From Bacteroidales bacterium (lineage in GTDB: Bacteria; Bacteroidota; Bacteroidia; Bacteroidales; Tenuifilaceae): 64,000 nt of DNA. Location of the stretch: assembly GCA_011045955.1 (NCBI GenBank), contig DSBV01000041.1:1-64000 (forward strand), given 5' to 3'. The notes below the pieces were generated by a model. The model was given only the letters and a program-made list of their open reading frames with translations. It was not told where the DNA came from and did no database searches. Position 1 is the stretch's first letter, and each line of letters begins with the position of its first letter. Positions 1-64,000 of this stretch are shown one piece after another. Made by a program: the position numbers and the translations under genes.

Positions 1-555
1 ATATAGAGCTTATTTCCATTCAGCGGAAGAGAGCGGGATTTTTTCCCCTCTCTTTGCTGAAAAAATATTGATGTCATCCTCACCGAAAGTTGCATTTATT
101 GGTTGAATTTAGGAATTAATTTATCCCGCGAAAAAAAAAATGAAAGTTGAAAATATGTCGATAATTATCTATATTAGCACCAAATATTTCCCTACTCGAT
201 GCGCAGGGCAAGAATTTATCTGGCAATAGTAGCGTATTTCACCCTTGTAAAGCGATTTTTAAGCAAACCGCTCCATGGGTTTGTTAAGCGCATCAGGCAG
301 AAACTTGGCATTTTTTCAAACTCAAACAGTCCAAAAGGGAATAGAATTCTACCAGCCGGTTTTGAATTTTTCTATTGCGGCGGAAGCCATCTCAACCTTG
401 GCCTTGAACAAGGCTTTTTAAATCAGTACCTAAGAAATTGATTCTTACTGTTAAGTAATTGACAGGCAGGCATTCTTCATTCTGTCATTAAACTATTGTT
501 TAAAACAAACGATTAATTCTGAGCAAATCTATTACTAACCTAAACAATGTGAAGT
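1..555. other. Gap upstream of the FadL gene, with one hairpin
   Basis: No convincing gene lies here. Bases 21-59 can fold into an imperfect hairpin (GAGAG at 29-33 with CTCTC at 48-52, extended by GGGA/TCCC around a T loop). It has no clear U-tract, so calling it the terminator of a gene off the left edge would be a guess. An 80-codon open frame at 199-441 has no recognisable domain or good ribosome site and is not called. Confidence 0.4.
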
Positions 556-2142
556 ATGAGAAAACAGCTATTAACCATTATTGCAACCGGTTTAACCACC
601 ATGGTTATGGCCGGTGGTATTGTAACCAACACAAACCAGAGTGCATCGTATGTGCGAATGCCTGCACAGGATGCCACATTGGGTATAGATGCAGCATACT
701 TTAACCCGGCAGGGTTGGCTTTTATGGCCGATGGCTTTTATGTATCGATTAACAATCAGTACATAATCCAAACCAGGGAAATTACCAGCACATTCCCAGG
801 TATGAACCGTACAAAGTTTGAGGGTGGTGTTACCGCACCTCTTTTCCCAGGTTTTTACATGGTGTTGAAAAAAGAAAAAGTTGCTTTTTCGCTGGGCATA
901 AATCCAATTGGTGGAGGTGGAAGCGCAATGTTCAAAAACGGACTTCCTTCGTTTGAGCAGCAAGTTGCGGTTCTTCCTTCATTGCTCACAGATGCAGGGA
1001 TAGCAACCACAGCTTACGAGTTTAGTTCACAGTTTGAGGGCCGTTCGCTTATGTGGGGACTTCAAGCTAACGGATCTTATGCTATTAATGATGTGATTTC
1101 GTTTAGCGTGGGTATTCGGTATGTTATAGCCCAAAACTTTTATACTGGATATATAAAAGATATTCGCATAAACCCTCAGCATCCCCTAAACCCTGCAGGC
1201 GCAGGACAAATGACATCCGCACCTGAATTCTTTGGTATCCTTTCAACTGTTGCAACTAATGCTGCAAATAGTTTAACTCTTTTAGTTGAGGGTGGAGGTG
1301 GTGAACTCACTCTCGGTCAAGCCGTATCGCAAAACCACTTAACTGAAGAACAAGCCACACAACTGGCTGCTGGCTTGGGTGTTCCCGATTACACAACTTA
1401 CCCCGCTACAATATCACAAATCCAAACCGCTTACCAAACCAATGCTGCTACCATGGCAGCCTACTCTGCCATGACTTCCAATAAGGAGGTAGATGTTGAG
1501 CAGAATGGTTTTGGTTTAGCTCCTATTATTGGGGTTAATGTAAAGGTTAACGACCGACTAAACATTGGTTTTAAATATGAGCACAAAGCCAGTTTGAATG
1601 TTAAAAATAAAACCAAGAAGGATGATGCCAAGCTTTATCCCGACGGGGTATCGTACCCAAATGACATGCCAACAACCCTTTCATTAGGGGTTAGCTATAA
1701 GGCCACCCACAAATTAGGAGTTAGCGCTGGTGCTCACTACTACATCGACAAAACAGCGGCATATGGTAAAATTAAATCGCTTGATGACAATGGATTCCCT
1801 ACATTCTATGAAAACAAGGAGGTTATTGATAACAACTTCCTTGAAATTGCTCTTGGCTTTGAATACGAACTCACCGATAAAATTTTGCTTAGCACCGGTT
1901 ACCTGAGAACCCAGTCGGGCGTTAACATGAAATACCATAGCGACTTAAGTCATAGCCTTTCTACAAATACCGTTGGCCTGGGTGGTCGCTATCAAGTTTC
2001 TGATAAAATTGGGGTAAATATCGGGTTTATGAAATCATTCTACCTGATGCAAACTAAACCCTTTGACATCCCAGTTGTATATGACGAAACCTACAAGCGT
2101 TCAACAACTGTATTTGCTTTAGGCGTTGATTTGAAATTCTAG
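556..2142 (+). CDS. OmpP1/FadL-family outer membrane protein
   Basis: Predicted outer-membrane beta-barrel of the FadL/TodX/OmpP1 family, which moves hydrophobic compounds such as long-chain fatty acids across the outer membrane. The 528-residue product begins with a signal peptide (about residues 1-20, ending near MVMAG). The mature N-terminus carries the family motif FNPAG about 50 residues in, preceded by an alanine/aspartate stretch. The rest alternates short hydrophobic strands with glycine- and asparagine-rich turns and ends in a strand closing with Phe, as expected for a BAM substrate. The length is slightly above the usual 400-480. The gene is monocistronic, with a strong terminator just downstream. 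The substrate cannot be read from sequence. A second family member starts at the right edge of the window. Confidence 0.9.
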   Translation: MRKQLLTIIATGLTTMVMAGGIVTNTNQSASYVRMPAQDATLGIDAAYFNPAGLAFMADGFYVSINNQYIIQTREITSTFPGMNRTKFEGGVTAPLFPGFYMVLKKEKVAFSLGINPIGGGGSAMFKNGLPSFEQQVAVLPSLLTDAGIATTAYEFSSQFEGRSLMWGLQANGSYAINDVISFSVGIRYVIAQNFYTGYIKDIRINPQHPLNPAGAGQMTSAPEFFGILSTVATNAANSLTLLVEGGGGELTLGQAVSQNHLTEEQATQLAAGLGVPDYTTYPATISQIQTAYQTNAATMAAYSAMTSNKEVDVEQNGFGLAPIIGVNVKVNDRLNIGFKYEHKASLNVKNKTKKDDAKLYPDGVSYPNDMPTTLSLGVSYKATHKLGVSAGAHYYIDKTAAYGKIKSLDDNGFPTFYENKEVIDNNFLEIALGFEYELTDKILLSTGYLRTQSGVNMKYHSDLSHSLSTNTVGLGGRYQVSDKIGVNIGFMKSFYLMQTKPFDIPVVYDETYKRSTTVFALGVDLKF

Positions 2143-2155
2143 TTTTTTCGTATCT

Positions 2156-2194
2156 TAGTAGGGGCTGGTAATTTCCAGTCCCCTACTATTTTTT
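2156..2194 (+). terminator. Rho-independent terminator after the FadL gene
   Basis: TAGTAGGGGCTGG at 2156-2168 pairs with CCAG(T)CCCCTACTA at 2175-2188 through a 6-base loop with a single bulged T, followed by a T-run at 2189-2194. It lies 14 bases after the FadL stop codon and only 8 bases before the next start, so it separates the two genes. Confidence 0.85.
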
Positions 2195-2201
2195 AAGCAA
2201 A

Positions 2202-2903
2202 ATGAAAAAAATTGTTACACTTCTACTTCTTCTTTTTATATTTCAAATAAACCACGCTCAGGTAATTATTAAAAAACCCTTTGCAGCGGAGCTCTCGCAC
2301 CCGGAACTTACCATTGATCAAATTGCTATTTTCCCTGACTCAACGGTAGTGAGCCTAACGGTAGTGAATAATGCCGATAGCAATGGTTGGTTTTGTGCCG
2401 ATAAGAATATCTTTATGGAAAACCTGAATACCCGCCAACGGTATTACAGGATAGACACACATGGCATTCCAACATGTCCTGCAACCCATAACTTTAGCCG
2501 TAAGGGCGAAACCCTTTCATTTAAACTTATTTTTCCTCCAATCCCCAAAAACCTTAACAGTATCAACCTTATGGAGGATTGCAATATGGCCTGTTTCTTT
2601 TTTAAGGGCGTAATACTGAGCAATAAGCTAAACTCCGATATAAGGTTATTCAACCTGGGAATGGAGTTCTATGCCAAAAATGAAATTGCACAAGCAGTTG
2701 AATGTTTCACCAGGGTTGTTGAGGACATACCTGCTAATCCTACCCATGTTTATGGATATGCCTACTACCATTTAGTTATGATTTACAATAATAAAGGCGA
2801 TAAACTCACTGCTGGTTTTTGGTTAAACCAGCTAAAAACATCAACTCTTCCGAACAAGGACTACTTTGTCCGAATGGTTAAGCGCGATACGGGAATGGAA
2901 TAA
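2202..2903 (+). CDS. Hypothetical exported protein with TPR-like C-terminus
   Basis: 233 residues, no named family recognised. An N-terminal signal peptide (residues 1-20, hydrophobic LLLLLFIF core, cleavage after ...NHAQ) indicates export. Residues 25-150 look like a beta-rich domain with several Cys and Asn residues. Residues 150-230 contain helical pairs (FNLGMEFYAKNEIAQAVECF, then a HVYGYAYYHL helix) typical of tetratricopeptide repeats, which usually mediate protein contacts. It starts just after the FadL terminator and faces the epimerase gene convergently. The role is unknown. Confidence 0.8.
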   Translation: MKKIVTLLLLLFIFQINHAQVIIKKPFAAELSHPELTIDQIAIFPDSTVVSLTVVNNADSNGWFCADKNIFMENLNTRQRYYRIDTHGIPTCPATHNFSRKGETLSFKLIFPPIPKNLNSINLMEDCNMACFFFKGVILSNKLNSDIRLFNLGMEFYAKNEIAQAVECFTRVVEDIPANPTHVYGYAYYHLVMIYNNKGDKLTAGFWLNQLKTSTLPNKDYFVRMVKRDTGME

Positions 2904-2904
2904 A

Positions 2905-2930
2905 AAAAGGCGGCTCAATGCCTCTTTTTC
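2905..2930. terminator. Probable bidirectional terminator between convergent genes
   Basis: A-run, AGGC (2908-2911), short loop, GCCT (2920-2923) and CTTTTT form a small A/T-flanked hairpin between two convergent genes. The stem is short, so the call rests partly on position. Confidence 0.5.
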
Positions 2931-2947
2931 AAAAATTATAGTTACTT

Positions 2948-3913
2948 CTACTTTTTTATCACGCCTGCTTTATACTTTTCGCCAATCACCTTAAGCATAT
3001 CGTCGGTCATGGTTTCCAGGTTCCACTTGGAGTTCCATCCCCATTCCTCACGGGCGCAGCTATCGTCCATGTAGTTTGGCCAGCTATCGGCAATGGCTTT
3101 TTTAATAGGGTCGATGGTGTACTCCATGGTGAAAACGGGAATGCGTTTCTTAATGGCAGCGAAGATTTGTGAGGGTTCAAAGCTCATTGCTGTAACGTTG
3201 AAGCTGTTTCGGTGTTTAAGCTTTGATGGGTCGGCTTCCATGAGCTGTACGCAAGCATCGAGTGCGTCGGGCATATACATCATATCGAGGTAAGTGCCTT
3301 CGGGTAATGGGCAAACGTAATGTTTTTGCTGCACAGCACCATAGTAAATTTCCACAGCGTAATCGGTAGTTCCACCACCAGGCAGGGTTACGTTAGAGAT
3401 AATTCCAGGGAAGCGAACGCTACGCGTGTCAACACCGTATTTCAGAAAGTAATAATCGCTAAGCATTTCGCCGGTAACCTTACAAATACCATAAATAGTG
3501 GTTGGGCGCATTATGGTATCCTGGGGTGTATTATCCTTGGGCGAAGTTGGCCCAAAGGCACCAATAGAGCTTGGAGTAAACACTGCGCAGTTGTTTTCAC
3601 GTGCAATTTCGAGGGAGTTCATTAGTGCGCCTATGTTTATCTTCCATGCCAACTGAGGATTCTTTTCACCGGTAGCCGAAAGCAGGGCAACCATATTAAA
3701 AATGGTGTCAATCCTATACTTTTTTACTATTTCGGCAAATTTTTGGGCATCGAGTGCATCGAGTACTTCGAATGGGCCGTTCTGAAAGCGATGAGCGCAA
3801 TTTGTATTGATGTCGGAAGCCACCACGTTATTTACACCGTATATCTTTTGAAGATGTGGCACCAACTCTGAGCCTATTTGTCCGCCGGCACCAACAATCA
3901 ATATATTCTTCAT
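2948..3913 (-). CDS. NAD-dependent epimerase/dehydratase, L-threonine 3-dehydrogenase-like
   Basis: Extended short-chain dehydrogenase of 321 residues. The Rossmann motif VGAGGQIG lies at the N-terminus and the catalytic YGICK (YxxxK) near residue 147. The family includes UDP-sugar epimerases and the epimerase-type L-threonine 3-dehydrogenases common in Bacteroidetes. The overall pattern (FNMVALLSATGEKNP, PTTIYGICK, RFPG) matches the latter, which oxidise threonine to 2-amino-3-oxobutyrate. The start chosen is the ATG at 3913, because the glycine-rich motif follows at once; 14 upstream in-frame codons look non-native. The exact substrate is inferred from family resemblance. It is the last gene before the tRNA on this strand. 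Confidence 0.85.
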   Translation of the reverse strand: MKNILIVGAGGQIGSELVPHLQKIYGVNNVVASDINTNCAHRFQNGPFEVLDALDAQKFAEIVKKYRIDTIFNMVALLSATGEKNPQLAWKINIGALMNSLEIARENNCAVFTPSSIGAFGPTSPKDNTPQDTIMRPTTIYGICKVTGEMLSDYYFLKYGVDTRSVRFPGIISNVTLPGGGTTDYAVEIYYGAVQQKHYVCPLPEGTYLDMMYMPDALDACVQLMEADPSKLKHRNSFNVTAMSFEPSQIFAAIKKRIPVFTMEYTIDPIKKAIADSWPNYMDDSCAREEWGWNSKWNLETMTDDMLKVIGEKYKAGVIKK

Positions 3914-4036
3914 GTTGTTATGTTTAAACGATGTTGAACTTATGATTTTTCGCAAATGTATATCATTTGCTTAACACTTCAAACCCAAACGCGCTGTTTA
4001 AATTTATATTTTTAAGTAGATTTTTAGAGTAGGAAA

Positions 4037-4060
4037 TAAAAAAACCGCCTTGCAGCGGTT
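4037..4060 (-). terminator. Terminator of the tRNA gene
   Basis: On the minus strand AACCGC (4060-4055) pairs with GCGGTT (4048-4043) around a 6-base loop, followed by an unbroken T-run to 4038. It starts 3 bases after the mature tRNA end. Confidence 0.85.
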
Positions 4061-4062
4061 TG

Positions 4063-4136
4063 TGGGCCCAGCTGGGCTCGAACCAGCGACCCTCTGATTA
4101 TGAGTCAGATGCTCTAACCTGCTGAGCTATGGGCCC
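4063..4136 (-). tRNA. tRNA with CAT anticodon (Met, or Ile2 if lysidine-modified)
   Basis: A 74-nt cloverleaf: acceptor GGGCCC/GGGCCC, D arm with AGCTCAG...GGTTAGAGC, anticodon stem TCTGA/TCAGA closing the loop CTCATAA (anticodon CAT), and T arm with GGTTCGAGCC. The 3' CCA is not encoded (ACA follows the acceptor stem), so CCA must be added after transcription. CAT-anticodon tRNAs can be elongator Met or the AUA-reading Ile2 after TilS modification. I cannot separate these by eye. Initiator tRNA is unlikely because the anticodon stem lacks the run of three G-C pairs. Confidence 0.93.
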
Positions 4137-4171
4137 AAAAAAACAGTTTTTTCTGTTTTTATTTTGGTTTG

Positions 4172-4203
4172 CAAAATTACATATTTGCATTTGAATTTTC
4201 AAA
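4172..4203 (-). promoter_or_regulatory. Bacteroidetes-type promoter of the tRNA gene
   Basis: Minus-strand TTTG (4203-4200), a 20-base spacer, then TAATTTTG (4179-4172) matches the housekeeping consensus TTTG-N19/20-TAnnTTTG in both boxes. It sits about 36 bases upstream of the mature tRNA 5' end. Confidence 0.75.
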
Positions 4204-4242
4204 TAGGGAGTACAAAAAATATTGACCACTAACAGCAACACG

Positions 4243-4902
4243 ATGCCTGACAAGCTGATTATCAAAAATATAATACTTGACTTAGGTGGTGTAGTTCTTG
4301 ATATAGATTACAACCTTACCCTAAAAGCCTTTGAAAAGCATGGCTTAACATTGAACGATAATAGTACATTTACTGGAAGCAATGAACTTTTTAACCAGTT
4401 CGACTGTGGTTTAATTAACCCTGATACCTTTAGGCAGGAATTCAACCATAGGTTTGGGGTTACTCTGAGCCCCAAGGAGTTTGATAATGCATGGAATGCC
4501 TTACTGCTGAACTGGGATACTGAAAGACTAAGCCTTATTGAACAATTAAAAAAGAATTACAGGGTATACCTACTAAGTAATACAAACGTTGTACACTTTA
4601 ATTGCTATAACCAGCTACTTGTGGAGGAAACAGGTAAAGAGTTAAAGGAATACTTCCATAGGGCGCACCTTTCCTTTGAAATGGGTATCAGAAAACCACA
4701 AGTTGAAATCTTTCGGCGTGTGTTAAGCGAGAACGGATTAATACCCTCAGAAACGCTTTTTGTTGACGATACCCATGAGCACATAACTGCGGCCAAAATG
4801 TTAGGGATACAGACAATCCACCTCGAGGGCGGCAATCGGAACCAGCCGCTTGTTAAGGCGCTTAAGGGGTTTGTTTGGCAAAAGGGCAAGGATAAAGGAT
4901 AA
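4243..4902 (+). CDS. HAD-superfamily hydrolase (YihX-like phosphatase)
   Basis: 219-residue haloacid-dehalogenase-type phosphatase, probably acting on a small phosphorylated metabolite. Motif I is DLGGVVLDID near the N-terminus, motif II LLSNTN in the middle, motif III the Lys of RKPQ, and motif IV FVDDTHEHI near the C-terminus. DLGGV and the overall length resemble the YihX/sugar-phosphatase subgroup. I start at the ATG at 4243; an in-frame TTG at 4222 would add seven residues. The C-terminus (QKGKDKG) and the stop codon are encoded inside a 7-bp tandem repeat (4888-4925), so the native tail was probably replaced by repeat sequence. Substrate unknown. Confidence 0.85.
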   Translation: MPDKLIIKNIILDLGGVVLDIDYNLTLKAFEKHGLTLNDNSTFTGSNELFNQFDCGLINPDTFRQEFNHRFGVTLSPKEFDNAWNALLLNWDTERLSLIEQLKKNYRVYLLSNTNVVHFNCYNQLLVEETGKELKEYFHRAHLSFEMGIRKPQVEIFRRVLSENGLIPSETLFVDDTHEHITAAKMLGIQTIHLEGGNRNQPLVKALKGFVWQKGKDKG

Positions 4903-4925
4903 AGGTTAAAGGATAAAGGATAAAG
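4888..4925 (+). repeat. Heptamer tandem repeat (AAGGATA)n overlapping a gene end
   Basis: Five consecutive 7-bp units (AAGGATA, AAGGATA, AAGGTTA, AAGGATA, AAGGATA) plus AAG. The HAD stop codon (4900-4902) falls inside the second unit. Two more units and a variant recur at 5275-5295. Confidence 0.9.
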
Positions 4926-5522
4926 TGGGATTTCAGATTCATTTTTTATCCCGGGTCATTCTTTTACGAACAAAGAGTTACGAACAACGACCAGCATTAC
5001 CAGCCCCGTAGGGGCATAATATTTATAGCAAGGATAATCCCAGGTGAGCAGCGATGCATTGCATAGGCCAAAGAGCAAGAGCGAAACCTTGCATTGCAAT
5101 AGGAAAGCATTACAAAAAGCGATTACCGGTTAACGACTCATATTGGGTAGAAGGGTTGAAGGTACAAAGCGATACTTCGGCGGACCTCAGCATAACAAAG
5201 TGAATGGAATGCCGTGGGTCTTGTCATTCCGAGTCCCTATAATTCAGGATAAACTATGCTGAGGAATCTTATCAAAGGATAAAGGATAAAGAGTAAAGAG
5301 CCTATCCCGTGAAGCGGGATTCAATATTAAATGGGATTTCTTTTACCACCAATCGTCAACTATCAACTTCGCCTGTCATTACCAGTATCTGCAAGGAATC
5401 TCATTAACTGGTAAAGAATAAAGGATGAGGTGTTTGGTTGGTTTTTAATCAGTGTGTATCATTACAATCAGGGTTACTTGTGTTCCATTCCAAACGCCAA
5501 ACACCAACAACCTAAAGCAAAA
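4926..5522. repeat. Intergenic repeat island
   Basis: No gene is supported in about 600 bases. The stretch holds several short repeat motifs: ACGAACA heptamers (4966, 4980), a palindrome GCCCCGTAGGGGC (5003-5015), ACCGGTTAACGACTCA (5125-5140, related to elements near 18.9 and 40.8 kb), a TCATTCCGAG...CTGAGGAATCT segment (about 5224-5269), and AAGGATA heptamers (5275-5295). Such mosaics are common in intergenic DNA of this phylum. No transposase or RNA gene is visible. Confidence 0.7.
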
Positions 5523-8318
5523 CTACTCCAACTTGGCTGCTTCGGCTTTAGCTTTAGCTTTAGCAATTACCGCATTGGCTTTTTTGTCGGCTTCGGCAAT
5601 TACCTTTTGGGCAGCAGCCTCGCCGTTCTGACGTATCTTTTTAGCAGCCTCCTTTGCTGCTCGCTCGGCAATTGGGCCTTTCTTTTTACCTTCCTCTTCG
5701 GTCTTTTTGGCTTGAGCTTCAGCCTCATCTCTTATTTGTTGGGCGCGGATGGCAGCTTCGGCTCTTATGTGTTCGGCCTCCTTCTCGGCGTCGGCAATGA
5801 GTTTATCGGCTTCGGCTTTGGCTTTCTGACGGGCTTCAACCTTTGCTTCATCAACCTTTTCCTTGATAGCCTCCTTGGCAGTTTCCTTGGCCGAAGTTGA
5901 GGGTTCTGCAGAACCTCCACCGGTATCGATTTGTATATCGGGTTTAGAATAAGTACCTAAAATCTTAAGGTTTACATCGATAGTTGGGGGCAATTTTGCT
6001 CCGTACTTACCCAGCAAATCGTTGGCAAGGTTAGCCACCCCGCCTAAGTACGACGAGGGAACCGAAACTTTTGCCTTGAAGTTAAGGGATTGGTCAATTC
6101 CCATATCGCCACCAAAATTCATTTTGGCCTCGGCAATTTTGGTATCGAACGGTTCAATGTAAATCCTTCCGTTCTTTATACTGAAGCTAACATTCACATC
6201 TTTAAGGCTTGGATTGCGGAACTCTTCCTTTTTTATATAATCGGCTAACTTGGCAAATACCTTAGAGTTACTAACCCCAATATTTTTTGACTGCAACTTA
6301 CCGTAAGCATTGATGCTATTCAAAACAGGCGACATTGTGGTATCGAACACGGAGTTGAATTTAAGTTGTGTCGATACTTTTCCTGTCATGTCCTTAACCG
6401 CAGGCGCCATTTTCTGAATCGTTGTGAACGATTTGAAAGCCGTGGGTATATCAATGTTTCGCATGTCAAAATCAAAATTAACCACTGGTGCCTTTACATC
6501 CCTTGGGTCATAGGTACCCGACATACGAACATTACCCTGTAGCATATTCATCGATAGGTTCTTTAGGTCGGCTACACCCCTGGAGAGAACTACATTCCCC
6601 GCAAGGTTTTCGATATCTAGCTTATCGTAAGCTATCTTTTTCATATCAACCTTGGTTGTAAAGTTTATATTTTTAGGTAATTCAATAACGCTAAGGGCTG
6701 TGGTATCGGTAGTTTCCTCCACAGGGGTACTCTCGCCGGTGAGCAACTCATTTACATCGAGCAGGTTTGAGTAAACGCTCAGATTTCCTGATAGGGTTTC
6801 ATCCTTAAAAACGTAAGGAATAAAATTTTCCAACCGACCGTTCATGCGTATATCGCTCGAAGCAATTGCCATGTCAAAGTTTGCAAGGTTCACAAATCGT
6901 GGTGTGAAATTTAGGGTGATGTCGTTTATTTTCAACTCGGCGGGCACATCGGGCGATTTGAATTTAAAGTTCGAAAGCTTAAACTGGCCATCGGCCTTAA
7001 AGCGCTCATACTGCTCCTTCTCTATAAACGAGAGTTTCCCGCCAAAATCGAGGTTCGACTCCAGCAATCCTTCCATATATGTGCTATCCATAGGGATTGC
7101 GTCCGCAAGGGTAGCAAAATCAATTTTACCGGTGATGTTACCATCAACCTGCATATCGCTGATTGGGGTTGCCACACGCATGCGCATGCTGAATGGGCTT
7201 CCGCCTAGGTTCAAGGCAAACCTATCAACATTCACCGATGTATTATCCATGTTTTGGCCATCGAACCAAATCTTTGTGCTGATATTGACATCGGTTACCG
7301 ATTTGGGCAAATCCGGATATTTAAACATGCCGTTATCAACGGTTAAGGCAATAAATGCGTTGGGCATTTGGGTGTCGTTATAAATACCACGAACGTACCC
7401 TTCAATGCCAAATTTTCCCGTTGCCAGTATGTTCTGGAAATCGTTCATGTAAACTGCTGGTATCATTGAGAGCAAGGCCTTGAAATCGGTCGATGGGGTT
7501 TTAAAGTTTAGGTTGATGTCGATGTCATTGTTGGGCATACGAAATGAACCATCAAAAAGGAGTTTTAGCTGATTAATGGTAAAGCTATTCTCCTTAAAGG
7601 TGTAGTAGCTACTATCGAGGTTTGCGCCGATTTTGGCATCGAAACCAACACTTGCATTTTTTAAATACCGGATTCCATCCATCCAGAAGTTGAGCGATTC
7701 AATGCTCGACCGCAAATTCAGGTCAGTTTGGCTCATGCCCATATTACCCGAAAGGGTTAGGTTAAGGTTTTGAATGGTAGCCTTCATGTTCGACGAATCG
7801 TCGATATAGGCAATACTGGCATTACGAATCTCAAACTTTTTGAGTGCAACCTTGGTGTAAACCGTTGTGGTTGCCAGTGTATCTTCCATTTCAGTTTCTG
7901 GGGTCTCGGAGGGCTTCATTATATCCCAGTTAACACGACCATCGGGCAGAACACGCGCTTTCAGCTTTGCTCCATCTAGCAATATCGATTTAACTTCAAT
8001 GGTGGTCATATCAATAACACTCCAGAGGTTAACCTTTACGCCAAACTCGTTGAACGCCACAAGGGTGTCGTTGGCAAAGCTATCGATTCCCACAACGGAT
8101 AATCCCCTCATACCCACGTAAAGGTTAGGGAAGCCTTTTATAAGCGATACCTGAAAATCGGTAAAATCGACTTTAGCATTTAGCATGCTATTTGCCTCTT
8201 TCTTGGCAACTTTCATAAGTTGAGGCTTAAAAACTATTGGTAGCACTATTGCTGCCACAACTATAAGGGCAACTATAGCAGCCACAACTTTTAGGGCGAT
8301 GCTGAGAACTTTATTCAT
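5523..8318 (-). CDS. AsmA-family protein with Ala/Lys/Glu-rich C-terminal tail
   Basis: 931-residue member of the AsmA/TamB-like group, thought to form long beta-groove proteins in the envelope that influence outer-membrane assembly or lipid transport. A single N-terminal membrane helix (about residues 8-30, VALIVVAAIVLPIVF) anchors it. Residues 30-800 are beta-rich with the repeated amphipathic strands typical of the family, and the AsmA C-terminal signature region lies around 600-790. The last 130 or so residues are quite different: alanine, lysine and glutamate dominate in a predicted continuous charged helix (AKEAIKEKVDEAKVEARQK and similar), like the middle of TolA. A TAnnTTTG-like box lies upstream on the minus strand (8372-8365). 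Monocistronic. Confidence 0.88.
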   Translation of the reverse strand: MNKVLSIALKVVAAIVALIVVAAIVLPIVFKPQLMKVAKKEANSMLNAKVDFTDFQVSLIKGFPNLYVGMRGLSVVGIDSFANDTLVAFNEFGVKVNLWSVIDMTTIEVKSILLDGAKLKARVLPDGRVNWDIMKPSETPETEMEDTLATTTVYTKVALKKFEIRNASIAYIDDSSNMKATIQNLNLTLSGNMGMSQTDLNLRSSIESLNFWMDGIRYLKNASVGFDAKIGANLDSSYYTFKENSFTINQLKLLFDGSFRMPNNDIDINLNFKTPSTDFKALLSMIPAVYMNDFQNILATGKFGIEGYVRGIYNDTQMPNAFIALTVDNGMFKYPDLPKSVTDVNISTKIWFDGQNMDNTSVNVDRFALNLGGSPFSMRMRVATPISDMQVDGNITGKIDFATLADAIPMDSTYMEGLLESNLDFGGKLSFIEKEQYERFKADGQFKLSNFKFKSPDVPAELKINDITLNFTPRFVNLANFDMAIASSDIRMNGRLENFIPYVFKDETLSGNLSVYSNLLDVNELLTGESTPVEETTDTTALSVIELPKNINFTTKVDMKKIAYDKLDIENLAGNVVLSRGVADLKNLSMNMLQGNVRMSGTYDPRDVKAPVVNFDFDMRNIDIPTAFKSFTTIQKMAPAVKDMTGKVSTQLKFNSVFDTTMSPVLNSINAYGKLQSKNIGVSNSKVFAKLADYIKKEEFRNPSLKDVNVSFSIKNGRIYIEPFDTKIAEAKMNFGGDMGIDQSLNFKAKVSVPSSYLGGVANLANDLLGKYGAKLPPTIDVNLKILGTYSKPDIQIDTGGGSAEPSTSAKETAKEAIKEKVDEAKVEARQKAKAEADKLIADAEKEAEHIRAEAAIRAQQIRDEAEAQAKKTEEEGKKKGPIAERAAKEAAKKIRQNGEAAAQKVIAEADKKANAVIAKAKAKAEAAKLE

Positions 8319-8481
8319 AGCATTATCTTTTTAAACTATTGTTTTCAAACTTTATCGTGCATTACAAAATTAGTGAAACAAATGGTAAGGCGGTAGATTT
8401 TTTATTATTCTTAACAGATCAATAGCTTGAACAAACATACCAACCAAATGTTATAGTCATGCTTGAATTGAAAAAAAAGTT

Positions 8482-8489
8482 TAAATTTG
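8482..8489 (+). promoter_or_regulatory. Candidate promoter -7 box for the cytochrome bd operon
   Basis: TAAATTTG fits the TAnnTTTG -7 consensus and lies 15 bases before the DUF4492 start. No good TTTG box is present at 19-21 bases upstream, so only one half of the promoter is supported. Confidence 0.45.
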
Positions 8490-8504
8490 CTATATAATAA
8501 TGTC

Positions 8505-8720
8505 ATGAACATACTCAAAAGGATATTTCGATTCTATTACGAGGGTTTTAAGAGCATGACCATTGGGAAAACCCTTTGGATAATAATCCTTATCAAACTC
8601 TTTGTAATGTTTGCCGTACTCAAGGTCTTCTTTTTCCCTAACATCCTTAAACGTAACTTTAAAACCGATGAGGAACGCAGTAATTATGTGATTGAACAGC
8701 TTACAACCAAACCTAAATAG
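8505..8720 (+). CDS. DUF4492 small membrane protein, first gene of the cyd operon
   Basis: A 71-residue protein with one transmembrane helix (about residues 22-44, TLWIIILIKLFVMFAVLKV) after an amphipathic, basic N-terminus and before a charged tail. It matches DUF4492, a short family usually found directly before cydA in Bacteroidetes. The 8-base gap to cydA implies cotranscription. The function is not established; by position it may help assemble or stabilise cytochrome bd. The ATG at 8505 gives the usual length, while an in-frame TTG at 8487 would add six residues. Confidence 0.85.
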   Translation: MNILKRIFRFYYEGFKSMTIGKTLWIIILIKLFVMFAVLKVFFFPNILKRNFKTDEERSNYVIEQLTTKPK

Positions 8721-8728
8721 TAAAACGC

Positions 8729-10291
8729 ATGGAACACTTCGACCTATCGTTAGTAAACTGGTCGAGGGCACAGTTTGCCCTTACGGCCATGTACCACTGG
8801 GTATTTGTCCCTCTTACTCTGGGGCTGGCTTTTATAGTGGCGTTCATGGAAACGTTGTACTACAAAACCGGCGATGAGGAGTGGAAACGAATTACCAAGT
8901 TCTGGATGACACTTTTTGGGATAAACTTTGCCATAGGTGTGGCAACTGGGATTATTCTGGAGTTTGAGTTCGGAACCAACTGGAGCAACTACTCCTGGTT
9001 TGTTGGCGATATTTTTGGCGCCCCGCTGGCCATTGAGGGCATCATGGCTTTCTTTATGGAATCGACCTTTATAGCCGTGATGTTTTTCGGGTGGAATAAG
9101 GTTAGCAAAAAGTTTCACCTAATCTCCACTTGGCTTGTAGCCCTAGGGGCAAATCTGTCGGCGCTATGGATACTTGTTGCCAACGCATGGATGCAGTATC
9201 CAGCCGGAATGCACTTTAACCCCGATACGGCTCGAAATGAGATGCACAATTTCTGGGAGGTGCTACTTTCGCCAGTAGCTGTAAACAAATTCCTCCATAC
9301 CATCTCATCGGGTTATGTGCTGGCTGCTCTTTTTGTAGTTGGGATTAGCGCTTGGTATTTACTTAAAGGTAGAAATATTCTGTTGGCCAAGCAAAGCATA
9401 ATAATTGCATCAGTATTTGGGTTGATAACATCCATTTTTCTTGCCTTTACGGGCGACGGTTCAGCATACCAGGTTGCCCAAAAGCAGCCCATGAAGTTGG
9501 CTGCTATGGAGGGCCTCTACGAGGGTAGAGAGGGTGCTCCCCTGGTTGTAATCGGGGCGCTTACTCCGGGTAAGGAGTATGGCGATGAAAAAGACCCTTT
9601 CCTGTTCCGGATTCAAATTCCAAAACTCCTTTCTTTTTTGGGTTACCGCTCAGGCGATGCCTTTGTTCCGGGTGTGAAAGATATTGTTGAAGGTGGATAT
9701 ACCTATACCGATAAAGACGGCAACAAGATGGTTGCCTTATCGGCCGAGCAGAAGATTGAGCGTGGGCGAATTGCTATACAGGCCCTTGCCGACTACAAAA
9801 ATGCAAAGGAGGCTGGCGACACCATTGCCATGGCCTATCATCGTGGAATACTTGATGAGAACTTTGAATACTTTGGGTATGGGTACCTCAACAACCCCAA
9901 GAGTATCATACCAAATGTCCCACTTACCTTTTACAGCTTCCACATTATGGTTGGGCTGGGCTTTCTGTTTATTGCCTTCTTTATTTTAATGCTCTACCTT
10001 ATCTATTTCAAAGGATACCAAATAAACAAATGGCTATTGCGTTTATCAATTCTGATGATTCCGCTTGCCTACATTGCCAGCCAGGCTGGATGGATTGTTG
10101 CCGAGGTTGGCCGGCAACCCTGGGTTATACAAGACATCCTACCTACGGTTGCAGCTGTTTCTCGAATCGATGCCAGCGCTGTTCAAATTACATTCTTCCT
10201 TTTCTTCATCATATTCACTACGCTTCTAATTGCTGAGCTTCGAATTATGTTTACCCAAATAAAAAAAGGACCTAAAGATGGAGGGAAATAG
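8729..10291 (+). CDS. cydA: Cytochrome bd quinol oxidase subunit I
   Basis: 520 residues, the quinol-oxidising, heme-bearing subunit of cytochrome bd, which reduces O2 to water in the inner membrane without pumping protons. About nine transmembrane segments. Conserved landmarks include the N-terminal heme His in TAMYHWVF, the His/Met pair region FYSFHIMVGLGF and the C-terminal signature EVGRQPWVI. Residues 250-390 form a large periplasmic Q-loop (starting FTGDGSAYQVAQKQPMK), so this is the long-loop type as in E. coli. It is followed after 2 bases by cydB. The complex gives high-affinity oxygen use or oxygen scavenging in microaerobic bacteria. Confidence 0.97.
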   Translation: MEHFDLSLVNWSRAQFALTAMYHWVFVPLTLGLAFIVAFMETLYYKTGDEEWKRITKFWMTLFGINFAIGVATGIILEFEFGTNWSNYSWFVGDIFGAPLAIEGIMAFFMESTFIAVMFFGWNKVSKKFHLISTWLVALGANLSALWILVANAWMQYPAGMHFNPDTARNEMHNFWEVLLSPVAVNKFLHTISSGYVLAALFVVGISAWYLLKGRNILLAKQSIIIASVFGLITSIFLAFTGDGSAYQVAQKQPMKLAAMEGLYEGREGAPLVVIGALTPGKEYGDEKDPFLFRIQIPKLLSFLGYRSGDAFVPGVKDIVEGGYTYTDKDGNKMVALSAEQKIERGRIAIQALADYKNAKEAGDTIAMAYHRGILDENFEYFGYGYLNNPKSIIPNVPLTFYSFHIMVGLGFLFIAFFILMLYLIYFKGYQINKWLLRLSILMIPLAYIASQAGWIVAEVGRQPWVIQDILPTVAAVSRIDASAVQITFFLFFIIFTTLLIAELRIMFTQIKKGPKDGGK

Positions 10292-10293
10292 TT

Positions 10294-11445
10294 ATGGTTG
10301 ACACTACATACATTTTCTTACAGCACTACTGGTGGTTTATCGTATCGCTACTAGGGGCTTTGTTGGTTTTTCTGCTTTTTGTTCAAGGCGGACAAACCCT
10401 GATTTATACCATTGGAAAAACCGAAATGGAGCGAACAATGATTGTTAACGCTCTTGGTCGTAAATGGGAGTTCACATTTACTACGTTGGTTACATTTGGC
10501 GGAGCTTTATTTGCTTCGTTTCCGCTTTTCTACTCCACCAGTTTTGGAGGTGCTTACTGGGTTTGGATGGCTATACTGTTTTGCTTTGTTATTCAAGCTG
10601 TATCGTATGAATACCGCAGTAAACCAAATAACTTTTTGGGCCCAAAAACCTTTGAGGTTTTCCTTTTCATAAACGGACTTTTGGGAACCGTACTGCTAGG
10701 CACTGCTGTTGCTACATTTTTCACAGGTTCGCAGTTCTCAGTGGCTAAAATTAACTTAACCAACATCAATAACCCGGTAATTTCATCGTGGGAAACACCT
10801 TGGCATGGCCTGGAGGCTACGCTGAACCTGCATAATGTATCGCTGGGTTTGGCTGTGTTCTTTTTGGCAAGGGTGTTAGCTCTCCTTTACTTTATGAACC
10901 ATATCAACCACCCCGATATTCTTGCCCGTTCCCGCAAGCACCTCCTGTACAATGCCATTCCATTCTTGGTTTTCTTCCTAACCTTTGTAATCTGGTTATT
11001 TATTCGCGAAGGTTTTGCTGTAAACCCATCCACTGGCGATGTTTTCATGCAGAAAAATAAGTATCTGCTTAACTTTATCCAAATGCCCATTGTGTTGGTG
11101 CTATTTGTAGGTGGAGTGGTTCTTGTGCTTTGGGGTATAATAAAATCGCTCCTTCAGCCCTATACCAAAGGGATTTGGTTTACAGGAGTTGGTACATTGC
11201 TTGCCGTGCTTTCGCTATTCCTGATTGCCGGGTACAACAACACCGCTTATTATCCATCAACATTTAACTTGCAGCACTCACTTACCATTTTCAATAGCTC
11301 ATCGAGCAAGTTCACCTTAACGGTGATGAGCGTAGTGTCGCTGCTAATACCCTTTGTAGTGGCATACATCTGGCATGCTTGGAAAAGCATTGATGTAAAG
11401 AAGATAGATGATGAAGAGATGAAAAACGAAACACACGTTTACTAA
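10294..11445 (+). CDS. cydB: Cytochrome bd quinol oxidase subunit II
   Basis: 383-residue partner of CydA. Eight to nine hydrophobic helices and the N-terminal LLGALLVFLLFVQGGQT segment followed by a conserved acidic/aromatic region are typical of the family. Close spacing to cydA and to the following 40-residue gene indicates one transcript. The C-terminus ends in a short charged cytoplasmic tail. Length and topology are normal and I see no anomaly. Confidence 0.95.
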   Translation: MVDTTYIFLQHYWWFIVSLLGALLVFLLFVQGGQTLIYTIGKTEMERTMIVNALGRKWEFTFTTLVTFGGALFASFPLFYSTSFGGAYWVWMAILFCFVIQAVSYEYRSKPNNFLGPKTFEVFLFINGLLGTVLLGTAVATFFTGSQFSVAKINLTNINNPVISSWETPWHGLEATLNLHNVSLGLAVFFLARVLALLYFMNHINHPDILARSRKHLLYNAIPFLVFFLTFVIWLFIREGFAVNPSTGDVFMQKNKYLLNFIQMPIVLVLFVGGVVLVLWGIIKSLLQPYTKGIWFTGVGTLLAVLSLFLIAGYNNTAYYPSTFNLQHSLTIFNSSSSKFTLTVMSVVSLLIPFVVAYIWHAWKSIDVKKIDDEEMKNETHVY

Positions 11446-11456
11446 TACTTACGGCT

Positions 11457-11579
11457 ATGAGATTCATAAACGAAATACTTTGGTTGGCAAGTTGGCCCGT
11501 GCTTATTTATATAAGTTACTTATTATCGGTTTGGGCTGTAAAGTTTTGGGAAAAGAAGAACCCCAATGAGTTAAAATGA
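11457..11579 (+). CDS. CydX-like single-helix small protein (40 residues)
   Basis: A 40-codon gene (ATG 11457, TGA 11577-11579) 11 bases after cydB. The product has one hydrophobic, tryptophan-rich helix (ILWLASWPVLIYISYLL) and a Lys/Glu/Asn tail (KFWEKKNPNELK). Size, single helix, charged C-terminus and position right after cydB match the small third subunits of cytochrome bd (CydX, CydS, CydH), which bind CydA and stabilise the hemes. There is no clear sequence identity with E. coli CydX, so the assignment is by analogy. A conserved homologue after other Bacteroidetes cydB genes would confirm it. Confidence 0.7.
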   Translation: MRFINEILWLASWPVLIYISYLLSVWAVKFWEKKNPNELK

Positions 11580-11609
11580 TGTAGATTTGCCTGCATCAAT
11601 ATCAACTTG

Positions 11610-12614
11610 ATGAACATTTACAGGCTGCTTAAGTTTAACCGTTATATTAGGAGTAACCGCATAAAGTTACTCCTAATCTTTATCGCACATATCTTGAACC
11701 GACGATATTACTCGGTTCGGATTGATCCTATTTTTGCATGCAACCTACGTTGCCTGATGTGTTACTTTAGCAGAAGCAGGAAATCGGAACCCCAAAAATT
11801 TTCAAGAGATGAGCTCAACCTGTTGGCTAAAAATCTGTTTGGGAATGCCTTGCAGGTGATGGTTGGGTGTGGCGCAGAGCCAACCGTTCATCCCAATTAT
11901 TTCTATCTGGTCGAACTGGCCAAAAAGTATGGTGTTCCACACGTTGGTATGGTTACAAACGGACAGCTAGTATCTAAAACCGATTTGGAAACCTTAAGCC
12001 GCCTTGGGCTAAATGAACTTACCCTTTCGGTTCACGGTGCAATAAAGGAAACCTACGAACGGTTCATGGTAGGCGCTAAGTGGAATAAGTTAATCGATTT
12101 ACTTGAAAATATCAATCTGCTTAAAAGTGATGGCAAGGTTGATTTTTCGCTTCGAGTTAACTACACGGCCAACCCCGAAAATATTGAGGAACTACTAATT
12201 TTCTTCGATGTGTTTGGGAAATACCCCATAAACGCCCTTCAGGTTAGGCCCATTATGGATATTGGTGGGAGTTACTTTACACCGTTCACCACCGAGAGCC
12301 TCTCAATATACTATAGAATAATCGAAAACTTACGCGTCGAGTGTGGTAACCGTGGCATAACGTTCTTGGCTAATACAAAAAATCCGAAATATGAGCAACA
12401 AGGAGTTAATCCAATTATAGCTCACACATACTTGTATGTTTCTCCGCAAGTAGTGGTTTACAGTAATTTTTACTGGGAAAGTGAAACCTACCGCCATTTC
12501 CTCAAGCGAACAGGCTGGCATAAAACCATGTTAAAAACAATACTTTACCCCAAAAAGCCCCAGTTTGAACCCGGTTTGGCTGAGCGATATGGCAGTCAAT
12601 ACGATGTTTTGTAA
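11610..12614 (+). CDS. Radical SAM protein of unknown substrate
   Basis: 334-residue radical S-adenosylmethionine enzyme. The cluster motif CNLRCLMC (CxxxCxxC) near residue 48 binds a [4Fe-4S] cluster that cleaves SAM. Following motifs include GCGAEPTVHP and MVTNGQLV, typical of the MoaA/peptide-modifying branch. No C-terminal SPASM cysteine cluster is present. The start is the ATG at 11610; a TTG one codon earlier is less likely. A -7-like TAGATTTG (11582-11589) suggests its own promoter, 33 bases after the cydX-like gene begins to end. No precursor peptide or partner lies nearby, so the reaction cannot be assigned. Confidence 0.88.
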   Translation: MNIYRLLKFNRYIRSNRIKLLLIFIAHILNRRYYSVRIDPIFACNLRCLMCYFSRSRKSEPQKFSRDELNLLAKNLFGNALQVMVGCGAEPTVHPNYFYLVELAKKYGVPHVGMVTNGQLVSKTDLETLSRLGLNELTLSVHGAIKETYERFMVGAKWNKLIDLLENINLLKSDGKVDFSLRVNYTANPENIEELLIFFDVFGKYPINALQVRPIMDIGGSYFTPFTTESLSIYYRIIENLRVECGNRGITFLANTKNPKYEQQGVNPIIAHTYLYVSPQVVVYSNFYWESETYRHFLKRTGWHKTMLKTILYPKKPQFEPGLAERYGSQYDVL

Positions 12615-12635
12615 ACAAAACAAGAAATTTAAGGT

Positions 12636-12643
12636 TAACTTTG
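12636..12643 (+). promoter_or_regulatory. TAnnTTTG box directly before the DAHP synthase start
   Basis: TAACTTTG matches the -7 consensus and ends only 3 bases before the ATG at 12647. If active, it would give a nearly leaderless transcript. The closest TTTG (12608-12611) is 24 bases away, longer than the usual 19-21, so the call is tentative. Confidence 0.35.
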
Positions 12644-12646
12644 CTA

Positions 12647-13774
12647 ATGGTAAAAAATACAAAGTTGGAACCTCAAATTGATATATCTCCTATAGCTGAG
12701 TGGAACTTAAATCTTAACTATCCGTTAATTATTGCAGGACCATGCAGTGCTGAAAGTGAGGAGCAGGTGTTGGCTGCCGCCCATGCGCTGGCTAGCGATG
12801 GTCGGGTTAAGGTTTTTAGGGCTGGTGTGTGGAAGCCCCGGACTCGTCCTGGTGGGTTTGAAGGAGTTGGTGAAAAGGGTTTGCAATGGCTAAAACGGGT
12901 GAAGGACGAAACCGGCATGGCAGTCATTACTGAGGTGGCAATGCCACAACATGTTGAGCAGGTCTTAACGCAGGGTATCGATATGGTTTGGGTGGGCACT
13001 CGCACCACCACAAACCCTTTCCTGGTAGAACAGCTGGCATCGGCACTTGCCGGAACCAATATTCCTGTGCTGATAAAAAACCCCATTACCCCTGACCTTG
13101 AGCTTTGGATTGGCGCTATTGAACGCATGTGGCGTTCGGGTATAACGCGTTTAGCTGCCATCCACCGCGGGTTTCACCCATATGAGCGTTCGCGATTACG
13201 AAATATTCCTAAGTGGGAGCTAGTTATCGACATTAAAAGCCGTATTCCCAGCCTCCCCATCATTTGCGACCCTAGCCATATTGCCGGAACGGCAAGTCTG
13301 GTACCCGAAATTGCCCAGCGCTCGCTCGACCTTTCGATGGACGGACTTATGGTTGAGGTTCATCCCAACCCGGTTGTAGCCCTTAGTGATGCCCGCCAGC
13401 AACTAACGCCCGACGCTTTTCTGCAGATGCTGTCGGCATTAACATTTCACCAATCCTCATCGGCTAACACCGAGTTTGCCGATTTCCTGGAGCAAGTGCG
13501 AAACAAAATAGACTCCATCGACCAGCAAATCATTGAGCTGCTTGCCAACCGCATGCGGCTTGTAGAGCAAATAGGGGAGTATAAACGAAATAATAACGTT
13601 ACAATTTTTCAGCTACGTAGGTGGGAGAATATCCTTGAATCGCGCATTGAGTGCGGTAAAAAATTAGGGCTCGATGAGGAATACATAAAAAGCCTGCTTC
13701 AACTGGTTCACAAGGAATCCATAAAGAAACAGGCCGAAATATTGCGTGGCAACCGCCTAACCAATGGCGAGTAA
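12647..13774 (+). CDS. Bifunctional DAHP synthase / chorismate mutase
   Basis: 375-residue fusion catalysing the first step of the shikimate pathway (phosphoenolpyruvate plus erythrose 4-phosphate to DAHP) and the chorismate-to-prephenate step. Residues about 15-270 are a type I-beta DAHP synthase barrel (GPCSAES, KPRTRPGGFEG, the IKNP and DPSH motifs). Residues 285-370 are an AroQ-type chorismate mutase of three helices (VRNKIDSIDQQIIELLANR, then KRNNNV and a C-terminal Lys/Glu helix). This domain order is standard in Bacteroidetes, where the mutase part can mediate feedback control. The ATG at 12647 is preferred to the TTG at 12641. It runs convergently into purS with 3 bases between. Confidence 0.95.
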   Translation: MVKNTKLEPQIDISPIAEWNLNLNYPLIIAGPCSAESEEQVLAAAHALASDGRVKVFRAGVWKPRTRPGGFEGVGEKGLQWLKRVKDETGMAVITEVAMPQHVEQVLTQGIDMVWVGTRTTTNPFLVEQLASALAGTNIPVLIKNPITPDLELWIGAIERMWRSGITRLAAIHRGFHPYERSRLRNIPKWELVIDIKSRIPSLPIICDPSHIAGTASLVPEIAQRSLDLSMDGLMVEVHPNPVVALSDARQQLTPDAFLQMLSALTFHQSSSANTEFADFLEQVRNKIDSIDQQIIELLANRMRLVEQIGEYKRNNNVTIFQLRRWENILESRIECGKKLGLDEEYIKSLLQLVHKESIKKQAEILRGNRLTNGE

Positions 13775-13777
13775 TCC

Positions 13778-14035
13778 TTAATCGGTTACCTCGGTTAGCT
13801 TAAAATCGTATCCTTCCATTACGGGGTTCGAAAGCACTTTTGAACAGATTTCGGTAACCTTTTCCATGGCCACCTCACGGCTGGGTGCCTCAATTTCAAG
13901 GTTGATATGCTTTCCAATACGAACATTGGCTACTTCCTTATATCCGATTCCGTGTAGGGTTGCATTAACAGCTTTTCCCTGCGGATCGAGTAGTGCCTTT
14001 AGGGGCATTACATTGATTTCAACTAAAAACTTCAT
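13778..14035 (-). CDS. purS: Phosphoribosylformylglycinamidine synthase subunit PurS
   Basis: 85-residue PurS, the small dimeric subunit that joins PurL and PurQ to convert FGAR to FGAM in purine synthesis. The pattern VEINVMPLKALLDPQGKAV followed by LHGIGYKEVANVRIGK is diagnostic. Length is normal. purL and purQ are not in the window, so the gene stands apart from its partners. A TAnnTTTG-like box lies on the minus strand at 14065-14058, 23 bases upstream of the start, suggesting its own promoter. Confidence 0.93.
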   Translation of the reverse strand: MKFLVEINVMPLKALLDPQGKAVNATLHGIGYKEVANVRIGKHINLEIEAPSREVAMEKVTEICSKVLSNPVMEGYDFKLTEVTD

Positions 14036-14079
14036 TTTATATCGATTTAACTTCTGACAAAATTAGCCAAAAATTGCAT

Positions 14080-14841
14080 TTATTCATTCCTATTATCTTT
14101 CTTTATCAATCTATCCCAAAAATAGTAGATAACGGATAGGATAATGTACCACACAATGATAATTGAGAGCGATGCCTTTTGGAAAACCACCATAAATATA
14201 ATTGCTCCCATCAGGAAGGTTAACTGTTTGTATGCAATAGCAGGTTTTAGCGACTTAATTTTGAGTGAGAACATTGGTAGCTCGCTAACCAAAAGGAACG
14301 AAAGCACGAGTGAGAGCGCTATTAGAATAGCTGGTGAGCTAACAATTGAATTAAATATCCCTGCCCAAGTGCTATTTGAACCAAAAACCAATCCAATTAT
14401 CAAAAAGGCATTTGCAGGTGTTGGCAATCCGATGAATGAGCTGGTTTGCCGATCATCGATATTGAATAGCCCCAGGCGAAGCGATGAGAAAACTGCAACC
14501 ACAAAAGGGACAATCAGAATTAGATGACCTTGGAAAATGCCATGGCAATTGCTAATGCCTAGGCTGTTGCGAAGCAGGTGGTAAAGAATAAACGCTGGTG
14601 CCACGCCAAAACTTACCACATCGGAAAGTGAATCGAGTTCCTTGCCAAGCTGCGTGTATGATCCGATTAGCCTTGCGGTAAAGCCATCCAAAAAATCGAG
14701 AATACCCGAAATTATGATAAGCAAACCAGCCAACTCCAAGCGGCCTTCGAATGCGGCAACAATTGATAGGCAGCCCGAAAAGAGGTTTAGCAATGTTATG
14801 CCATTGGGTATATGTCTTAGGATTCGGATCGTTTTATTCAT
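14080..14841 (-). CDS. pssA: CDP-diacylglycerol-serine O-phosphatidyltransferase
   Basis: 253-residue integral membrane enzyme making phosphatidylserine, precursor of phosphatidylethanolamine. The CDP-alcohol phosphotransferase motif DGFTARLIGSYTQLGKELD...D (DGxxAR-x8-Gx3D-x3D) is complete, at about residues 50-76. About seven or eight transmembrane segments, ending in a basic tail. The N-terminus (RHIPNGITLLNLFSGC) matches bacterial type II enzymes. It lies 33 bases downstream of the PAP2 gene on the same strand, so the two may be cotranscribed and both concern membrane lipids. No psd decarboxylase is in the window. Confidence 0.93.
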   Translation of the reverse strand: MNKTIRILRHIPNGITLLNLFSGCLSIVAAFEGRLELAGLLIIISGILDFLDGFTARLIGSYTQLGKELDSLSDVVSFGVAPAFILYHLLRNSLGISNCHGIFQGHLILIVPFVVAVFSSLRLGLFNIDDRQTSSFIGLPTPANAFLIIGLVFGSNSTWAGIFNSIVSSPAILIALSLVLSFLLVSELPMFSLKIKSLKPAIAYKQLTFLMGAIIFMVVFQKASLSIIIVWYIILSVIYYFWDRLIKKDNRNE

Positions 14842-14874
14842 TGTGCAATAATATCGAAGTGCGTAAAATGGATT

Positions 14875-15438
14875 TTATGCCTTTGAATACCTGTTCATCA
14901 GGCGATTAGCTAAATGCCACACACCATAGCCAACGGCACTACCCAGTAATCCTCCTACAAGCAAATCGGCGGGGTAATGCACCCCGAGGTATATGCGGCT
15001 GTATGAAACAAACGCTGCCCAAATCAGCACACCAATAGTAGCCCAGCGGTTCTTATACAGCATACTTAGGAAAACTGCTACACCAAAGGTATTGGCTGCA
15101 TGCGAGGACACAAAGCCGAACTTACCCCCACAACTACCCGCAAGATGGATAACACCGCTTAAATCGGGATTGTGGCAAGGCCGTAATCGCTGAAAAACAT
15201 TTTTAAAAAGGTGAACCGAAAGCTGGTCGGCTAAAAGAACAACTACAGCAATGGCCAGCAACCACCAAAGGGCGTTCCATTTATGCTTACGGGCAATAAG
15301 ATAGATAAGCAAAAGGTAAAGCGGCAACCATGTTAGCTTTTCCGAAGCAAATTGCATAATGCTATCCCAGAAAGGACTGTGTAGCCCGTTTAGGAAAAGG
15401 AATAAATCGGTGTCGAGCTTTACCAGGTAATCAATCAT
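14875..15438 (-). CDS. PAP2-family membrane phosphatase
   Basis: 187 residues with five or six membrane helices and the three-part PAP2 signature: K...RLRP (KNVFQRLRP), SSHA (in place of PSGH) and [12 protein letters not shown]. Family members remove phosphate from lipid phosphates such as undecaprenyl pyrophosphate, phosphatidic acid or phosphatidylglycerophosphate, acting at the outer face of the inner membrane. I start at the ATG at 15438 because it overlaps the obgE stop codon (ATGA), a translational-coupling arrangement; an earlier in-frame start at 15465 would lie inside obgE. Its position before pssA favours a phospholipid role, but undecaprenyl pyrophosphate recycling is equally possible. 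Confidence 0.88.
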
Positions 15439-16433
15439 AGCAACTGTTGATTTAGGTTTTCCCAAAGCATGTCCTTCAACCGGTCGATGCCCTCGCCGGT
15501 AACCGATGAGATAAACACGGCGGGTATATCGGGCAGATGATCTGCAATTTTCTTTTTAGCTTGTTTGTCAACCAGGTCGCGCTTGGTTATGGCCAGAGCC
15601 CTTTTCTTATCGAGCAGTTCCGGGTTATACATTTTGAGTTCGTTAACCAGAATTTCGTACTGGGCATATATATCCTCGGAATCGGCAGGTACCGTGAATA
15701 GCAGCATGGAGTTGCGCTCTATGTGGCGCAGGAATCTTAGTCCAAGACCTTTCCCTTCATGGGCGCCCTCAATTATTCCGGGAATATCGGCCATTACAAA
15801 CGACCTATCGTCGCGGTAGCGGACAATGCCAAGGTTTGGAACCAGTGTGGTAAAAGGGTAATCGGCAATTTTGGGTTTGGCTGCACTAACCACCGAGAGC
15901 AATGTCGATTTACCGGCATTTGGGAAACCAACCAATCCAACATCGGCCAGTATCTTTAGCTCCAGGATAACATACCCCTCTTGGGCGGGTTCACCGGGTT
16001 GAGCAAAACGTGGGGTTTGCATGGTGGCTGTGCGAAAGTTCCAGTTACCTAAACCACCCCGGCCACCTTTCATTATCATCTCAACCTGCCCATGTTTAGT
16101 AATCTCAGCAATCACCTCGTTAGTTTCGGCATTGCGGGCAATGGTGCCAATGGGTACTTCAATGTAAACATCCTCACCATCCTTACCCGTGCAGCGAGCG
16201 CCACTCCCCGATTCGCCATTGCCTGCAAAAACATGCCGCTGGTACTTTAGGTGCAGCAGTGTCCAAAGCTGACTGTTCCCTTTAAGGTAGATATGCCCAC
16301 CACGTCCCCCATCGCCGCCGTCGGGGCCACCTTTGGGCACAAACTTCTCCCTGCGGAAATGCACGCTTCCCGCACCACCCTTGCCCGAACGGCAAAATAT
16401 CTTAACGTAATCTACAAAGTTGGAATTTGACAT
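15435..16433 (-). CDS. obgE: Obg family GTPase
   Basis: 332-residue ribosome-associated GTPase involved in 50S maturation and stress control. Residues 1-158 form the glycine-rich Obg fold ([26 protein letters not shown]). The G domain follows with GFPNAGKST (P-loop), [16 protein letters not shown] (G3), TKRD (G4) and SSVTGEG (G5). G4 is TKRD rather than the common NKxD, a frequent variant. There is no long C-terminal extension. It shares a 4-base overlap with the PAP2 gene. A -7-like TACCTTTG lies 18 bases upstream on the minus strand (16459-16452). In Bacteroidetes obgE normally follows adk directly; here about 1.46 kb of foreign-looking DNA separates them. Confidence 0.96.
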
Positions 16434-16717
16434 TTCTGTTTAATACTACTGCAAAGGTACTTAAAAAGGTGGAATGGGAAAGCAGGACAAAAAATTGATG
16501 CTGACTAGTAGTAAAACAATAGTTGCATAAAATTCAATTTATCGCAATTGGGTTGTCATGGCATAAATGATATAGCATTGTAATGAGCGCACCCCCGCCA
16601 GATGCGCAGGAACAAGCAGGACACCTAATTTTTTCCGCCTGCCGTGCATTAGAGTAGGCAAACTTTTTGCGATTTTTGGTTTGAGCATAGGATGGTGCAT
16701 CTTGCAAATGTGTTTTA
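16434..16717. other. Non-coding junction between obgE and the Res fragment
   Basis: 284 bases without a supported gene. It contains a GC-rich patch with an inverted repeat GCGCA/TGCGC (around 16589-16611) in otherwise AT-rich DNA. I see no transposase, integron-type site or terminal repeat that would explain the neighbouring insertion. Confidence 0.4.
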
Positions 16718-17572
16718 TTACGATGCGTTATCTGCAATTTCTTTTATCAAATCAACTATTTTATTGTTAGTGAACTGTGTCCTAAATTCAATATTTACTT
16801 TGCCGCCAAAGAACTTTTCGGCGTGTTTAATTTTGAATTTTTCTTCGTCGCGAAGTGCGTCTTTACTGTTTACATTTTTAGTTTCAACGATGAAATGGAG
16901 TTTTTGCTGTCCATTTTTAAATTTCAAAACATAAGCAATGTCAGGTGAGTAACTTTTGCTACCTGCAATTGGAATTTTAATTGAGTTTTTTGGAATCTTG
17001 GTAAACACAATTACTTCTTCGATTTCCGATTTTATATTCGTTTTTTCTAAGTCAGAATCGTAATATAATTCGTCAAAGAGGTAAGAGACTGCAACTTTTT
17101 CGTTGGAAAACAACACGCCTACATCAGAGGTAGAAATCTCTTTCAACACATTTCCATTTTCGTCAGTTAGTTTAGTTGGGTGAATGTTGTTTGATACTTG
17201 TTCATACTCAATGCTAAATTCATAAAATGCTTTTGCCATTAAGTAATTGTCAAAGTTTTGTTTTATTCTTCGAATCGTTGTTTGATTTAGGAAATTGTTT
17301 ATATCTATTTCAGCATCAATTATTGATTGATGAAGTGTTTTGATGTTTATATTCAGATTTTTTGAAAGTTCTTTCAGAAAATCGCTGTATTTCATTGTTG
17401 AAATCGTAGTTGTTTTTCTGTTGTAAACCGATTCAGACTCGTTGGCAACTGCCTTGTTGTCTTTAATTTCAATTTTTGAAATTCTTTCGTTGATTCTGTC
17501 TAATGTGAAATTGTCTTTTGGTGCTTTTAAAAAGTCTGTAAACAAAGTTTTAAAACCTGCTTCATTATTCAT
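16718..17572 (-). pseudogene. Orphan C-terminal fragment of a type III restriction enzyme Res subunit
   Basis: 284 residues matching only the C-terminal third of type III restriction endonuclease Res subunits, which are normally about 900-1000 residues with an N-terminal helicase. Visible landmarks are MKYSDFLKEL...LHQSI, the TSDVGV segment, and the PD-(D/E)xK nuclease core SPDIAYVL...FIVETKN with the downstream helix EEKFKIKHAEKFF. The helicase part and any Mod methyltransferase are absent, and an in-frame TAA lies three codons before the ATG, so this is truncation, not a missed start. The catalytic residues are intact and the frame is open, so a small stand-alone protein could still be made. 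The region is more AT-rich than its neighbours, suggesting transfer. Confidence 0.75.
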
Positions 17573-17894
17573 GAAAAGTTAAGCCTTACTCACTAAGGAG
17601 TCTGCTGTTTAACTCCAGTTTAGATTCGTGTAAATTTAACAGTGGTAAGTCAGTAGAAACCTAAAAATCATCTTAACAGCCAGTTACTATAGACTAATCA
17701 AGGTAATCCCTCCTTATTAATTCTTTCATTCCTAATTATTCCGACTCATTCCTCTAAAAAATGTAACTGCATACCCATTCTTATTAGCCCAGTTGAATTG
17801 GTTAAGCCATTGCACTTGGGTATGGGGCATGTGAAACTAACAAGGTAACAAAAAGGCCATTGTAGAAAATGGCCTTGAGATATTGAAGGGCTAA
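17573..17894. other. Gap between the Res fragment and adk, with a short open remnant
   Basis: About 320 bases. A 32-codon minus-strand frame (17830-17732) encodes a peptide with coding-like composition (QWLNQFNWANKNGY, then FFRGMSRNN). It is closed upstream by a TAG three codons before its ATG and has no ribosome site, so it could be the tail of a lost gene. The rest, apart from the adk terminator, shows nothing recognisable. Confidence 0.35.
17849..17876 (-). terminator. Terminator of adk
   Basis: On the minus strand AAGGCCATT (17876-17868) pairs perfectly with AATGGCCTT (17861-17853), loop of 6, followed by TTTTTG. It starts 18 bases after the adk stop codon. Confidence 0.85.
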
Positions 17895-18470
17895 CTACCT
17901 GATGCTATCAATCACCAGGCAAATCCGTTCAAATATTTCATCGATAGCACCCATGCCGTTTACTCCACGGTACTTGCCCTGTGCCTTGTAGTAGTCCATT
18001 ACGGGTAGGGTTGTTTTGTTGTAGATGTCTAACCGGCCGCGAATAATACCTTCATCCTGGTCGTCGCTGCGGTCGCTCATTTTACCTCGGTTCAGCAGGC
18101 GAGCAATGAGCTCGTTGTAATCAACCTCAAGCGCCAGCATAATGGTTATGGGTGCCCTTTTGGCGTCGAGCATCTCGTCGAGTTTTTTGGCCTGAACGGT
18201 AGTTCGGGGAAACCCATCGAACACAAAACCCGGTACATCGTGGTGGTTATCGAGTTCCCTGGCAATTAGGTCGATAACCATCTCGTCGGGAACCAGTTGG
18301 CCCTTATCGATATACTTTTGAGCCTCTACTCCAATTGGCGACTGTTCACGTATTGCAGCTCTAAGCATATCGCCTGTAGCCAGATGCTGCAGCTTGTATT
18401 TCTCAATTATTTTTTGGGATTGAGTGCCCTTGCCTGCGCCCGGGGGGCCAAATAATACAATGTTAAGCAT
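17895..18470 (-). CDS. adk: Adenylate kinase
   Basis: 191-residue enzyme converting ATP plus AMP to two ADP. P-loop GPPGAGKGTQS at residues 7-17, AMP-binding region LATGDMLRAAI, FDGFPRT, and the LID region LLNRGKMSDRSDD. The LID is short, without the zinc-binding Cys insertion of longer forms, which is the usual Bacteroidetes type. It has its own well-formed promoter and terminator, so it is transcribed alone. Its usual partner obgE lies 1.46 kb further on behind a horizontally acquired fragment. Confidence 0.97.
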   Translation of the reverse strand: MLNIVLFGPPGAGKGTQSQKIIEKYKLQHLATGDMLRAAIREQSPIGVEAQKYIDKGQLVPDEMVIDLIARELDNHHDVPGFVFDGFPRTTVQAKKLDEMLDAKRAPITIMLALEVDYNELIARLLNRGKMSDRSDDQDEGIIRGRLDIYNKTTLPVMDYYKAQGKYRGVNGMGAIDEIFERICLVIDSIR

Positions 18471-18539
18471 TTTACGATATATTGTGTTTTGGTTTATTTA
18501 TGTTTAGTATCCAACCCCTTACCTGCTAAAATGCTTGAA

Positions 18540-18570
18540 CAAATATAGGTAAACAATTTTCATACCCAAA
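18540..18570 (-). promoter_or_regulatory. Consensus Bacteroidetes promoter of adk
   Basis: Minus-strand TTTG (18570-18567), exactly 19 bases, then TATATTTG (18547-18540): a full match to TTTG-N19-TAnnTTTG. The predicted transcript start leaves a leader of roughly 60 bases before the ATG at 18470. Confidence 0.8.
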
Positions 18571-18782
18571 AATTATTAAAACATTTTACGGGTTGACTAA
18601 AAGCTGGCTGATAGCATATTTTTCTATTATTTTATAGATGCATAAGTAAAAGTTAACCACATGTATAAGCACGAATTGTTTTTTACCATCGCAACTCTTT
18701 TATCTAGGAATTTATGAGTTGTAGTGTATCTCAGATTTGTATTCAGGGGTAAGATGCAGGAGTCATCATTCTGAATACCCTT

Positions 18783-19058
18783 AACGGCTCACGGTTAACG
18801 GTTTAGTTTTAAGATTTATATTCCTCTAAATTCCTCTGACTTCCTTTAACTCCCTCATATTCTCTCTTCTACCGGTCAACGGCTCACGGTTAACGATTCA
18901 CGAACCTCCTTTTTTAATGAATTATAGTTAAGATACGCACCCCATTTTGTTCTGGTTCATTCCAACATTCCTCTAACTTCCTTTAACTTCCTCTAACTTC
19001 CACATATTTAAACTTCTACCGTTTAACGGCTCACGTTTAAAAATTCACGAACCTCCTT
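18783..19058. repeat. Duplicated intergenic repeat unit with decamer arrays
   Basis: Part of a 699-base gap with no gene. Two copies of one composite unit lie head to tail. Each has a 10-bp tandem array (TTCCTCTAAA/TTCCTCTGAC/TTCCTTTAAC at 18821-18850; CTCTAACTTC/CTTTAACTTC/CTCTAACTTC at 18971-19000), then CTTCTACCG, AACGGCTCACG (18878 and 19025) and an identical 16-base ATTCACGAACCTCCTT (18896-18911 and 19043-19058). A further AACGGCTCACGGTTAACG is at 18783-18800. The decamer is the same family, on the opposite strand, as the array before the four-helix-bundle gene at 22.3 kb. Confidence 0.85.
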
Positions 19059-19112
19059 AACCTAAAACTCCTTTTTCCCTTCATCAACCTTTTGCAACTT
19101 TTACTGTTTAAC

Positions 19113-19144
19113 TTTCAAAGTTTCAATTTAAAAATCTAACTTTG
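19113..19144 (+). promoter_or_regulatory. Candidate promoter of the mrp-nifU pair
   Basis: TTTC (19113-19116), 20 bases, TAACTTTG (19137-19144): a full -7 box and a one-mismatch -33 box, ending 25 bases before the mrp start. Confidence 0.55.
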
Positions 19145-19169
19145 CGATCAATTTAAACTAAATAAAAAT

Positions 19170-20276
19170 ATGGATTTAGCAATAGATTCGGTAAAGGAAG
19201 TGCTTTCAGCAGTTTTGCACCCCGAAACCGGGAAAGATATTGTAAGCATGGGAATGGTGCAAGGGTTAAGTATTGAGGGCGATAAGGTATCGTTTACCTT
19301 AAAGCTTACAAAGAGTAACGACCCATTTGCATCGTCGTTGAAAAAAACTGCCACAAAAGCCATCCGGCAGAAGTTTGGGGAGAACGTAGAGGTAGATGTT
19401 TTGTTGGTTGCCAATGTGGCGCCCAAGGTACCGCCCTTGAAGCAAAAAGCATCAATCAGTAAGGTGAAGAATATCATAGCCATTGCCTCCGGAAAGGGCG
19501 GCGTTGGTAAATCGACCATTGCAGCCAACCTTGCTGTTGCAGTTGCAAAAACCGGTGCAAAGGTAGGGTTAATTGATGCCGATATATATGGCCCCTCTAT
19601 CCCCAAGATGTTCAACATGGAGCATACTCAACCCGAAATTGTTAAAGAGGAAGGGCTGGAACTAATTGTTCCGGTTGAGAATTACGGGGTAAAGTTGCTT
19701 TCCATCGGTTTTTTTGTTGACCCCAACAATGCACTAGTCTGGCGTGGCCCTATGGCTACCAGCGCATTGAAACAGCTTATTCACCAAGGTGCATGGGGTG
19801 AACTCGATTACTTGTTCATCGATATGCCCCCGGGTACAAGTGATATTCATCTCACCTTGGTTCAGGAAGTTCCGGTAACCGGTGCGGTTATCATTAGCAC
19901 ACCACAGGATGTAGCTTTGGCCGATGCAGTAAAGGGAATAAGCATGTTTACCAGCCCCAGCATCAATGTTCCGGTTTTAGGATTAGTTGAGAATATGGCA
20001 TGGTTTACCCCTGAGGAACTACCAAACAATAAGTACTACATTTTTGGCAAGGAGGGTTGCAAAAAGCTGGCCGAAAGGATGAAAATTCCTCTACTTGGCC
20101 AAATTCCCATAGTTCAAAGCATTCGCGAGGGTGGCGATTATGGCGAACCTGTGGCAATTAACGCCTCAATCACTGGTAAGGCATTCGATGAGCTTGCTAA
20201 AAACCTGATTGAGCGCGTTGAGTGGCGTAATAGGGAACTCCCTCCCACTCAAATAGTAAATGTTCAGCATAAATAA
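19170..20276 (+). CDS. mrp: Mrp/ApbC-family Fe-S cluster carrier ATPase
   Basis: 368 residues. An N-terminal MIP18/DUF59-like domain (residues 1-95) is followed by a deviant-Walker P-loop ATPase (GKGGVGKSTIAANLA, DADIYGPSIP, DMPPGTSD, ISTPQDVALAD). The family holds and transfers [4Fe-4S] clusters to apoproteins in the cytosol. The CxxC that bridges the cluster in E. coli Mrp/ApbC would follow ENM; here that stretch reads ENMAWFTPEELP and has no CxxC. Either the cluster is bound differently or the protein acts mainly as an ATPase partner. A NifU-like gene follows after 20 bases and the suf operon is next, a coherent Fe-S neighbourhood. Confidence 0.93.
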   Translation: MDLAIDSVKEVLSAVLHPETGKDIVSMGMVQGLSIEGDKVSFTLKLTKSNDPFASSLKKTATKAIRQKFGENVEVDVLLVANVAPKVPPLKQKASISKVKNIIAIASGKGGVGKSTIAANLAVAVAKTGAKVGLIDADIYGPSIPKMFNMEHTQPEIVKEEGLELIVPVENYGVKLLSIGFFVDPNNALVWRGPMATSALKQLIHQGAWGELDYLFIDMPPGTSDIHLTLVQEVPVTGAVIISTPQDVALADAVKGISMFTSPSINVPVLGLVENMAWFTPEELPNNKYYIFGKEGCKKLAERMKIPLLGQIPIVQSIREGGDYGEPVAINASITGKAFDELAKNLIERVEWRNRELPPTQIVNVQHK

Positions 20277-20296
20277 CCAAATCAAATATTCAAGTT

Positions 20297-20545
20297 ATGT
20301 CAAAAGAACAAATTGTTGCAAAGGTTGAAAAGTCCATTGAGGTAATTCGCCCATTCCTTCAGAACGATGGTGGTGATATATCACTAGTGGAGGTAACCGA
20401 CGATTACGTGGTAAAAGTTAAACTTCATGGTGCTTGCGGCAGTTGCCCTTACAGCATTATGACCCTAAAAAATGGTGTTGAGCAAGCCATTATTCGCGAT
20501 ATTCCGGAAATTAAGGAAGTGGTTGCCGTGAACCTAAACTTTTAG
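20297..20545 (+). CDS. NifU C-terminal-domain Fe-S scaffold/carrier
   Basis: 82-residue stand-alone NifU domain, a small scaffold or carrier for [4Fe-4S] clusters. The core LQNDGGDISLVEV and the cluster-binding CxxC in HGACGSCPYS are both present, with the hydrophobic pattern of the family throughout. It is cotranscribed with mrp (20-base gap) and ends at its own terminator, so it is separate from sufB. It likely acts between the SUF scaffold and target enzymes, which is inference from family and position. Confidence 0.93.
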   Translation: MSKEQIVAKVEKSIEVIRPFLQNDGGDISLVEVTDDYVVKVKLHGACGSCPYSIMTLKNGVEQAIIRDIPEIKEVVAVNLNF

Positions 20546-20564
20546 TGTAATACTCCACGACTCT

Positions 20565-20600
20565 TAAAGTCCCAAGCTGGGCTTTTTTGTTTTTTTTAGT
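20565..20600 (+). terminator. Terminator after the NifU-like gene
   Basis: AAAGTCCC (20567-20573 region) and GGGCTTTT (20579-20586) form a short stem with one bulge, followed by two T-runs (20583-20597). It lies 20 bases after the stop codon. Confidence 0.7.
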
Positions 20601-20678
20601 TTTTCAGATATTTACAGGTTGATATAAAACATACCATTATTTTAGTTGGTTTCCTATTCATATTCAACATAAAGCAAA

Positions 20679-20686
20679 TATCTTTG
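20679..20686 (+). promoter_or_regulatory. Candidate -7 box of the suf operon
   Basis: TATCTTTG matches TAnnTTTG, 91 bases before the sufB start. No clear TTTG lies at the right distance upstream. I see no recognisable IscR-type operator. Confidence 0.45.
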
Positions 20687-20777
20687 CACACAATTTAGAT
20701 TAAATCTAATTTAACTGTGAAGCGTTAAACATTACCCGTTATAGTTTGTTGCTATTTTGTTATAGAAATAAACCAAT

Positions 20778-22226
20778 ATGGCAGAAGAACAGAATAAAAT
20801 ACTTGAGGAGGTAACCGGGTTGGAGTATAAGTATGGTTTTGTTACCAACGTTGAAACCGATACCATTCCCAAAGGGCTAAACGAAGATGTAATCCGTTTG
20901 ATTTCGGCTAAGAAGGGAGAGCCCGATTGGCTGCTTGAATTCAGGCTCAAGGCTTTTAGGCACTGGCAAACCATGGAGATGCCTCAATGGGCTCATCTAC
21001 AGATTCCGGAGATAAACTATCAGGACATCATTTACTACGCAGCCCCCAAGCAAAAGGCTTTGCTCTCTAGCCTCGATGAGGTTGACCCCGAAATTAAGGC
21101 CACCTTCGATAAGTTAGGGATTCCGCTCGATGAACAAAAGGTCTTGGCTGGTGTTGCCGTTGATGCCGTTATGGATAGCACCTCGGTAAAAACCACTTTC
21201 CGTGAAACACTTGCTGAACAGGGCATCGTTTTCTGCTCCATAAGCGAGGCTATTCGCGAACATCCCGACTTGGTAAAAAAGTACCTTGCCTCGGTGGTAC
21301 CGGTAACCGATAACTACTTTGCGGCACTTAACTCGGCTGTGTTTAGCGACGGCTCATTCTGCTACATACCAAAGGGGGTTCGCTGTCCCATGGAACTTAG
21401 CACCTACTTCCGTATCAATGCAGCCAATACCGGCCAGTTTGAGCGTACGCTCATTGTAGCCGACGATGATAGTTACGTATCGTACCTTGAGGGTTGCACA
21501 GCGCCCATGCGCGATGAAAATCAATTACACGCAGCAGTGGTTGAGATTGTGGCCCTTGAGAATGCCGAGGTTAAATACTCTACCGTTCAGAACTGGTATC
21601 CGGGCGATAAGGATGGTAAAGGCGGTATTTACAACTTTGTCACTAAACGCGGTATCTGTAAGGGTAGGAATAGTAAAATATCGTGGACACAGGTTGAAAC
21701 CGGTTCGGCAATTACTTGGAAATATCCCAGTTGCATCCTTTTAGGCGACAATTCCTATGGCGAGTTCTACTCAGTGGCCGTTACCAACCACCACCAGCAG
21801 GCCGACACAGGAACCAAGATGATCCATATTGGCAAGAATACTAAAAGTCGTATTGTTTCAAAAGGCATTTCGGCCGGTGTAAGCAACAACAGCTACCGGG
21901 GGCTTGTAAAAGTACTTAAGGGAGCCGATAACGCCCGAAATTTTTCGCAATGCGACTCGCTTCTGCTCGGCGACAAATGCGGTGCTCACACTTTCCCGTA
22001 TCTTGAGGTGGATAACCCCACAGCCATTGTTGAACACGAGGCTACCACATCTAAAATTGGTGAAGACCAAATATTCTACTGCAACCAACGTGGCCTATCG
22101 ACCGAAGATGCCGTTGGTCTTATTATTAACGGCTACGCCAAGGAGGTGCTGAACAAACTGCCCATGGAATTCGCCGTCGAAGCCCAAAAGCTGCTGCAAA
22201 TAAGCTTGGAAGGAAGCGTAGGGTAA
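20778..22226 (+). CDS. sufB: Fe-S cluster assembly protein SufB
   Basis: 482-residue scaffold subunit of the SufBCD complex, on which clusters are built in the cytosol. The right-handed beta-helix region and family landmarks are visible: [37 protein letters not shown] and the C-terminal [16 protein letters not shown]. The Cys-containing [19 protein letters not shown] segment includes the Cys implicated in cluster assembly. Length is standard. sufC normally follows at once; here a four-helix-bundle gene and repeat tracts separate them by 560 bases. Confidence 0.97.
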
Positions 22227-22259
22227 GAATGTTGATTATGAAGGATTTAAAAGCAGCAA

Positions 22260-22300
22260 GAGGAAGTTAGAAGAAGTTAGAAGAATTTAGAAGAAGTTAG
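22260..22300 (+). repeat. Decamer array, left arm of an inverted repeat around the four-helix-bundle gene
   Basis: Four 10-bp units (AGGAAGTTAG, AAGAAGTTAG, AAGAATTTAG, AAGAAGTTAG) occupy 22261-22300. Bases 22260-22285 are complementary to 22706-22731 at 24 of 26 positions, so the two tracts form an inverted repeat enclosing the gene. Confidence 0.9.
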
Positions 22301-22322
22301 AGGAATAAATTGAAAAGCTAAT

Positions 22323-22724
22323 ATGAATCAAAATCAAAAATCGTATGTGTTTACTGACCTAATAGTGTGGCAAAAGGCACACAAACTCACGCTTATAGTT
22401 TATTCCATAACCCAAAGTTTACCTCACGAGGAGATTTATTCTTTAACTTCCCAATTTAGGAGATCGGCAATATCAGTTCCCGCTAATATTGCTGAAGGTT
22501 TTAGAAGGAAAGGGAAATTTGATAAACTTAAGTTTCTAAATTATGCTCAGGGCAGTTTAGAAGAAACACGATATTATGCTATTTTGAGCAAAGATTTGGG
22601 TTATGTGGATTTTAACATGTTAGATTTATTAAGTGAAAGCATAACCGAAGTAAGTTTTTTGTTAAACTCGTATAGTTCAACAATTGCCAAAAATGATTAT
22701 AAATCTTCCTCTAACTTCTCCTAA
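22323..22724 (+). CDS. Four-helix-bundle protein (S23/intervening-sequence family) inserted in the suf operon
   Basis: 133 residues of the four-helix-bundle family first known from ORFs in 23S rRNA intervening sequences. Diagnostic segments are DLIVWQKAHKLTLIVY, LTSQFRRSAISVPANIAEGF and a final amphipathic helix. The family probably binds RNA or nucleic acid as a pentamer, but its job is not settled. The gene lies between sufB and sufC on the same strand, within an inverted repeat. Its last residues (KSSSNFS) and stop codon are encoded by the right repeat arm, so the native C-terminus was replaced or extended. The gene is AT-rich relative to suf genes. The ATG at 22323 follows the left arm by 22 bases. 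Confidence 0.88.
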   Translation: MNQNQKSYVFTDLIVWQKAHKLTLIVYSITQSLPHEEIYSLTSQFRRSAISVPANIAEGFRRKGKFDKLKFLNYAQGSLEETRYYAILSKDLGYVDFNMLDLLSESITEVSFLLNSYSSTIAKNDYKSSSNFS

Positions 22725-22731
22725 CTTCCTC
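22706..22731 (+). repeat. Decamer array, right arm of the inverted repeat
   Basis: Reads TTCCTCTAAC/TTCTCCTAAC/TTCCTC. Its reverse complement matches the left arm (22260-22285) at all but two positions. It overlaps the last codons of the four-helix-bundle gene and is followed by a T-run (22734-22741), so the arm plus T-run could also act as a terminator when paired. Confidence 0.85.
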
Positions 22732-22786
22732 AAATTTTTTTATTTCAAACAATAATAATAGTGGTAAATAATCAAACCATAGTCAT

Positions 22787-23539
22787 ATGCTAACAATCAA
22801 AGACTTACACGCAAAGATAAACGATAAAGAGATCCTCAAGGGTATCAACCTTGAGGTGAAAGCTGGCGAGATTCATGCAATTATGGGGCCAAACGGATCA
22901 GGGAAAAGCACCCTTGCATCGGTTCTAACCGGTCGTGAGCTGGTTGAGGTAACACACGGATCGGTAACCTTCAATGGAAAGGATTTGTTGGAGATGGCAC
23001 CAGAAATTCGCGCTCGCGAGGGTATATTTCTAAGCTTCCAGTATCCGATTGAGATACCCGGGGTGAGCATGGTAAACTTTATGAAGGCCGCCGTAAATGA
23101 GCATCGCAAGTATAGGGGATTGGAGCCCCTCTCGGCTTCCGATTTCCTGAAAATGATGCGCGAGCGAAAGGAACTGGTCGAAATTGATTCGGCTCTCACC
23201 AACCGTTCGGTGAACGAGGGCTTTTCCGGTGGCGAAAAGAAGAAAAACGAAATCTTCCAGATGGCCATGCTTGAACCAAAGTTGGCCATTCTCGACGAAA
23301 CCGACTCGGGACTAGATATCGACGCACTTCGCGTGGTGGCTAACGGGGTCAACAAGCTCAAACGCCCCGATAACACCGTTATTGTTATTACCCACTACCA
23401 ACGATTGCTCGATTACATTGTTCCCGATTATGTGCATGTCCTCTACAATGGCCGCATTGTAAAAAGTGCTGGGAAAGAACTTGCCCTTGAACTTGAGGAA
23501 AAGGGTTACGATTGGATTAAAAAAGGCGACAACGCCTAA
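22787..23539 (+). CDS. sufC: Fe-S cluster assembly ATPase SufC
   Basis: 250-residue soluble ABC-type ATPase that powers conformational change in SufBCD. Walker A GPNGSGKST, the Q-loop region FLSFQYP, signature SGGEKKKNE, Walker B LAILDETDSGLD and the His switch VITHYQRLL are all intact. Length is typical. It is followed after 28 bases by sufD. Because the upstream four-helix-bundle insertion may cause partial termination or cleavage, expression relative to sufB could differ; this is inference. Confidence 0.97.
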   Translation: MLTIKDLHAKINDKEILKGINLEVKAGEIHAIMGPNGSGKSTLASVLTGRELVEVTHGSVTFNGKDLLEMAPEIRAREGIFLSFQYPIEIPGVSMVNFMKAAVNEHRKYRGLEPLSASDFLKMMRERKELVEIDSALTNRSVNEGFSGGEKKKNEIFQMAMLEPKLAILDETDSGLDIDALRVVANGVNKLKRPDNTVIVITHYQRLLDYIVPDYVHVLYNGRIVKSAGKELALELEEKGYDWIKKGDNA

Positions 23540-23567
23540 ATCACTTTGGTGGTAAAACTGCAACCCT

Positions 23568-24935
23568 ATGTCCAATAAAACAATAGCAACACCCATACGT
23601 GAGGAGCTGATTAACCTGTATCAGAACAATCTCGATTTAATAACCCGAGGAAGTGCCGATATACTCAATCAGCACAGGCAAGAGGCTTTAAAGCACTTCA
23701 ACCTGCTTGATATTCCCTCACAAAAAAACGAAAATTATAAATACAGTAAAATTGAACCGCTTTTCAATTACGAATACGAAAAGTATTTCGCACCTAAACG
23801 CATTGCGTTTAATGTAGATGATATTTTTCGTTGCGGTATCCCCGAACTCGATACCCATTTGGCATTAGTGCTTAACGGATTTTATCTGCCCAAAGGCGAA
23901 AAGCTAATCACCTTGCCCAATGGCCTTATTTTCGGAAGTTTAGCCGAAGCGGCTGTTAGGTTCCCCAATTTGGTTAAGGATCGGTATAACTCTCTAGCCA
24001 AAAACCAAACCGATGGTCTTGTGGCCATGAACACAGCTTTTGCCCAGGATGGCGTTTTTATCTATGTACCCCGTAATGTGGTTGAGAGTAAGCCCATTCA
24101 GATTATCAACCTGCTCATGTCCGATACCAACCAGATGGTTCAGTATCGAAATTTGATTGTAGTTGAGGATGGAGCACAGACAAACGTGCTTGTTTGCGAC
24201 CACACCCTTTCGCCCAATCGATTCCTATCGAATGTGGTAACCGAAGTCTTTGTGGGCAGTAATGCCCAGCTCGAGTTTGTTAAGATGCAGAATGAGCACA
24301 ACGATTCCGCTCAGTTAACCCACACCTATGCCCACCAGCAAGCCGATTCGCGTTTGGTTACCAACGTTCTCTCGCTTCATGGCGGGTTTATTCGCAACAA
24401 CCTTGCTGTTACTCTTGCCGGTGAGGGCGCCGATGCACAACTCTATGGCCTATACCTAACTGACCGTACCCAGCATACCGATAACTTTACCTTTATCGAT
24501 CATGCAGTGCCAAACTGCACCAGTAATGAGCTCTACAAGGGAATACTCGACGATCAGGCTACAGGAGCCTTTAACGGCAAAATCATGGTAAGGCGCGATG
24601 CCCAAAAAACTCAGGCCTACCAGTCGAACAACAACCTGCTGCTCACAGCCGATGCTCGCATGAACACCAAGCCTCAACTTGAGATTTATGCCGACGATGT
24701 AAAGTGCTCGCACGGCGCCACCGTTGGTCAGCTCGATATGGAGGCGCTTTTCTATATGCGAGCCCGCGGTATAGGCGAACGCGAGGCTAAGCTGCTGCTA
24801 ATGTTCGGCTTTGCACATGATGTAATCAAACGCATATCAATCGATACACTTCGGGAACGCATCGACGATATGGTAAACAAACGCCTCCGAGGCGAACTAT
24901 CGCGCTGTCACAACTGCCCTATGCATTGCTGTTAG
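23568..24935 (+). CDS. sufD: Fe-S cluster assembly protein SufD
   Basis: 455-residue partner of SufB in the SufBC2D scaffold. The beta-helix core carries GKIMVRRDAQKTQAYQSN, LEIYADDVKCSHGATVGQL and the C-terminal MRARGIGEREAKLLLMFGFA, all standard for SufD, including the His of CSHGATVG implicated in cluster assembly. The C-terminus ends in a cysteine-rich tail (CHNCPMHCC) of four cysteines, not needed in E. coli SufD; it could bind metal or be a lineage trait. A broken four-helix-bundle gene follows after 49 bases. Confidence 0.96.
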   Translation: MSNKTIATPIREELINLYQNNLDLITRGSADILNQHRQEALKHFNLLDIPSQKNENYKYSKIEPLFNYEYEKYFAPKRIAFNVDDIFRCGIPELDTHLALVLNGFYLPKGEKLITLPNGLIFGSLAEAAVRFPNLVKDRYNSLAKNQTDGLVAMNTAFAQDGVFIYVPRNVVESKPIQIINLLMSDTNQMVQYRNLIVVEDGAQTNVLVCDHTLSPNRFLSNVVTEVFVGSNAQLEFVKMQNEHNDSAQLTHTYAHQQADSRLVTNVLSLHGGFIRNNLAVTLAGEGADAQLYGLYLTDRTQHTDNFTFIDHAVPNCTSNELYKGILDDQATGAFNGKIMVRRDAQKTQAYQSNNNLLLTADARMNTKPQLEIYADDVKCSHGATVGQLDMEALFYMRARGIGEREAKLLLMFGFAHDVIKRISIDTLRERIDDMVNKRLRGELSRCHNCPMHCC

Positions 24936-24984
24936 GGAGGGACTGATGGGGGACGTTCGTTGATAGAAATTACAGTCTTAAAAT

Positions 24985-25344
24985 ATGGACTATAAGGAAC
25001 TTGATGTATGGAAGTCATCATTTGAATTGGCAAAATTAGTTTACCATTTTACTGGGCAATTACCATCAGATGAGGAATTTGGGCTATCCAACCAATTGAG
25101 ACGCGCAGCCGTCTCAATTCCTTAAAATATTGCTGAAGGTAATGGGCGAAACACTTCAAAAGAAACAATACAGTTCCTTTTTATTGCAAGAGGTTCTATT
25201 TTTGAACTTGAAACTCAACTTATTTTGTGCAATGAGATTTATAAGGTAGATGCTAATGAATATGATGCTCTCTTTCAAAAGTTACAAAACTGCAAAATGC
25301 TGATAAATGGCTTCATTAACTACTATCATAAAAAGTTACAGTGA
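24985..25344 (+). pseudogene. Broken four-helix-bundle (S23-like) gene between sufD and sufS
   Basis: A second, divergent four-helix-bundle gene in the same operon. It encodes 119 residues starting YKELDVWKSSFELAKLVY, with NQLRRAAVSIP, then an in-frame TAA at 25123-25125 where family members have Ala or Ser (SIPANIAEG), then NIAEGNGR and the two final helices. All else is in frame, so a single nonsense change inactivated it. Its own stop (TGA 25342-25344) overlaps the sufS ATG. An 8-base inverted repeat (GTTCGTTG at 24955-24962; CAACGAAC at 25365-25372) flanks it. It differs too much from the 22.3-kb copy to be a recent duplicate. Confidence 0.88.
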
Positions 25345-26591
25345 TGTTCAACACGAACAATGAACAACGAACAACGAACAGCCTACTCAACTATCGCTCT
25401 GACTTCCCAATCCTATCGCGCAAGGTTTATGGGCAGCCATTGGTTTACTTTGATAACGGGGCCACAACGCAAAAGCCCCTTTGCGTGTTGCAAACCATTG
25501 AACGTTTCTACAAGGAGATTAACTCCAATATTCACCGTGGAGTACATAAACTCAGCGAGGAATCGACCCGCGAGTATGAGAACGCCCGCGAGGTGGTTCG
25601 GAAATTCCTAAATGCCCGGAAAACATCCGAGATAATATTTACCTCTGGAACTACTGCATCAATCAACCTTGTGGCCTACTCGTTTGGCGAGGTGTTTGTC
25701 CGCCAAGGCGATGAGGTGCTGGTTACCGAAATGGAGCATCACTCCAACATTGTGCCTTGGCAGCTGCTCTGCGAGCGTAAGGGCGCTACCCTTAAGGTAC
25801 TTCCGTTTGATGACAGTGGCGAGCTTATGCTCGACAAATTACCTGAACTAATCACCCCAAAAACCAGAATTATTGCTGTAACGCATGTTTCAAACACATT
25901 GGGAACCGTTAACCCCATTGCCGACATTGTGCGCATAGCGCACAGCCAAAACGTTCCCGTGCTGGTTGATGGTGCTCAGGGAGTAAAGCATGGTAAAATT
26001 GATGTTCAGCAGCTCGATGCTGATTTTTATGCCTTCTCGGGGCATAAAATTTACGGCCCAACCGGAATAGGTGTGCTTTACGGCAAGGAGGAGTGGCTCG
26101 ACCGAATGGTTCCCTGGCAGGGCGGCGGCGATATGATAGCCACCGTATCGTTCAAGAAAACCACCTTTAACGAGCTGCCATTCAAGTTCGAGGCCGGAAC
26201 GGCAAACTACATCGGCGCAGCCGGATTGGCCACCGCACTTGATTACTATACGAGCATTGGCCCCGAACTTGCCACAGCTCACGAGGACGAGCTGCTAAAA
26301 TACGCTACCCAAAAGCTAAAGGAAATAGATGGGCTAACCATTTACGGGAATGCCCGGGAAAAGGCAGCCATTATATCGTTCCTGCTCAACGGAATTCATC
26401 CGTACGATACCGGAATGATACTCGACAAGATGGGCATAGCCGTCAGGACGGGCAACCACTGCACCCAGCCAGTAATTGACCACTACGGCATTGATGGCAC
26501 TGTGCGAGCCTCGCTGGCATTCTATAATACCTTTGACGAAATTGACCGCCTCGTGAAAGCCCTCCATAAGGTTAAGGAGATGTTTGGATAG
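25344..26591 (+). CDS. sufS: Cysteine desulfurase SufS
   Basis: 415-residue pyridoxal-phosphate enzyme that removes sulfur from cysteine for cluster assembly. It has the PLP lysine in FSGHKIYGPTGIG, the persulfide Cys in RTGNHCTQP, and the N-terminal YFDNGATTQKP. It is a group II (SufS) desulfurase. The first 15 or so residues (FNTNNEQRTTNSLL) are asparagine/threonine-rich, encoded by a heptamer repeat and absent from typical SufS, so the native start has been displaced. The chosen ATG at 25344 overlaps the stop of the broken upstream gene (TGATG); a GTG at 25341 is possible. No sufE or sufU sulfur acceptor is in the window. Confidence 0.95.
   Translation: MFNTNNEQRTTNSLLNYRSDFPILSRKVYGQPLVYFDNGATTQKPLCVLQTIERFYKEINSNIHRGVHKLSEESTREYENAREVVRKFLNARKTSEIIFTSGTTASINLVAYSFGEVFVRQGDEVLVTEMEHHSNIVPWQLLCERKGATLKVLPFDDSGELMLDKLPELITPKTRIIAVTHVSNTLGTVNPIADIVRIAHSQNVPVLVDGAQGVKHGKIDVQQLDADFYAFSGHKIYGPTGIGVLYGKEEWLDRMVPWQGGGDMIATVSFKKTTFNELPFKFEAGTANYIGAAGLATALDYYTSIGPELATAHEDELLKYATQKLKEIDGLTIYGNAREKAAIISFLLNGIHPYDTGMILDKMGIAVRTGNHCTQPVIDHYGIDGTVRASLAFYNTFDEIDRLVKALHKVKEMFG
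25353..25380 (+). repeat. Heptamer tandem repeat inside the sufS 5' end
   Basis: Four 7-bp units (ACGAACA, ATGAACA, ACGAACA, ACGAACA). The same heptamer occurs in the 4.9-kb repeat island (4966, 4980). Here it is translated as part of the SufS N-terminal extension. Confidence 0.85.
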
Positions 26592-27049
26592 GATGCATCC
26601 TTGTTAGTGTATGTCAGTTGCTGAGGGGAATGATTTAAAGGTCTGAAACTATATGCACTAAGGTGTTGTGCGCTATTCCTCTGCTCGAAGTAGTTCACAT
26701 TTTATCCTAAATGGAGAACTTTCCGATAGGATTTTAAGCGGACAGAGGCCGCTATCTATATAAGACAAAGATGAAGACTTAGCCGAGTAGGGGTTCAAAA
26801 AATATTTACTGGGCAAAACTTTGAAAAACTCATTGAATCAGCAAGTTTTATAATGTGTGTAGTGTGTTTAGATTTTTTTGTTTCTGTTTATTGAATTGTT
26901 TTTTCAATGAATTTAGGAAGTAAGTAAAAAAAAATTTTCATCATCTATCGATTCTTAACTCTTTGCAGGCACTTCCTCTTAATTTTTTCATTTACCACTT
27001 TTCCAACTAAGCAATTATCTTTGTAATATAATTGAAAAATAAGCGCATA
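26592..27049. other. Gene-free gap downstream of sufS
   Basis: About 460 bases with many stops in all frames. It shows no terminator hairpin with a strong T-run, no repeat family seen elsewhere in the window and no RNA motif I recognise (I checked by eye for tmRNA, RNase P, SRP and 6S core sequences). AT content rises towards 26.9 kb. Confidence 0.5.
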
Positions 27050-27826
27050 ATGCCCTTTGCCCAGAAAATTGAGGATGCCATTGATAGGTTTTACACAGCA
27101 ATTACGGTGGGGGTTAACCACCATAAGGTTGGGATATTGAGTACCATTGTGGTGCATCTGCTCTTGGTCATTGTCTTTTTAGTTCTAAAGATTGAAACCC
27201 GCAAGGAGTATTATGGCTCAACCATCGAGATAGAGTTTGAGGTGCCCCAGGAAGAGGAAATAGTTCAGCAAAAGCTTGAGCCTACACTTCCGCCCGATGC
27301 TCTAAAACCGGAGTACGAAGCTGAGGCCATACGAAACTTTGCTGTTGATGCATCAAAAACCGATTTGAATGCAGGGCTAAGCGACGAAAAGAATATTGAT
27401 GCCGATGAGCTTTACCGCGAGGCCAATCAGCTGTACGAGCGAATGCAGCACGATAGGCAGTTTTACTTACAGTCGCAGAGGAATATTGAGGCAAACATCC
27501 CATACACCCCTGAAAAGAGTGTCCCCAAATCGAAAGAGGGTCAATATAAAGGGCGCACCGTGGTGTCGTACTACCTTTTAGGGCGAAAGGCATTGCATTT
27601 GCCCGTACCATCGTACATGTGCGAGCTTGGCGGGCAGGTGGTGGTAAACATCGAAGTGAAGCCCGATGGACGGGTTGCCGTTGCCAGCATCGATAGGGCC
27701 AACCCGGTAACCGACGATTGCATAAACCAGGCTGCCATTCAGGCTGCCATGGCCAGTATCTTTACTGCGGTTTCGGGGACTGCCCGGCAACGGGGTAGTA
27801 TCACCTATCTTTTTGTTCCCCAGTAG
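27050..27826 (+). CDS. TonB-like energy transducer
   Basis: 258 residues. One transmembrane helix (about residues 31-52, ILSTIVVHLLLVIVFLVLKI) follows a cytoplasmic N-terminus. The periplasmic part has an acidic/proline stretch (EVPQEEEIVQ, EPTLPPD) and a C-terminal TonB-like beta domain (GGQVVVNIEVKPDGRVAVASI). This layout fits proteins that couple inner-membrane energy to outer-membrane transporters, though the linker is shorter and less proline-rich than in classical TonB and no exbB/exbD is nearby. The ATG at 27050 is preferred to a TTG at 27032. Convergent with ald, only 2 bases between stops. Confidence 0.75.
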   Translation: MPFAQKIEDAIDRFYTAITVGVNHHKVGILSTIVVHLLLVIVFLVLKIETRKEYYGSTIEIEFEVPQEEEIVQQKLEPTLPPDALKPEYEAEAIRNFAVDASKTDLNAGLSDEKNIDADELYREANQLYERMQHDRQFYLQSQRNIEANIPYTPEKSVPKSKEGQYKGRTVVSYYLLGRKALHLPVPSYMCELGGQVVVNIEVKPDGRVAVASIDRANPVTDDCINQAAIQAAMASIFTAVSGTARQRGSITYLFVPQ

Positions 27827-27828
27827 AG

Positions 27829-29043
27829 CTAAAAGGCAGCCATGAGCAGGTTGATATCGCGCGAAGGGATATCGTAAAGTTTGCCCAGATACTCGTTTGT
27901 TAGAATTCCATTGAACAGGTAAACGCCATGGCGTAAGCCGTTATCTTCCTTAAGCTGCGAAAGCAGGCCACCGCTTAGGGCTATTTGCTGGAGTAAGGGA
28001 ACAAAAACGTTGCTCATGGCAATTGAGGCCGTTCGGGCCACACGGGTAGTAATATTGGGTACGCAGTAGTGAATTACGCCATGCTTAACGTACGAGGGAT
28101 TGCTATGGTCGCGTAGTTCAGAGGTTTCAAAGCATCCCCCGCGGTCGATACCCAGGTCAATAATCACTGCGCCCCGCTTCATTAACCTGACCTGGTCCTC
28201 CGATACCAGGTAGCTTAAATTGGTTTCTTCGGGGGCTAAGGTTCCAATTACAACATCGGCGATTTTTAGAACCTTATCGAGCACCTGTTTATGGTATATT
28301 GAGGTGAAAAGGCGTTGCCCCAGGATATTTTGAATATCCATCAGCTTTTTGATGGAGTTGTCGAATATTTTCACAGTGGCCCCAAGACCCAGGGCTGCCC
28401 GAGCGGCATACTCGCCGGCAGTACCTGCACCCAGTATAACCACCTCGGTGGGCGAAATGCCTGTTAATCCGCCCAGCATCACCCCTTTACCCTTGTTCAC
28501 ATTGCTAAGGTATTCGGCTGCTACAAGAATCGAGGTGCTACCGGCAATGGAACTCATGGCCCGAACAAACGGGAATTCGCCGTCGGTATCGGAGATGCTC
28601 TCAAAAGCAATGGCCGTAACACGCTTCTGAATTAGGCTTTTAAGGTAATCACCGGTGTGGTTAGTCAGGTGTAGCGATGAGAGTATCGATTGGTTTTCGC
28701 GCAGGTACTCATACTCCTTTGGGGTAAGGGGTGCTACCTTTAGTACAATGTCGCTTTGGTAAACCTCGGTTGATGTAGAGACTATGCGTGCACCTTTCTC
28801 GCTGTACTCCATATCGGAATAGTTGGCCTGTCGGCCTGCATCCTTTTCGATGATGATTTGATGCCCGCTTTGAACCAGAATTTCTACCGCTTCGGGTGTT
28901 AAGGGAATTCGACTCTCGGTGGGGTCAACCTCTTTGGGTATTCCAATGATAAGTTGCTTGTACTTCTTCTTATATTCAATGCGTTCCTCCTGAACTAGCA
29001 ATCCCTTTGCATGGGGAAACTCGGAAAATTGAGGACTGTTCAT
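27829..29043 (-). CDS. ald: Alanine dehydrogenase-family enzyme
   Basis: 404 residues. The N-terminal IGIPKEVDPTESRIPLTP and the Rossmann motif VILGAGTAGEYAARAALGLGA place it in the alanine dehydrogenase/transhydrogenase alpha family; length and the C-terminal pattern (HYCVPNITTRVARTAS) favour alanine dehydrogenase, which interconverts alanine and pyruvate plus ammonia with NAD. The ATG at 29043 is chosen; upstream in-frame codons lack similarity. It is the last gene of a minus-strand run porW-porX-tsaE-ald. The extended N-terminus before GIPKE (about 30 residues) is common in Bacteroidetes forms. Confidence 0.88.
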   Translation of the reverse strand: MNSPQFSEFPHAKGLLVQEERIEYKKKYKQLIIGIPKEVDPTESRIPLTPEAVEILVQSGHQIIIEKDAGRQANYSDMEYSEKGARIVSTSTEVYQSDIVLKVAPLTPKEYEYLRENQSILSSLHLTNHTGDYLKSLIQKRVTAIAFESISDTDGEFPFVRAMSSIAGSTSILVAAEYLSNVNKGKGVMLGGLTGISPTEVVILGAGTAGEYAARAALGLGATVKIFDNSIKKLMDIQNILGQRLFTSIYHKQVLDKVLKIADVVIGTLAPEETNLSYLVSEDQVRLMKRGAVIIDLGIDRGGCFETSELRDHSNPSYVKHGVIHYCVPNITTRVARTASIAMSNVFVPLLQQIALSGGLLSQLKEDNGLRHGVYLFNGILTNEYLGKLYDIPSRDINLLMAAF

Positions 29044-29157
29044 GCCCGTTATTTTTTTAAAAATGCAAGTTAGCACATGTAAGCTTATGCACAAAAGTGT
29101 TATGGTATAAAAGCAATATGTACGATTTTTACGAAGTACAAAGGTTTAAGGTTATAG

Positions 29158-29583
29158 CTAAGCCGATATTTGTAATGTTCGGCTGCCATCGGTATTTACG
29201 TTAATGTGAATGTTGGTAACTCCATCAATGGGCAGTATTTGTTCAATTAACTCAGGCCATTCAACCAGGCATAGGGCATCGGGGTTGTAAAAGTACTCCT
29301 CGTACCCAAAATCGTAAACCTCATCAATGCGTTTAATGCGGTAAAAGTCGAAATGGTAAATGGGTGTGCCATTGGCACTGGTGTACTCGTTAACCAACGC
29401 AAAAGTAGGGCTGGTAACCATATCGGCAACGCCGAGCACCTTACAGATGGCCCTGATGAGGGTTGTTTTGCCGGCACCCATTGTGCCGTAAAAACATGTA
29501 ATGTTTTTCCCCTTTGTTGCACTGATGATTTGGCGTGCAACATCTTCAATCGCATCGATGGTCTGAAGTTCAATGGTTATCAT
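29158..29583 (-). CDS. tsaE: tRNA threonylcarbamoyladenosine biosynthesis ATPase TsaE
   Basis: 141-residue P-loop ATPase that works with TsaB and TsaD in making t6A at position 37 of ANN-reading tRNAs. Walker A GTMGAGKTT, then SPTFALVNEY and the conserved HFDFYRI. Standard length. It begins 1 base after the porX stop, so it is almost certainly translated from the same mRNA. The pairing with porX has no obvious mechanistic logic. Confidence 0.95.
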   Translation of the reverse strand: MITIELQTIDAIEDVARQIISATKGKNITCFYGTMGAGKTTLIRAICKVLGVADMVTSPTFALVNEYTSANGTPIYHFDFYRIKRIDEVYDFGYEEYFYNPDALCLVEWPELIEQILPIDGVTNIHINVNTDGSRTLQISA

Positions 29584-29584
29584 G

Positions 29585-31135
29585 CTATCTTTTTTGCGGA
29601 TTTAGGGTTACAAGCGGAACAATCATTTCCTCCAGCGAGATACCACCGTGTTGAAAGGTATCGCGGTAGTACGATGCGTAGTAGTTAAAGTTATTGGGGT
29701 AGGCTAAAAAATCGTTTGCCAGGGCAAAAATGAACGATGAACTAATGTTGGGTTTAGGTAGATGTGCTTCCTCGGGTTTACGGATTGCCAAAACTTCCTT
29801 GGGATTATAGTTTAAACTCCGACCCAGTTTGTAACGCAAGTTGGTTGATGTGGCCCTATCGCCAACTACCTTCACCGGATTTTTTACACGAATTGCGCCA
29901 TGGTCGGTTGTTAGCACAACCTGGACGCCAAGGTTTGCAGCCTGGTCAAGGAATTCTTTCAGGTCGGAATGTAAAAACCATGAACGGGTAAGCGATAGGT
30001 AAGCCGACTCGTCGGCTGCCAGGCTGCGCATCATTTCGGAATCGGTACGGGAGTGCGACATTACGTCAACAAAGTTGTAAACCAGCACGGCAAGGCTGTT
30101 GCCTAAAAACTCCTTGATATTTAAGCCTCCGGCGATACCCTTCAGGGTGTTGGTTTTAATGTATGAGAAGTTTATGTTTAGTCCAAGTCGCTGTAGCTGC
30201 GCAGTTAGCAGCTTTTTCTCAAAAAGGTTTTTACCTTCATTCTCCTCGTCGAAAACCCACAGGTCGGGGTAGGTTTTGTGTATTTCGAGTGGCATTAAAC
30301 CCGCGAAAAGCGCATTACGCGCATACTGCGTAGCGGTAGGAAGAATGCTGAAATAGGTTTCATCGCGGTTAACCTGCCAGCTTTCAGTTATAATGGGCTG
30401 TATGATTTTCCATTGGTCGTAGCGGAAATTATCAATTACTAAAAGAAGCACCTTGTTGCCTGAACTAATTAACGGGAAAACCTTGTTTCTTAGTACTGAT
30501 GGCGAGAGCAAGGGTTTGGCCCCTTTGGTTTGGAACCATTGCAGGTAGTTTGCCTTAACAAATTTACCAAAAACCTGGTTGGCTTCCTCAAACTGCATCT
30601 CGAGCATTTGCTTTAGGCTTGAGTCCGGGTTGTCCGATAACTTTACCTGCCACATGGCAAGCTTTCGGTATATTACTGTCCAGTCCAAGTGGTTTTTAGC
30701 GGTGGCTATCAAATCGGAAATCAACCTAAACTCATTGCGGTAGTCGGCAAGCTGCTTTTCCGATACAAGTTCCTTCCCATGAACAAACTTTTTTACAACC
30801 AGCAGAACCTGCTTAGGGTTAACAGGTTTAATGAGGTAGTCGGATATTTGTGCACCCACCGCCATGTCCATGATATTCTCTTCCTCGCTCTTGGTTACCA
30901 TAACTACTGGTAGTGTCGGTTTTATGGCTTTTATCTTAGGTAATGTTCCCAGTCCGCCAATTCCTGGCATGTTTTCATCAAGGAACACCAAATCGATGGG
31001 GTTTTGGCTTACCAGTTCAATGGCATCGTGTCCGTTGCTGGCGGTAAGAACGTGGTAACCCTTTTGCTCCAGAAAGATGATATGCGGGCGGAGCAAATCA
31101 ATCTCATCGTCTACCCAAAGAATGGTGGGCTGCAT
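29585..31135 (-). CDS. porX: PorX, T9SS response regulator with PglZ phosphatase domain
   Basis: 516 residues. An N-terminal receiver domain (residues 1-120; phospho-acceptor Asp in LVFLDENMPG, switch MVTKSEEE, Lys of LIKPVNP) is followed by a linker and a C-terminal PglZ/alkaline-phosphatase-like domain (residues about 200-510; VLLLVIDNFRYDQW, NFVDVMSHSRTDSE, LTTDHGAIRV). PorX with the sensor kinase PorY controls type IX secretion and, with SigP, por gene expression in Porphyromonas; its PglZ domain hydrolyses oligonucleotides. The neighbours porW (5 bases upstream) and tsaE form one operon. porY is not in the window. Confidence 0.93.
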   Translation of the reverse strand: MQPTILWVDDEIDLLRPHIIFLEQKGYHVLTASNGHDAIELVSQNPIDLVFLDENMPGIGGLGTLPKIKAIKPTLPVVMVTKSEEENIMDMAVGAQISDYLIKPVNPKQVLLVVKKFVHGKELVSEKQLADYRNEFRLISDLIATAKNHLDWTVIYRKLAMWQVKLSDNPDSSLKQMLEMQFEEANQVFGKFVKANYLQWFQTKGAKPLLSPSVLRNKVFPLISSGNKVLLLVIDNFRYDQWKIIQPIITESWQVNRDETYFSILPTATQYARNALFAGLMPLEIHKTYPDLWVFDEENEGKNLFEKKLLTAQLQRLGLNINFSYIKTNTLKGIAGGLNIKEFLGNSLAVLVYNFVDVMSHSRTDSEMMRSLAADESAYLSLTRSWFLHSDLKEFLDQAANLGVQVVLTTDHGAIRVKNPVKVVGDRATSTNLRYKLGRSLNYNPKEVLAIRKPEEAHLPKPNISSSFIFALANDFLAYPNNFNYYASYYRDTFQHGGISLEEMIVPLVTLNPQKR

Positions 31136-31139
31136 TGTT

Positions 31140-33833
31140 CTACTCTGTTTTATATTTTGCCTTAAAAAAGTTCAGGTAATCGGGAATCGATTTATCGCTC
31201 AAAAAGCGTGCAAAGTTATCGATACTTATCACGAATATTTGGTAATCGGTAGGCTTAAGGCCTGCAAATACTTTAGCATCCTTCCTAATCATCGTAAAGT
31301 ACTTAATGGCCGTTTGCTTATCCTTTAGGCCTGTGCAGGTAATCATCTCAATGTAATCGGTAAAGGGTTGATTGGCTACATTTAGGTCGGCCTCAATGAA
31401 TTCATCAACGTTGAATGAGATGATGTTAAATTTGGTTTGGTTGATGTTTGAGCGTTTAGGTACCAGCATCACAAACACGTGTTCGCCTTCGGACAAAGTG
31501 TATGTGAACGATTGCGTTTCGGTTTGCGGGGTTACCGGAGCAACATCCAAGTCGGTTTGTCCGGAAATCAGCTGCAGCTCACGCTGCTCAACCTGCTTCA
31601 GCATAGCTTCGGCCAAACAACCCTCGTCGGTTCTTGGAAAGGTAGTGGCAAGGTTCGAAAGCGAACTCTTGAAAACCCTAAGTTCGGTGGTTTTTACCTG
31701 ACATAGCGCTTCAAGCAGCAAGAATTTTGGTTCAAGTAGAGTGTTTTTAACCTTTGTCATTCCACTCTGCAAAACGCTAAGGGCATCGGTGTGGTGGCCT
31801 TTAGAGTAAAAATCGTATGCCTTTTGGTAGATTTCTTCGCCCTCATTCTGTTGCCAGCTCAGCTGCTCAAAGTATGCTGGGTTGGAGAGCAGAATGGCAT
31901 AGGGACTTTTAGGGTAATTTGTAGTTAGAGTACTACGGAACCGGGCAGCATCATCCTGGCGGTTATACTGTGAGGCCATACGGTATAGCCTGTAGTATGC
32001 GTTTGCTGCAATTTCCTGGTCGGAAAAACGTTCGGCAAGTTTTAGGTAAGCAGCTTTAGCCTCATTGTAATCGGATAGGTTAACCTCGTATATCTCGGCA
32101 ACCCTGAGCATGGCATTTTTAACCTTTTCAATTGAAAGCTGCTTGAGCGAATCACTAAAAGGTAGATTCACCAGGTAATACTCAGGTGTTTTAGGTGATA
32201 GTTGTTTTTGGGGTTCTTGCCCGGTTGTTGCACCAGTACCAGCCACGGTAACCTCGTCGCTGCTGAGCACCCGTTTATTCTTTCGGCGCCAGTTATCCTC
32301 CAGTTTACGCTTGCCCCATTTCATCTGAAACTCCGATTGGCCATAGCTTAACGATGCCTGGTTGTAGAAATACCATTTCCCTCCTCCCTGGGTGTTTTCG
32401 GTTCGGAAACGCTGCGATTGCTGGTATAAAAGCGACTGGTTCCGGTCCTCCTGCTCCATGGCGCGGGCTCGCTGCTCCTCAACTTCGATGTTGGCAATAA
32501 TGGCTTTGATAAGGGCATCGCGCTCCTCCTTGGGCATGGCTGCAACCCTTAGCAGGCTATCCTCGGTTTTAATGGTAGTAATGTTTTCTACAAGTGAGTT
32601 GAGATATTTTGCTTTCTGCTCAATCCTTTCAAACTCGGGGTAGGTATTATCCAGCGAATTGTATGAGCTATCGTAGTATGCCTGAGCGCGGGTATAGTCG
32701 TTCCTTGAAAAGTAGTAGTCGGCTAAAACCAGATACGACATCCCTTTTTGGTTACTGTTGCTTTTGCTGTACCTTGCCGATAGGGTATAGTACTCAATAG
32801 CTTTATCGGTATTGCCATCCTTTTGCTCCAGATTTCCAAGAGTGAAATAGAGCTGGTCAAGGTAATCGGAGTTTTTGGCGTCCTTGGATAACTTTATAAG
32901 CTCACGTTTAAGTTCACCGCCCTGTTTCTGGCTAAGTGCAATCAATTGGATACGTGCGCTAAAGGCCATATCGTAAGCGGGGTTCAGCTTCAAAACTTTT
33001 TGGTATGCAATCAGGGCTTCGCCATTTTTCCCAATTTGCTGTAGTGTTTGGGCAAGAATGTATGTGTATCTGATTCTGTCGTTCTTTTTGGGGGCTAGTT
33101 CAATGGCTTTCATTAGGTATGGGAGCATTGCCTCGGGTTGCTGTTGCTTTTGGTAGTAGTATGCCCAGGTTGATGAAAGTAGATGGTTAAACTTCTTGCT
33201 ACGCGGCCGCTTACGGTTACTCTCAACCGATTTTAGCCTATCCTGTGCATCAACATAATCGCCCTCCAGAATGGCAACTCTGGCAAGCCAAACCTGTGCC
33301 TCGAACCAAATGGGTAACCCAGGGAACTGCCTGATTACAAACTCAAACGATGAGCGAGCCTTAGGTAAATCCTGTTTCCAGGTATGAGCCATGCCAACCA
33401 GCAACCACGATTCTCGAGCCCACCTAACATACTCGTTAAGGCTCATGAACTCCTTTTCCTTGGGGCTTAATGTGTTTTTTTTTCGAGCAGGTTTAACGGT
33501 TATGGAATGGCGAGCCAGCAGCATGGTGCATTTGTTGAGCGTACGCTCCATATCGCCCGAAACAATTCCGGGAACTTGGCTTTCACCAATGAGCAGTACC
33601 GGAAGGTTAAGGGTGTAATTATAGTTTATGCCCTTCTCGGCTCGCAGGGTTCCGTTTTTGTAATTGTCGTAGGCATTATAGTAGTAGTTGTAATATGATG
33701 TCAGGTTATGGTAGTTTCGGCTCATAAACGTATTCTTTTGCGATGAGCACGACCATCCTCCCATAAGCAAAACAATGCTTAGCAGTATCAATCGGGCGTG
33801 TGAGAGTTTTATCAACTTGCGACAATTTTGCAT
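31140..33833 (-). CDS. porW: PorW/SprE-type TPR lipoprotein of the type IX secretion system
   Basis: 897 residues. The N-terminus has a lipoprotein signal with Cys in GGWSCSSQ, then the characteristic YHNLTSYYNYYYNAYDNY segment. From about residue 110 it is built of tetratricopeptide-like helices (DLPKARSSFEFVIRQFPG, DKAIEYYTLSARY, and others). This matches PorW/SprE, required for efficient type IX secretion and gliding, and thought to link the secretion motor to other components. An acidic, glutamate/arginine-rich middle region separates two repeat blocks. The ATG at 33833 is chosen; the one 24 bases earlier would spoil the lipoprotein signal. Confidence 0.88.
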   Translation of the reverse strand: MQNCRKLIKLSHARLILLSIVLLMGGWSCSSQKNTFMSRNYHNLTSYYNYYYNAYDNYKNGTLRAEKGINYNYTLNLPVLLIGESQVPGIVSGDMERTLNKCTMLLARHSITVKPARKKNTLSPKEKEFMSLNEYVRWARESWLLVGMAHTWKQDLPKARSSFEFVIRQFPGLPIWFEAQVWLARVAILEGDYVDAQDRLKSVESNRKRPRSKKFNHLLSSTWAYYYQKQQQPEAMLPYLMKAIELAPKKNDRIRYTYILAQTLQQIGKNGEALIAYQKVLKLNPAYDMAFSARIQLIALSQKQGGELKRELIKLSKDAKNSDYLDQLYFTLGNLEQKDGNTDKAIEYYTLSARYSKSNSNQKGMSYLVLADYYFSRNDYTRAQAYYDSSYNSLDNTYPEFERIEQKAKYLNSLVENITTIKTEDSLLRVAAMPKEERDALIKAIIANIEVEEQRARAMEQEDRNQSLLYQQSQRFRTENTQGGGKWYFYNQASLSYGQSEFQMKWGKRKLEDNWRRKNKRVLSSDEVTVAGTGATTGQEPQKQLSPKTPEYYLVNLPFSDSLKQLSIEKVKNAMLRVAEIYEVNLSDYNEAKAAYLKLAERFSDQEIAANAYYRLYRMASQYNRQDDAARFRSTLTTNYPKSPYAILLSNPAYFEQLSWQQNEGEEIYQKAYDFYSKGHHTDALSVLQSGMTKVKNTLLEPKFLLLEALCQVKTTELRVFKSSLSNLATTFPRTDEGCLAEAMLKQVEQRELQLISGQTDLDVAPVTPQTETQSFTYTLSEGEHVFVMLVPKRSNINQTKFNIISFNVDEFIEADLNVANQPFTDYIEMITCTGLKDKQTAIKYFTMIRKDAKVFAGLKPTDYQIFVISIDNFARFLSDKSIPDYLNFFKAKYKTE

Positions 33834-33935
33834 TACAAAAACGGATATTAGCCCCAAAAAGTATTTAGGGGCACAATATTACAAATTATTGAGGATTTTA
33901 GGTTTCCTTCTTTTTTGAATTTTACCGAAAAAACT

Positions 33936-34817
33936 TTATTCCACCTCAATTACCAGATACTTTGAAACCGACCAGAATTTTTGGGTATCGGTAATTTTAA
34001 GTTCTTCAGTTATTCCCTTTTCGTTAGCTGTTAGGGTATATGACTCTTTTGGATGGGTTGTAACAATAGTTACTTTTTTGGCAGAAAGGGGGATGCTTTC
34101 GGTTTTTGAAATATCGATACGCACAAAATAGTTCTGATTAAACTCGGCTTTCATTTTGCTCGATTTGCCGATTCCCAGGAAACCACCGGATTTGTCGATA
34201 ACCTTATTATCAATTAGTTCCCGCCTTGTGCCAATGGCATACCAGGCCGTGTTGAGCAGTTCGGTTTGGCTTTGAATTTTTACACTCATCTCAACCTTTT
34301 CCTCCATTAGCGTATCGATACGAGCATTTAGCTGGGTTACGGTGAAGTTAAGCTGAGAAAGATTTTCCTTAAGCTGTTCAATCTCATGCTCCTTTTCCTC
34401 AAGTTGTTGGGTTACGTTGGTAATCATTCGCTCAAACTCTGCCACCTTAAGGTTGGCTTCTTTCAACTTTTTTCGGAGTGCCGCAATGGTTTGGCGGTTC
34501 TTATCCATCAGTATATTGATGGTTTGAATATCCTCATCAATCTGTTGACGCACATCGGGTTTAAGCTCACTGCCGGCAATGGCATTCTTGCTAATGGTTT
34601 GTTCCTTCTGCTTGATAACGCTCAGGTTTTGTTCAATCTCTCCCATAAGGGCGAAGAACTGGTTTATGGTAGAATCTTTCACCCTGGCCTCGTTGCGTAG
34701 GGCTTCGTTCTCCTTAGTGAGCAGCTCAATCTTTTTCTTGCTAGAACCATCGCACGATACAAGCAATGAGGCAAACGTAATCGCAATAGCTATGCTTACT
34801 AAACCCTGTGCTTTCAT
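33936..34817 (-). CDS. Coiled-coil lipoprotein, function unknown
   Basis: 293 residues. Lipoprotein signal (residues 1-21, Cys in LLVSCDG), a long coiled coil (about 30-185, rich in Glu, Lys, Gln, Leu and Ile with heptad spacing), then a compact C-terminal domain with NTAWYAIGTRRELIDNKV and GGFLGIGKSSKM. This combination is widespread in Bacteroidetes and has been linked in annotations to surface binding proteins, but I know no firm role. It precedes porW on the same strand with a 102-base gap, so cotranscription is possible. The ATG at 34817 gives a proper signal peptide. Confidence 0.8.
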   Translation of the reverse strand: MKAQGLVSIAIAITFASLLVSCDGSSKKKIELLTKENEALRNEARVKDSTINQFFALMGEIEQNLSVIKQKEQTISKNAIAGSELKPDVRQQIDEDIQTINILMDKNRQTIAALRKKLKEANLKVAEFERMITNVTQQLEEKEHEIEQLKENLSQLNFTVTQLNARIDTLMEEKVEMSVKIQSQTELLNTAWYAIGTRRELIDNKVIDKSGGFLGIGKSSKMKAEFNQNYFVRIDISKTESIPLSAKKVTIVTTHPKESYTLTANEKGITEELKITDTQKFWSVSKYLVIEVE

Positions 34818-35026
34818 ATAGGTAACATAATTGGTTTGAAGTGTGCAATTTACTGAATTCTTTGTTTGATTCATTGCTAAGAACAGTAAAAATGAGGACA
34901 ATAGTTTACTGGACAATTGGCTAAAGCTCTACGTAATATGAGGTAGAACAGTGTTTTATTGCATTGAAAGGGAATTAGAAAAATGAATAGGAATATAGCT
35001 TTTAAAAGAATTTCCCTTTCTTATTA

Positions 35027-35057
35027 TTTGAAGGTTGCCGTCAACTTAATATCTTTA
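35027..35057 (+). promoter_or_regulatory. Promoter of the ABC exporter genes
   Basis: TTTG (35027-35030), 19 bases, TATCTTTA (35050-35057): exact -33 box and spacing, -7 box with one mismatch. It ends 45 bases before the ATP-binding protein start. Confidence 0.65.
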
Positions 35058-35102
35058 CGATTTAAAAATTAATCCGCTAACTAAAAAATAGTTGAACAAA
35101 CG

Positions 35103-36044
35103 ATGCACTTGCTTGAAACTAAGGGAATTGTAAAACGTTACTGCAACCATTTGGCGCTCGACGACGTTAGCCTATCGGTGCCAAGAGGTAGTATCTATGG
35201 GCTTTTGGGGCCAAACGGAGCGGGTAAAACTACCTTAATCCGCATCATAAACCAAATTACTGGCCCCGATAAGGGAGAGATTCTCTTTGATGGTCGCCAC
35301 ATGCAACCTAACGATATTTACCGCATTGGTTACCTACCCGAGGAAAGAGGGCTTTACAAGAAGATGAAGGTGGGTGAGCAGGCCCTGTTCCTTGCCCAGC
35401 TCAAGGGTCTTAGCCGGGCTGATGCTTTGAAGCGGCTAAAGTACTGGTTCGAGAAGTTTGAGATTCAAGCCTGGTGGGATAAAAAAATTGAGGAGCTCTC
35501 AAAGGGTATGGCTCAAAAGGTTCAATTCATGGTAACCGTTATCCATGAGCCGGAGCTGCTCATCTTTGATGAGCCGTTCAGCGGGTTCGACCCCATTAAC
35601 GTACAGTTGGTGAAGGACGAAATACTTGAGCTGAAGCGCAAGGGCACAACCATCATCTTTTCAACCCACAACATGGCATCGGTTGAGGAGCTTTGCGACC
35701 ATATCACTCTAATAAACAAATCGCGGAATATCCTGAGCGGGCAAATAGATGAGGTGCGCCAGAACTACGGGAGCAATGTTTTCGAAGTGGCTTTCCGAGG
35801 CAATCCCGATTCACTAAGGCAAAAGGTTGAGGGTAGGTTCGAACTCCTGAAGATTGATACCGAGAATTCGCTGTCTAAGGCTCAGGTTAGGCTAAAATTG
35901 CAATCAGATGCCAATAACCTTTTGCAGGAATTGATTCCGGCTGTTGAAATAGTTGCATTCAACCCAATTGTGCCTAGCATGCACGATATTTTTATTCAGG
36001 TAGTGCAGGAGTATAACCAAAAGCACGGCTTAGCAATCAGTTAG
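35103..36044 (+). CDS. ABC transporter ATP-binding protein
   Basis: 313-residue ATPase of an ABC-2 type exporter. Walker A GPNGAGKTT, signature LSKGMAQKVQ, Walker B LLIFDEPFSGFD, His switch FSTHNMASVEEL. The last 80 residues form the DUF4162-like C-terminal domain often seen in Na+- or drug-export ATPases of the NatA kind. The permease follows after 26 bases. The signature has Lys/Met for the usual Gly-Gly (LSGGQ), a tolerated variant in this group. Substrate unknown. Confidence 0.92.
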   Translation: MHLLETKGIVKRYCNHLALDDVSLSVPRGSIYGLLGPNGAGKTTLIRIINQITGPDKGEILFDGRHMQPNDIYRIGYLPEERGLYKKMKVGEQALFLAQLKGLSRADALKRLKYWFEKFEIQAWWDKKIEELSKGMAQKVQFMVTVIHEPELLIFDEPFSGFDPINVQLVKDEILELKRKGTTIIFSTHNMASVEELCDHITLINKSRNILSGQIDEVRQNYGSNVFEVAFRGNPDSLRQKVEGRFELLKIDTENSLSKAQVRLKLQSDANNLLQELIPAVEIVAFNPIVPSMHDIFIQVVQEYNQKHGLAIS

Positions 36045-36070
36045 GTTAAAACTTAAACTCAGAAAACAGT

Positions 36071-37420
36071 ATGAACAAGATATTTCTTATAATCCAGCGC
36101 GAGTTCATGACCAGGGTCAGGAAAAAATCGTTTATCATAACCACCCTGCTCTCGCCAATATTTTTTGCTGCCATTGCCATACTTCCAAGCTACCTGGCTT
36201 CGCTTGAGGTTACCGAGGTACGAATCGTTGCTGTGGTTGATAATACCAAACAATTTATTGATGTAATTCCGTCCACTGAGTACATTAGGATTGCCTATAT
36301 AACTGACACACCTGCCGAAAAGGTTAAGGAGAATTTAAGTGAAACAGGCTATTACGCCTTGTTGGTTATTGACACAACCATAACCCCTAATCAACCTGCT
36401 TTCACTATCTACTCCCAAAAGCAGCCTGCCATTGACGTGATGCAGCACTTGGAGAATACTTTAAAAAAAGAAATTGAAGCGCGCAAGCTTAAAACCTATA
36501 ATATCGATAATCTTGATAAGATACTTGCCGATGTAAAAACAAGTATCTCAATAAAATCGATAAAGGTGAGCCAAACGGGCGAGGAAAAGGAGAGCAATAC
36601 CCTTATAGCCATGGCAATTGCTTACATCATGAGCTTTATGATGTACATGATGGTGCTTATTACCGGTAACCAGGTTATGCAGGGTGTAATTGAGGAGAAA
36701 ACAAACCGCGTGGTTGAGATTATCATATCATCGGTTAAGCCATTCCAGATGATGGCAGGCAAAATTTTTGGAATGGCCGCAGTGAGCCTTTTACAAATAT
36801 TGATTTGGGTGGTAATGACCGCCGCTCTTGCGGGGGCTGGTATCAACATCATAAGCAGTAAAATAACTGCAAAGCCAGCCACCGAGCAGGTTCAGGCCAT
36901 GGCTCAGGCCGACCCCCAAATGGCACAGGTTCAGGAACAGGCAACAGCAGCTGCTAATAGTAAGGGGATGAGTTTTCTAACAGCCCTTAAGAACCAGAAC
37001 TTTCCTTTACTAATAGGTGGATTTATTTTCTACTTCCTTTTTGGTTACCTACTTTATGCGGCTATGTTTGCTGCCGTAGGCTCGGCTGTGGAGAGTATAA
37101 CCGATACCCAGCAACTCACACTACCAATTACTCTTCCGCTTATACTGGCAATAATTGTAATGATTAGCGGAATCAAATCGCCCGATGGGGCACTTGCTTT
37201 TTGGTTCTCAATAATACCTTTCACTTCGCCCGTAATTATGCTTACTCGATTACCTTTTGGTGTACCAGCATGGCAGCTGGCGTTATCGGCTACTTTGCTT
37301 GTGGGTACATTTATCCTCATTACCTGGCTAGCCGCCAAGATATACAGGGTTGGTATTCTGATGTACGGTAAAAAGTACACCTGGAAGGAGATGATTAAGT
37401 GGATTAGTTACAGAGGTTAG
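36071..37420 (+). CDS. ABC-2 type permease (NatB-like)
   Basis: 449 residues. One N-terminal helix (about residues 22-44) is followed by an extracytoplasmic domain (45-175) and a C-terminal block of five or six helices (from MAIAYIMSFMMYMMVLITG). EEKTNRVVEIIISSVKPFQMM is the ABC-2 permease signature. A glutamine/alanine-rich loop (ATEQVQAMAQADPQMAQVQ) sits between helices. It partners the preceding ATPase; the pair resembles NatAB sodium exporters, but the substrate cannot be told from sequence. Confidence 0.9.
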   Translation: MNKIFLIIQREFMTRVRKKSFIITTLLSPIFFAAIAILPSYLASLEVTEVRIVAVVDNTKQFIDVIPSTEYIRIAYITDTPAEKVKENLSETGYYALLVIDTTITPNQPAFTIYSQKQPAIDVMQHLENTLKKEIEARKLKTYNIDNLDKILADVKTSISIKSIKVSQTGEEKESNTLIAMAIAYIMSFMMYMMVLITGNQVMQGVIEEKTNRVVEIIISSVKPFQMMAGKIFGMAAVSLLQILIWVVMTAALAGAGINIISSKITAKPATEQVQAMAQADPQMAQVQEQATAAANSKGMSFLTALKNQNFPLLIGGFIFYFLFGYLLYAAMFAAVGSAVESITDTQQLTLPITLPLILAIIVMISGIKSPDGALAFWFSIIPFTSPVIMLTRLPFGVPAWQLALSATLLVGTFILITWLAAKIYRVGILMYGKKYTWKEMIKWISYRG

Positions 37421-37428
37421 AGTTTGCC

Positions 37429-38026
37429 ATGCTTACCCTTGAACAGCTAATTGAAAATTACGATAATCCCGGCACGGTTATCCTCCTTGAGCGTAAACGT
37501 GCCGTTTTACTTGCCGACCAGCAAAAGTTAATTGAGGTTTAGTAAGTTGCTTGCTAGCAGCGCTAAATATGTCCTTTTTCGGAGTGGTTATGCCAAGGGA
37601 GCCGACTATTAATTCTTGTAGGGCATTCCTTAGGTTTACCCTTTGTGTTTGCAGGTTATCACCCCATACTGTGGCCACAGGCGCAAAACTAACCTTGGGC
37701 ATCAAACCATTGCGCTCGACGATGTTGATTTAGCAAACGAGCCCGATATTATCTGTCATACCCAAAATAGCAGCAGCGTAGCCCCGCTTATCGATGGATT
37801 TTTAAAGGCAGGCGATAATGCGCTTACAGTAAAAGCCCGATACCTGCTTCGCGATACCATAAAGGTGGTGGGTACCTCTAAGTTGCAGCCTGCAACTTTG
37901 GCCATTTTTTACGATGATTTAGTTAAACCCAAAACGGATGGAACGGGGCACACCATGCGGGTATGTGAAAAAAATGGAATTCCCTATTTCGATCAAAGGG
38001 TGTGGTTTAAGTGGTTGGAACAGTAA
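37429..38026 (+). pseudogene. Decayed SLOG-like (Rossmann nucleotide-sensor type) gene
   Basis: Coding similarity continues across one frameshift and three nonsense codons. The start (LTLEQLIENYDNPGTV...) runs into a stop at 37540; the adjacent frame resumes at 37541 with KYVLFRSGYAKGADY, then stops at 37610 (TAA), 37619 (TAG) and 37631 (TAG), and continues as LQVITPYCGHRRKTN to 38026, ending VWFKWLEQ. The FRSGxAKGADxxF motif recalls the nucleotide-binding loop of SLOG/DprA/LOG folds (GGxxGADxxA), so the ancestral protein was probably a roughly 200-residue SLOG-like protein. That fold call is inference. It lies just after the ABC permease and was probably never part of that operon. Confidence 0.75.
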
Positions 38027-38031
38027 CCCCT

Positions 38032-38583
38032 TTAGGGCTTGGGCCTTTCCATCCTCATTGTGAAGGTTTTATTGAAAATTCCTGCATTAACAAGTTTGTC
38101 AAACTCTGCCGAATTCCTGGGTTTTAGAATGATCTTTGAATTCTCTTTGTTTTCGTTGTTGATATTCTCGTAAGGTACTATGTTGGCTATTCCCTTTTCA
38201 ATCTCAGCAAGTTTGTTGGGGTTGATATCGGAAAAGCTAATAAATAGGGAGTCGTTGCTTAACTTGAAAAGGTAAGCTATCCACACCAATCGGCCCTTAA
38301 CGCTTTCGGAGAGGTTAACCACAAACCCATTGGAATATTCCCTGACATCAAGGTTTTTTCCTAGGGTTCCGGTTACTGTGAATTTGTTTCCACTGCCAAG
38401 CGATATTGTATTCTTAGTGATAGTTAGCGTGTCGTTATCGGAGCTGATAAAAATTCCCGGGAATGCATTGTTTAGGTTACTGATGCTTTTCCCATCAACA
38501 GGCTGAGGATTATCAAATACAACGTTATCGCAGGAAGTTAGCAAAAGTGCAGCTAAAAGTAAGGATTGTGAAATTCTTTTCAT
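38032..38583 (-). CDS. Hypothetical lipoprotein
   Basis: 183 residues with a clear lipoprotein signal (LLLAALLLTSCDN, Cys at 18). The mature part is hydrophilic, probably beta-rich, with no recognised family. It starts 6 bases after the stop of the T9SS-cargo gene on the same strand, implying cotranscription and perhaps related surface roles. Confidence 0.8.
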   Translation of the reverse strand: MKRISQSLLLAALLLTSCDNVVFDNPQPVDGKSISNLNNAFPGIFISSDNDTLTITKNTISLGSGNKFTVTGTLGKNLDVREYSNGFVVNLSESVKGRLVWIAYLFKLSNDSLFISFSDINPNKLAEIEKGIANIVPYENINNENKENSKIILKPRNSAEFDKLVNAGIFNKTFTMRMERPKP

Positions 38584-38589
38584 TATACT

Positions 38590-39528
38590 TTACTTTTTAC
38601 CTCTAAATAGATATACAAAACCTTTAGCGCTTTCATACTGCCCGGAAAGATCCTCGATAACATAGAAGTAAACCCCTTCGGGCATATCGGTTCCCTGGTT
38701 GTTCTTGCCATCCCAAACCAAAACACTCGTTTCCGTTTTGAAAACCAAACCACCTGAACGGGAAAATATGCGAAAATCGAACCATGCCGTACCACTTGTA
38801 GGCACGATGAAGTTATCGTTTACCCCATCGGAGTTAGGGGTAAACACGTTGGGGATGTTTTCAAGTGGAACCTTTCCGCTTGAAAAATCGGGCACAACTC
38901 TTATTTCTCGTGTAAACTCGGCCGTTTGTCCGCTGTTTGTGTTACGTACAGAAAGCTTTACCTGATGTAAACCAGCTGTGGAAAAGGTATAGTAAACGTT
39001 TGGCCACTGGTCGAGCGTTGCATCGTCGAAAGCGTTTCCGGCCAAAGGACTACCATCAACCGTCCAGGTGAAACGGAGGTCTCCCAAGCTGTCGGGGTGG
39101 TTAGGTATTTTGTAAGCATTCAGGAAAATACGCTTGTACGAGGCAAGTCGGCCTAAATTCCTATCGGGGAAAACAAAAAAGAAGGCAGGGCTTACCGGAA
39201 TTTCACGCGAGTGCGAGAGGTTTTCACCATTCAGCGTGTAGTTTAGGGTAACGGTTACACTATCGTCCCAGCTCGTGTAGGAGTATGTGTGAGTGGGCGA
39301 AGCCTCGGTCGATGTATTGGAGTCCCCAAAATCCCAACCTGTTGGATTTACTCCTGCACCAGGTGTAAACTTTAGGGTTGATTGGCTTCCAATGTTGGTT
39401 GTTTCAATTAGCTGCCAAGTGAAAACCGAATCGGCTTCAAAGTTTTGTGAAAAACTTAGGAATGGTAAAAGCATTGCAATCGCAATGGTTGCTGCTGTTG
39501 AGGTAATATCTTTAATCATTGCCGGCAT
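38590..39528 (-). CDS. Secreted protein with PKD-like domains and T9SS type B sorting domain
   Basis: 312 residues. Signal peptide (about residues 4-27, IAIAMLLPFLSFSQN), PKD-like beta-sandwich segments (GWDFGDSNTSTEASPTHTY; a second around residues 165-210), and a C-terminal sorting domain of about 85 residues starting NVFTPNSDGVNDNF and closing with GVYFYVIEDLSG...GFVYLFR. That domain (gliding-motility-associated, type B) directs export by the type IX system and surface attachment. With porX and porW nearby this indicates an active T9SS. The cargo role is unknown; PKD domains suggest adhesion or a structural surface part. Start at 39528 or the Met three codons later. Confidence 0.88.
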   Translation of the reverse strand: MPAMIKDITSTAATIAIAMLLPFLSFSQNFEADSVFTWQLIETTNIGSQSTLKFTPGAGVNPTGWDFGDSNTSTEASPTHTYSYTSWDDSVTVTLNYTLNGENLSHSREIPVSPAFFFVFPDRNLGRLASYKRIFLNAYKIPNHPDSLGDLRFTWTVDGSPLAGNAFDDATLDQWPNVYYTFSTAGLHQVKLSVRNTNSGQTAEFTREIRVVPDFSSGKVPLENIPNVFTPNSDGVNDNFIVPTSGTAWFDFRIFSRSGGLVFKTETSVLVWDGKNNQGTDMPEGVYFYVIEDLSGQYESAKGFVYLFRGKK

Positions 39529-39566
39529 GGTTTATCAGGTAAAATTAAGCAAAATCGATATTCTGT

Positions 39567-40670
39567 CTATATCTTTTCGGTTAATTTTTGAACAACCCTA
39601 AAGTTATTAAAAAATTCCTTTGCAAAAACACGAATAACTGTATAGCTCGGTATGGCAAGTAGCATTCCGAGAATTCCGGCAACACTGCCAGCAACCAGAA
39701 GAACAATAAAGATTTCGAGGGGGTGTGCTTTTACACTGTTTCCGTAAATTAATGGTTGAAATATAACATTATCTATAATCTGGGTGATTAGGAACACAGA
39801 AACAACCAGTATGGTAAATGTAAGCATATTGACCGTGAATCCCAGGTGGAGTTGTGTGGCCAATACTATGAGTGTACCAACCACGGTCCCAGTAAGTGGC
39901 CCTACGTAAGGTACTACGTTCATGATACCTGCAATTAAGCCAACTACCACTGCTGTTTGAAAACGGATGCCAATAATGGATAGCCCAATGGTGTCGAGCA
40001 CCATTATGGCTGTACTCTCAATAATTATACCAATAAAATAGCGGCGCAGGAGCTTATTTATGCTTACAAGCGCTCGGGTTATTTGCATTTCATATTTTTC
40101 AGGAAAAAGCAGGATTACAATTTTAAAAAATAGCGTGTCGTCCTTAAGGAAAAAGAAAGTGATGAAACTTATGGAGAATAAGGCTATAATCAGGCTGATT
40201 AGAAGGTTAGCCGTGGACGAAAAAGCGCTGGTAATCATTGAAACCGTGAATATTCCCGATATTTTTGTTATCAGAAAATCCTGCAGCACAAATCCCTGGG
40301 CACTTGCAGGCAAATAGTGTTGAATGAATTGTTGAATTGCATTAATTGGTTCGGCAAACGATGCCACAAGGCTTTGCACATCAATTGACCCCAACTCGTT
40401 GAACTGATCGATTACTAGCGGAATCATAACCCTGAAGAATGCTATGAAAAGTATCCAAATTGCAATAAGAGCAATGGTGGCCCCCACAAAACGAGGTGGC
40501 GACCAACTCCTTATTTTGATTGAAGATATAAAATCAACAATAGGTTTACCCATCAGGCTCAGCACAGCCGATATAAGTATGTAGGCTACTATTGATGAAA
40601 AGTACCATACCAAAAAAGCAACCAGTGCAACGATAAAACCAATAATGATATACCGCACAAGCTGGTTCAT
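39567..40670 (-). CDS. AI-2E (PerM/TqsA)-family membrane transporter
   Basis: 367 residues with seven or eight transmembrane helices in the AI-2E family layout: two N-terminal helices, a soluble loop (DFISSIKIRSW and beyond), and a C-terminal block with GIMNVVPYVGPLTGTVVG, the family signature. Members have been tied to AI-2 export, Na+/H+ exchange or membrane stress. The true role here is open. The ATG at 40670 is preferred to a start 15 codons earlier. Confidence 0.88.
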   Translation of the reverse strand: MNQLVRYIIIGFIVALVAFLVWYFSSIVAYILISAVLSLMGKPIVDFISSIKIRSWSPPRFVGATIALIAIWILFIAFFRVMIPLVIDQFNELGSIDVQSLVASFAEPINAIQQFIQHYLPASAQGFVLQDFLITKISGIFTVSMITSAFSSTANLLISLIIALFSISFITFFFLKDDTLFFKIVILLFPEKYEMQITRALVSINKLLRRYFIGIIIESTAIMVLDTIGLSIIGIRFQTAVVVGLIAGIMNVVPYVGPLTGTVVGTLIVLATQLHLGFTVNMLTFTILVVSVFLITQIIDNVIFQPLIYGNSVKAHPLEIFIVLLVAGSVAGILGMLLAIPSYTVIRVFAKEFFNNFRVVQKLTEKI

Positions 40671-40906
40671 AATCCTAAAATTTATCAAACCTAATACAAA
40701 AAGCTGAAAAATCAAAATAGAGGGGGATGGTTGAAAGTAAATAGGTAATAGAGATTCGTTGGCCGTGAACCGTTAAACGAAAGAATGTAGAGTATGGCGA
40801 GGTTAATGGAAGTTGGAGCATGTTATTCGGCTGGTCTAACCTAGCTCTTGATCTCTGACTCCTGAATTCTGATTCCAGACTTCTTTATGAAAAATCTAAA
40901 AATCAT
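40671..40906. repeat. Intergenic repeat tract upstream of cysS
   Basis: No gene. CCGTGAACCGTTAAACG (40763-40779) is the reverse of the AACGGCTCACG elements at 18.8-19.0 kb. CTCTGACTCCTGAATTCTGATTC (40852-40875) is a loose TCTGA/TGATT repeat. These look like remnants of the same dispersed intergenic families. Confidence 0.55.
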
Positions 40907-40914
40907 TACTTTTG
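40884..40914 (+). promoter_or_regulatory. Promoter of the cysS transcript
   Basis: TTTA (40884-40887), 19 bases, TACTTTTG (40907-40914): full -7 box, one-mismatch -33 box, correct spacing. The predicted start of transcription is at or next to the ATG at 40921. Confidence 0.6.
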
Positions 40915-40920
40915 CAAATC

Positions 40921-40968
40921 ATGAAACTAGCAAATTACATACATTACTTTTTCCGATATTGCTTTTAG
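40921..40968 (+). other. 15-codon open frame in the cysS leader (possible leader peptide)
   Basis: ATG at 40921, TAG at 40966-40968, product MKLANYIHYFFRYCF. It starts 6 bases after the promoter -7 box and 60 bases before cysS. One Cys codon sits second from the end, which would suit a ribosome-stalling leader sensing Cys-tRNA, but one codon is weak evidence and I see no clear attenuator hairpin. Confidence 0.3.
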
Positions 40969-41027
40969 CATAGGGCAATCAAATAATTTTCTGCAATTTT
41001 TGTCTTATTAAATCTTACTAGTTTGAT

Positions 41028-42497
41028 ATGAGCCAATTAACTATTTACAATACACTTACTCGCAGGAAAGAAACCTTTGAGCCACTTAACCCACCTCATG
41101 TTGGGCTTTATGTTTGCGGACCTACCGTTTATGGCGATCCGCACCTGGGCCATGCCCGGCCAGCAATTACTTTCGATTTGTTGTTTCGGTACCTGAAACA
41201 TTTGGGTTACAAGGTTCGCTATGTTAGAAATATTACCGATGTTGGTCATCTGGAGAACGATGCCGATGAAGGCGAAGATAAAATAGCCAAGAAAGCTCGA
41301 CTTGAGGAGTTGGAGCCTATGGAGGTGGTTCAGTACTACACCGATAGGTATCACAGTGCCATGAAGCTGCTGAACGTACTGCCGCCTAGCATTGAACCCA
41401 GGGCATCGGGACATATCATTGAGCAAATTGAGCTGGTTAAAAAGATAATTGACAATGGCTTTGCTTACGAACGGAATGGTTCCATTTACTTCGATGTGGT
41501 TAAGTATAACAAAAAGTATAACTACGGCATTCTTTCCGGACGTAATATTGACGATTTAATGGCTAATACCCGTCAGCTCGATGGGCAGGATGAGAAACAG
41601 AACCCATTTGATTTTGCGCTTTGGAAAAAAGCATCGCCACAGCATATTATGCGTTGGCCCTCGCCGTGGAGCGAAGGCTTTCCCGGTTGGCATTTGGAGT
41701 GCTCGGCAATGAGTACCAGGTACCTTGGCGAACCTTTCGATATTCACGGGGGTGGAATGGATTTGCTTTTTCCTCACCATGAATGCGAAATTGCCCAGAG
41801 CGTAGCGGCCAACGGTAAGCAGGCAGTGAGGTACTGGATGCACAACAATATGATTACCATTAACGGCCAGAAGATGGGTAAGTCGCTAGGGAATTTCATT
41901 ACGCTTGAGGAACTTTTCTCTGGTTCGCATAAGTTGCTTGAGCAGGCTTACAGCCCCATGACCATAAGGTTTTTCATACTTCAGGCACAGTACCGTTCAA
42001 CTCTCGACTTTTCCAACGAGGCCCTTCAGGCTGCCGATAAGGGTCTTGCCCGCCTTATGGCGGCAAACCGCCAGCTCGATCGCATTAAGCCATCGGCTAC
42101 TTCAAGCGTTAAGGTCAACCTGCTTAAGGAAAAAGTTTACGAGGCCCTGAACGACGACCTTAACAGCCCGGTTGCCATCGCTGTCCTATTCGACTGGGTT
42201 CGCCAAATTAACCTGCTTGCTGAGGGCAAGGAAACCATTAGCGAGGCCGATTTACATGAGCTAAAATCGTTCTTTAGAACGGTTATCTTTGACATCCTTG
42301 GACTTGTTGATGAGCATACCTCGGGCTCAAAACATGCTGAGTTAACAGCTAAGCTGGTTGAAATGCTGTTGAATATGCGCCTGGAGGCAAAACAGCGTAA
42401 GGACTTTGCCACATCCGACCGGATTCGTGATGAGCTGGCTAAGCTTGGCGTAATTGTTCGCGACCGCAAGGATGGGTTCGACTGGGAGTTGGAATAG
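41028..42497 (+). CDS. cysS: Cysteinyl-tRNA synthetase
   Basis: 489-residue class I synthetase charging tRNA-Cys. HIGH-type motif PHLGHARPA at about residue 38, KMSKS-type motif KMGKSLGN at about 285, and the zinc ligands in [17 protein letters not shown] and HHECE are all present. C-terminal helical anticodon-binding region ends KDGFDWELE. Normal length. It is followed by the remains of a nucleotidyltransferase pair, which is unrelated. Confidence 0.97.
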
Positions 42498-42508
42498 GCT
42501 CATTTTTC

Positions 42509-42883
42509 TTGTCTAAAATCAATAAAAAATCGTGGGAGGTTCCTGGAAACAAAGTTTTTTTAGCCTTTGAAAGGTTGTACGTTAGGTTAAATGATTCTTT
42601 GAAACTAGAATCTCTTACTGATATAGAAAAAGCAGGGATTCTACATTGGTATGAAATTACTTTTGAACTTGGATGTAAAACTCTTAAGGATTACCTTCAG
42701 GGAATGGGTGTTGAGGTAAGATTCCCACGCGATACCATAAAGTAAGCATTTAAGAACGAACTTATTCAGGATGGTGACCTTTGGATTGAAATGCTCGAAA
42801 AACAGGACCTAATGTCGCATACCTACGATGAATTTATTCATGGCATTGAGCAGTTCTACACTAAATTAAAGGAACTTAGGTAA
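42509..42883 (+). pseudogene. Broken HI0074/HepT-like nucleotidyltransferase-partner gene
   Basis: Encodes the helical HI0074 family (nucleotidyltransferase substrate-binding or HepT-like toxin partner): AFERLYVRLNDSL, ILHWYEITFELGCKTLKDYL, then an in-frame TAA at 42743-42745 just before AFKNELIQDGDLWIEML, YDEFIHGIEQFYTKLKEL and the natural stop at 42881-42883. Full-length relatives have Glu or Arg at the stop position (GAA to TAA would explain it). The start is a TTG at 42509; no ATG is near. The stop overlaps the ATG of the nucleotidyltransferase remnant (TAATG), as in functional pairs. Confidence 0.85.
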
Positions 42884-43189
42884 TGGAAACATTTGGTATA
42901 TCCGAGAAGAGTTATTTACTGATAATTGATGTTTTAAAAAGTTACCCTGAGGTAGAAGTTGCAATTATTTTTGGGAGTAGGGCAAAAGGAAAAAAACGGG
43001 AGCGACATTGACCTTGCTTTGATTGGTGAGAGCTTAAACAGTAAAATAATCCTTGACATAGCGGGTATCCTGAACGAGGGAATTTCTATTCTCTACCATG
43101 TTGATGTGGTAACTACACAATCTTTACCCCAGAGCTAAAGGAGCATATCCGATAGGGTTGGCCAGGAATTTTACCGAAAAGGGTGTTGA
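42883..43189 (+). pseudogene. Frameshifted MntA/HI0073-like minimal nucleotidyltransferase gene
   Basis: The N-terminal part carries the nucleotidyltransferase motif FGSRAKG; a 7-A run (42990-42996) has one base too many and sends the frame to a TGA at 43009. Removing one A restores GSDIDLALIG, the second catalytic motif (GSx-DxD). Two further single-base shifts are needed downstream (near 43112, and near 43150 in ATCCGATAGG) to read TPELKEHI and VGQEFYRKG. Together with the preceding gene this was a MntA/HepT-type toxin-antitoxin pair or relative. Confidence 0.82.
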
Positions 43190-43206
43190 GCAAAGCAGCA
43201 CCCTTT
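43178..43206 (-). terminator. Terminator of trpS
   Basis: On the minus strand AAAGGGTG (43206-43199) pairs with CACCCTTT (43185-43178), loop of 13, followed by TTCGG with only a short T-run. It lies 17 bases after the trpS stop. Confidence 0.6.
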
Positions 43207-43222
43207 CTTACTTATTTCATCT

Positions 43223-44212
43223 TTAAAACTCTCGGAAACCAATGATATGCCTTACATCGCTTATGGTTTTCGATGCGCTTTCGCGGGCTTTTTCTGCACC
43301 CATACGGGCTACCCTCTGCAACTTGTCGTTGTCGGCAAGTATGGCTTCAATCCTTTGGCGGATTGGCGTCGTAAAGGTGATGATATCCTCGGCCAGCTGT
43401 TTCTTCATATCGCCATAACGAATCTCACAGGCATTGTACTTGTCCTCAAAGTACTGCACAGTATCGGGCGATGAAACCGCTTTCATAATGGTAAAGAGGT
43501 TTTGAATGGCCTCAGGCTTGGGTTGATTTGGTTGGGTTGGGCCTGAATCGGTAACGGCTTTCATTACCTTTTTTCGGATGGTTTCCGGGGCATCGGAAAG
43601 GTAAATGGCATTCCCTTCGGACTTGCCCATTTTGCCTGAGCCATCGAGGCCAGGGATTTTAATCAAATCCTCGCCAAAGTTAAAGGCAACCGGTTCAGGG
43701 AAGTAGTCAACCTTATACATTCTATTGAAACGGTTAGCAAAGGTGCGGGTCATTTCCAGGTGTTGCTCCTGGTCTTTGCCCACGGGCACCTTGGTTGCCT
43801 TGTGAATAAGAATATCGGCAGCCATTAGTGTGGGGTAGGTAAGTAAACCAGCATTTATGTTATTGGGCTGCTTACGAACCTTTTCCTTAAACGATGTGCA
43901 TCGTTCAAGTTCGCCCTTGTAAGCGTTCATGTTAAGTAAAAGGTATAGCTCGGGAATCTGTGGCACATCGCTCTGGATGTAAAGCGTAGCCACTTCAGGG
44001 TCAAGGCCGCAGGCCAGGTATTCGGCAAGCACCTGTTTTACTGAACCATGCAAATCCTCAGGGGTGGGGTGTGTGGTAAGCGAATGGTAATCGGCAATAA
44101 AAAAGAAGCATTTATTCTCATGCTGCATGCGAACGAAGTTGCCCAGTGCTCCAAAGTAATTGCCAAGGTGTAGCTTCCCGGTTGAGCGGATTCCGCTAAG
44201 TACAATATCCAT
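43223..44212 (-). CDS. trpS: Tryptophanyl-tRNA synthetase
   Basis: 329-residue class Ic synthetase charging tRNA-Trp. HIGH-type STGKLHLGNYFGA near the N-terminus, KMSKS-type KMGKSEGN at about residue 195, and PVGKDQEQHLEMTR. Typical bacterial length. A -7-like TATTTTTG on the minus strand (44236-44229) lies 17 bases upstream, and a weak terminator follows, so it is probably transcribed alone. Confidence 0.96.
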   Translation of the reverse strand: MDIVLSGIRSTGKLHLGNYFGALGNFVRMQHENKCFFFIADYHSLTTHPTPEDLHGSVKQVLAEYLACGLDPEVATLYIQSDVPQIPELYLLLNMNAYKGELERCTSFKEKVRKQPNNINAGLLTYPTLMAADILIHKATKVPVGKDQEQHLEMTRTFANRFNRMYKVDYFPEPVAFNFGEDLIKIPGLDGSGKMGKSEGNAIYLSDAPETIRKKVMKAVTDSGPTQPNQPKPEAIQNLFTIMKAVSSPDTVQYFEDKYNACEIRYGDMKKQLAEDIITFTTPIRQRIEAILADNDKLQRVARMGAEKARESASKTISDVRHIIGFREF

Positions 44213-44243
44213 CTTCCTAAATTTTTGGCAAAAATAACATTTT

Positions 44244-45311
44244 TTAGGGTTTAATCAGTTTGGGTTTTCGTTTCAGGAAATCATTAAGCTTAACTGGCGA
44301 GTTTAACTCTGCCCATCGGTAGGTTAACTCATATTGTTCGTTAAGGTTGTTAAAATCGAACATGGGAAAGCTGTAATCGTAATCGGGAACAAACACCCAT
44401 GTTTTACCTGCCAGTTCAGGGTAATGCTTGCTCAAATGTTCTAATCTGCGCCAAAAGCCTATAGAGGTAAGCATATCGGGCGATAAGCCATTATTCCCTT
44501 TGGTTTTTAATTCGTAACCGAATGGTTTAAGTTCATCGGCAAGGGTCATGTTGGTATCGCGCTTACGCGAAATTATTATTATCCGCTCAACGGGTTGCTT
44601 CCTGTAATTCTCAAACTCAATAAGTGCCTGAAAGGGAACACGGTCGTCGCCAATACCTCCATCGTAGTATGGAATATCGGGAATGGTTTTAATACCGCTT
44701 ATGCGTGCAGGTGGAAAAACGAGCGGATAGGCCGTTGAGGCCATTAAAACATCAATAAGGTTTAGGGTTGAATCGCTCTCACGGTTAATTTTTCGGTTAC
44801 AGAACCTGTATGTTCCTTCGCTAAGGGGCGATGGTCGTAGGCTTACCACTGAAATAGCCGTTGGTATGGGCAAATTGGTTAAGGTTTGATACCCCAATTT
44901 GCTCGTCACCACTTCATGTAGCAGCTGGCGCAGGGGCTCATTGCTAACGGGTAATCCTTTTTTGTCTATTCTAAAAACATTATCATTTCTGATATCGGCA
45001 AATATCTCACGGTACTCTTTCCACGTTAACTTTTTCTCAAGTATTGCATTTAGCATCACTGCATTTAGAGCGCCAGAGCTTGCCCCTGAAATGAAAACAA
45101 CATCGTTTAGCTCACCCCGCTCGTAAAGGCTCTGGAGCAGGGCTGCTTCTTGTGCAATTTTTGCTGCTGCCCCTGTGATAATAATGGCTGCTCCCTTAGC
45201 GGGTTTTGTCTTATCAGAAATATCCCTGCTGATAGGCTTTTTAGCCATTGATATGGCAACTACAGCAACCGAAAAAAACAATACCCAAAGGCCAATCCGC
45301 TTACGAGTCAT
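44244..45311 (-). CDS. Patatin-like phospholipase
   Basis: 355 residues. An N-terminal membrane anchor or signal (about residues 5-23) is followed by a patatin domain: an oxyanion-type glycine/alanine run (AAIIITGAAAK), nucleophile Ser in GASSGALNA (GxSxG), and the catalytic Asp in YYDGGIGDDRVP (DGG). These enzymes hydrolyse phospholipids or neutral lipids. With the anchor it probably acts at the outer face of the inner membrane or in the periplasm. The ATG at 45311 is chosen. No lipase partner gene is adjacent. Confidence 0.88.
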   Translation of the reverse strand: MTRKRIGLWVLFFSVAVVAISMAKKPISRDISDKTKPAKGAAIIITGAAAKIAQEAALLQSLYERGELNDVVFISGASSGALNAVMLNAILEKKLTWKEYREIFADIRNDNVFRIDKKGLPVSNEPLRQLLHEVVTSKLGYQTLTNLPIPTAISVVSLRPSPLSEGTYRFCNRKINRESDSTLNLIDVLMASTAYPLVFPPARISGIKTIPDIPYYDGGIGDDRVPFQALIEFENYRKQPVERIIIISRKRDTNMTLADELKPFGYELKTKGNNGLSPDMLTSIGFWRRLEHLSKHYPELAGKTWVFVPDYDYSFPMFDFNNLNEQYELTYRWAELNSPVKLNDFLKRKPKLIKP

Positions 45312-45439
45312 GGTTATAGGTGTTTTACAAGGTGTTTGAATGTTCGCCAAGTTATACGAGTTTTGTGTAAACTTCTGTTTATGAAGGTTAAATAGAATAA
45401 AAAAACATTGCCAAAAATTACACTTTTAACACATTTCAC

Positions 45440-45471
45440 TTGAATTGATAATCATTTTTTAGTTAGATTTG
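45440..45471 (+). promoter_or_regulatory. Promoter of the universal stress gene
   Basis: TTG (45440-45442, in ACTTGA), 21 bases, TAGATTTG (45464-45471). Full -7 box; the -33 box is CTTG in place of TTTG. It ends 22 bases before the ATG. Confidence 0.55.
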
Positions 45472-45493
45472 CTTGAAACCAACTTCTACTGCC

Positions 45494-46357
45494 ATGAAAC
45501 ACATTATAGTGCCCATTGATTTTTCAAAGGAATCGCTGAACGGTTTAAGATTAGCAATAATCTTTGCCAATAGGTTTGATAGCGTGGTTCAAATGGTGCA
45601 TGTGCAAAAATACCCTACCAATTTAACACCGGGGCAGTTTGAGGAGGAGTATAAAAGGATAGAAAAAAAATTTGAGGCCTTGGTTGAGGACTACTCAACC
45701 AAAATGGCTAACAGCGCCAATTTAACCTATATCATAAAAAAGGGTAAGATTTACCGCGAGGTGGTTAACCAGGCACATGCCTTTGAGGAGTCCGCCATAA
45801 TATGCTCAACCCATGGGGCTTCGGGATTCGAAGAGTTTTTTATAGGGAGCAATGCGTTTCGCATTATTTCGGCCACCCAGTGCTCCGTAATTACCATTCG
45901 GCATGGGGCAATGCCAAGGGATATCCAAAAAATCATTTTACCCATAGATGTTACAGCCGATACCCGTCAAAAGGTTCCCATTACCACTGAAATTGCTAAG
46001 GTTTTTGACGCCGAGGTGCATGTAATTGCAATGGCTACCATGCAAACCGATGAAACTGACCTCAAACTTAATGCTTACACCAAGCAGGTTTGCAATTACC
46101 TGAAAGAGCATGAGGTGCGTTTCCAAAAGGCAAGCCTGCGTGGCGATAATATCACCGATATCACCATTGAGTACGCCCTGGATGTGAACGCCGACCTAAT
46201 AAGCATTATGACCGAGCAGAACACTTCCCTTAGCGATTTTGTTCTGGGTAGCCAAGCCCAACAGATGCTTAGCAAGTGTCCCATACCGGTACTTAGCGTT
46301 ACCCCTAAGGAAATTTTCATCATGGGCAGTTTTAAAACATATGGTAGCGGCTACTAG
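45494..46357 (+). CDS. Tandem universal stress protein (two UspA domains)
   Basis: 287 residues with two Usp domains (about 1-145 and 150-280). The first starts KHIIVPIDFSKESLNGLRLA and has CSTHGASGFEEFFIGS...VITIRHG; the second begins QKIILPIDVTADTRQ and ends QQMLSKCPIPVLSVTP. The first domain carries the complete G-2x-G-9x-G(S/T)-type nucleotide-binding pattern (GASGFEEFFIGSNA); the second is degenerate, suggesting one ATP-binding and one structural domain. Single-gene transcript with its own promoter. Role: stress response of unspecified kind. Confidence 0.9.
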   Translation: MKHIIVPIDFSKESLNGLRLAIIFANRFDSVVQMVHVQKYPTNLTPGQFEEEYKRIEKKFEALVEDYSTKMANSANLTYIIKKGKIYREVVNQAHAFEESAIICSTHGASGFEEFFIGSNAFRIISATQCSVITIRHGAMPRDIQKIILPIDVTADTRQKVPITTEIAKVFDAEVHVIAMATMQTDETDLKLNAYTKQVCNYLKEHEVRFQKASLRGDNITDITIEYALDVNADLISIMTEQNTSLSDFVLGSQAQQMLSKCPIPVLSVTPKEIFIMGSFKTYGSGY

Positions 46358-46359
46358 CT

Positions 46360-47846
46360 TTACCTTGATATTTTTGTTAGGTAAACTTTACCTCCAAGCG
46401 TTAGTATCGAATCGGTTGTGGTAGTCTTATAACCCTTTAGTGTATCCCATTTGATCACATTTTTAGTAGTTAATGTTGCCCTTGAGGTAACGCTTGGCTG
46501 GTTTATACAGTCAGTGTAAATGGTGTAGCCTTGCAATTTTAAGCTATCGAGGGTGGTACTAATTTTTTGCGGCTCAGTGCTAGCCGCCTTAACAATTAAA
46601 GGTTTTTGAATTTGCAAATATTCAAGCCTATTGATAACTTTTGGAGCATCGGTCAGGATATAGGCTCTCCTTTCATTGGTGTTTTGCATAATCGATTTTA
46701 AAACCAAATCGGAGCTATCGGCAGTATATATTTTTTGTGGTAAAATCCCAAACGATAAGTTCCATACTATTACTGAAATAACCAACCATACAGCTGTACT
46801 GCGATTTGTTATTAAACCAGCTGCCGGGAGTGTTGCAAGGAATGGAATCATTGCCATGAATTCGGCATTTCCTCCCGCTAAAAATGCAAACCCAACTTGC
46901 ATGAATAATGCCCATAGGTGAATCATTTGAAGTCTATTGAGCCTTGCAGGTTTTGTATGCTTAAACAGTTTTATTAAAAACATTATCAAAGCGAACCCTG
47001 ATATTAGAAATGGAATCCACCACAGCCACGATTGTGCCAGAATAAAATGGATGTAACCATGCAATTGGAAAAATGCTCTGAATAGGTTGCTTATGCCAAC
47101 CATAAGAATAGTTGAATTCAATTCAATTGTTGCGTTTCCGGTGTAGTAGTCGCTAAAAATGAACCGGAAAAAGCTGGCAAAACTGATATCGATTCCCATA
47201 TATTGCATGGCAAGGATGTAAGCGGCGGGTACTATTACTGCTGATGCAAGAAATAGCAGAGGTTTGTAATTCCTGTGATTGAATTTCGGTAGGGTTGCAA
47301 TGGCAAGAGCAAACCACTAAAAAAACATTACCTGATGGTAAATGCATGCTGCAGCCGCCAGAAATCCCGAAAAAACATATATGTTGATTTTGGGGTATTC
47401 TCAGCTTTTAGGTAAAAGTAAGTTGCACCAACCGATAGCATAATCGGAATGATATTGGTTTCATTATCTATTGTGAACCTAAGAAACCCCCAGTTCAAAC
47501 CGGAAACGATGGTAAAGGCAGTGGTTCTTATGGCATCAAGCCCTATAAGTTGGAGTAATCTGAAAAATATAAAAGCTGTAATTGAGGCACATAGGGCATT
47601 CAACAATTTAAGCAGATAAATGGTTTCAGCATTGGGGAGTACAATATGGATTAGCTTTGCCCAGTAAAACCCTGTGATGCTGTAAAGTAAGTGATGCGGT
47701 CGAAGTAAGGAGTTCCCATTTACAATATCGGCTGCATAACCCCAACCATCAATGGTGCTCAAGTTTGATATCCCAAGTGTGTATATCAGGAATAGGAGTG
47801 TAGCAACAATTGCTGCCCCCCTGCGCTCAAAAAACTTTTCATTCAT
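46360..47846 (-). pseudogene. Broken multi-spanning membrane protein (glycosyltransferase-like)
   Basis: One gene of about 495 codons split by two lesions. The N-terminal part (47846-47328) starts KFFERRGAAIVATLLFLIY and has several helices. A 6-base homopolymer (A6 at 47370-47375 on the plus strand) is one base short, ending the frame early. Restoring it gives SGFLAAAACIYHQVMFF, then a TAG (minus 47319-47317) where Trp fits (FFxWFALAIA), then the frame runs on to the C-terminal part (46360-47208, MQYMGIDISFASFF onwards). Ten or more predicted helices and a C-terminal soluble end recall GT-C-type glycosyltransferases of the envelope, which is a weak fold guess. One lesion could be a sequencing error, but two make decay likely. 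Confidence 0.72.
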
Positions 47847-47890
47847 ACAAACGAAAACTACTAAGATTCATGAAATGTGATAAAAGTTAC

Positions 47891-47898
47891 TATTTTTG
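47891..47898 (+). promoter_or_regulatory. Candidate -7 box of asnS
   Basis: TATTTTTG fits TAnnTTTG, 54 bases before the asnS ATG. The best upstream partner is TTCA at 20 bases (47867-47870), a poor -33 box. Confidence 0.4.
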
Positions 47899-47952
47899 TG
47901 TGGTTAAAACAGAGTATAAAAGTATTGTTTTTGAGGAAGATATTATACAGGC

Positions 47953-49350
47953 ATGAGAAATAGTGAAAGGACAAAAGTAAAACTACTGCTCGAGAGTGGA
48001 GTTGTTGGCGCTGAGGTAGCGGCAATGGGATGGGTACGTACCAAGCGTGGTAATAAGAATGTGGCCTTTGTTGCGTTAAACGATGGCTCTACCATCCATA
48101 ACATCCAGGTTGTATTTGATATGACCCGTTTTACCGAGGAACAACTTAAGGGTGTAACCACCGGTGCCTGCATTGCCGTGAGGGGTTTGCTGGTTGAGTC
48201 GCCCGGTTCGGGTCAGCGGGTGGAGATTCAGGCTAACTACCTCGAGCTTTTAGGCGAGGCCGATGCCACAACCTATCCGCTCCAGAAAAAAGGGCATAGC
48301 ATGGAGTTTCTGCGCGAGATTGCGCATCTCCGCCCTCGCACCAATACTTTCGGAGCAGTACTGCGAATCCGGCATGCCATGGCTTACGCCATTCACAAGT
48401 ATTTTAACGACAAGGGGTTCTTCTACATTCACGCACCCATCATTACCGGTTCCGATGCCGAAGGGGCAGGGGCTATGTTCCGTGTTACCACGCTTGATTT
48501 GGATAACCTCCCCCGTACCGAGGATGGGAAAATTGACTGGAGCGAGGATTTCTTTGGCAAGGAAGCCAAGTTAACCGTATCGGGTCAGCTTGAAGCGGAG
48601 TTAGGGGCATTAGCTCTATCGGAGGTTTACACTTTTGGTCCAACTTTCCGTGCCGAGAATTCTAATACACCCCGCCACCTGGCCGAGTTCTGGATGATTG
48701 AGCCCGAAATGGCTTTCTACGATATTCAGGATAACATGGATTTGGCCGAGGATTTCCTAAAATATCTTATTAGGTACGCACTTGAGCATTGTGCTGACGA
48801 TTTGGAGTTTCTAAACAAGATGTACGACAACGAGCTTATCGACAGGCTTAAGTTTGTAACTGATAATCCATTTGAAAGGTTAACATACACTAAGGCTATA
48901 GAAATACTGGAGTCCGATAACCAGAAGTGGGAATTCCCAGTATTCTGGGGGGCCGACCTGCAGTCGGAGCACGAACGTTACCTGGTGGAGAAACACTTCA
49001 AGAAGCCTGTAATACTGACTGATTACCCTAAGGAAATCAAAGCTTTTTACATGAAGCAAAACGACGATGGCAAAACCGTTCGTGCCATGGATGTACTCTT
49101 CCCAAAAATTGGCGAGATAATTGGTGGTTCCCAGCGCGAGGAGGTTTACGATAAGTTACTACGCCGTATCCATGAATTACATATTCCTGAAAAGGATGTA
49201 TGGTGGTACCTGGAAACCCGTAAGTTTGGTTCAGCACCACATAGTGGATTTGGCTTGGGTTTTGAACGCTTACTGCTTTTCGTAACCGGAATGACCAACA
49301 TACGCGACGTGATACCATTCCCCCGTACACCCAAGAACTGCGAATTCTAA
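47953..49350 (+). CDS. asnS: Asparaginyl-tRNA synthetase
   Basis: 465-residue class IIb synthetase for tRNA-Asn. N-terminal OB-fold anticodon-binding domain ([24 protein letters not shown]), then the catalytic core with motif 2 [26 protein letters not shown] region and motif 3 [12 protein letters not shown]. AsnRS rather than AspRS or LysRS is supported by the [14 protein letters not shown] pattern. Normal length. rpoN begins 6 bases after its stop, so the two are cotranscribed. Confidence 0.96.
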
Positions 49351-49356
49351 AAGGCT

Positions 49357-50814
49357 ATGCTCAAGCAGCGGTTACAGCAAAAACTTCTTCAGAAGTTATC
49401 GCCACAGCAAATCCAAATGATTAAACTGTTGGAGATACCTACCATGTTGCTTGAACAGCGGATTAAAAAGGAGCTGGAGGAGAATCCAATTCTCGAGGAG
49501 GTGGAACAATCGGAGCCTCAAACGGAGCCCGAGCTCGTCCTGCCCGACGACAACAAGGAAGGTAATGATGATGAGTTTTCGCTTGAGGATTACATGAACG
49601 ATGACGATATCCCTTCGTACAAGCTTTACTCAAATAACACATCGTACGAAGCTAAGCGTGAGGAGGTTCCTTTTTCCACTGGTATCTCATTCCACGAGCA
49701 TCTTGAGAACCAGCTCGGCATGGCCGATCTCACTGAGCGGGAAAAGCAACTTGGGCTTTACCTAATTGGCAACATAGATGAGGATGGCTATATACGTCGT
49801 AAGTTAACCGCAATTGCCGATGATATTGCATTCTCGTTAGGTATTGAAACCGATGAGGATGAACTGGAACGAATACTTTACGTAATTCAGGAGTTTGACC
49901 CACCCGGAGTGGGGGCCCGTGACCTTCAGGAATGTTTACTTATTCAGATCAAGTCCAAGGAGCAGCAAAATGAGTTAACCAAAATTGCCTACAAAATACT
50001 TAAGTACCACTTTGACGAGTTCATCAAAAAACATTACGATAAGATAGCTTCAAGGCTAAATCTGTCCGATGAAATGCTTAAGCAGGCTATAGATGAAATT
50101 TTGAAGCGAAACCCCAAACCCGGCGGCAGTTTTACCGACCCCTACGACCAGTCGGCACAGCATATAATCCCCGATTTCATTCTCGATTATGAGGATGGTG
50201 AGTTTAGGTTAAACCTGAACTCGCGCAACGTGCCAGAGCTACGAATAAGTAAGGAATATGCTGATATGCTCAAGTCGTATTCTTACAACAAGGAGTTTAG
50301 CAACAGCCAGGAACGCGAGGCTGTAGCTTTTGTAAAGCAAAAGATTGAGTCGGCCAGGTGGTTTATTGATGCGCTGAAACAGCGCCAGAACACCCTGCTG
50401 ATAACCATGCAGGCCATACTTGATTACCAGAAGGAGTATTTTCGTGATGGTGATGAAAGTAAGCTTAAGCCCATGATTCTGAAGGATGTTGCTGAAAGAA
50501 CGGGGCTCGACATTTCAACTATCTCACGCGTAGCTAACAGTAAGTACATTCAAACCCATTTCGGGATATTCTCCCTCAAACACTTCTTTAGCGAGGGTAT
50601 GCAAACCGATTCTGGCGAGGAGGTATCAACCCGTGAAATTAAAAAAATTCTTGCCGAGTGTGTCGACAATGAGGATAAGCGTAGTCCCCTTACCGATGAG
50701 GCGTTAATGGAAATTCTGAAAGGTAAGGGTTACCCCATTGCCCGACGTACAGTTGCCAAGTACCGTGAACAGCTTGGAATTCCCGTTGCTCGCCTAAGAA
50801 AAGAACTTAACTAA
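49357..50814 (+). CDS. rpoN: RNA polymerase sigma-54 factor
   Basis: 485 residues with the three regions of sigma-54: a glutamine-rich activator-interacting N-terminus (LKQRLQQKLLQKLSPQQIQM), an acidic spacer (residues 45-85) and a core-binding domain, then the helix-turn-helix (DISTISRVANSKYIQT) and the RpoN box ARRTVAKYRE near the C-terminus, a perfect match. Sigma-54 recognises -24/-12 promoters and needs enhancer-binding activators; none is in this window. The acidic linker is normal for Bacteroidetes. Confidence 0.96.
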   Translation: MLKQRLQQKLLQKLSPQQIQMIKLLEIPTMLLEQRIKKELEENPILEEVEQSEPQTEPELVLPDDNKEGNDDEFSLEDYMNDDDIPSYKLYSNNTSYEAKREEVPFSTGISFHEHLENQLGMADLTEREKQLGLYLIGNIDEDGYIRRKLTAIADDIAFSLGIETDEDELERILYVIQEFDPPGVGARDLQECLLIQIKSKEQQNELTKIAYKILKYHFDEFIKKHYDKIASRLNLSDEMLKQAIDEILKRNPKPGGSFTDPYDQSAQHIIPDFILDYEDGEFRLNLNSRNVPELRISKEYADMLKSYSYNKEFSNSQEREAVAFVKQKIESARWFIDALKQRQNTLLITMQAILDYQKEYFRDGDESKLKPMILKDVAERTGLDISTISRVANSKYIQTHFGIFSLKHFFSEGMQTDSGEEVSTREIKKILAECVDNEDKRSPLTDEALMEILKGKGYPIARRTVAKYREQLGIPVARLRKELN

Positions 50815-50825
50815 TCTTTTTTTTA

Positions 50826-51431
50826 ATGCTACAACGACTTTTGCTTATACTTTCAGCTATTCTTCACCCTATACTGGTAACCACCTATATTTTTATAGTG
50901 ATTTTCTCGTCCAATTCGTTTGTTGCCTTTCTACCTGTAAGGTTAAAGGTAATGCTTACGGTGTTTGTGGCTATCAATACAGTTTTTCTGCCTTTGCTAT
51001 TAATTGTTCTTTTACATCGGCTAAAAGTTATTCACGATTATACTCTAAAAGTCAGCAGGGAAAGAGTTTTTCCGCTAGCAATATCGATATTGCCTTACCT
51101 TTTCACCATTTTTCTTTTTACCAAACTTCAGGTTCCATTTGTATTAATCAAAATTCTCCAGGCTGGTATTTATACATTGATGGTTTCAGCAGCCATTTCT
51201 TACTTCTGGAAGATAAGCCTTCATTTAACCGGAATGGGAGGTATTGCAGCGTTCCTTTTGGTATCGGCGCTACAAGGCAACCAGGCTGCAATACCAACTT
51301 TTATTTTGTGTATAATGCTTTCAGGTTTATTGGCTTCGGCTCGCCTTATTAAGGGCGATCATAATCCAGTTCAGGTTTACACAGGTTTCCTTACTGGTTT
51401 TACCATTGTTTTTTTTATTTTCTTTCAATAG
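50826..51431 (+). CDS. Integral membrane protein, PAP2-related C-terminus possible
   Basis: 201 residues, six or seven hydrophobic helices, no complete catalytic motif. The segment SLHLTGMGGIAAF and the ending HNPVQVYTGFLTGF recall degenerate PAP2-fold membrane proteins of Bacteroidetes, but the SxxxH/HxxxD residues are not all there, so enzymatic activity is doubtful. It follows rpoN after 11 bases on the same strand and may share its transcript. Confidence 0.75.
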   Translation: MLQRLLLILSAILHPILVTTYIFIVIFSSNSFVAFLPVRLKVMLTVFVAINTVFLPLLLIVLLHRLKVIHDYTLKVSRERVFPLAISILPYLFTIFLFTKLQVPFVLIKILQAGIYTLMVSAAISYFWKISLHLTGMGGIAAFLLVSALQGNQAAIPTFILCIMLSGLLASARLIKGDHNPVQVYTGFLTGFTIVFFIFFQ

Positions 51432-51581
51432 GCAAGTTGATAATTCCTATTACGCATTGCTTTTGTTCCCTGTGACGGTTTCTTTATAATATCCTGACCT
51501 TAATCAATACAATGCGAAACACCAAACAACTAATTACTCATTTTGTTATCTTTGTGATTTTAGAATCTAATTCTTATACCC

Positions 51582-52442
51582 GTGGCAGCTAAGAAAAAGG
51601 TTAAAATATTTAAGAACCTGTGGAGTAAATACAGGTTGAGTATTTTTAACGAGGAAAACTATGAAGAGGTTTGGCAACTGCGTCTTTCCAGGATGAACGT
51701 AATAGTTTTCTTTGGTGGTTTTTCAATTTTGCTTATTGCACTAGTGACTGTTCTGATTGCCTTTACGCCTCTACGGGAGTTTATTCCTGGCTACCCCGAT
51801 AGCCAAACCCGAAAAGGTTATGTTAATAATGCCCTAAAAGTTGATTCACTAGAGAGGGTAGTTACCCAATGGCAGCGATACTATGAGGATATCAGCATCT
51901 TGCTTAACGGCGGAGAACCCCTTACAGGTCGCCAAACGGTATTTGACACGGTTAAGCCTACCGCAAAGGTTGAACTATTCCCTTCGGAGGAGGATTCATT
52001 ACTCCGAATGCAAATTGAATCGGACGAAATGTTTAATTTATCGTTAGGAACGAGTATTGCCAAGAAAAGCAATATACCCTTTTTTATTCCACCTGTTAAG
52101 GGTATAATAACTAACAAGTATAACCCGTCAATGAATCATTACGGTATCGATCTGGTTGCTGGCCCTAACGAGGGAGTTCTTGCCATTGCAAAGGGAACAG
52201 TGATACTTTCAACCTGGTCGTTGGAAACGGGCTACACAATTGCCATTCAGCACGAGGAGGGATTCCTTTCGGTGTATAAGCATAACAGCAAACTGATGAA
52301 GAAGCAGGGCGAATTTGTTAATTCAGGCGATGTTATTGCAATAATTGGTAATTCAGGTGAACTTACCACAGGACCTCACCTGCATTTTGAGCTTTGGCAT
52401 CATGGAGCCACGGTTGATCCCACCAAGTATATAAAATTTTAG
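51582..52442 (+). CDS. Membrane-anchored M23 family metallopeptidase
   Basis: 286 residues. A short cytoplasmic N-terminus and one helix (about residues 43-65, NVIVFFGGFSILLIALVTVLIAF) anchor a periplasmic part with a LytM/M23 domain (residues 165-285). Zinc ligands are NHYGIDLVAG (HxxxD) and GPHLHFELW (HxH). Such proteins cleave peptidoglycan cross-bridges or regulate amidases. The start is GTG at 51582; a TATCTTTG -7 box lies at 51547-51554. It is followed after 8 bases by dxr and probably begins the dxr-rseP-tatA operon. Confidence 0.9.
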   Translation: MAAKKKVKIFKNLWSKYRLSIFNEENYEEVWQLRLSRMNVIVFFGGFSILLIALVTVLIAFTPLREFIPGYPDSQTRKGYVNNALKVDSLERVVTQWQRYYEDISILLNGGEPLTGRQTVFDTVKPTAKVELFPSEEDSLLRMQIESDEMFNLSLGTSIAKKSNIPFFIPPVKGIITNKYNPSMNHYGIDLVAGPNEGVLAIAKGTVILSTWSLETGYTIAIQHEEGFLSVYKHNSKLMKKQGEFVNSGDVIAIIGNSGELTTGPHLHFELWHHGATVDPTKYIKF

Positions 52443-52450
52443 TAGCCGGT

Positions 52451-53620
52451 ATGAAAAGAATTGCCATCCTAGGTTCTACCGGTTCTATTGGAACACAAGC
52501 GCTCGATGTAATAAAAGAGCATCCCGACGTGTTTAGCGTAGAGCTACTCGTAGCCCAAAATAGCTGGGAACTCTTAGTACAGCAAGCTATCGATTTTCAG
52601 CCAAATACTGTAATTATTGCAAACCAAAGCCATTACCAAAGAGTTAACGAAGCATTAGCCAATCATCCCATAAAGGTTTATACCGGAAAGCAGTCCATAG
52701 TCGAGTCGGTTATGTCGTCCGAAGTCGACATGGTACTTACTGCCATGGTCGGTTTTGCTGGGCTTGAGCCCACACTTAGCGCCATTGAGGCAGGCAAGGC
52801 CATTGCCCTGGCAAATAAGGAAACCCTTGTTGTAGCAGGCGAACTGGTTACTAAAGCCGCAATTCAAAAGAGAGTGCCAATAATACCGGTCGATTCCGAG
52901 CATTCCGCCATATTTCAATGCCTGGTAGGTGAGCGCAGCTCCATTGAAAAGATAATACTTACTGCTTCGGGAGGTCCATTTAGGAATCATACCCTGGAGC
53001 AGCTCATGCATGTTACCAAAGCCGATGCGCTTAACCACCCCAACTGGTGTATGGGGCAAAAAATAACCATCGATTCAGCCAGCCTGATGAACAAGGGACT
53101 CGAGGTTATTGAGGCCAAGTGGCTTTTTGGCCTTAACCCGGAGCAGATTGAGGTGGTAATTCATCCGCAATCCATTATTCACTCAATGGTACAGTTTGTC
53201 GATGGTTCCATTAAAGCCCAAATGGGCTTACCCGATATGAAGTTGCCCATACAGTACGCATTCTCTTTCCCAGATAGAATATCCTCAAACTTCCCGCGCA
53301 TGGATTTTATTATAAACCATACCCTATCCTTTGAAAAGCCCGATATCAATAGGTTTCCAAGCCTTGCACTGGCTCTTGAATCGTTAAGGGCTGGCGGTAA
53401 TATGCCCTGTGTGCTTAATGCAGCCAACGAGGTGGCTGTTGATGCATTCCTGCGGGAGCAAATTAGCTTTATGGCAATCCCTAAGGTTGTCGAAGGTGCC
53501 ATGCGAACCATGCCCTTTATTGGAAACCCTACATTTGCCGATTACATACAAACCGATTCCGAAACGCGTGTTAAATCAGTAGAACTTATAAATCAAAATA
53601 ACATAAAATGGAAATACTAA
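52451..53620 (+). CDS. dxr: 1-deoxy-D-xylulose 5-phosphate reductoisomerase
   Basis: 389-residue enzyme of the MEP isoprenoid pathway, turning DXP into MEP with NADPH. NADPH motif GSTGSIGTQALDVI at the N-terminus; NKETLV; metal and substrate residues in PVDSEHSAIFQCL; the flexible loop NHPNWCMGQKITIDSASLMNKGLE. Full-length and normal. It overlaps rseP by 13 bases, indicating translational coupling. Isoprenoid supply here feeds quinones and undecaprenyl carrier, matching the envelope theme of the operon. Confidence 0.97.
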   Translation: MKRIAILGSTGSIGTQALDVIKEHPDVFSVELLVAQNSWELLVQQAIDFQPNTVIIANQSHYQRVNEALANHPIKVYTGKQSIVESVMSSEVDMVLTAMVGFAGLEPTLSAIEAGKAIALANKETLVVAGELVTKAAIQKRVPIIPVDSEHSAIFQCLVGERSSIEKIILTASGGPFRNHTLEQLMHVTKADALNHPNWCMGQKITIDSASLMNKGLEVIEAKWLFGLNPEQIEVVIHPQSIIHSMVQFVDGSIKAQMGLPDMKLPIQYAFSFPDRISSNFPRMDFIINHTLSFEKPDINRFPSLALALESLRAGGNMPCVLNAANEVAVDAFLREQISFMAIPKVVEGAMRTMPFIGNPTFADYIQTDSETRVKSVELINQNNIKWKY

Positions 53621-54927
53621 TAAAAGCAGGCCAATTCTTTTTAAGCCTTTCAATTCTGGTAATTCTTCATGAACTTGGACATTTCCTTTTTGCCAAACTT
53701 TTTAAAGCCAGAGTCGAAAAGTTTTACCTTTTCTTCAACCCCTGGTTCTCGCTTTTTAAGTTCAAACGAGGCGAAACAGAATACGGTATGGGGTGGTTAC
53801 CTCTTGGTGGCTATGTCAAGATATCGGGAATGATTGATGAGTCCATGGATAAGGAACAGCTCAAGCAACCCCCACAACCCTATGAATTTCGTTCAAAACC
53901 TGCGTGGCAACGCCTGCTAATCATGATTGGCGGTGTGCTTGTGAATGTTCTTCTGGCATTGCTTATCTATAGCGCAGTGCTTTATACCTGGGGCGAGGAT
54001 TACCTCCCAACCAAAAACCTTAAATATGGCATTACCTGCGATTCCTTAGCCTTGGAGTTAGGTTTTATGAATGGCGACAAAATCCTTTACGTGGGAGGAA
54101 ATGAAGTTGAAAACTTTCAACAGATTGCCCACGATATTTTGCTAAACAAAAATCGTGAGGTTACAGTCCTACGTGGTTCCGACACAGTAAAGATTAACAT
54201 AACAGATGATTATCTGTCCAAACTTGTAAAAAGCCCCATCATCTTTTTCCCGCGAATACCATTTATAGTTAACGACGTTAAAGCAGACGAGCCAGCCGAA
54301 AAAGCTGGACTTGTCAAAGGCGATAAACTGCTCGCGCTGAACGGCCAACCAGCTTCGTTTTTCGATGAGTTTAAATCTGAAATGCAGTTTAGTAAGGGAA
54401 AAACGGTAAAAATAACCGTTGAACGCAATGGAAACCCTATTGACCTAACTGTTGAGGTTCCCGAAACTGGCATTATTGGAGTTTACCCTGTAGCCGATTT
54501 AGCAAAGTTCTTTGAGCTTCACCATAAGGAGTACTCCTTGCTAATGTCCATTCCTGTAGGGGTAAAAAAGGGGTTTGCCACCATATCGAGCTACTTAAAA
54601 CAGCTTAAGCTGATTTTCTCCCCCAAAACCAAGGCCTACGAGTCGGTAGGTGGTTTTATAACTATTGGAAAAATTTTCCCGTCAACCTGGGATTGGCAGG
54701 CATTCTGGAACTTAACAGCATTTCTATCTATTATACTAGCCATAATGAATATTCTTCCTATACCAGCGCTCGATGGTGGCCATGTAATGTTCTTACTTTA
54801 CGAGATTTTAACTGGGCGAAAACCTGGCGATAAGTTCCTAGAGTACGCCCAGCTTGTTGGCATGGCAATCCTTTTAGCCTTACTTTTATATGCCAACATC
54901 AACGATATAGTTAAACTTTTTAGGTAA
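53608..54927 (+). CDS. rseP: Site-2 intramembrane protease RseP
   Basis: 439-residue zinc protease that cuts membrane anchors within the lipid bilayer. HELGH (HExxH) in the first helix (ILHELGHFLFAKLF), one or two PDZ domains in the periplasmic middle (YGITCDSLALELGFMNGDK and DEPAEKAGLVKGDKLLAL), and the third zinc ligand in NILPIPALDGGH. In other bacteria it releases sigma factors by cleaving anti-sigma factors. Bacteroidetes have many such pairs but none is adjacent. The C-terminus has two to three helices. It overlaps dxr by 13 bases. Confidence 0.95.
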   Translation: MEILIKAGQFFLSLSILVILHELGHFLFAKLFKARVEKFYLFFNPWFSLFKFKRGETEYGMGWLPLGGYVKISGMIDESMDKEQLKQPPQPYEFRSKPAWQRLLIMIGGVLVNVLLALLIYSAVLYTWGEDYLPTKNLKYGITCDSLALELGFMNGDKILYVGGNEVENFQQIAHDILLNKNREVTVLRGSDTVKINITDDYLSKLVKSPIIFFPRIPFIVNDVKADEPAEKAGLVKGDKLLALNGQPASFFDEFKSEMQFSKGKTVKITVERNGNPIDLTVEVPETGIIGVYPVADLAKFFELHHKEYSLLMSIPVGVKKGFATISSYLKQLKLIFSPKTKAYESVGGFITIGKIFPSTWDWQAFWNLTAFLSIILAIMNILPIPALDGGHVMFLLYEILTGRKPGDKFLEYAQLVGMAILLALLLYANINDIVKLFR

Positions 54928-54938
54928 AAGATTTCTGT

Positions 54939-55112
54939 ATGCTAACACTATTTATTGGGGGTGCAGAGCTGCTTGTTATTGCCATAGTTATCCTAATAAT
55001 TTTTGGTGCAAGCAAAATACCCCTATTTATGCGTAACCTTGGAAAAGGTGTGGGTGAGTTTAAAAAAGGATTAAAAGAAGCCGAGAATCAAGAGGATAAA
55101 GAAAAGGAATGA
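54939..55112 (+). CDS. tatA: Sec-independent twin-arginine translocase subunit TatA
   Basis: 57-residue TatA/Hcf106 protein. An N-terminal membrane helix (about 5-22, FIGGAELLVIAIVILIIFG) with the acidic residue before the helix core, a hinge, an amphipathic helix (KIPLFMRNLGKGVGEFKKG) and a charged tail. TatA forms the size-variable pore for folded proteins exported with RR signal peptides. It lies 11 bases after rseP and 3 before the lytic transglycosylase. tatC is not in the window. Confidence 0.9.
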   Translation: MLTLFIGGAELLVIAIVILIIFGASKIPLFMRNLGKGVGEFKKGLKEAENQEDKEKE

Positions 55113-55115
55113 TTT

Positions 55116-56327
55116 ATGTTTTTAGGATTTAGGTGCTGTCTTTTATCTCTTTGCTCACTTATCGTTATAAACGGGTTTTCAAAACCTGTTAAATCAAATA
55201 GGGGGATAAACCCTGTAGTGTCTTCCATTGGTGCAATTGAAAAACTTCCCATTTTCGCCTCCACAAATGAAACCGACTCAACCAGGCAAAAGCCTGACCT
55301 TTACTATGAGTGTCAACTTGCGGAGATTGGCCGGAATTCGCCCATTGATTTTGATTACAACCCCTATGTAAAGCGATATATTGACATTTTTATCATTGAG
55401 CGTCGCGAACAACTTGCTAAGATGGTTGGCTTGGCAAATTACTACTTCCCCCTTTTTGATGAGGTGTTCAGCAAATACCGATTGCCGTTGGAGCTAAAGT
55501 ACCTTGCGGTGGTGGAATCGGCATTAAACCCCTTGGCAATTTCCCCAACTGGTGCAGTTGGCTTATGGCAGTTTAAAATTAACACCTCCAAGATGTTTAA
55601 CCTTCAGGTAAACAACTTTGTTGATGAGCGAATGGACCCCTTGAAATCTACTGAGGCTGCCGCGCAGTACCTGCAATACCTTTACAGAACTTTTAACGAC
55701 TGGAGCTTAGCATTGGCAGCCTATAACGTAGGCCCAGGCCCGATTAGGAACGCCATTGAGCGAGCTAACGGCGAAAGGAATTTTTGGAAATTATATCCAC
55801 TTCTTCCTGAATCGGCACAAAACTACGTACCAGCCTTTAATGCTGCTGCTTATGCCATGAACAACTACTGTATGCATGGCATTATGCCTGTCCCTGTAAC
55901 TATAGCTCAGCACCAAACCGATACAATTTGGGTAAATAAGCCCCTCGACCTTAGCCTTTTGGCTAAAGCCATTGCTGTTGATATCAATATTATTCGCTTT
56001 CTAAACCCAACCTATCGTTACGATTATATCCCTGAAAATACTTACCCTCAGGTGCTAAGGTTACCTGCTGATAAAACCGGATTATTTATCAGGAAGTCAA
56101 AGGAACTTTACCTTAACACCTCAAAACCTAAATCTTTGCCGGTTTTAGTTGCCGATAGCTCTTTAACCCGTAAGGTTTACACTGTTAAGAATGGCGATAG
56201 CCTGCATAAGCTTGCCATTCAATTTGGCTGTACGCTCAACGATATTTACAAGTGGAATCCAGGATTGGATAGCACCATTACAGTTGGGCAAAATATTATT
56301 GTTTGGGTTAACCCAAATAATCTTTGA
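55116..56327 (+). CDS. Membrane-bound lytic murein transglycosylase with LysM (MltD-like)
   Basis: 403 residues. Signal peptide (about 1-22); the transglycosylase domain is about residues 120-270 with the catalytic Glu in VVESALNPLAISPTGAVGLWQF and the AYNVGPGPI motif. A single LysM peptidoglycan-binding module is at the C-terminus (VYTVKNGDSLHKLAIQFG...TVGQNIIVW). It cleaves glycan strands with formation of anhydromuropeptides. E. coli MltD has two LysM modules; one here is a common lineage form. It lies 3 bases after tatA, in the same operon. Confidence 0.92.
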   Translation: MFLGFRCCLLSLCSLIVINGFSKPVKSNRGINPVVSSIGAIEKLPIFASTNETDSTRQKPDLYYECQLAEIGRNSPIDFDYNPYVKRYIDIFIIERREQLAKMVGLANYYFPLFDEVFSKYRLPLELKYLAVVESALNPLAISPTGAVGLWQFKINTSKMFNLQVNNFVDERMDPLKSTEAAAQYLQYLYRTFNDWSLALAAYNVGPGPIRNAIERANGERNFWKLYPLLPESAQNYVPAFNAAAYAMNNYCMHGIMPVPVTIAQHQTDTIWVNKPLDLSLLAKAIAVDINIIRFLNPTYRYDYIPENTYPQVLRLPADKTGLFIRKSKELYLNTSKPKSLPVLVADSSLTRKVYTVKNGDSLHKLAIQFGCTLNDIYKWNPGLDSTITVGQNIIVWVNPNNL

Positions 56328-56393
56328 AAGGTTTTAGGCGTTAGCAATAAATAATACTTATAGGCGTTTATCAGAAAAATCAAAACTTGTATT

Positions 56394-57389
56394 ATGAAGA
56401 GTAGATGGATAATTATACTTGCGGCTGCTGTTGCACTAAACTCATCATGCAAAAAGGGTAGCAAGGGAGAGAGGTCACTGTTGCCCAATGTAACCGGAAG
56501 CGCAAATGAACTTGTGGTAATATTGCCAAAAGCACTTCACAACGATACACTGGGTAAGCTATACAGCGATATTTTAACTGAGGATGTTCCCTTTTTGCCT
56601 CAAAGCGAGCCTAGGTTCAATATGGTGATGATTCCACCTGAGGCATTTACCGATATCTTTAAGCCTCATCGTAATATTATTTTTAACGACATTGTTAAGG
56701 GAGCCAAAGAGGCTAAAATGTCGTTAAAGAAAGATGTTTGGGCTGCTCCCCAAACCATTCTTTACATCTCAGGACCCAACTATAAATCGATTTACGACCT
56801 CCTTTTAAAGGAGCGCGATAAAATTGTAAGCATTTTTGAGCAGGCTGAACGCGACAGGGTGATACAGAATGCTATTACTTATGAGAAGAAATCCATAAGG
56901 GAAGCGCTTGAAAAGAAGTATGGTGTTTCCATATATTTCCCGAAAGGCTACAGGCTAAACTTTGACCACGACACCATTGCCTGGGTTTCCTATGAAACAC
57001 CTCTTACCAGCCAAGGTGTTATCCTTTACACATTCTCATACACTGAAAAAAATACCTTTACGGTCGATTATCTTTTAAAGAAACGCAACGAGTTTGTAAA
57101 AACCATTAGTGGCCCAACACAGGGTTCGTACATGACCACCAGCAACTTTGTTGTACCTCAGCTTACCGATATGATGTTCAAAAACCGTTACTACGGGGTT
57201 ATGCGTGGTTTGTGGGATGTGTATAAGCATCCAATGGGTGGCCCTTTCATCAGCCATATTACTGTTGATGAGGAACGCCAAAGGGTTATTGTTGCTGAGG
57301 CTTACGTTTATGCTCCATCAAAAGAAAAGCGTAATTACCTCCGGCAGGTTGAGGCGTTGCTCTACACCATGGAGATTATTAAAAAGTAA
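56394..57389 (+). CDS. DUF4837-type lipoprotein
   Basis: 331-residue protein with a lipoprotein signal (IILAAAVALNSSCKKG, Cys at about 19). The mature part resembles the Bacteroidetes DUF4837 family: an early VVILPKALHNDTLG region and FKNRYYGVMRGLWDVYKHPMGGPF near residue 280. Function unknown. It follows the transglycosylase on the same strand after 66 bases and ends at a strong bidirectional terminator, so it is probably the last gene of the envelope operon. Confidence 0.85.
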   Translation: MKSRWIIILAAAVALNSSCKKGSKGERSLLPNVTGSANELVVILPKALHNDTLGKLYSDILTEDVPFLPQSEPRFNMVMIPPEAFTDIFKPHRNIIFNDIVKGAKEAKMSLKKDVWAAPQTILYISGPNYKSIYDLLLKERDKIVSIFEQAERDRVIQNAITYEKKSIREALEKKYGVSIYFPKGYRLNFDHDTIAWVSYETPLTSQGVILYTFSYTEKNTFTVDYLLKKRNEFVKTISGPTQGSYMTTSNFVVPQLTDMMFKNRYYGVMRGLWDVYKHPMGGPFISHITVDEERQRVIVAEAYVYAPSKEKRNYLRQVEALLYTMEIIKK

Positions 57390-57429
57390 ATCCTCTTCAA
57401 TTAAAATACTTTTGATTTAACCAATAAAA

Positions 57430-57456
57430 AAAGGGGTGCTGAGAAAGCACCCCTTT
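57430..57456. terminator. Bidirectional terminator
   Basis: AAAGGGGTGCT (57430-57440) pairs perfectly with AGCACCCCTTT (57446-57456) around a 5-base loop, with A-run on the left and T-rich sequence on the right. It serves the convergent genes on both sides. Confidence 0.88.
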
Positions 57457-57468
57457 GCTTTACTAAAT

Positions 57469-58314
57469 CTATTTAATAGCCGTATCAACCAGTTCGTCAA
57501 CAAAAGCTTTAATGGAACGTGAATCGGTAGCACCATAAAAGTCGTAGAAGTATTCTATCAGGTATTTTTTAATTTCATCCTTACCCATTTTCTGTTTAAC
57601 AAGGATAGGAATAATAATCATAAACTCATTGGTTACAGTTTCCCTGTCAACAAAGGCTAAGTTAAACTTTGTAATCTCCTCACTGGTCTTAGTATTCCTT
57701 TCGTATAGGTAAACTGCAACCGAAGGTATCTCGTTTTGGGTAATTACGCCGGCATTTGTGTTAACCAATTTTTCGCGTTCAATGAAAAGCGTTGTGTTTT
57801 CATATCCAATTTTTTTTGAAACTGGGTTGTTATTCACCCGGTAGTAGAATACCACGAACTTATTTTCATCAATGGGGTAAGATTGGGGGTTTATTGGAAC
57901 TGCAACATTATCGCCAATAATGGTGAACCTGTCGTTGCCAAAGTAGGATCGGAGGTCGGAAACAGTTATTTCATCGGGGCGGTAACGCTCAGCCATAAGG
58001 CTTCTGCGCTTGGTGGGGATTGCAATATCCTTAACCATGGCCGATAGCTGTTGAATGGTTTCAGGAGCTGGTGGTTCATGCATCTTAATCATGTAGCGTC
58101 CCATGTTTTGCCCAATGGAAATTACGTAGGAGTCAAACGAGTCGAAAGTAACCTTGTCGGTCGGTTGAAGTACATCGCCAGCTTTAAGCTGAGTTCCCGT
58201 TTTGTTGTTGGTTACCACTCCGTTTATTCTTGTAACTATAAACGATTCCTGTGCCTGCACTCCATGCGATATGGCAAGCAAAAGGACTGCTAAAAGTTGA
58301 ACTACTGGTTTCAT
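57469..58314 (-). CDS. Secreted protein with FecR-like N-terminal domain
   Basis: 281 residues with a signal peptide ending at GVQAQ (about residue 22). Residues 25-80 (FIVTRINGVVTNNKTGTQLKAGDVLQPTDKVTF) look like the small beta domain of FecR-type or surface-attachment proteins. The rest has mixed beta and helical segments with no named family. Minus-strand, probably monocistronic, ending at the shared terminator. Role unknown. Confidence 0.75.
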   Translation of the reverse strand: MKPVVQLLAVLLLAISHGVQAQESFIVTRINGVVTNNKTGTQLKAGDVLQPTDKVTFDSFDSYVISIGQNMGRYMIKMHEPPAPETIQQLSAMVKDIAIPTKRRSLMAERYRPDEITVSDLRSYFGNDRFTIIGDNVAVPINPQSYPIDENKFVVFYYRVNNNPVSKKIGYENTTLFIEREKLVNTNAGVITQNEIPSVAVYLYERNTKTSEEITKFNLAFVDRETVTNEFMIIIPILVKQKMGKDEIKKYLIEYFYDFYGATDSRSIKAFVDELVDTAIK

Positions 58315-58392
58315 GGCTTAATTTTTTTAATTACATAATCAAATAATATACCAAAGTTATACTTTTCAATTCAACCATTACAGCTTTTCTAC

Positions 58393-58770
58393 TTAATATC
58401 GAAGCTTAAATTTTGTACTATTTCTTTTTTTAGCCGCTAACTCTCCCTTTCTTTTATTGTGGCAAACACAATTATAGGAATGGTCAATCCAATCCAGAAT
58501 CAAAGCATCGGGTATTGAGCCATCTATTGCTATAGTACTCCAGTGGCGTTTATTCATATGGTAGCCGGGTTGAACAGCCTTGTATTTTTCACGCAGCTCT
58601 ATGGCGAGTACAGGATCGCATTTTAGGTTTAGCTGTGTGTCGCCGCTAAGGTTTACCATGGCAAAAATCTTTCCGTTTACCTTGAAAATCAGGGTGTCGT
58701 CGTCGAACGGAAAGCTTTCGGTTACATCAGGTTTTAATATGCAATGTTCTCTAATCAGCTCAATATTCAT
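58393..58770 (-). CDS. MmcQ/YjbR-family DNA-binding-fold protein
   Basis: 125-residue member of the MmcQ/YjbR family (CyaY-like fold). Patterns KVNGKIFAMVNLSGDTQLNLKCDP, HMNKRHWSTIAIDG and the C-terminal DWIDHSYNCVC match. The biochemical role of the family is uncertain; a DNA-binding role is annotated by fold only. It starts 12 bases after the yraN-like stop on the same strand. Confidence 0.9.
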   Translation of the reverse strand: MNIELIREHCILKPDVTESFPFDDDTLIFKVNGKIFAMVNLSGDTQLNLKCDPVLAIELREKYKAVQPGYHMNKRHWSTIAIDGSIPDALILDWIDHSYNCVCHNKRKGELAAKKRNSTKFKLRY

Positions 58771-58782
58771 CGGTTAAAATGA

Positions 58783-59160
58783 TTATAGTGTTGGGTAAAA
58801 TGCATCCTCAATGTGTTCAATTTCAGGAGGTAGGCCATGGTTTATTACAATTGAAACAATATCGAATCGCACATCGCAATCCAGGTTATGCCTTTGAACA
58901 TACTCGTCGGCAGCCTCTACCATCATTTTTTGCTTTTTCCGTTTAACCGATTCCTTGGGCTCCTCCCAGTAGTGGGTGCTTCGGGTTTTAACCTCCACTA
59001 TAACAAGGGTGTCGTTCAGCTGTGCTACCAAATCGAGCTCCTTGTGGCCAAAGTGCCAGTTCCTGTGTAAAATTTTATACCCTTTTGTGGCTAGGTAATT
59101 TGCTGCAATTTCCTCGCCTTTACTACCTAAAGCCTTGTTGCCTACAATTTTTTCTGCCAT
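58783..59160 (-). CDS. YraN/UPF0102-family endonuclease-like protein
   Basis: 125-residue restriction-nuclease-fold protein. GEEIAANYLATKGYKILHRNW at the N-terminus, then ELDLVAQ and VIVEVKTRS (D...ExK), the YraN active-site pattern. Related Holliday-junction-resolvase folds suggest nuclease activity, but its role in vivo is unsettled. The ATG at 59160 is chosen; four earlier codons lack similarity. Divergent from the DUF4412-like gene with 65 bases between starts. Confidence 0.92.
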   Translation of the reverse strand: MAEKIVGNKALGSKGEEIAANYLATKGYKILHRNWHFGHKELDLVAQLNDTLVIVEVKTRSTHYWEEPKESVKRKKQKMMVEAADEYVQRHNLDCDVRFDIVSIVINHGLPPEIEHIEDAFYPTL

Positions 59161-59225
59161 TCTATGAAACAATTATTAACCAAAATCGATATAAGTTTTT
59201 GTTGATTAACCCATTTCTTGGTTTG

Positions 59226-59861
59226 ATGTTTGCTTGCTATATAGTATTCTTCATATTGCTATTAACCACAAACGCCTACTCAAAGGTAGGCGGATTTGAG
59301 GGGAAAGTCAATATTGTTCGTGAGGGTGCATACGATACCATACACGTTGAGGTTTACATTAAGGGCGATTTACTACGTGTAAACGAATTTGATAAAAGAG
59401 GAAAACTAATTCGATCCTACTTTGCCGATGTGGCAACCGGATCAACTTACCTTGTATCGTTCAGTAATAGAATGTACTCTAAAGTTAAGACAGATAATTC
59501 CCTCATGGTGTCGAACGTGGAAATTATCAAATCGGAGAATTACATTGATATTGATGGCAACAGGTGTTACCAGTGGAGGGTGAAAAACATAGCCAAACAA
59601 ACTGAAACAACATACTGGGTATCGGAATCAAAGTACGATTTTGTTCCGAAGCTTGTCAGTGCATTGGCCAATGCTGGATCGGCAATTGATGAATTGGTAA
59701 GTTTGCCAAAACCCGTAGGGGTTTTGCCGTTGATGGTAGTTGACCGTACCCGATTCCGGAAACTGCGAAGCAGCATTAAGGTATTAAGTATTACCCCCAT
59801 GGCAATTTCGCAAGCCCTGTTTACTATTCCAGAAGGGTTTAATGAGTTAATATCCAGTTAG
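59226..59861 (+). CDS. Exported protein, DUF4412-like
   Basis: 211 residues. Signal peptide (FACYIVFFILLLTTNAYS) then a beta-rich domain opening FEGKVNIV, with IKGDLLRVNEFD, and SFSNRMYSKV, a pattern seen in DUF4412-type proteins of Bacteroidetes. The call is by overall resemblance. The longer reading from 59022 runs antisense through the YraN gene and is not credible, so the ATG at 59226 is chosen. Its 3' end overlaps the LD-carboxypeptidase gene by 15 bases in convergent orientation. Confidence 0.7.
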   Translation: MFACYIVFFILLLTTNAYSKVGGFEGKVNIVREGAYDTIHVEVYIKGDLLRVNEFDKRGKLIRSYFADVATGSTYLVSFSNRMYSKVKTDNSLMVSNVEIIKSENYIDIDGNRCYQWRVKNIAKQTETTYWVSESKYDFVPKLVSALANAGSAIDELVSLPKPVGVLPLMVVDRTRFRKLRSSIKVLSITPMAISQALFTIPEGFNELISS

Positions 59862-60776
59862 ATTCCTGTAAAAACCTATTTTTGCTCCCTCGTCGCTCAC
59901 TTTTAATTCAACGATTCTGCCAATAATTAATGGGAGGTTGGGCTCATCGTGTCCAGCAGGGAATCCAAAGCAAACCGGAATACGGTGCTCCTTAACAGCG
60001 CTGTATATAATTTCGTAGGCATCGGAACCAAAAGGTTCGGCGTTATCCTTCATATCGCTAAAGTGACCTACAATTAGCCCGGCAATCGATTTTAGCTTAC
60101 CAGAACGTTTTAGCTGCATTATCATGCGGTCAATATGGTAGAGGTATTCATCAACATCTTCAATGAATAGAATCCTACCACTGTACGACATATCGCTTGT
60201 TGTACCGCTGAGCGATGAGAGAACTGAAAGGTTTCCGCCAATCAGTACCCCGGTGGCATGTCCGGGAAGGTTTAAAGGATGGTGTTTCAATTCGTAGTGC
60301 AGGGTCTCGCCTTTTAAGGCGCTTATTAGCGCCATGGTCGATTGGTTGCCTTGAACAGAATCGGGGAAATTGATAGGCATGGTGGCATGTAGCGTTTCAA
60401 TGCCAAACCAGCCGCTAATTAGGCTATGCAGCGCTGTAATATCGCTATATCCTATTATCCATTTGGGGTTCTGCTGTAGCTTGCGAAGATTAAGCAAATC
60501 CAGAATCCTTATTGTCCCGTATCCACCGCGTGCGCAAAGTATTGCTTTAACCTGCGGGTTTTCTATCATCTCCATAAGATCCTGAGCCCTCTCGCCATCG
60601 GTTCCGGCAAAATGGTAGTGTTTAGAGTATAGGTGGGGTGCTGTTTTTACCAAAAAACCCTGCGATGTTAAAAACCTAATGGCTGGCTGGAGTTCTTCGC
60701 GGGTTATTGATCGAGCTGGAGCAACAATCCCTATTGTATCGCCCGGTTGTAGGTATGGGGGTGTGATGTTTTCCAT
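59847..60776 (-). CDS. LD-carboxypeptidase (peptidase S66)
   Basis: 309 residues of the S66 family, which removes the terminal D-alanine from tetrapeptides during peptidoglycan recycling in the cytoplasm. Nucleophile Ser in IIGYSDITALH, ARGGYGTIRILD before it, GGNLSVL, and the catalytic Glu in LFIEDVDEYLYHIDRM. No signal peptide, as expected. Its gene overlaps the DUF4412-like stop by 15 bases. Members may also act on microcin-type peptides, but recycling is the default. Confidence 0.93.
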   Translation of the reverse strand: MENITPPYLQPGDTIGIVAPARSITREELQPAIRFLTSQGFLVKTAPHLYSKHYHFAGTDGERAQDLMEMIENPQVKAILCARGGYGTIRILDLLNLRKLQQNPKWIIGYSDITALHSLISGWFGIETLHATMPINFPDSVQGNQSTMALISALKGETLHYELKHHPLNLPGHATGVLIGGNLSVLSSLSGTTSDMSYSGRILFIEDVDEYLYHIDRMIMQLKRSGKLKSIAGLIVGHFSDMKDNAEPFGSDAYEIIYSAVKEHRIPVCFGFPAGHDEPNLPLIIGRIVELKVSDEGAKIGFYRNLTGY

Positions 60777-60874
60777 GCACCTATTGTAAAAAAAATTGAC
60801 TTTAAAGTTAAATTATTTTTTGAAATAAACTTCATTTTTGTTATTGAGGTTTCGCATACTCTCCTTGAAATACT

Positions 60875-60907
60875 TTTCGGTTCTTTGAATAAAATCAATT
60901 AGATTTG
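60875..60907 (+). promoter_or_regulatory. Candidate promoter of metG
   Basis: TTTC (60875-60878), 21 bases, TAGATTTG (60900-60907). Full -7 box, one mismatch in the -33 box. It gives a leader of about 65 bases. I see no SAM-riboswitch core in this leader. Confidence 0.5.
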
Positions 60908-60976
60908 TGGCTGTAAAAAAGTTAAAATTTAGCTTATTGCCATTCCTATTAATCGTAAGATTTAATTTATAAATAC

Positions 60977-63010
60977 ATGAAATCGTTTAAGCGTTACCTC
61001 ATTACATCGGCTTTGCCTTACGCAAATGGGCCTGTTCACATAGGCCACCTTGCCGGCGTATACATACCATCCGATATTTTCACCCGCTACCTGAGAGCTA
61101 AGGGAGTTGAGGTAATCTCGGTGTGCGGATCCGATGAGCATGGCGTTCCCATTACAATTAAGGCCCGTCAGGAAAATACTACTCCTCAGGCCGTGGTTGA
61201 TAAGTATAATTCAATCATCAAGGATTCCTTTGAGAGGTTTGGCATTGCCTTTGATATCTACTCCCGCACCACCTCAAAGATACATTACGAAACTGCCAGC
61301 GAGTTTTTCAGGAAACTATACGATAAGGGTGTATTTATTGAGAAATCTACCGAACAATACTACGATGAGGAAGTAGGTCAATTCCTGGCCGATAGGTATA
61401 TCATGGGTACATGCCCGCATTGTGCTAACGATAGAGCTTACGGCGATCAGTGTGAAAAGTGCGGCACAAGTCTTAGCCCAACCGATTTAAAAGATCCACG
61501 CTCCATGCTAAGCGGATCAAAGCCAGTAATGAAGGCTACTAAACACTGGTTTCTACCTCTCGACAAATTTCAACCGGAACTGGAGAAATGGATCTTAGAG
61601 GAACACAAGGAGTGGAAACCTAATGTATATGGTCAGTGTAAGAGTTGGCTCGATCAAGGGCTGCAACCCCGCGCCGTTAGCCGCGATTTGGACTGGGGGG
61701 TACCCGTACCGGTTGAGGGTGCCACTGGCAAGGTACTCTATGTTTGGTTCGATGCTCCTATTGGGTATATCTCAGCCTCTAAGGAATTAACCCCAAACTG
61801 GGAAAAGTACTGGAAAGACCCTGAAACCAGGCTAATCCATTTCATTGGAAAGGATAATATTGTTTTCCATTGCATCATTTTCCCAGCCATGCTAAAGGCT
61901 GAGGGTAGTTACATTCTGCCCGATAACGTGCCTGCCAATGAGTTCCTTAACCTTGAGGGCGATAAAATTTCAACTTCCCGCAACTGGGCAGTTTGGCTGC
62001 ACGAGTATCTGGAAGAGTTCCCGGGCAAGCAGGATGTATTAAGGTATGTACTTACGGCAAATATGCCCGAAACTAAAGATAACGATTTCACCTGGAAGGA
62101 TTTTCAAACCCGCAACAATAGCGAGCTGGTTGCCATTCTAGGTAACTTTGTAAACCGTGCAATGGTACTTACACAGAAATACTTCGATTCAATAGTGCCA
62201 GCCATTGCTGATATTGATGACTACGACCGTGAAACATTGGCCGAACTACCGAGGTTAAAACAGGCCATTGAGCAAAACCTCGATGAATTTCGTTTCCGCG
62301 AGGCATTAAAGGAGGCCATGAATATTGCCCGCCTCGGGAACAAATACCTTGCCGATACTGAACCATGGAAGGTTTACAAGACTAACCCACAAAGGGTTGC
62401 AACCATTCTGAACATCTCCATGCAAATCACAGCAAACCTCGGAATACTTTTAGAGCCTTTCCTTCCCTTTACCGCTGAAAAAATCAGGGAAATGGTAAAC
62501 CTTAATGGGAAGGACTGGAACCTGGCTGGTGGCGATAATATTTTGTTGCCCGGTCACCAATTGAATCAACCATCACTACTGTTTGATAAGATTGAGGACG
62601 ACGTTATTGAACGTCAGCTTGTAAAGCTACGTAAAGTAAAAGAAGCTGATGAAAAAGCTAATACTAAGGTTGCTCCCTTGAAAGATCTTGTTTCCTACGA
62701 TGAGTTCTCAAAAATGGATATCCGCATTGCTAAGGTTCTTGAGGCTGAGAGGGTGCCAAAAACACAGAAACTCTTAAAGCTCAAAATAGATACCGGAGTC
62801 GATATTCGTACCATTGTCTCTGGTATCGCGGAGTATTTTACTCCAGAGCAAATGATTGGTGAACAGGTTGTGGTATTGGCAAACCTTGAGCCAAGGACAA
62901 TTAGGGGCATTGAGTCGCATGGTATGATCCTAATGGCCGAAGATGTGGATGGCAAACTGCAACTGGTTATCCCAGCCGATTCGGTTTCAAATGGTTCAAC
63001 CGTAAAATAG
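60977..63010 (+). CDS. metG: Methionyl-tRNA synthetase
   Basis: 677-residue class I synthetase for tRNA-Met. HIGH-type [12 protein letters not shown] at about residue 15; a zinc finger with four Cys ([18 protein letters not shown]) near residue 150; KMSKS-type KISTSRNW at about residue 335; and a C-terminal EMAP/Trbp111-like tRNA-binding domain (residues 570-677, [17 protein letters not shown] to [12 protein letters not shown]) that aids dimerisation. This is the E. coli-like domain set. It ends at a strong terminator. Confidence 0.97.
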
Positions 63011-63036
63011 ACACCCATTTATTGATGTTAAAAAAG

Positions 63037-63058
63037 ACCGCCAATTGGCGGTTTTTTT
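63037..63058 (+). terminator. Terminator of metG
   Basis: ACCGCC (63037-63042), loop AATT, GGCGGT (63047-63052), then a run of T to 63058. Perfect 6-bp stem, 26 bases after the stop codon. Confidence 0.9.
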
Positions 63059-63343
63059 GTTTCTAGAGGCCATTTATTCCCTATTTGTTACCAAAATCTT
63101 GCGAATTTATACCAACTGAAATAATTAACCATTGAGCCATTTAATTCCCAATAAAAACAATCCTTATGGTGGGTGGTTCGTGATTTATAAGAACATCATT
63201 TTAGGGGTTCAAAGTTTTATTTGAACGATTTATAGTTATGTAAAAACAATTTTTGTTAACGCTTATTAATAGTTGGGTTTGGATTTTATATGCCTGAACT
63301 TTTGAGCCATTTCTTGAAAAAACTTTACTAAAACCAAACCGAT
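63059..63343. other. Gap before the second FadL gene
   Basis: 285 bases without a gene. No complete promoter pair is visible; several TTTG/TTG sites exist without TAnnTTTG at the right distance. No repeat of the families seen elsewhere. Confidence 0.45.
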
Positions 63344-64000
63344 ATGAAAAGAAACATTTTAATGCTTGGCATTTTTATGCTTGGAACAATGGCGGCCATG
63401 GCCGACTACAATCCGGCAAACAATGGTAGTGCTTCAAAAATGAAGACCGGAAACCGAAATGCATCAACCACAACCGATGCACCCTTTTACAACCCAGCAG
63501 GAACCGTTTGGGGAGCCGATGGATTCACCCTCGAGTTCTCTACCATTCCTTTTTACTCCACAAAGAGCATATTTGATAATGGTAATTTTGCTAGCAACAA
63601 TCTTGAGTACAAGAGTAAAACCAGCTCGTTGCTATACCCTGCTCTTAACTTAACTTACAAAAAGGATAGGTTGGCCCTTTTCATGTTTGCAGGTATTACC
63701 AATGGTGGTGGTGCTGGTAACTATGATGATGGACTACCAGCATTTGAGCGTTTGGGTTACCTCACTGTAATGGCAAGCATTATGGATGGAAAGTTACCTG
63801 GTGCAGTAACCGATTATGGTGTTAAAACTAGTTTTGAAGGTTCTGCTTATGGGGTTGGTGGATGGGTTGGTGCTGCTTACCGCGTTAACGATTGGGTTTC
63901 GGTGGGTGGCGCATTCCAGTATTCTCGCCAGATGAACCACCAGGAGGGATGGTTGGATATTACATACAATCCTGATCCATTGGCAGTTCCAATACCCTGT
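63344..64000 (+). CDS. OmpP1/FadL-family outer membrane protein (5' part)
   Basis: Open from the ATG at 63344 to the window edge, at least 219 residues, so the 3' end is missing. A signal peptide (about residues 1-20, GIFMLGTMAAMAD) leads into NASTTTDAPFYNPAGTVWG, with the family FYNPAG motif. Beta strands and glycine-rich turns follow (FAGITNGGGAGNYDDGLPAFE). It shares the family layout of the 0.6-kb protein (signal, NPAG, a GGGxG loop before LPxFE) but the two are clearly different proteins. Confidence 0.85.
   Translation, partial: MKRNILMLGIFMLGTMAAMADYNPANNGSASKMKTGNRNASTTTDAPFYNPAGTVWGADGFTLEFSTIPFYSTKSIFDNGNFASNNLEYKSKTSSLLYPALNLTYKKDRLALFMFAGITNGGGAGNYDDGLPAFERLGYLTVMASIMDGKLPGAVTDYGVKTSFEGSAYGVGGWVGAAYRVNDWVSVGGAFQYSRQMNHQEGWLDITYNPDPLAVPIPC

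Follow-up and report, generated by a model that had tools for sequence, protein, structure and literature searches.

The S23 gene that lies between sufB and sufC is enclosed by two inverted tandem arrays of a decamer, and a similar layout, with a repeat that is specific to the locus, surrounds most of the S23 genes that we analysed, which suggests a cassette moving with its repeats. The reading that we prefer, with slightly better than even confidence, is that of a mobile S23 cassette bounded by arrays, with a ring-shaped protein that would recognise its own repeats. The window, that is, the whole stretch of 64,000 nucleotides analysed here (G000:C5:1-64000), is part of a 2.77-Mb draft genome, which we call G000.

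Two S23 cassettes in the suf operon

The suf operon of the window has the order sufB, S23, sufC, sufD, S23 pseudogene, sufS. Here sufB (20778-22226) and sufC (22787-23539) were identified by family models, and sufD and sufS were named by their translation and by the order conserved among relatives. The S23/four-helix-bundle gene between sufB and sufC, at 22323..22724 on the plus strand, encodes a protein of 133 aa that falls in the S23 / 23S_rRNA_IVP family above the curated cut-off (PF05635, E 1.5e-35 and 122.1 bits vs a cut-off of 33.8; TIGR02436, E 3.5e-33). Its upstream arm (22260..22305, plus strand) is a G/A-rich tandem array of around 4.7 decamers (GAGGAAGTTA GAAGAAGTTA ...), and its downstream arm (22705..22731, minus strand) is the reverse-complement array, with around 2.7 units. 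Both were found by a repeat search and by Tandem Repeats Finder (TRF), which gave a period of 10 with 4.7 copies at 22259-22305 and 2.7 copies at 22705-22731. The downstream arm overlaps the end of the ORF and starts within the coding sequence, thus the last residues of S23 are encoded by the arm itself. Positions 22260-22285 and 22706-22731, a stretch of 26 nt, are complementary at 24 of 26 positions (92%), as expected of complementary ends enclosing a gene. The first-pass annotation, which had described an S23 gene between inverted decamer arrays, was correct on this point, and the RNA folding that it had recommended, done for 22230-22760, gave a structure with the arms paired (z = -5.08) that none of 100 shuffles equalled in stability.

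When the window was scanned for inverted repeats with arms up to 700 nt apart and a score of at least 34, this cassette (cassette 1) was the sole one of array type, the remaining seven being small single hairpins. The only ORF between its arms is that of S23; there is no transposase gene, such as an insertion sequence would have, and the cassette encodes no enzyme for movement. The pI of the protein, 8.8 (family median 8.1), allows nucleic-acid binding and is no proof of it.

A second S23 gene, between sufD and sufS (cassette 2), had been overlooked in the first-pass annotation. It is a pseudogene on the plus strand at 24985..25344, with ends set from the sequence, a PF05635 match of E 2.1e-35 and one in-frame TAA inside. 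Upstream there is a short piece of heptamer type read from the sequence, GTTCGTTGATAG (24955..24966, plus strand), and downstream an arm of four ACGAACA units (25353..25380, minus strand), found by TRF and by comparison with relatives, which also codes the variable N-terminus of SufS. Taken as arms, these flanks score just 16 by the measure described below, and the upstream arrays at the same place in the relatives G001, G004 and G006 are longer than in G000; cassette 2 in the window is dying. We also observed, at 25341-25400 of the window and at the sufS starts of G001, G004, G006, G009 and G021, that the downstream heptamer array is translated as the SufS N-terminus, so that this end of the enzyme varies with the cassette.

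A PF05635 profile search of G000 gave eight matches, with one gene split in two. Apart from cassette 1, with its decamers (L002), and cassette 2, with heptamers downstream and a short piece upstream (L001), one locus has an inverted array with the unit AAAGTTTATA (L003), with a weak PF05635 match adjoining it (L008), and the split pseudogene (L006/L007) lies between inverted heptamers, GTTAAAA/TTTTAAC. Upstream of locus L005 there are short repeats, followed by a contig end, and the flanks of L004, when read, held no arrays. The unit sequences vary from locus to locus within this genome.

Inverted arrays around S23 genes in other genomes

In order to score the arms, flanks of up to 250 nt were taken and the upstream flank was aligned with the reverse complement of the downstream one, with a threshold of 26. 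The 105 S23 loci scored are best matches and no random draw: 28 came from relatives, five suf-operon copies among them, and 77 from the best 80 of at least 590 confirmed stretches. This named sample of 80, for which an alignment of nine S23 proteins served as the query, includes Bacteroidota, Acidobacteria, Planctomycetes, Cyanobacteria, Chloroflexi, Nitrospirae, Verrucomicrobia, candidate phyla and Methanophagales. One locus of the relatives set (L033) and three of the named sample (L117, L120 and L163) were left out for short flanks. The control consisted of 157 ORFs of 90-400 aa from the same loci.

The first-pass annotation had made its reading depend on four-helix-bundle genes being flanked by inverted repeats beyond chance, and this is what we found: 86 of the 105 S23 loci scored at least 26, vs 5 of the 157 control ORFs. 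The search of relatives, which it had also proposed, gave inverted arms above the 95th percentile of mispaired flanks at 24 of 28 S23 loci, with a unit that differs by locus. Among the 77 usable loci of the named sample, 62 reached the threshold, whereas mispaired flanks did so in 260 of 5852 cases and random positions in 5 of 499. Direct repeats were found at the same threshold in 13 of the 105 S23 loci.

The inverted repeats that make up the arms of the S23 loci have a median length of 31 nt. Of 92 loci, 54 showed a tandem period in the upstream arm and 62 in the downstream arm, vs 2 of 92 upstream arms after shuffling (these shuffles, like those used below for gene-less arms, preserve single-base content only). 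The periods were mostly 7 or 14, also 8-10, and they were equal in 29 of the 43 loci with a period in both arms. In 88 of 92 loci G outnumbered C in the upstream arm, so that the G-rich arm nearly always precedes S23.

Below the threshold there were 19 of the 105 loci, 15 of them in the named sample (L093, L095, L098, L103, L107, L112, L114, L119, L121, L122, L124, L143, L151, L154 and L157). Some of these, such as L154 and L124, were near a score of 26, and others may be decayed or settled copies. A location inside rRNA was considered for the 15 named loci and discarded, the Rfam search giving no match. An S23 match was present in 31 plasmid records, and the phage collection gave none at E 1e-5.

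Inheritance, replacement and alternative explanations

The sufB-sufC junctions were compared, as the first-pass annotation had suggested. Orthologues of the cassette 1 gene occur there in six genomes (G000, G001, G005, G006, G020 and G007), where they form one clade with a species-like order and have a dN/dS of 0.09-0.23 (8 of the 15 orthologue pairs, those with unsaturated dS). Among the other genomes, G003, of the same genus and with a sufB 95% identical, has a different S23 (53%) with a different decamer, GGAATRATTC; G004 and G021 retain arrays around a shortened S23 gene; and the junctions of G002, G011-G014 and G018 have 31-95 nt without S23. Judged by sequence, cassette 1 is an old, vertically inherited and maintained gene under purifying selection. 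The arms paired better with their own partner than with the orthologue's in all 15 pairs at sufB|sufC and in 19 of 28 pairs at the gmk|nadD site of Flavobacterium; when three site sets were pooled, with the sufD|sufS site left out, the own partner was better in 47 of 59 pairs, with 9 reversed and 3 ties, although the orthologous pairs are not independent.

A recent homing at sufB|sufC, read from a low S23 dS and a high sufB dS, was rejected on the dS of sufC: in the pair G000-G001 this is 0.88, close to the S23 dS of 0.82, and therefore that reading was dropped. In the pair G000-G005 the S23 dS is 0.10 vs 0.49 for sufB, sufC being missing there. The comparison of a filled junction (G009) with an empty one (G015, 28-nt gap) showed no target-site duplication, the sufB genes being only 89.6% alike at the nucleotide level and so too diverged to judge, and among the junctions compared here neither a target-site duplication nor an exact empty site was found for S23 cassettes.

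Because of its species-like tree and its purifying selection, cassette 1 resembles a kept gene more than a selfish one, which speaks against our preferred reading. These data, with the vertical inheritance at sufB|sufC, are in line with a domesticated, RNA-binding autoregulator, in which the S23 ring would bind the units of its own mRNA and tune the operon, the arms evolving under binding and with no mobility; TRAP, which binds repeated triplets in RNA, offers an analogy. The sense bias described below, the linkage of unit and protein and the tandem units in many arms are on the same side. Nevertheless, we consider this explanation rather unlikely: it gives no reason for the inverted second array, and it is opposed by the loss and decay seen in the relatives' junctions without S23, by homology that stops at the arrays between unrelated loci and by replacement in place between close species, the last two of which are described in what follows.

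The replacement was found at sufD|sufS. There, the S23 proteins, from six genomes, fall into a single clade with two subclades, G001/G004/G009 and G000/G006/G021, which conflict with the order given by the neighbouring genes. Between G001 and G006 the dS is 0.08 in the adjoining part of sufD and 0.07 in sufS, but 2.36 in S23; the two sequences are near-identical up to the upstream array, the alignment breaks inside the array and it resumes past the downstream array. The downstream array has 3, 3 and 4 TTGATR units in G001, G004 and G009, with no TTGTTC/TTCGTT unit, whereas in G000, G006 and G021 it has 5, 7 and 7 TTGTTC/TTCGTT units and 0, 1 and 1 of the TTGATR type. Thus gene and downstream array change together in all six genomes, and the upstream arrays are mosaic in several. 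Upstream, only G001 (8 to 1) and G009 (2 to 0) have a clean array; both unit types are present in G004 (5 to 7), G006 (3 to 6) and G000 (1 to 1), and in G004, G006 and G021 the upstream array aligns around equally well with both downstream types. A clean exchange of both arms, which we had considered, was weakened by these counts, since with mosaic upstream arrays a clean swap is evident only in part. The comparison shows, at the sequence level, that one S23 type replaced another along with its downstream array, with the breaks within the arrays. The upstream array looks like the record of more than one tenant, and recombination between similar arrays could be the route of the replacement. Two further observations concern this junction. 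In G004 (L071) it has 889 nt and contains the S23 gene, a repeat with GTCATTGCGAGGAGGCACGACGAAGCAATC and a partial duplicate of the end of S23 and the start of sufS, and in G013 (L081) two small genes that on reading resemble a toxin-antitoxin pair are in place of the S23 cassette.

Gene and arrays are also associated across unrelated loci. The similarity of the array units rises with S23 identity over 92 loci (rho 0.22 for all pairs, 0 of 500 permutations as high), and the same holds for the 2713 cross-phylum pairs (Mantel rho 0.187, again 0 of 500 permutations); cross-phylum pairs with 60-70% S23 identity share arrays in 28.6% of cases (84 pairs), vs 2-5% at 25-50% identity. Joint transfer alone could explain this linkage. 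The locus L003 of G000 is 77-81% identical in nucleotides to one of the same genus (L023) and to one of another family (L170), with homology that ends at or within the arrays and with different neighbours, and in Flavobacterium the homology of L129 with L147 and L149 comprises the gene and the arrays and then stops. In both sets, homology is confined to gene and arms at unrelated loci, as expected of a transferable cassette. These boundaries, together with the replacement in place, indicate movement of gene and arrays. Two copies in different places of G004 (L179 and L186) are 91.5% alike over 483 nt, and their homology ends at an outer GGTTCTACC and an outer GGTAGTACC; perhaps here an S23 cassette lies within a transposon-like element. 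The tandem copies L171/L174 of G052 were discarded as boundary evidence because they are a plain duplication with no boundary.

Inverted arms are also found without S23. Flavobacterium nadD loci have gmk upstream in 29 of 30 cases (the exception is L228), and between the two genes there was an S23 cassette in 8 and another gene in 1 (L233, omitted from the gene-less count); L250 was left out of the neighbour-pair comparison for its short flank. Among the gmk|nadD junctions without S23, 15 of 20 had inverted arms above all 20 of their own shuffles, although L230 and L248 were just above them and L254 is a plain hairpin without tandem units. At suf junctions without S23 the arms exceeded the shuffles in 4 of 19, two of them narrowly. 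Pairs of junctions that are 87-88% alike can differ in having an S23 cassette or a gene-less hairpin (L238/L248 and L236/L237). The gene-less hairpins may be ordinary attenuators or terminators. In F. columnare a four-helix-bundle gene is listed between guanylate kinase and nicotinate-nucleotide adenylyltransferase, according to the relevant part of PMC5524665, and this is the gmk|nadD junction studied here.

Other genes lie within inverted arms as well. The five control ORFs that reached the threshold included two PDDEXK_3, one Y1_Tnp and one thioesterase-like; the PDDEXK_3 (PF13366) ORFs seen in arms are L138:5254-5640 and L089:2536-2919. This family is of the GxxExxY type. For each of PDDEXK_3 (L286-L315) and Y1_Tnp we took 30 loci and scored 24 and 21 respectively, the partial, weak or flank-poor ones being omitted. 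Inverted arms were found in 14 of the 24 PDDEXK_3 loci vs 40 of 552 mispaired flanks, with CACAAAG/CACAGAG-like units that by eye resemble those of many gene-less hairpins. The Y1 transposase, considered as a mover, was rejected: its flanks score in 12 of 21 loci, but as REP-like palindromes. Elsewhere in G000 it gave three weak or partial matches.

On these grounds, one could think of array-bounded hairpins moved in trans, be it by a PDDEXK_3 nuclease, by a REP-type Y1 transposase or by plain homologous recombination, with S23 as one passenger among several. The PDDEXK_3 genes in inverted arms, the gene-less arms of Flavobacterium, the mosaic upstream arrays at sufD|sufS and the two G004 copies with extra outer ends are all in line with it. 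However, the units follow the S23 protein, the Y1 flanks are palindromes of a different kind and searches of the G000 and G001 genomes found no PDDEXK_3, so that we regard a mover in trans as unlikely.

Regarding orientation, in the 96 loci with both neighbours, called by a simple ORF finder and with S23 taken as plus, these were (+,+) in 74, (-,+) in 11, (+,-) in 7 and (-,-) in 4, vs 56, 17, 19 and 16 respectively for control genes of up to 250 aa. Measured from where the profile match ends, the neighbours were at median distances of 80 and 72 nt, around the room that the arms need. S23 cassettes thus lie in sense orientation within operons, which fits selection for co-transcription or movement through RNA.

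The first-pass annotation had suggested that cassette 1 may be an element in mRNA like the intervening sequences (IVSs) of rRNA, either processed from the suf transcript or shifting the sufB:sufC ratios. On this reading, RNase III would excise the stem formed by the arms from the transcript, with a change of these ratios. Its anatomy stands, as S23 is in the loop of an inverted repeat, in sense and in a transcript; the processing of the mRNA found no such support. The arms do fold as RNA, the sense placement (74 to 4) agrees with it, and PMC4990558 describes the excision by RNase III of rRNA IVSs, some of which carry S23 ORFs. Nevertheless, on the sense strand the arm mismatches were 81 G.U vs 129 A.C (p 0.0011; 3154 aligned positions in the 92 loci passing the threshold, out of 112, which are the 105 S23 loci and seven suf copies), the opposite of what preserved RNA pairs would give. 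As A.C mismatches outnumber G.U, there is no sign that RNA pairing is preserved; this means that support for an mRNA stem is absent, and it is not a proof against RNA cutting. Mutation bias could contribute to the imbalance. Read on the other strand, the excess is one of G.T wobbles, which could mean template-strand pairing or mutation bias. The host operons are, moreover, many and different, which would leave such excision with no common regulatory logic, and we judge it quite improbable.

Finally, the decamer is not restricted to cassette 1. The window has a lone array of the cassette 1 unit type at 18820..18849 and another of TTCCTCTAAC at 18968..19001, both on the minus strand, without an S23 gene and found by TRF and a pattern search; the first-pass annotation had overlooked these too. 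Two adjoining decamers (up to 3 mismatches) gave 46 matches in G000 vs 2 for the reversed pattern, and outside the sufB|sufC gene the decamer is found at around 33 places, all away from S23 matches, therefore the arms are not exclusive to S23. We read 19 of these places; by eye, blocks resembling the G003 unit are present in around 14 as well, and no inverted partner was seen near any of the 19. As a separate observation, L256-L285 of G000 are interspersed mosaic repeats in which neighbouring blocks have different units (GGAATGAGTC, GGAAGTTAGA, GTGAACC/GTTAAAC and GTGAAAA). That S23 lies by chance between common intergenic repeats of the lineage, for which these other decamer places would speak, is very improbable, being refuted as a general account by the difference between S23 loci and control ORFs, and opposed by arms that are inverted rather than direct and by the many phyla involved.

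Proposed mechanism and comparison with known systems

If the cassette is mobile, as we prefer to think, a pentameric S23 ring would bind its own repeat units, at several sites per arm, and would help to move or re-seed the cassette at the level of DNA, and arrays already present at operon junctions would serve as landing or exchange sites. Were arrays reused as exchange sites, mosaic upstream arrays would result. We know of no function for the S23 proteins, which are widespread and have relatives with solved structures (2gsc and 2rld). One relative forms a homopentamer ring, according to the relevant part of PMC4990558. It is also possible, and we propose it only tentatively, that S23 genes are a class of minimal mobile element in which the ring reads its own units, keeps the inverted arrays matched and homes into array-marked operon junctions; the rRNA IVSs would then be a special case and the PDDEXK_3 (GxxExxY) nuclease genes, with an array type of their own, a sister class.

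If each S23 gene has matched arrays that vary with its protein, the function could be tested directly, as the binding of the ring to its own unit. If true, this would also account in part for many of the short repeats and hairpins between genes in Bacteroidota and other phyla, and it would reveal a small element that occupies the gaps of essential operons and leaves the genes unbroken. The top matches in the openly licensed full text of PubMed Central contain no description of inverted tandem arrays at S23 genes other than those in rRNA, which is weak evidence of novelty.

Among known systems, REPIN/RAYT consists of short intergenic inverted repeats with gene-less hairpins, gene-bearing copies and a Y1 transposase. 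The S23 cassettes resemble it in their short intergenic inverted repeats and in the gene-less hairpins beside gene-bearing copies. They differ in having tandem-array arms and a gene for a four-helix bundle, without the Y1 (IS200-like) transposase. Avd, of the diversity-generating retroelements, is a related family that is not known to have the array arrangement of the S23 cassette, and the matches to it are below cut-off (NF033474, E 4.8e-7 and 30.0 bits vs 80; PF22296, E 1.2e-4 and 23 bits vs 40). The STRR of cyanobacteria are comparable short intergenic heptamer repeats. The TAACTGA heptamer repeats of Beggiatoaceae, Cyanobacteria and Bacteroidetes are, in the relevant part of PMC4679880, direct intergenic repeats with one inverted case; they share with the S23 arrays the 7-bp tandem units between genes in distant lineages and, unlike them, are direct and have a fixed unit. 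Neither term, S23 or four helix, appears in the text of PMC4679880.

The closest comparison is with the 23S rRNA IVSs with S23 / 23S_rRNA_IVP ORFs, known from Coxiella, Leptospira and Brucella with a sporadic distribution (PMC4990558, relevant part). Cassette 1 shares with them the protein family and the form, a short element within a transcript, closed by complementary ends, with the ORF in its loop. It differs in lying outside rRNA, between the protein genes sufB and sufC, in having arms that are tandem arrays of a locus-specific unit and in an RNA pairing that shows no sign of preservation. Therefore, the description as an IVS-like element outside rRNA holds as anatomy, and, if our interpretation is true, the rRNA intervening sequences fall within a larger class.
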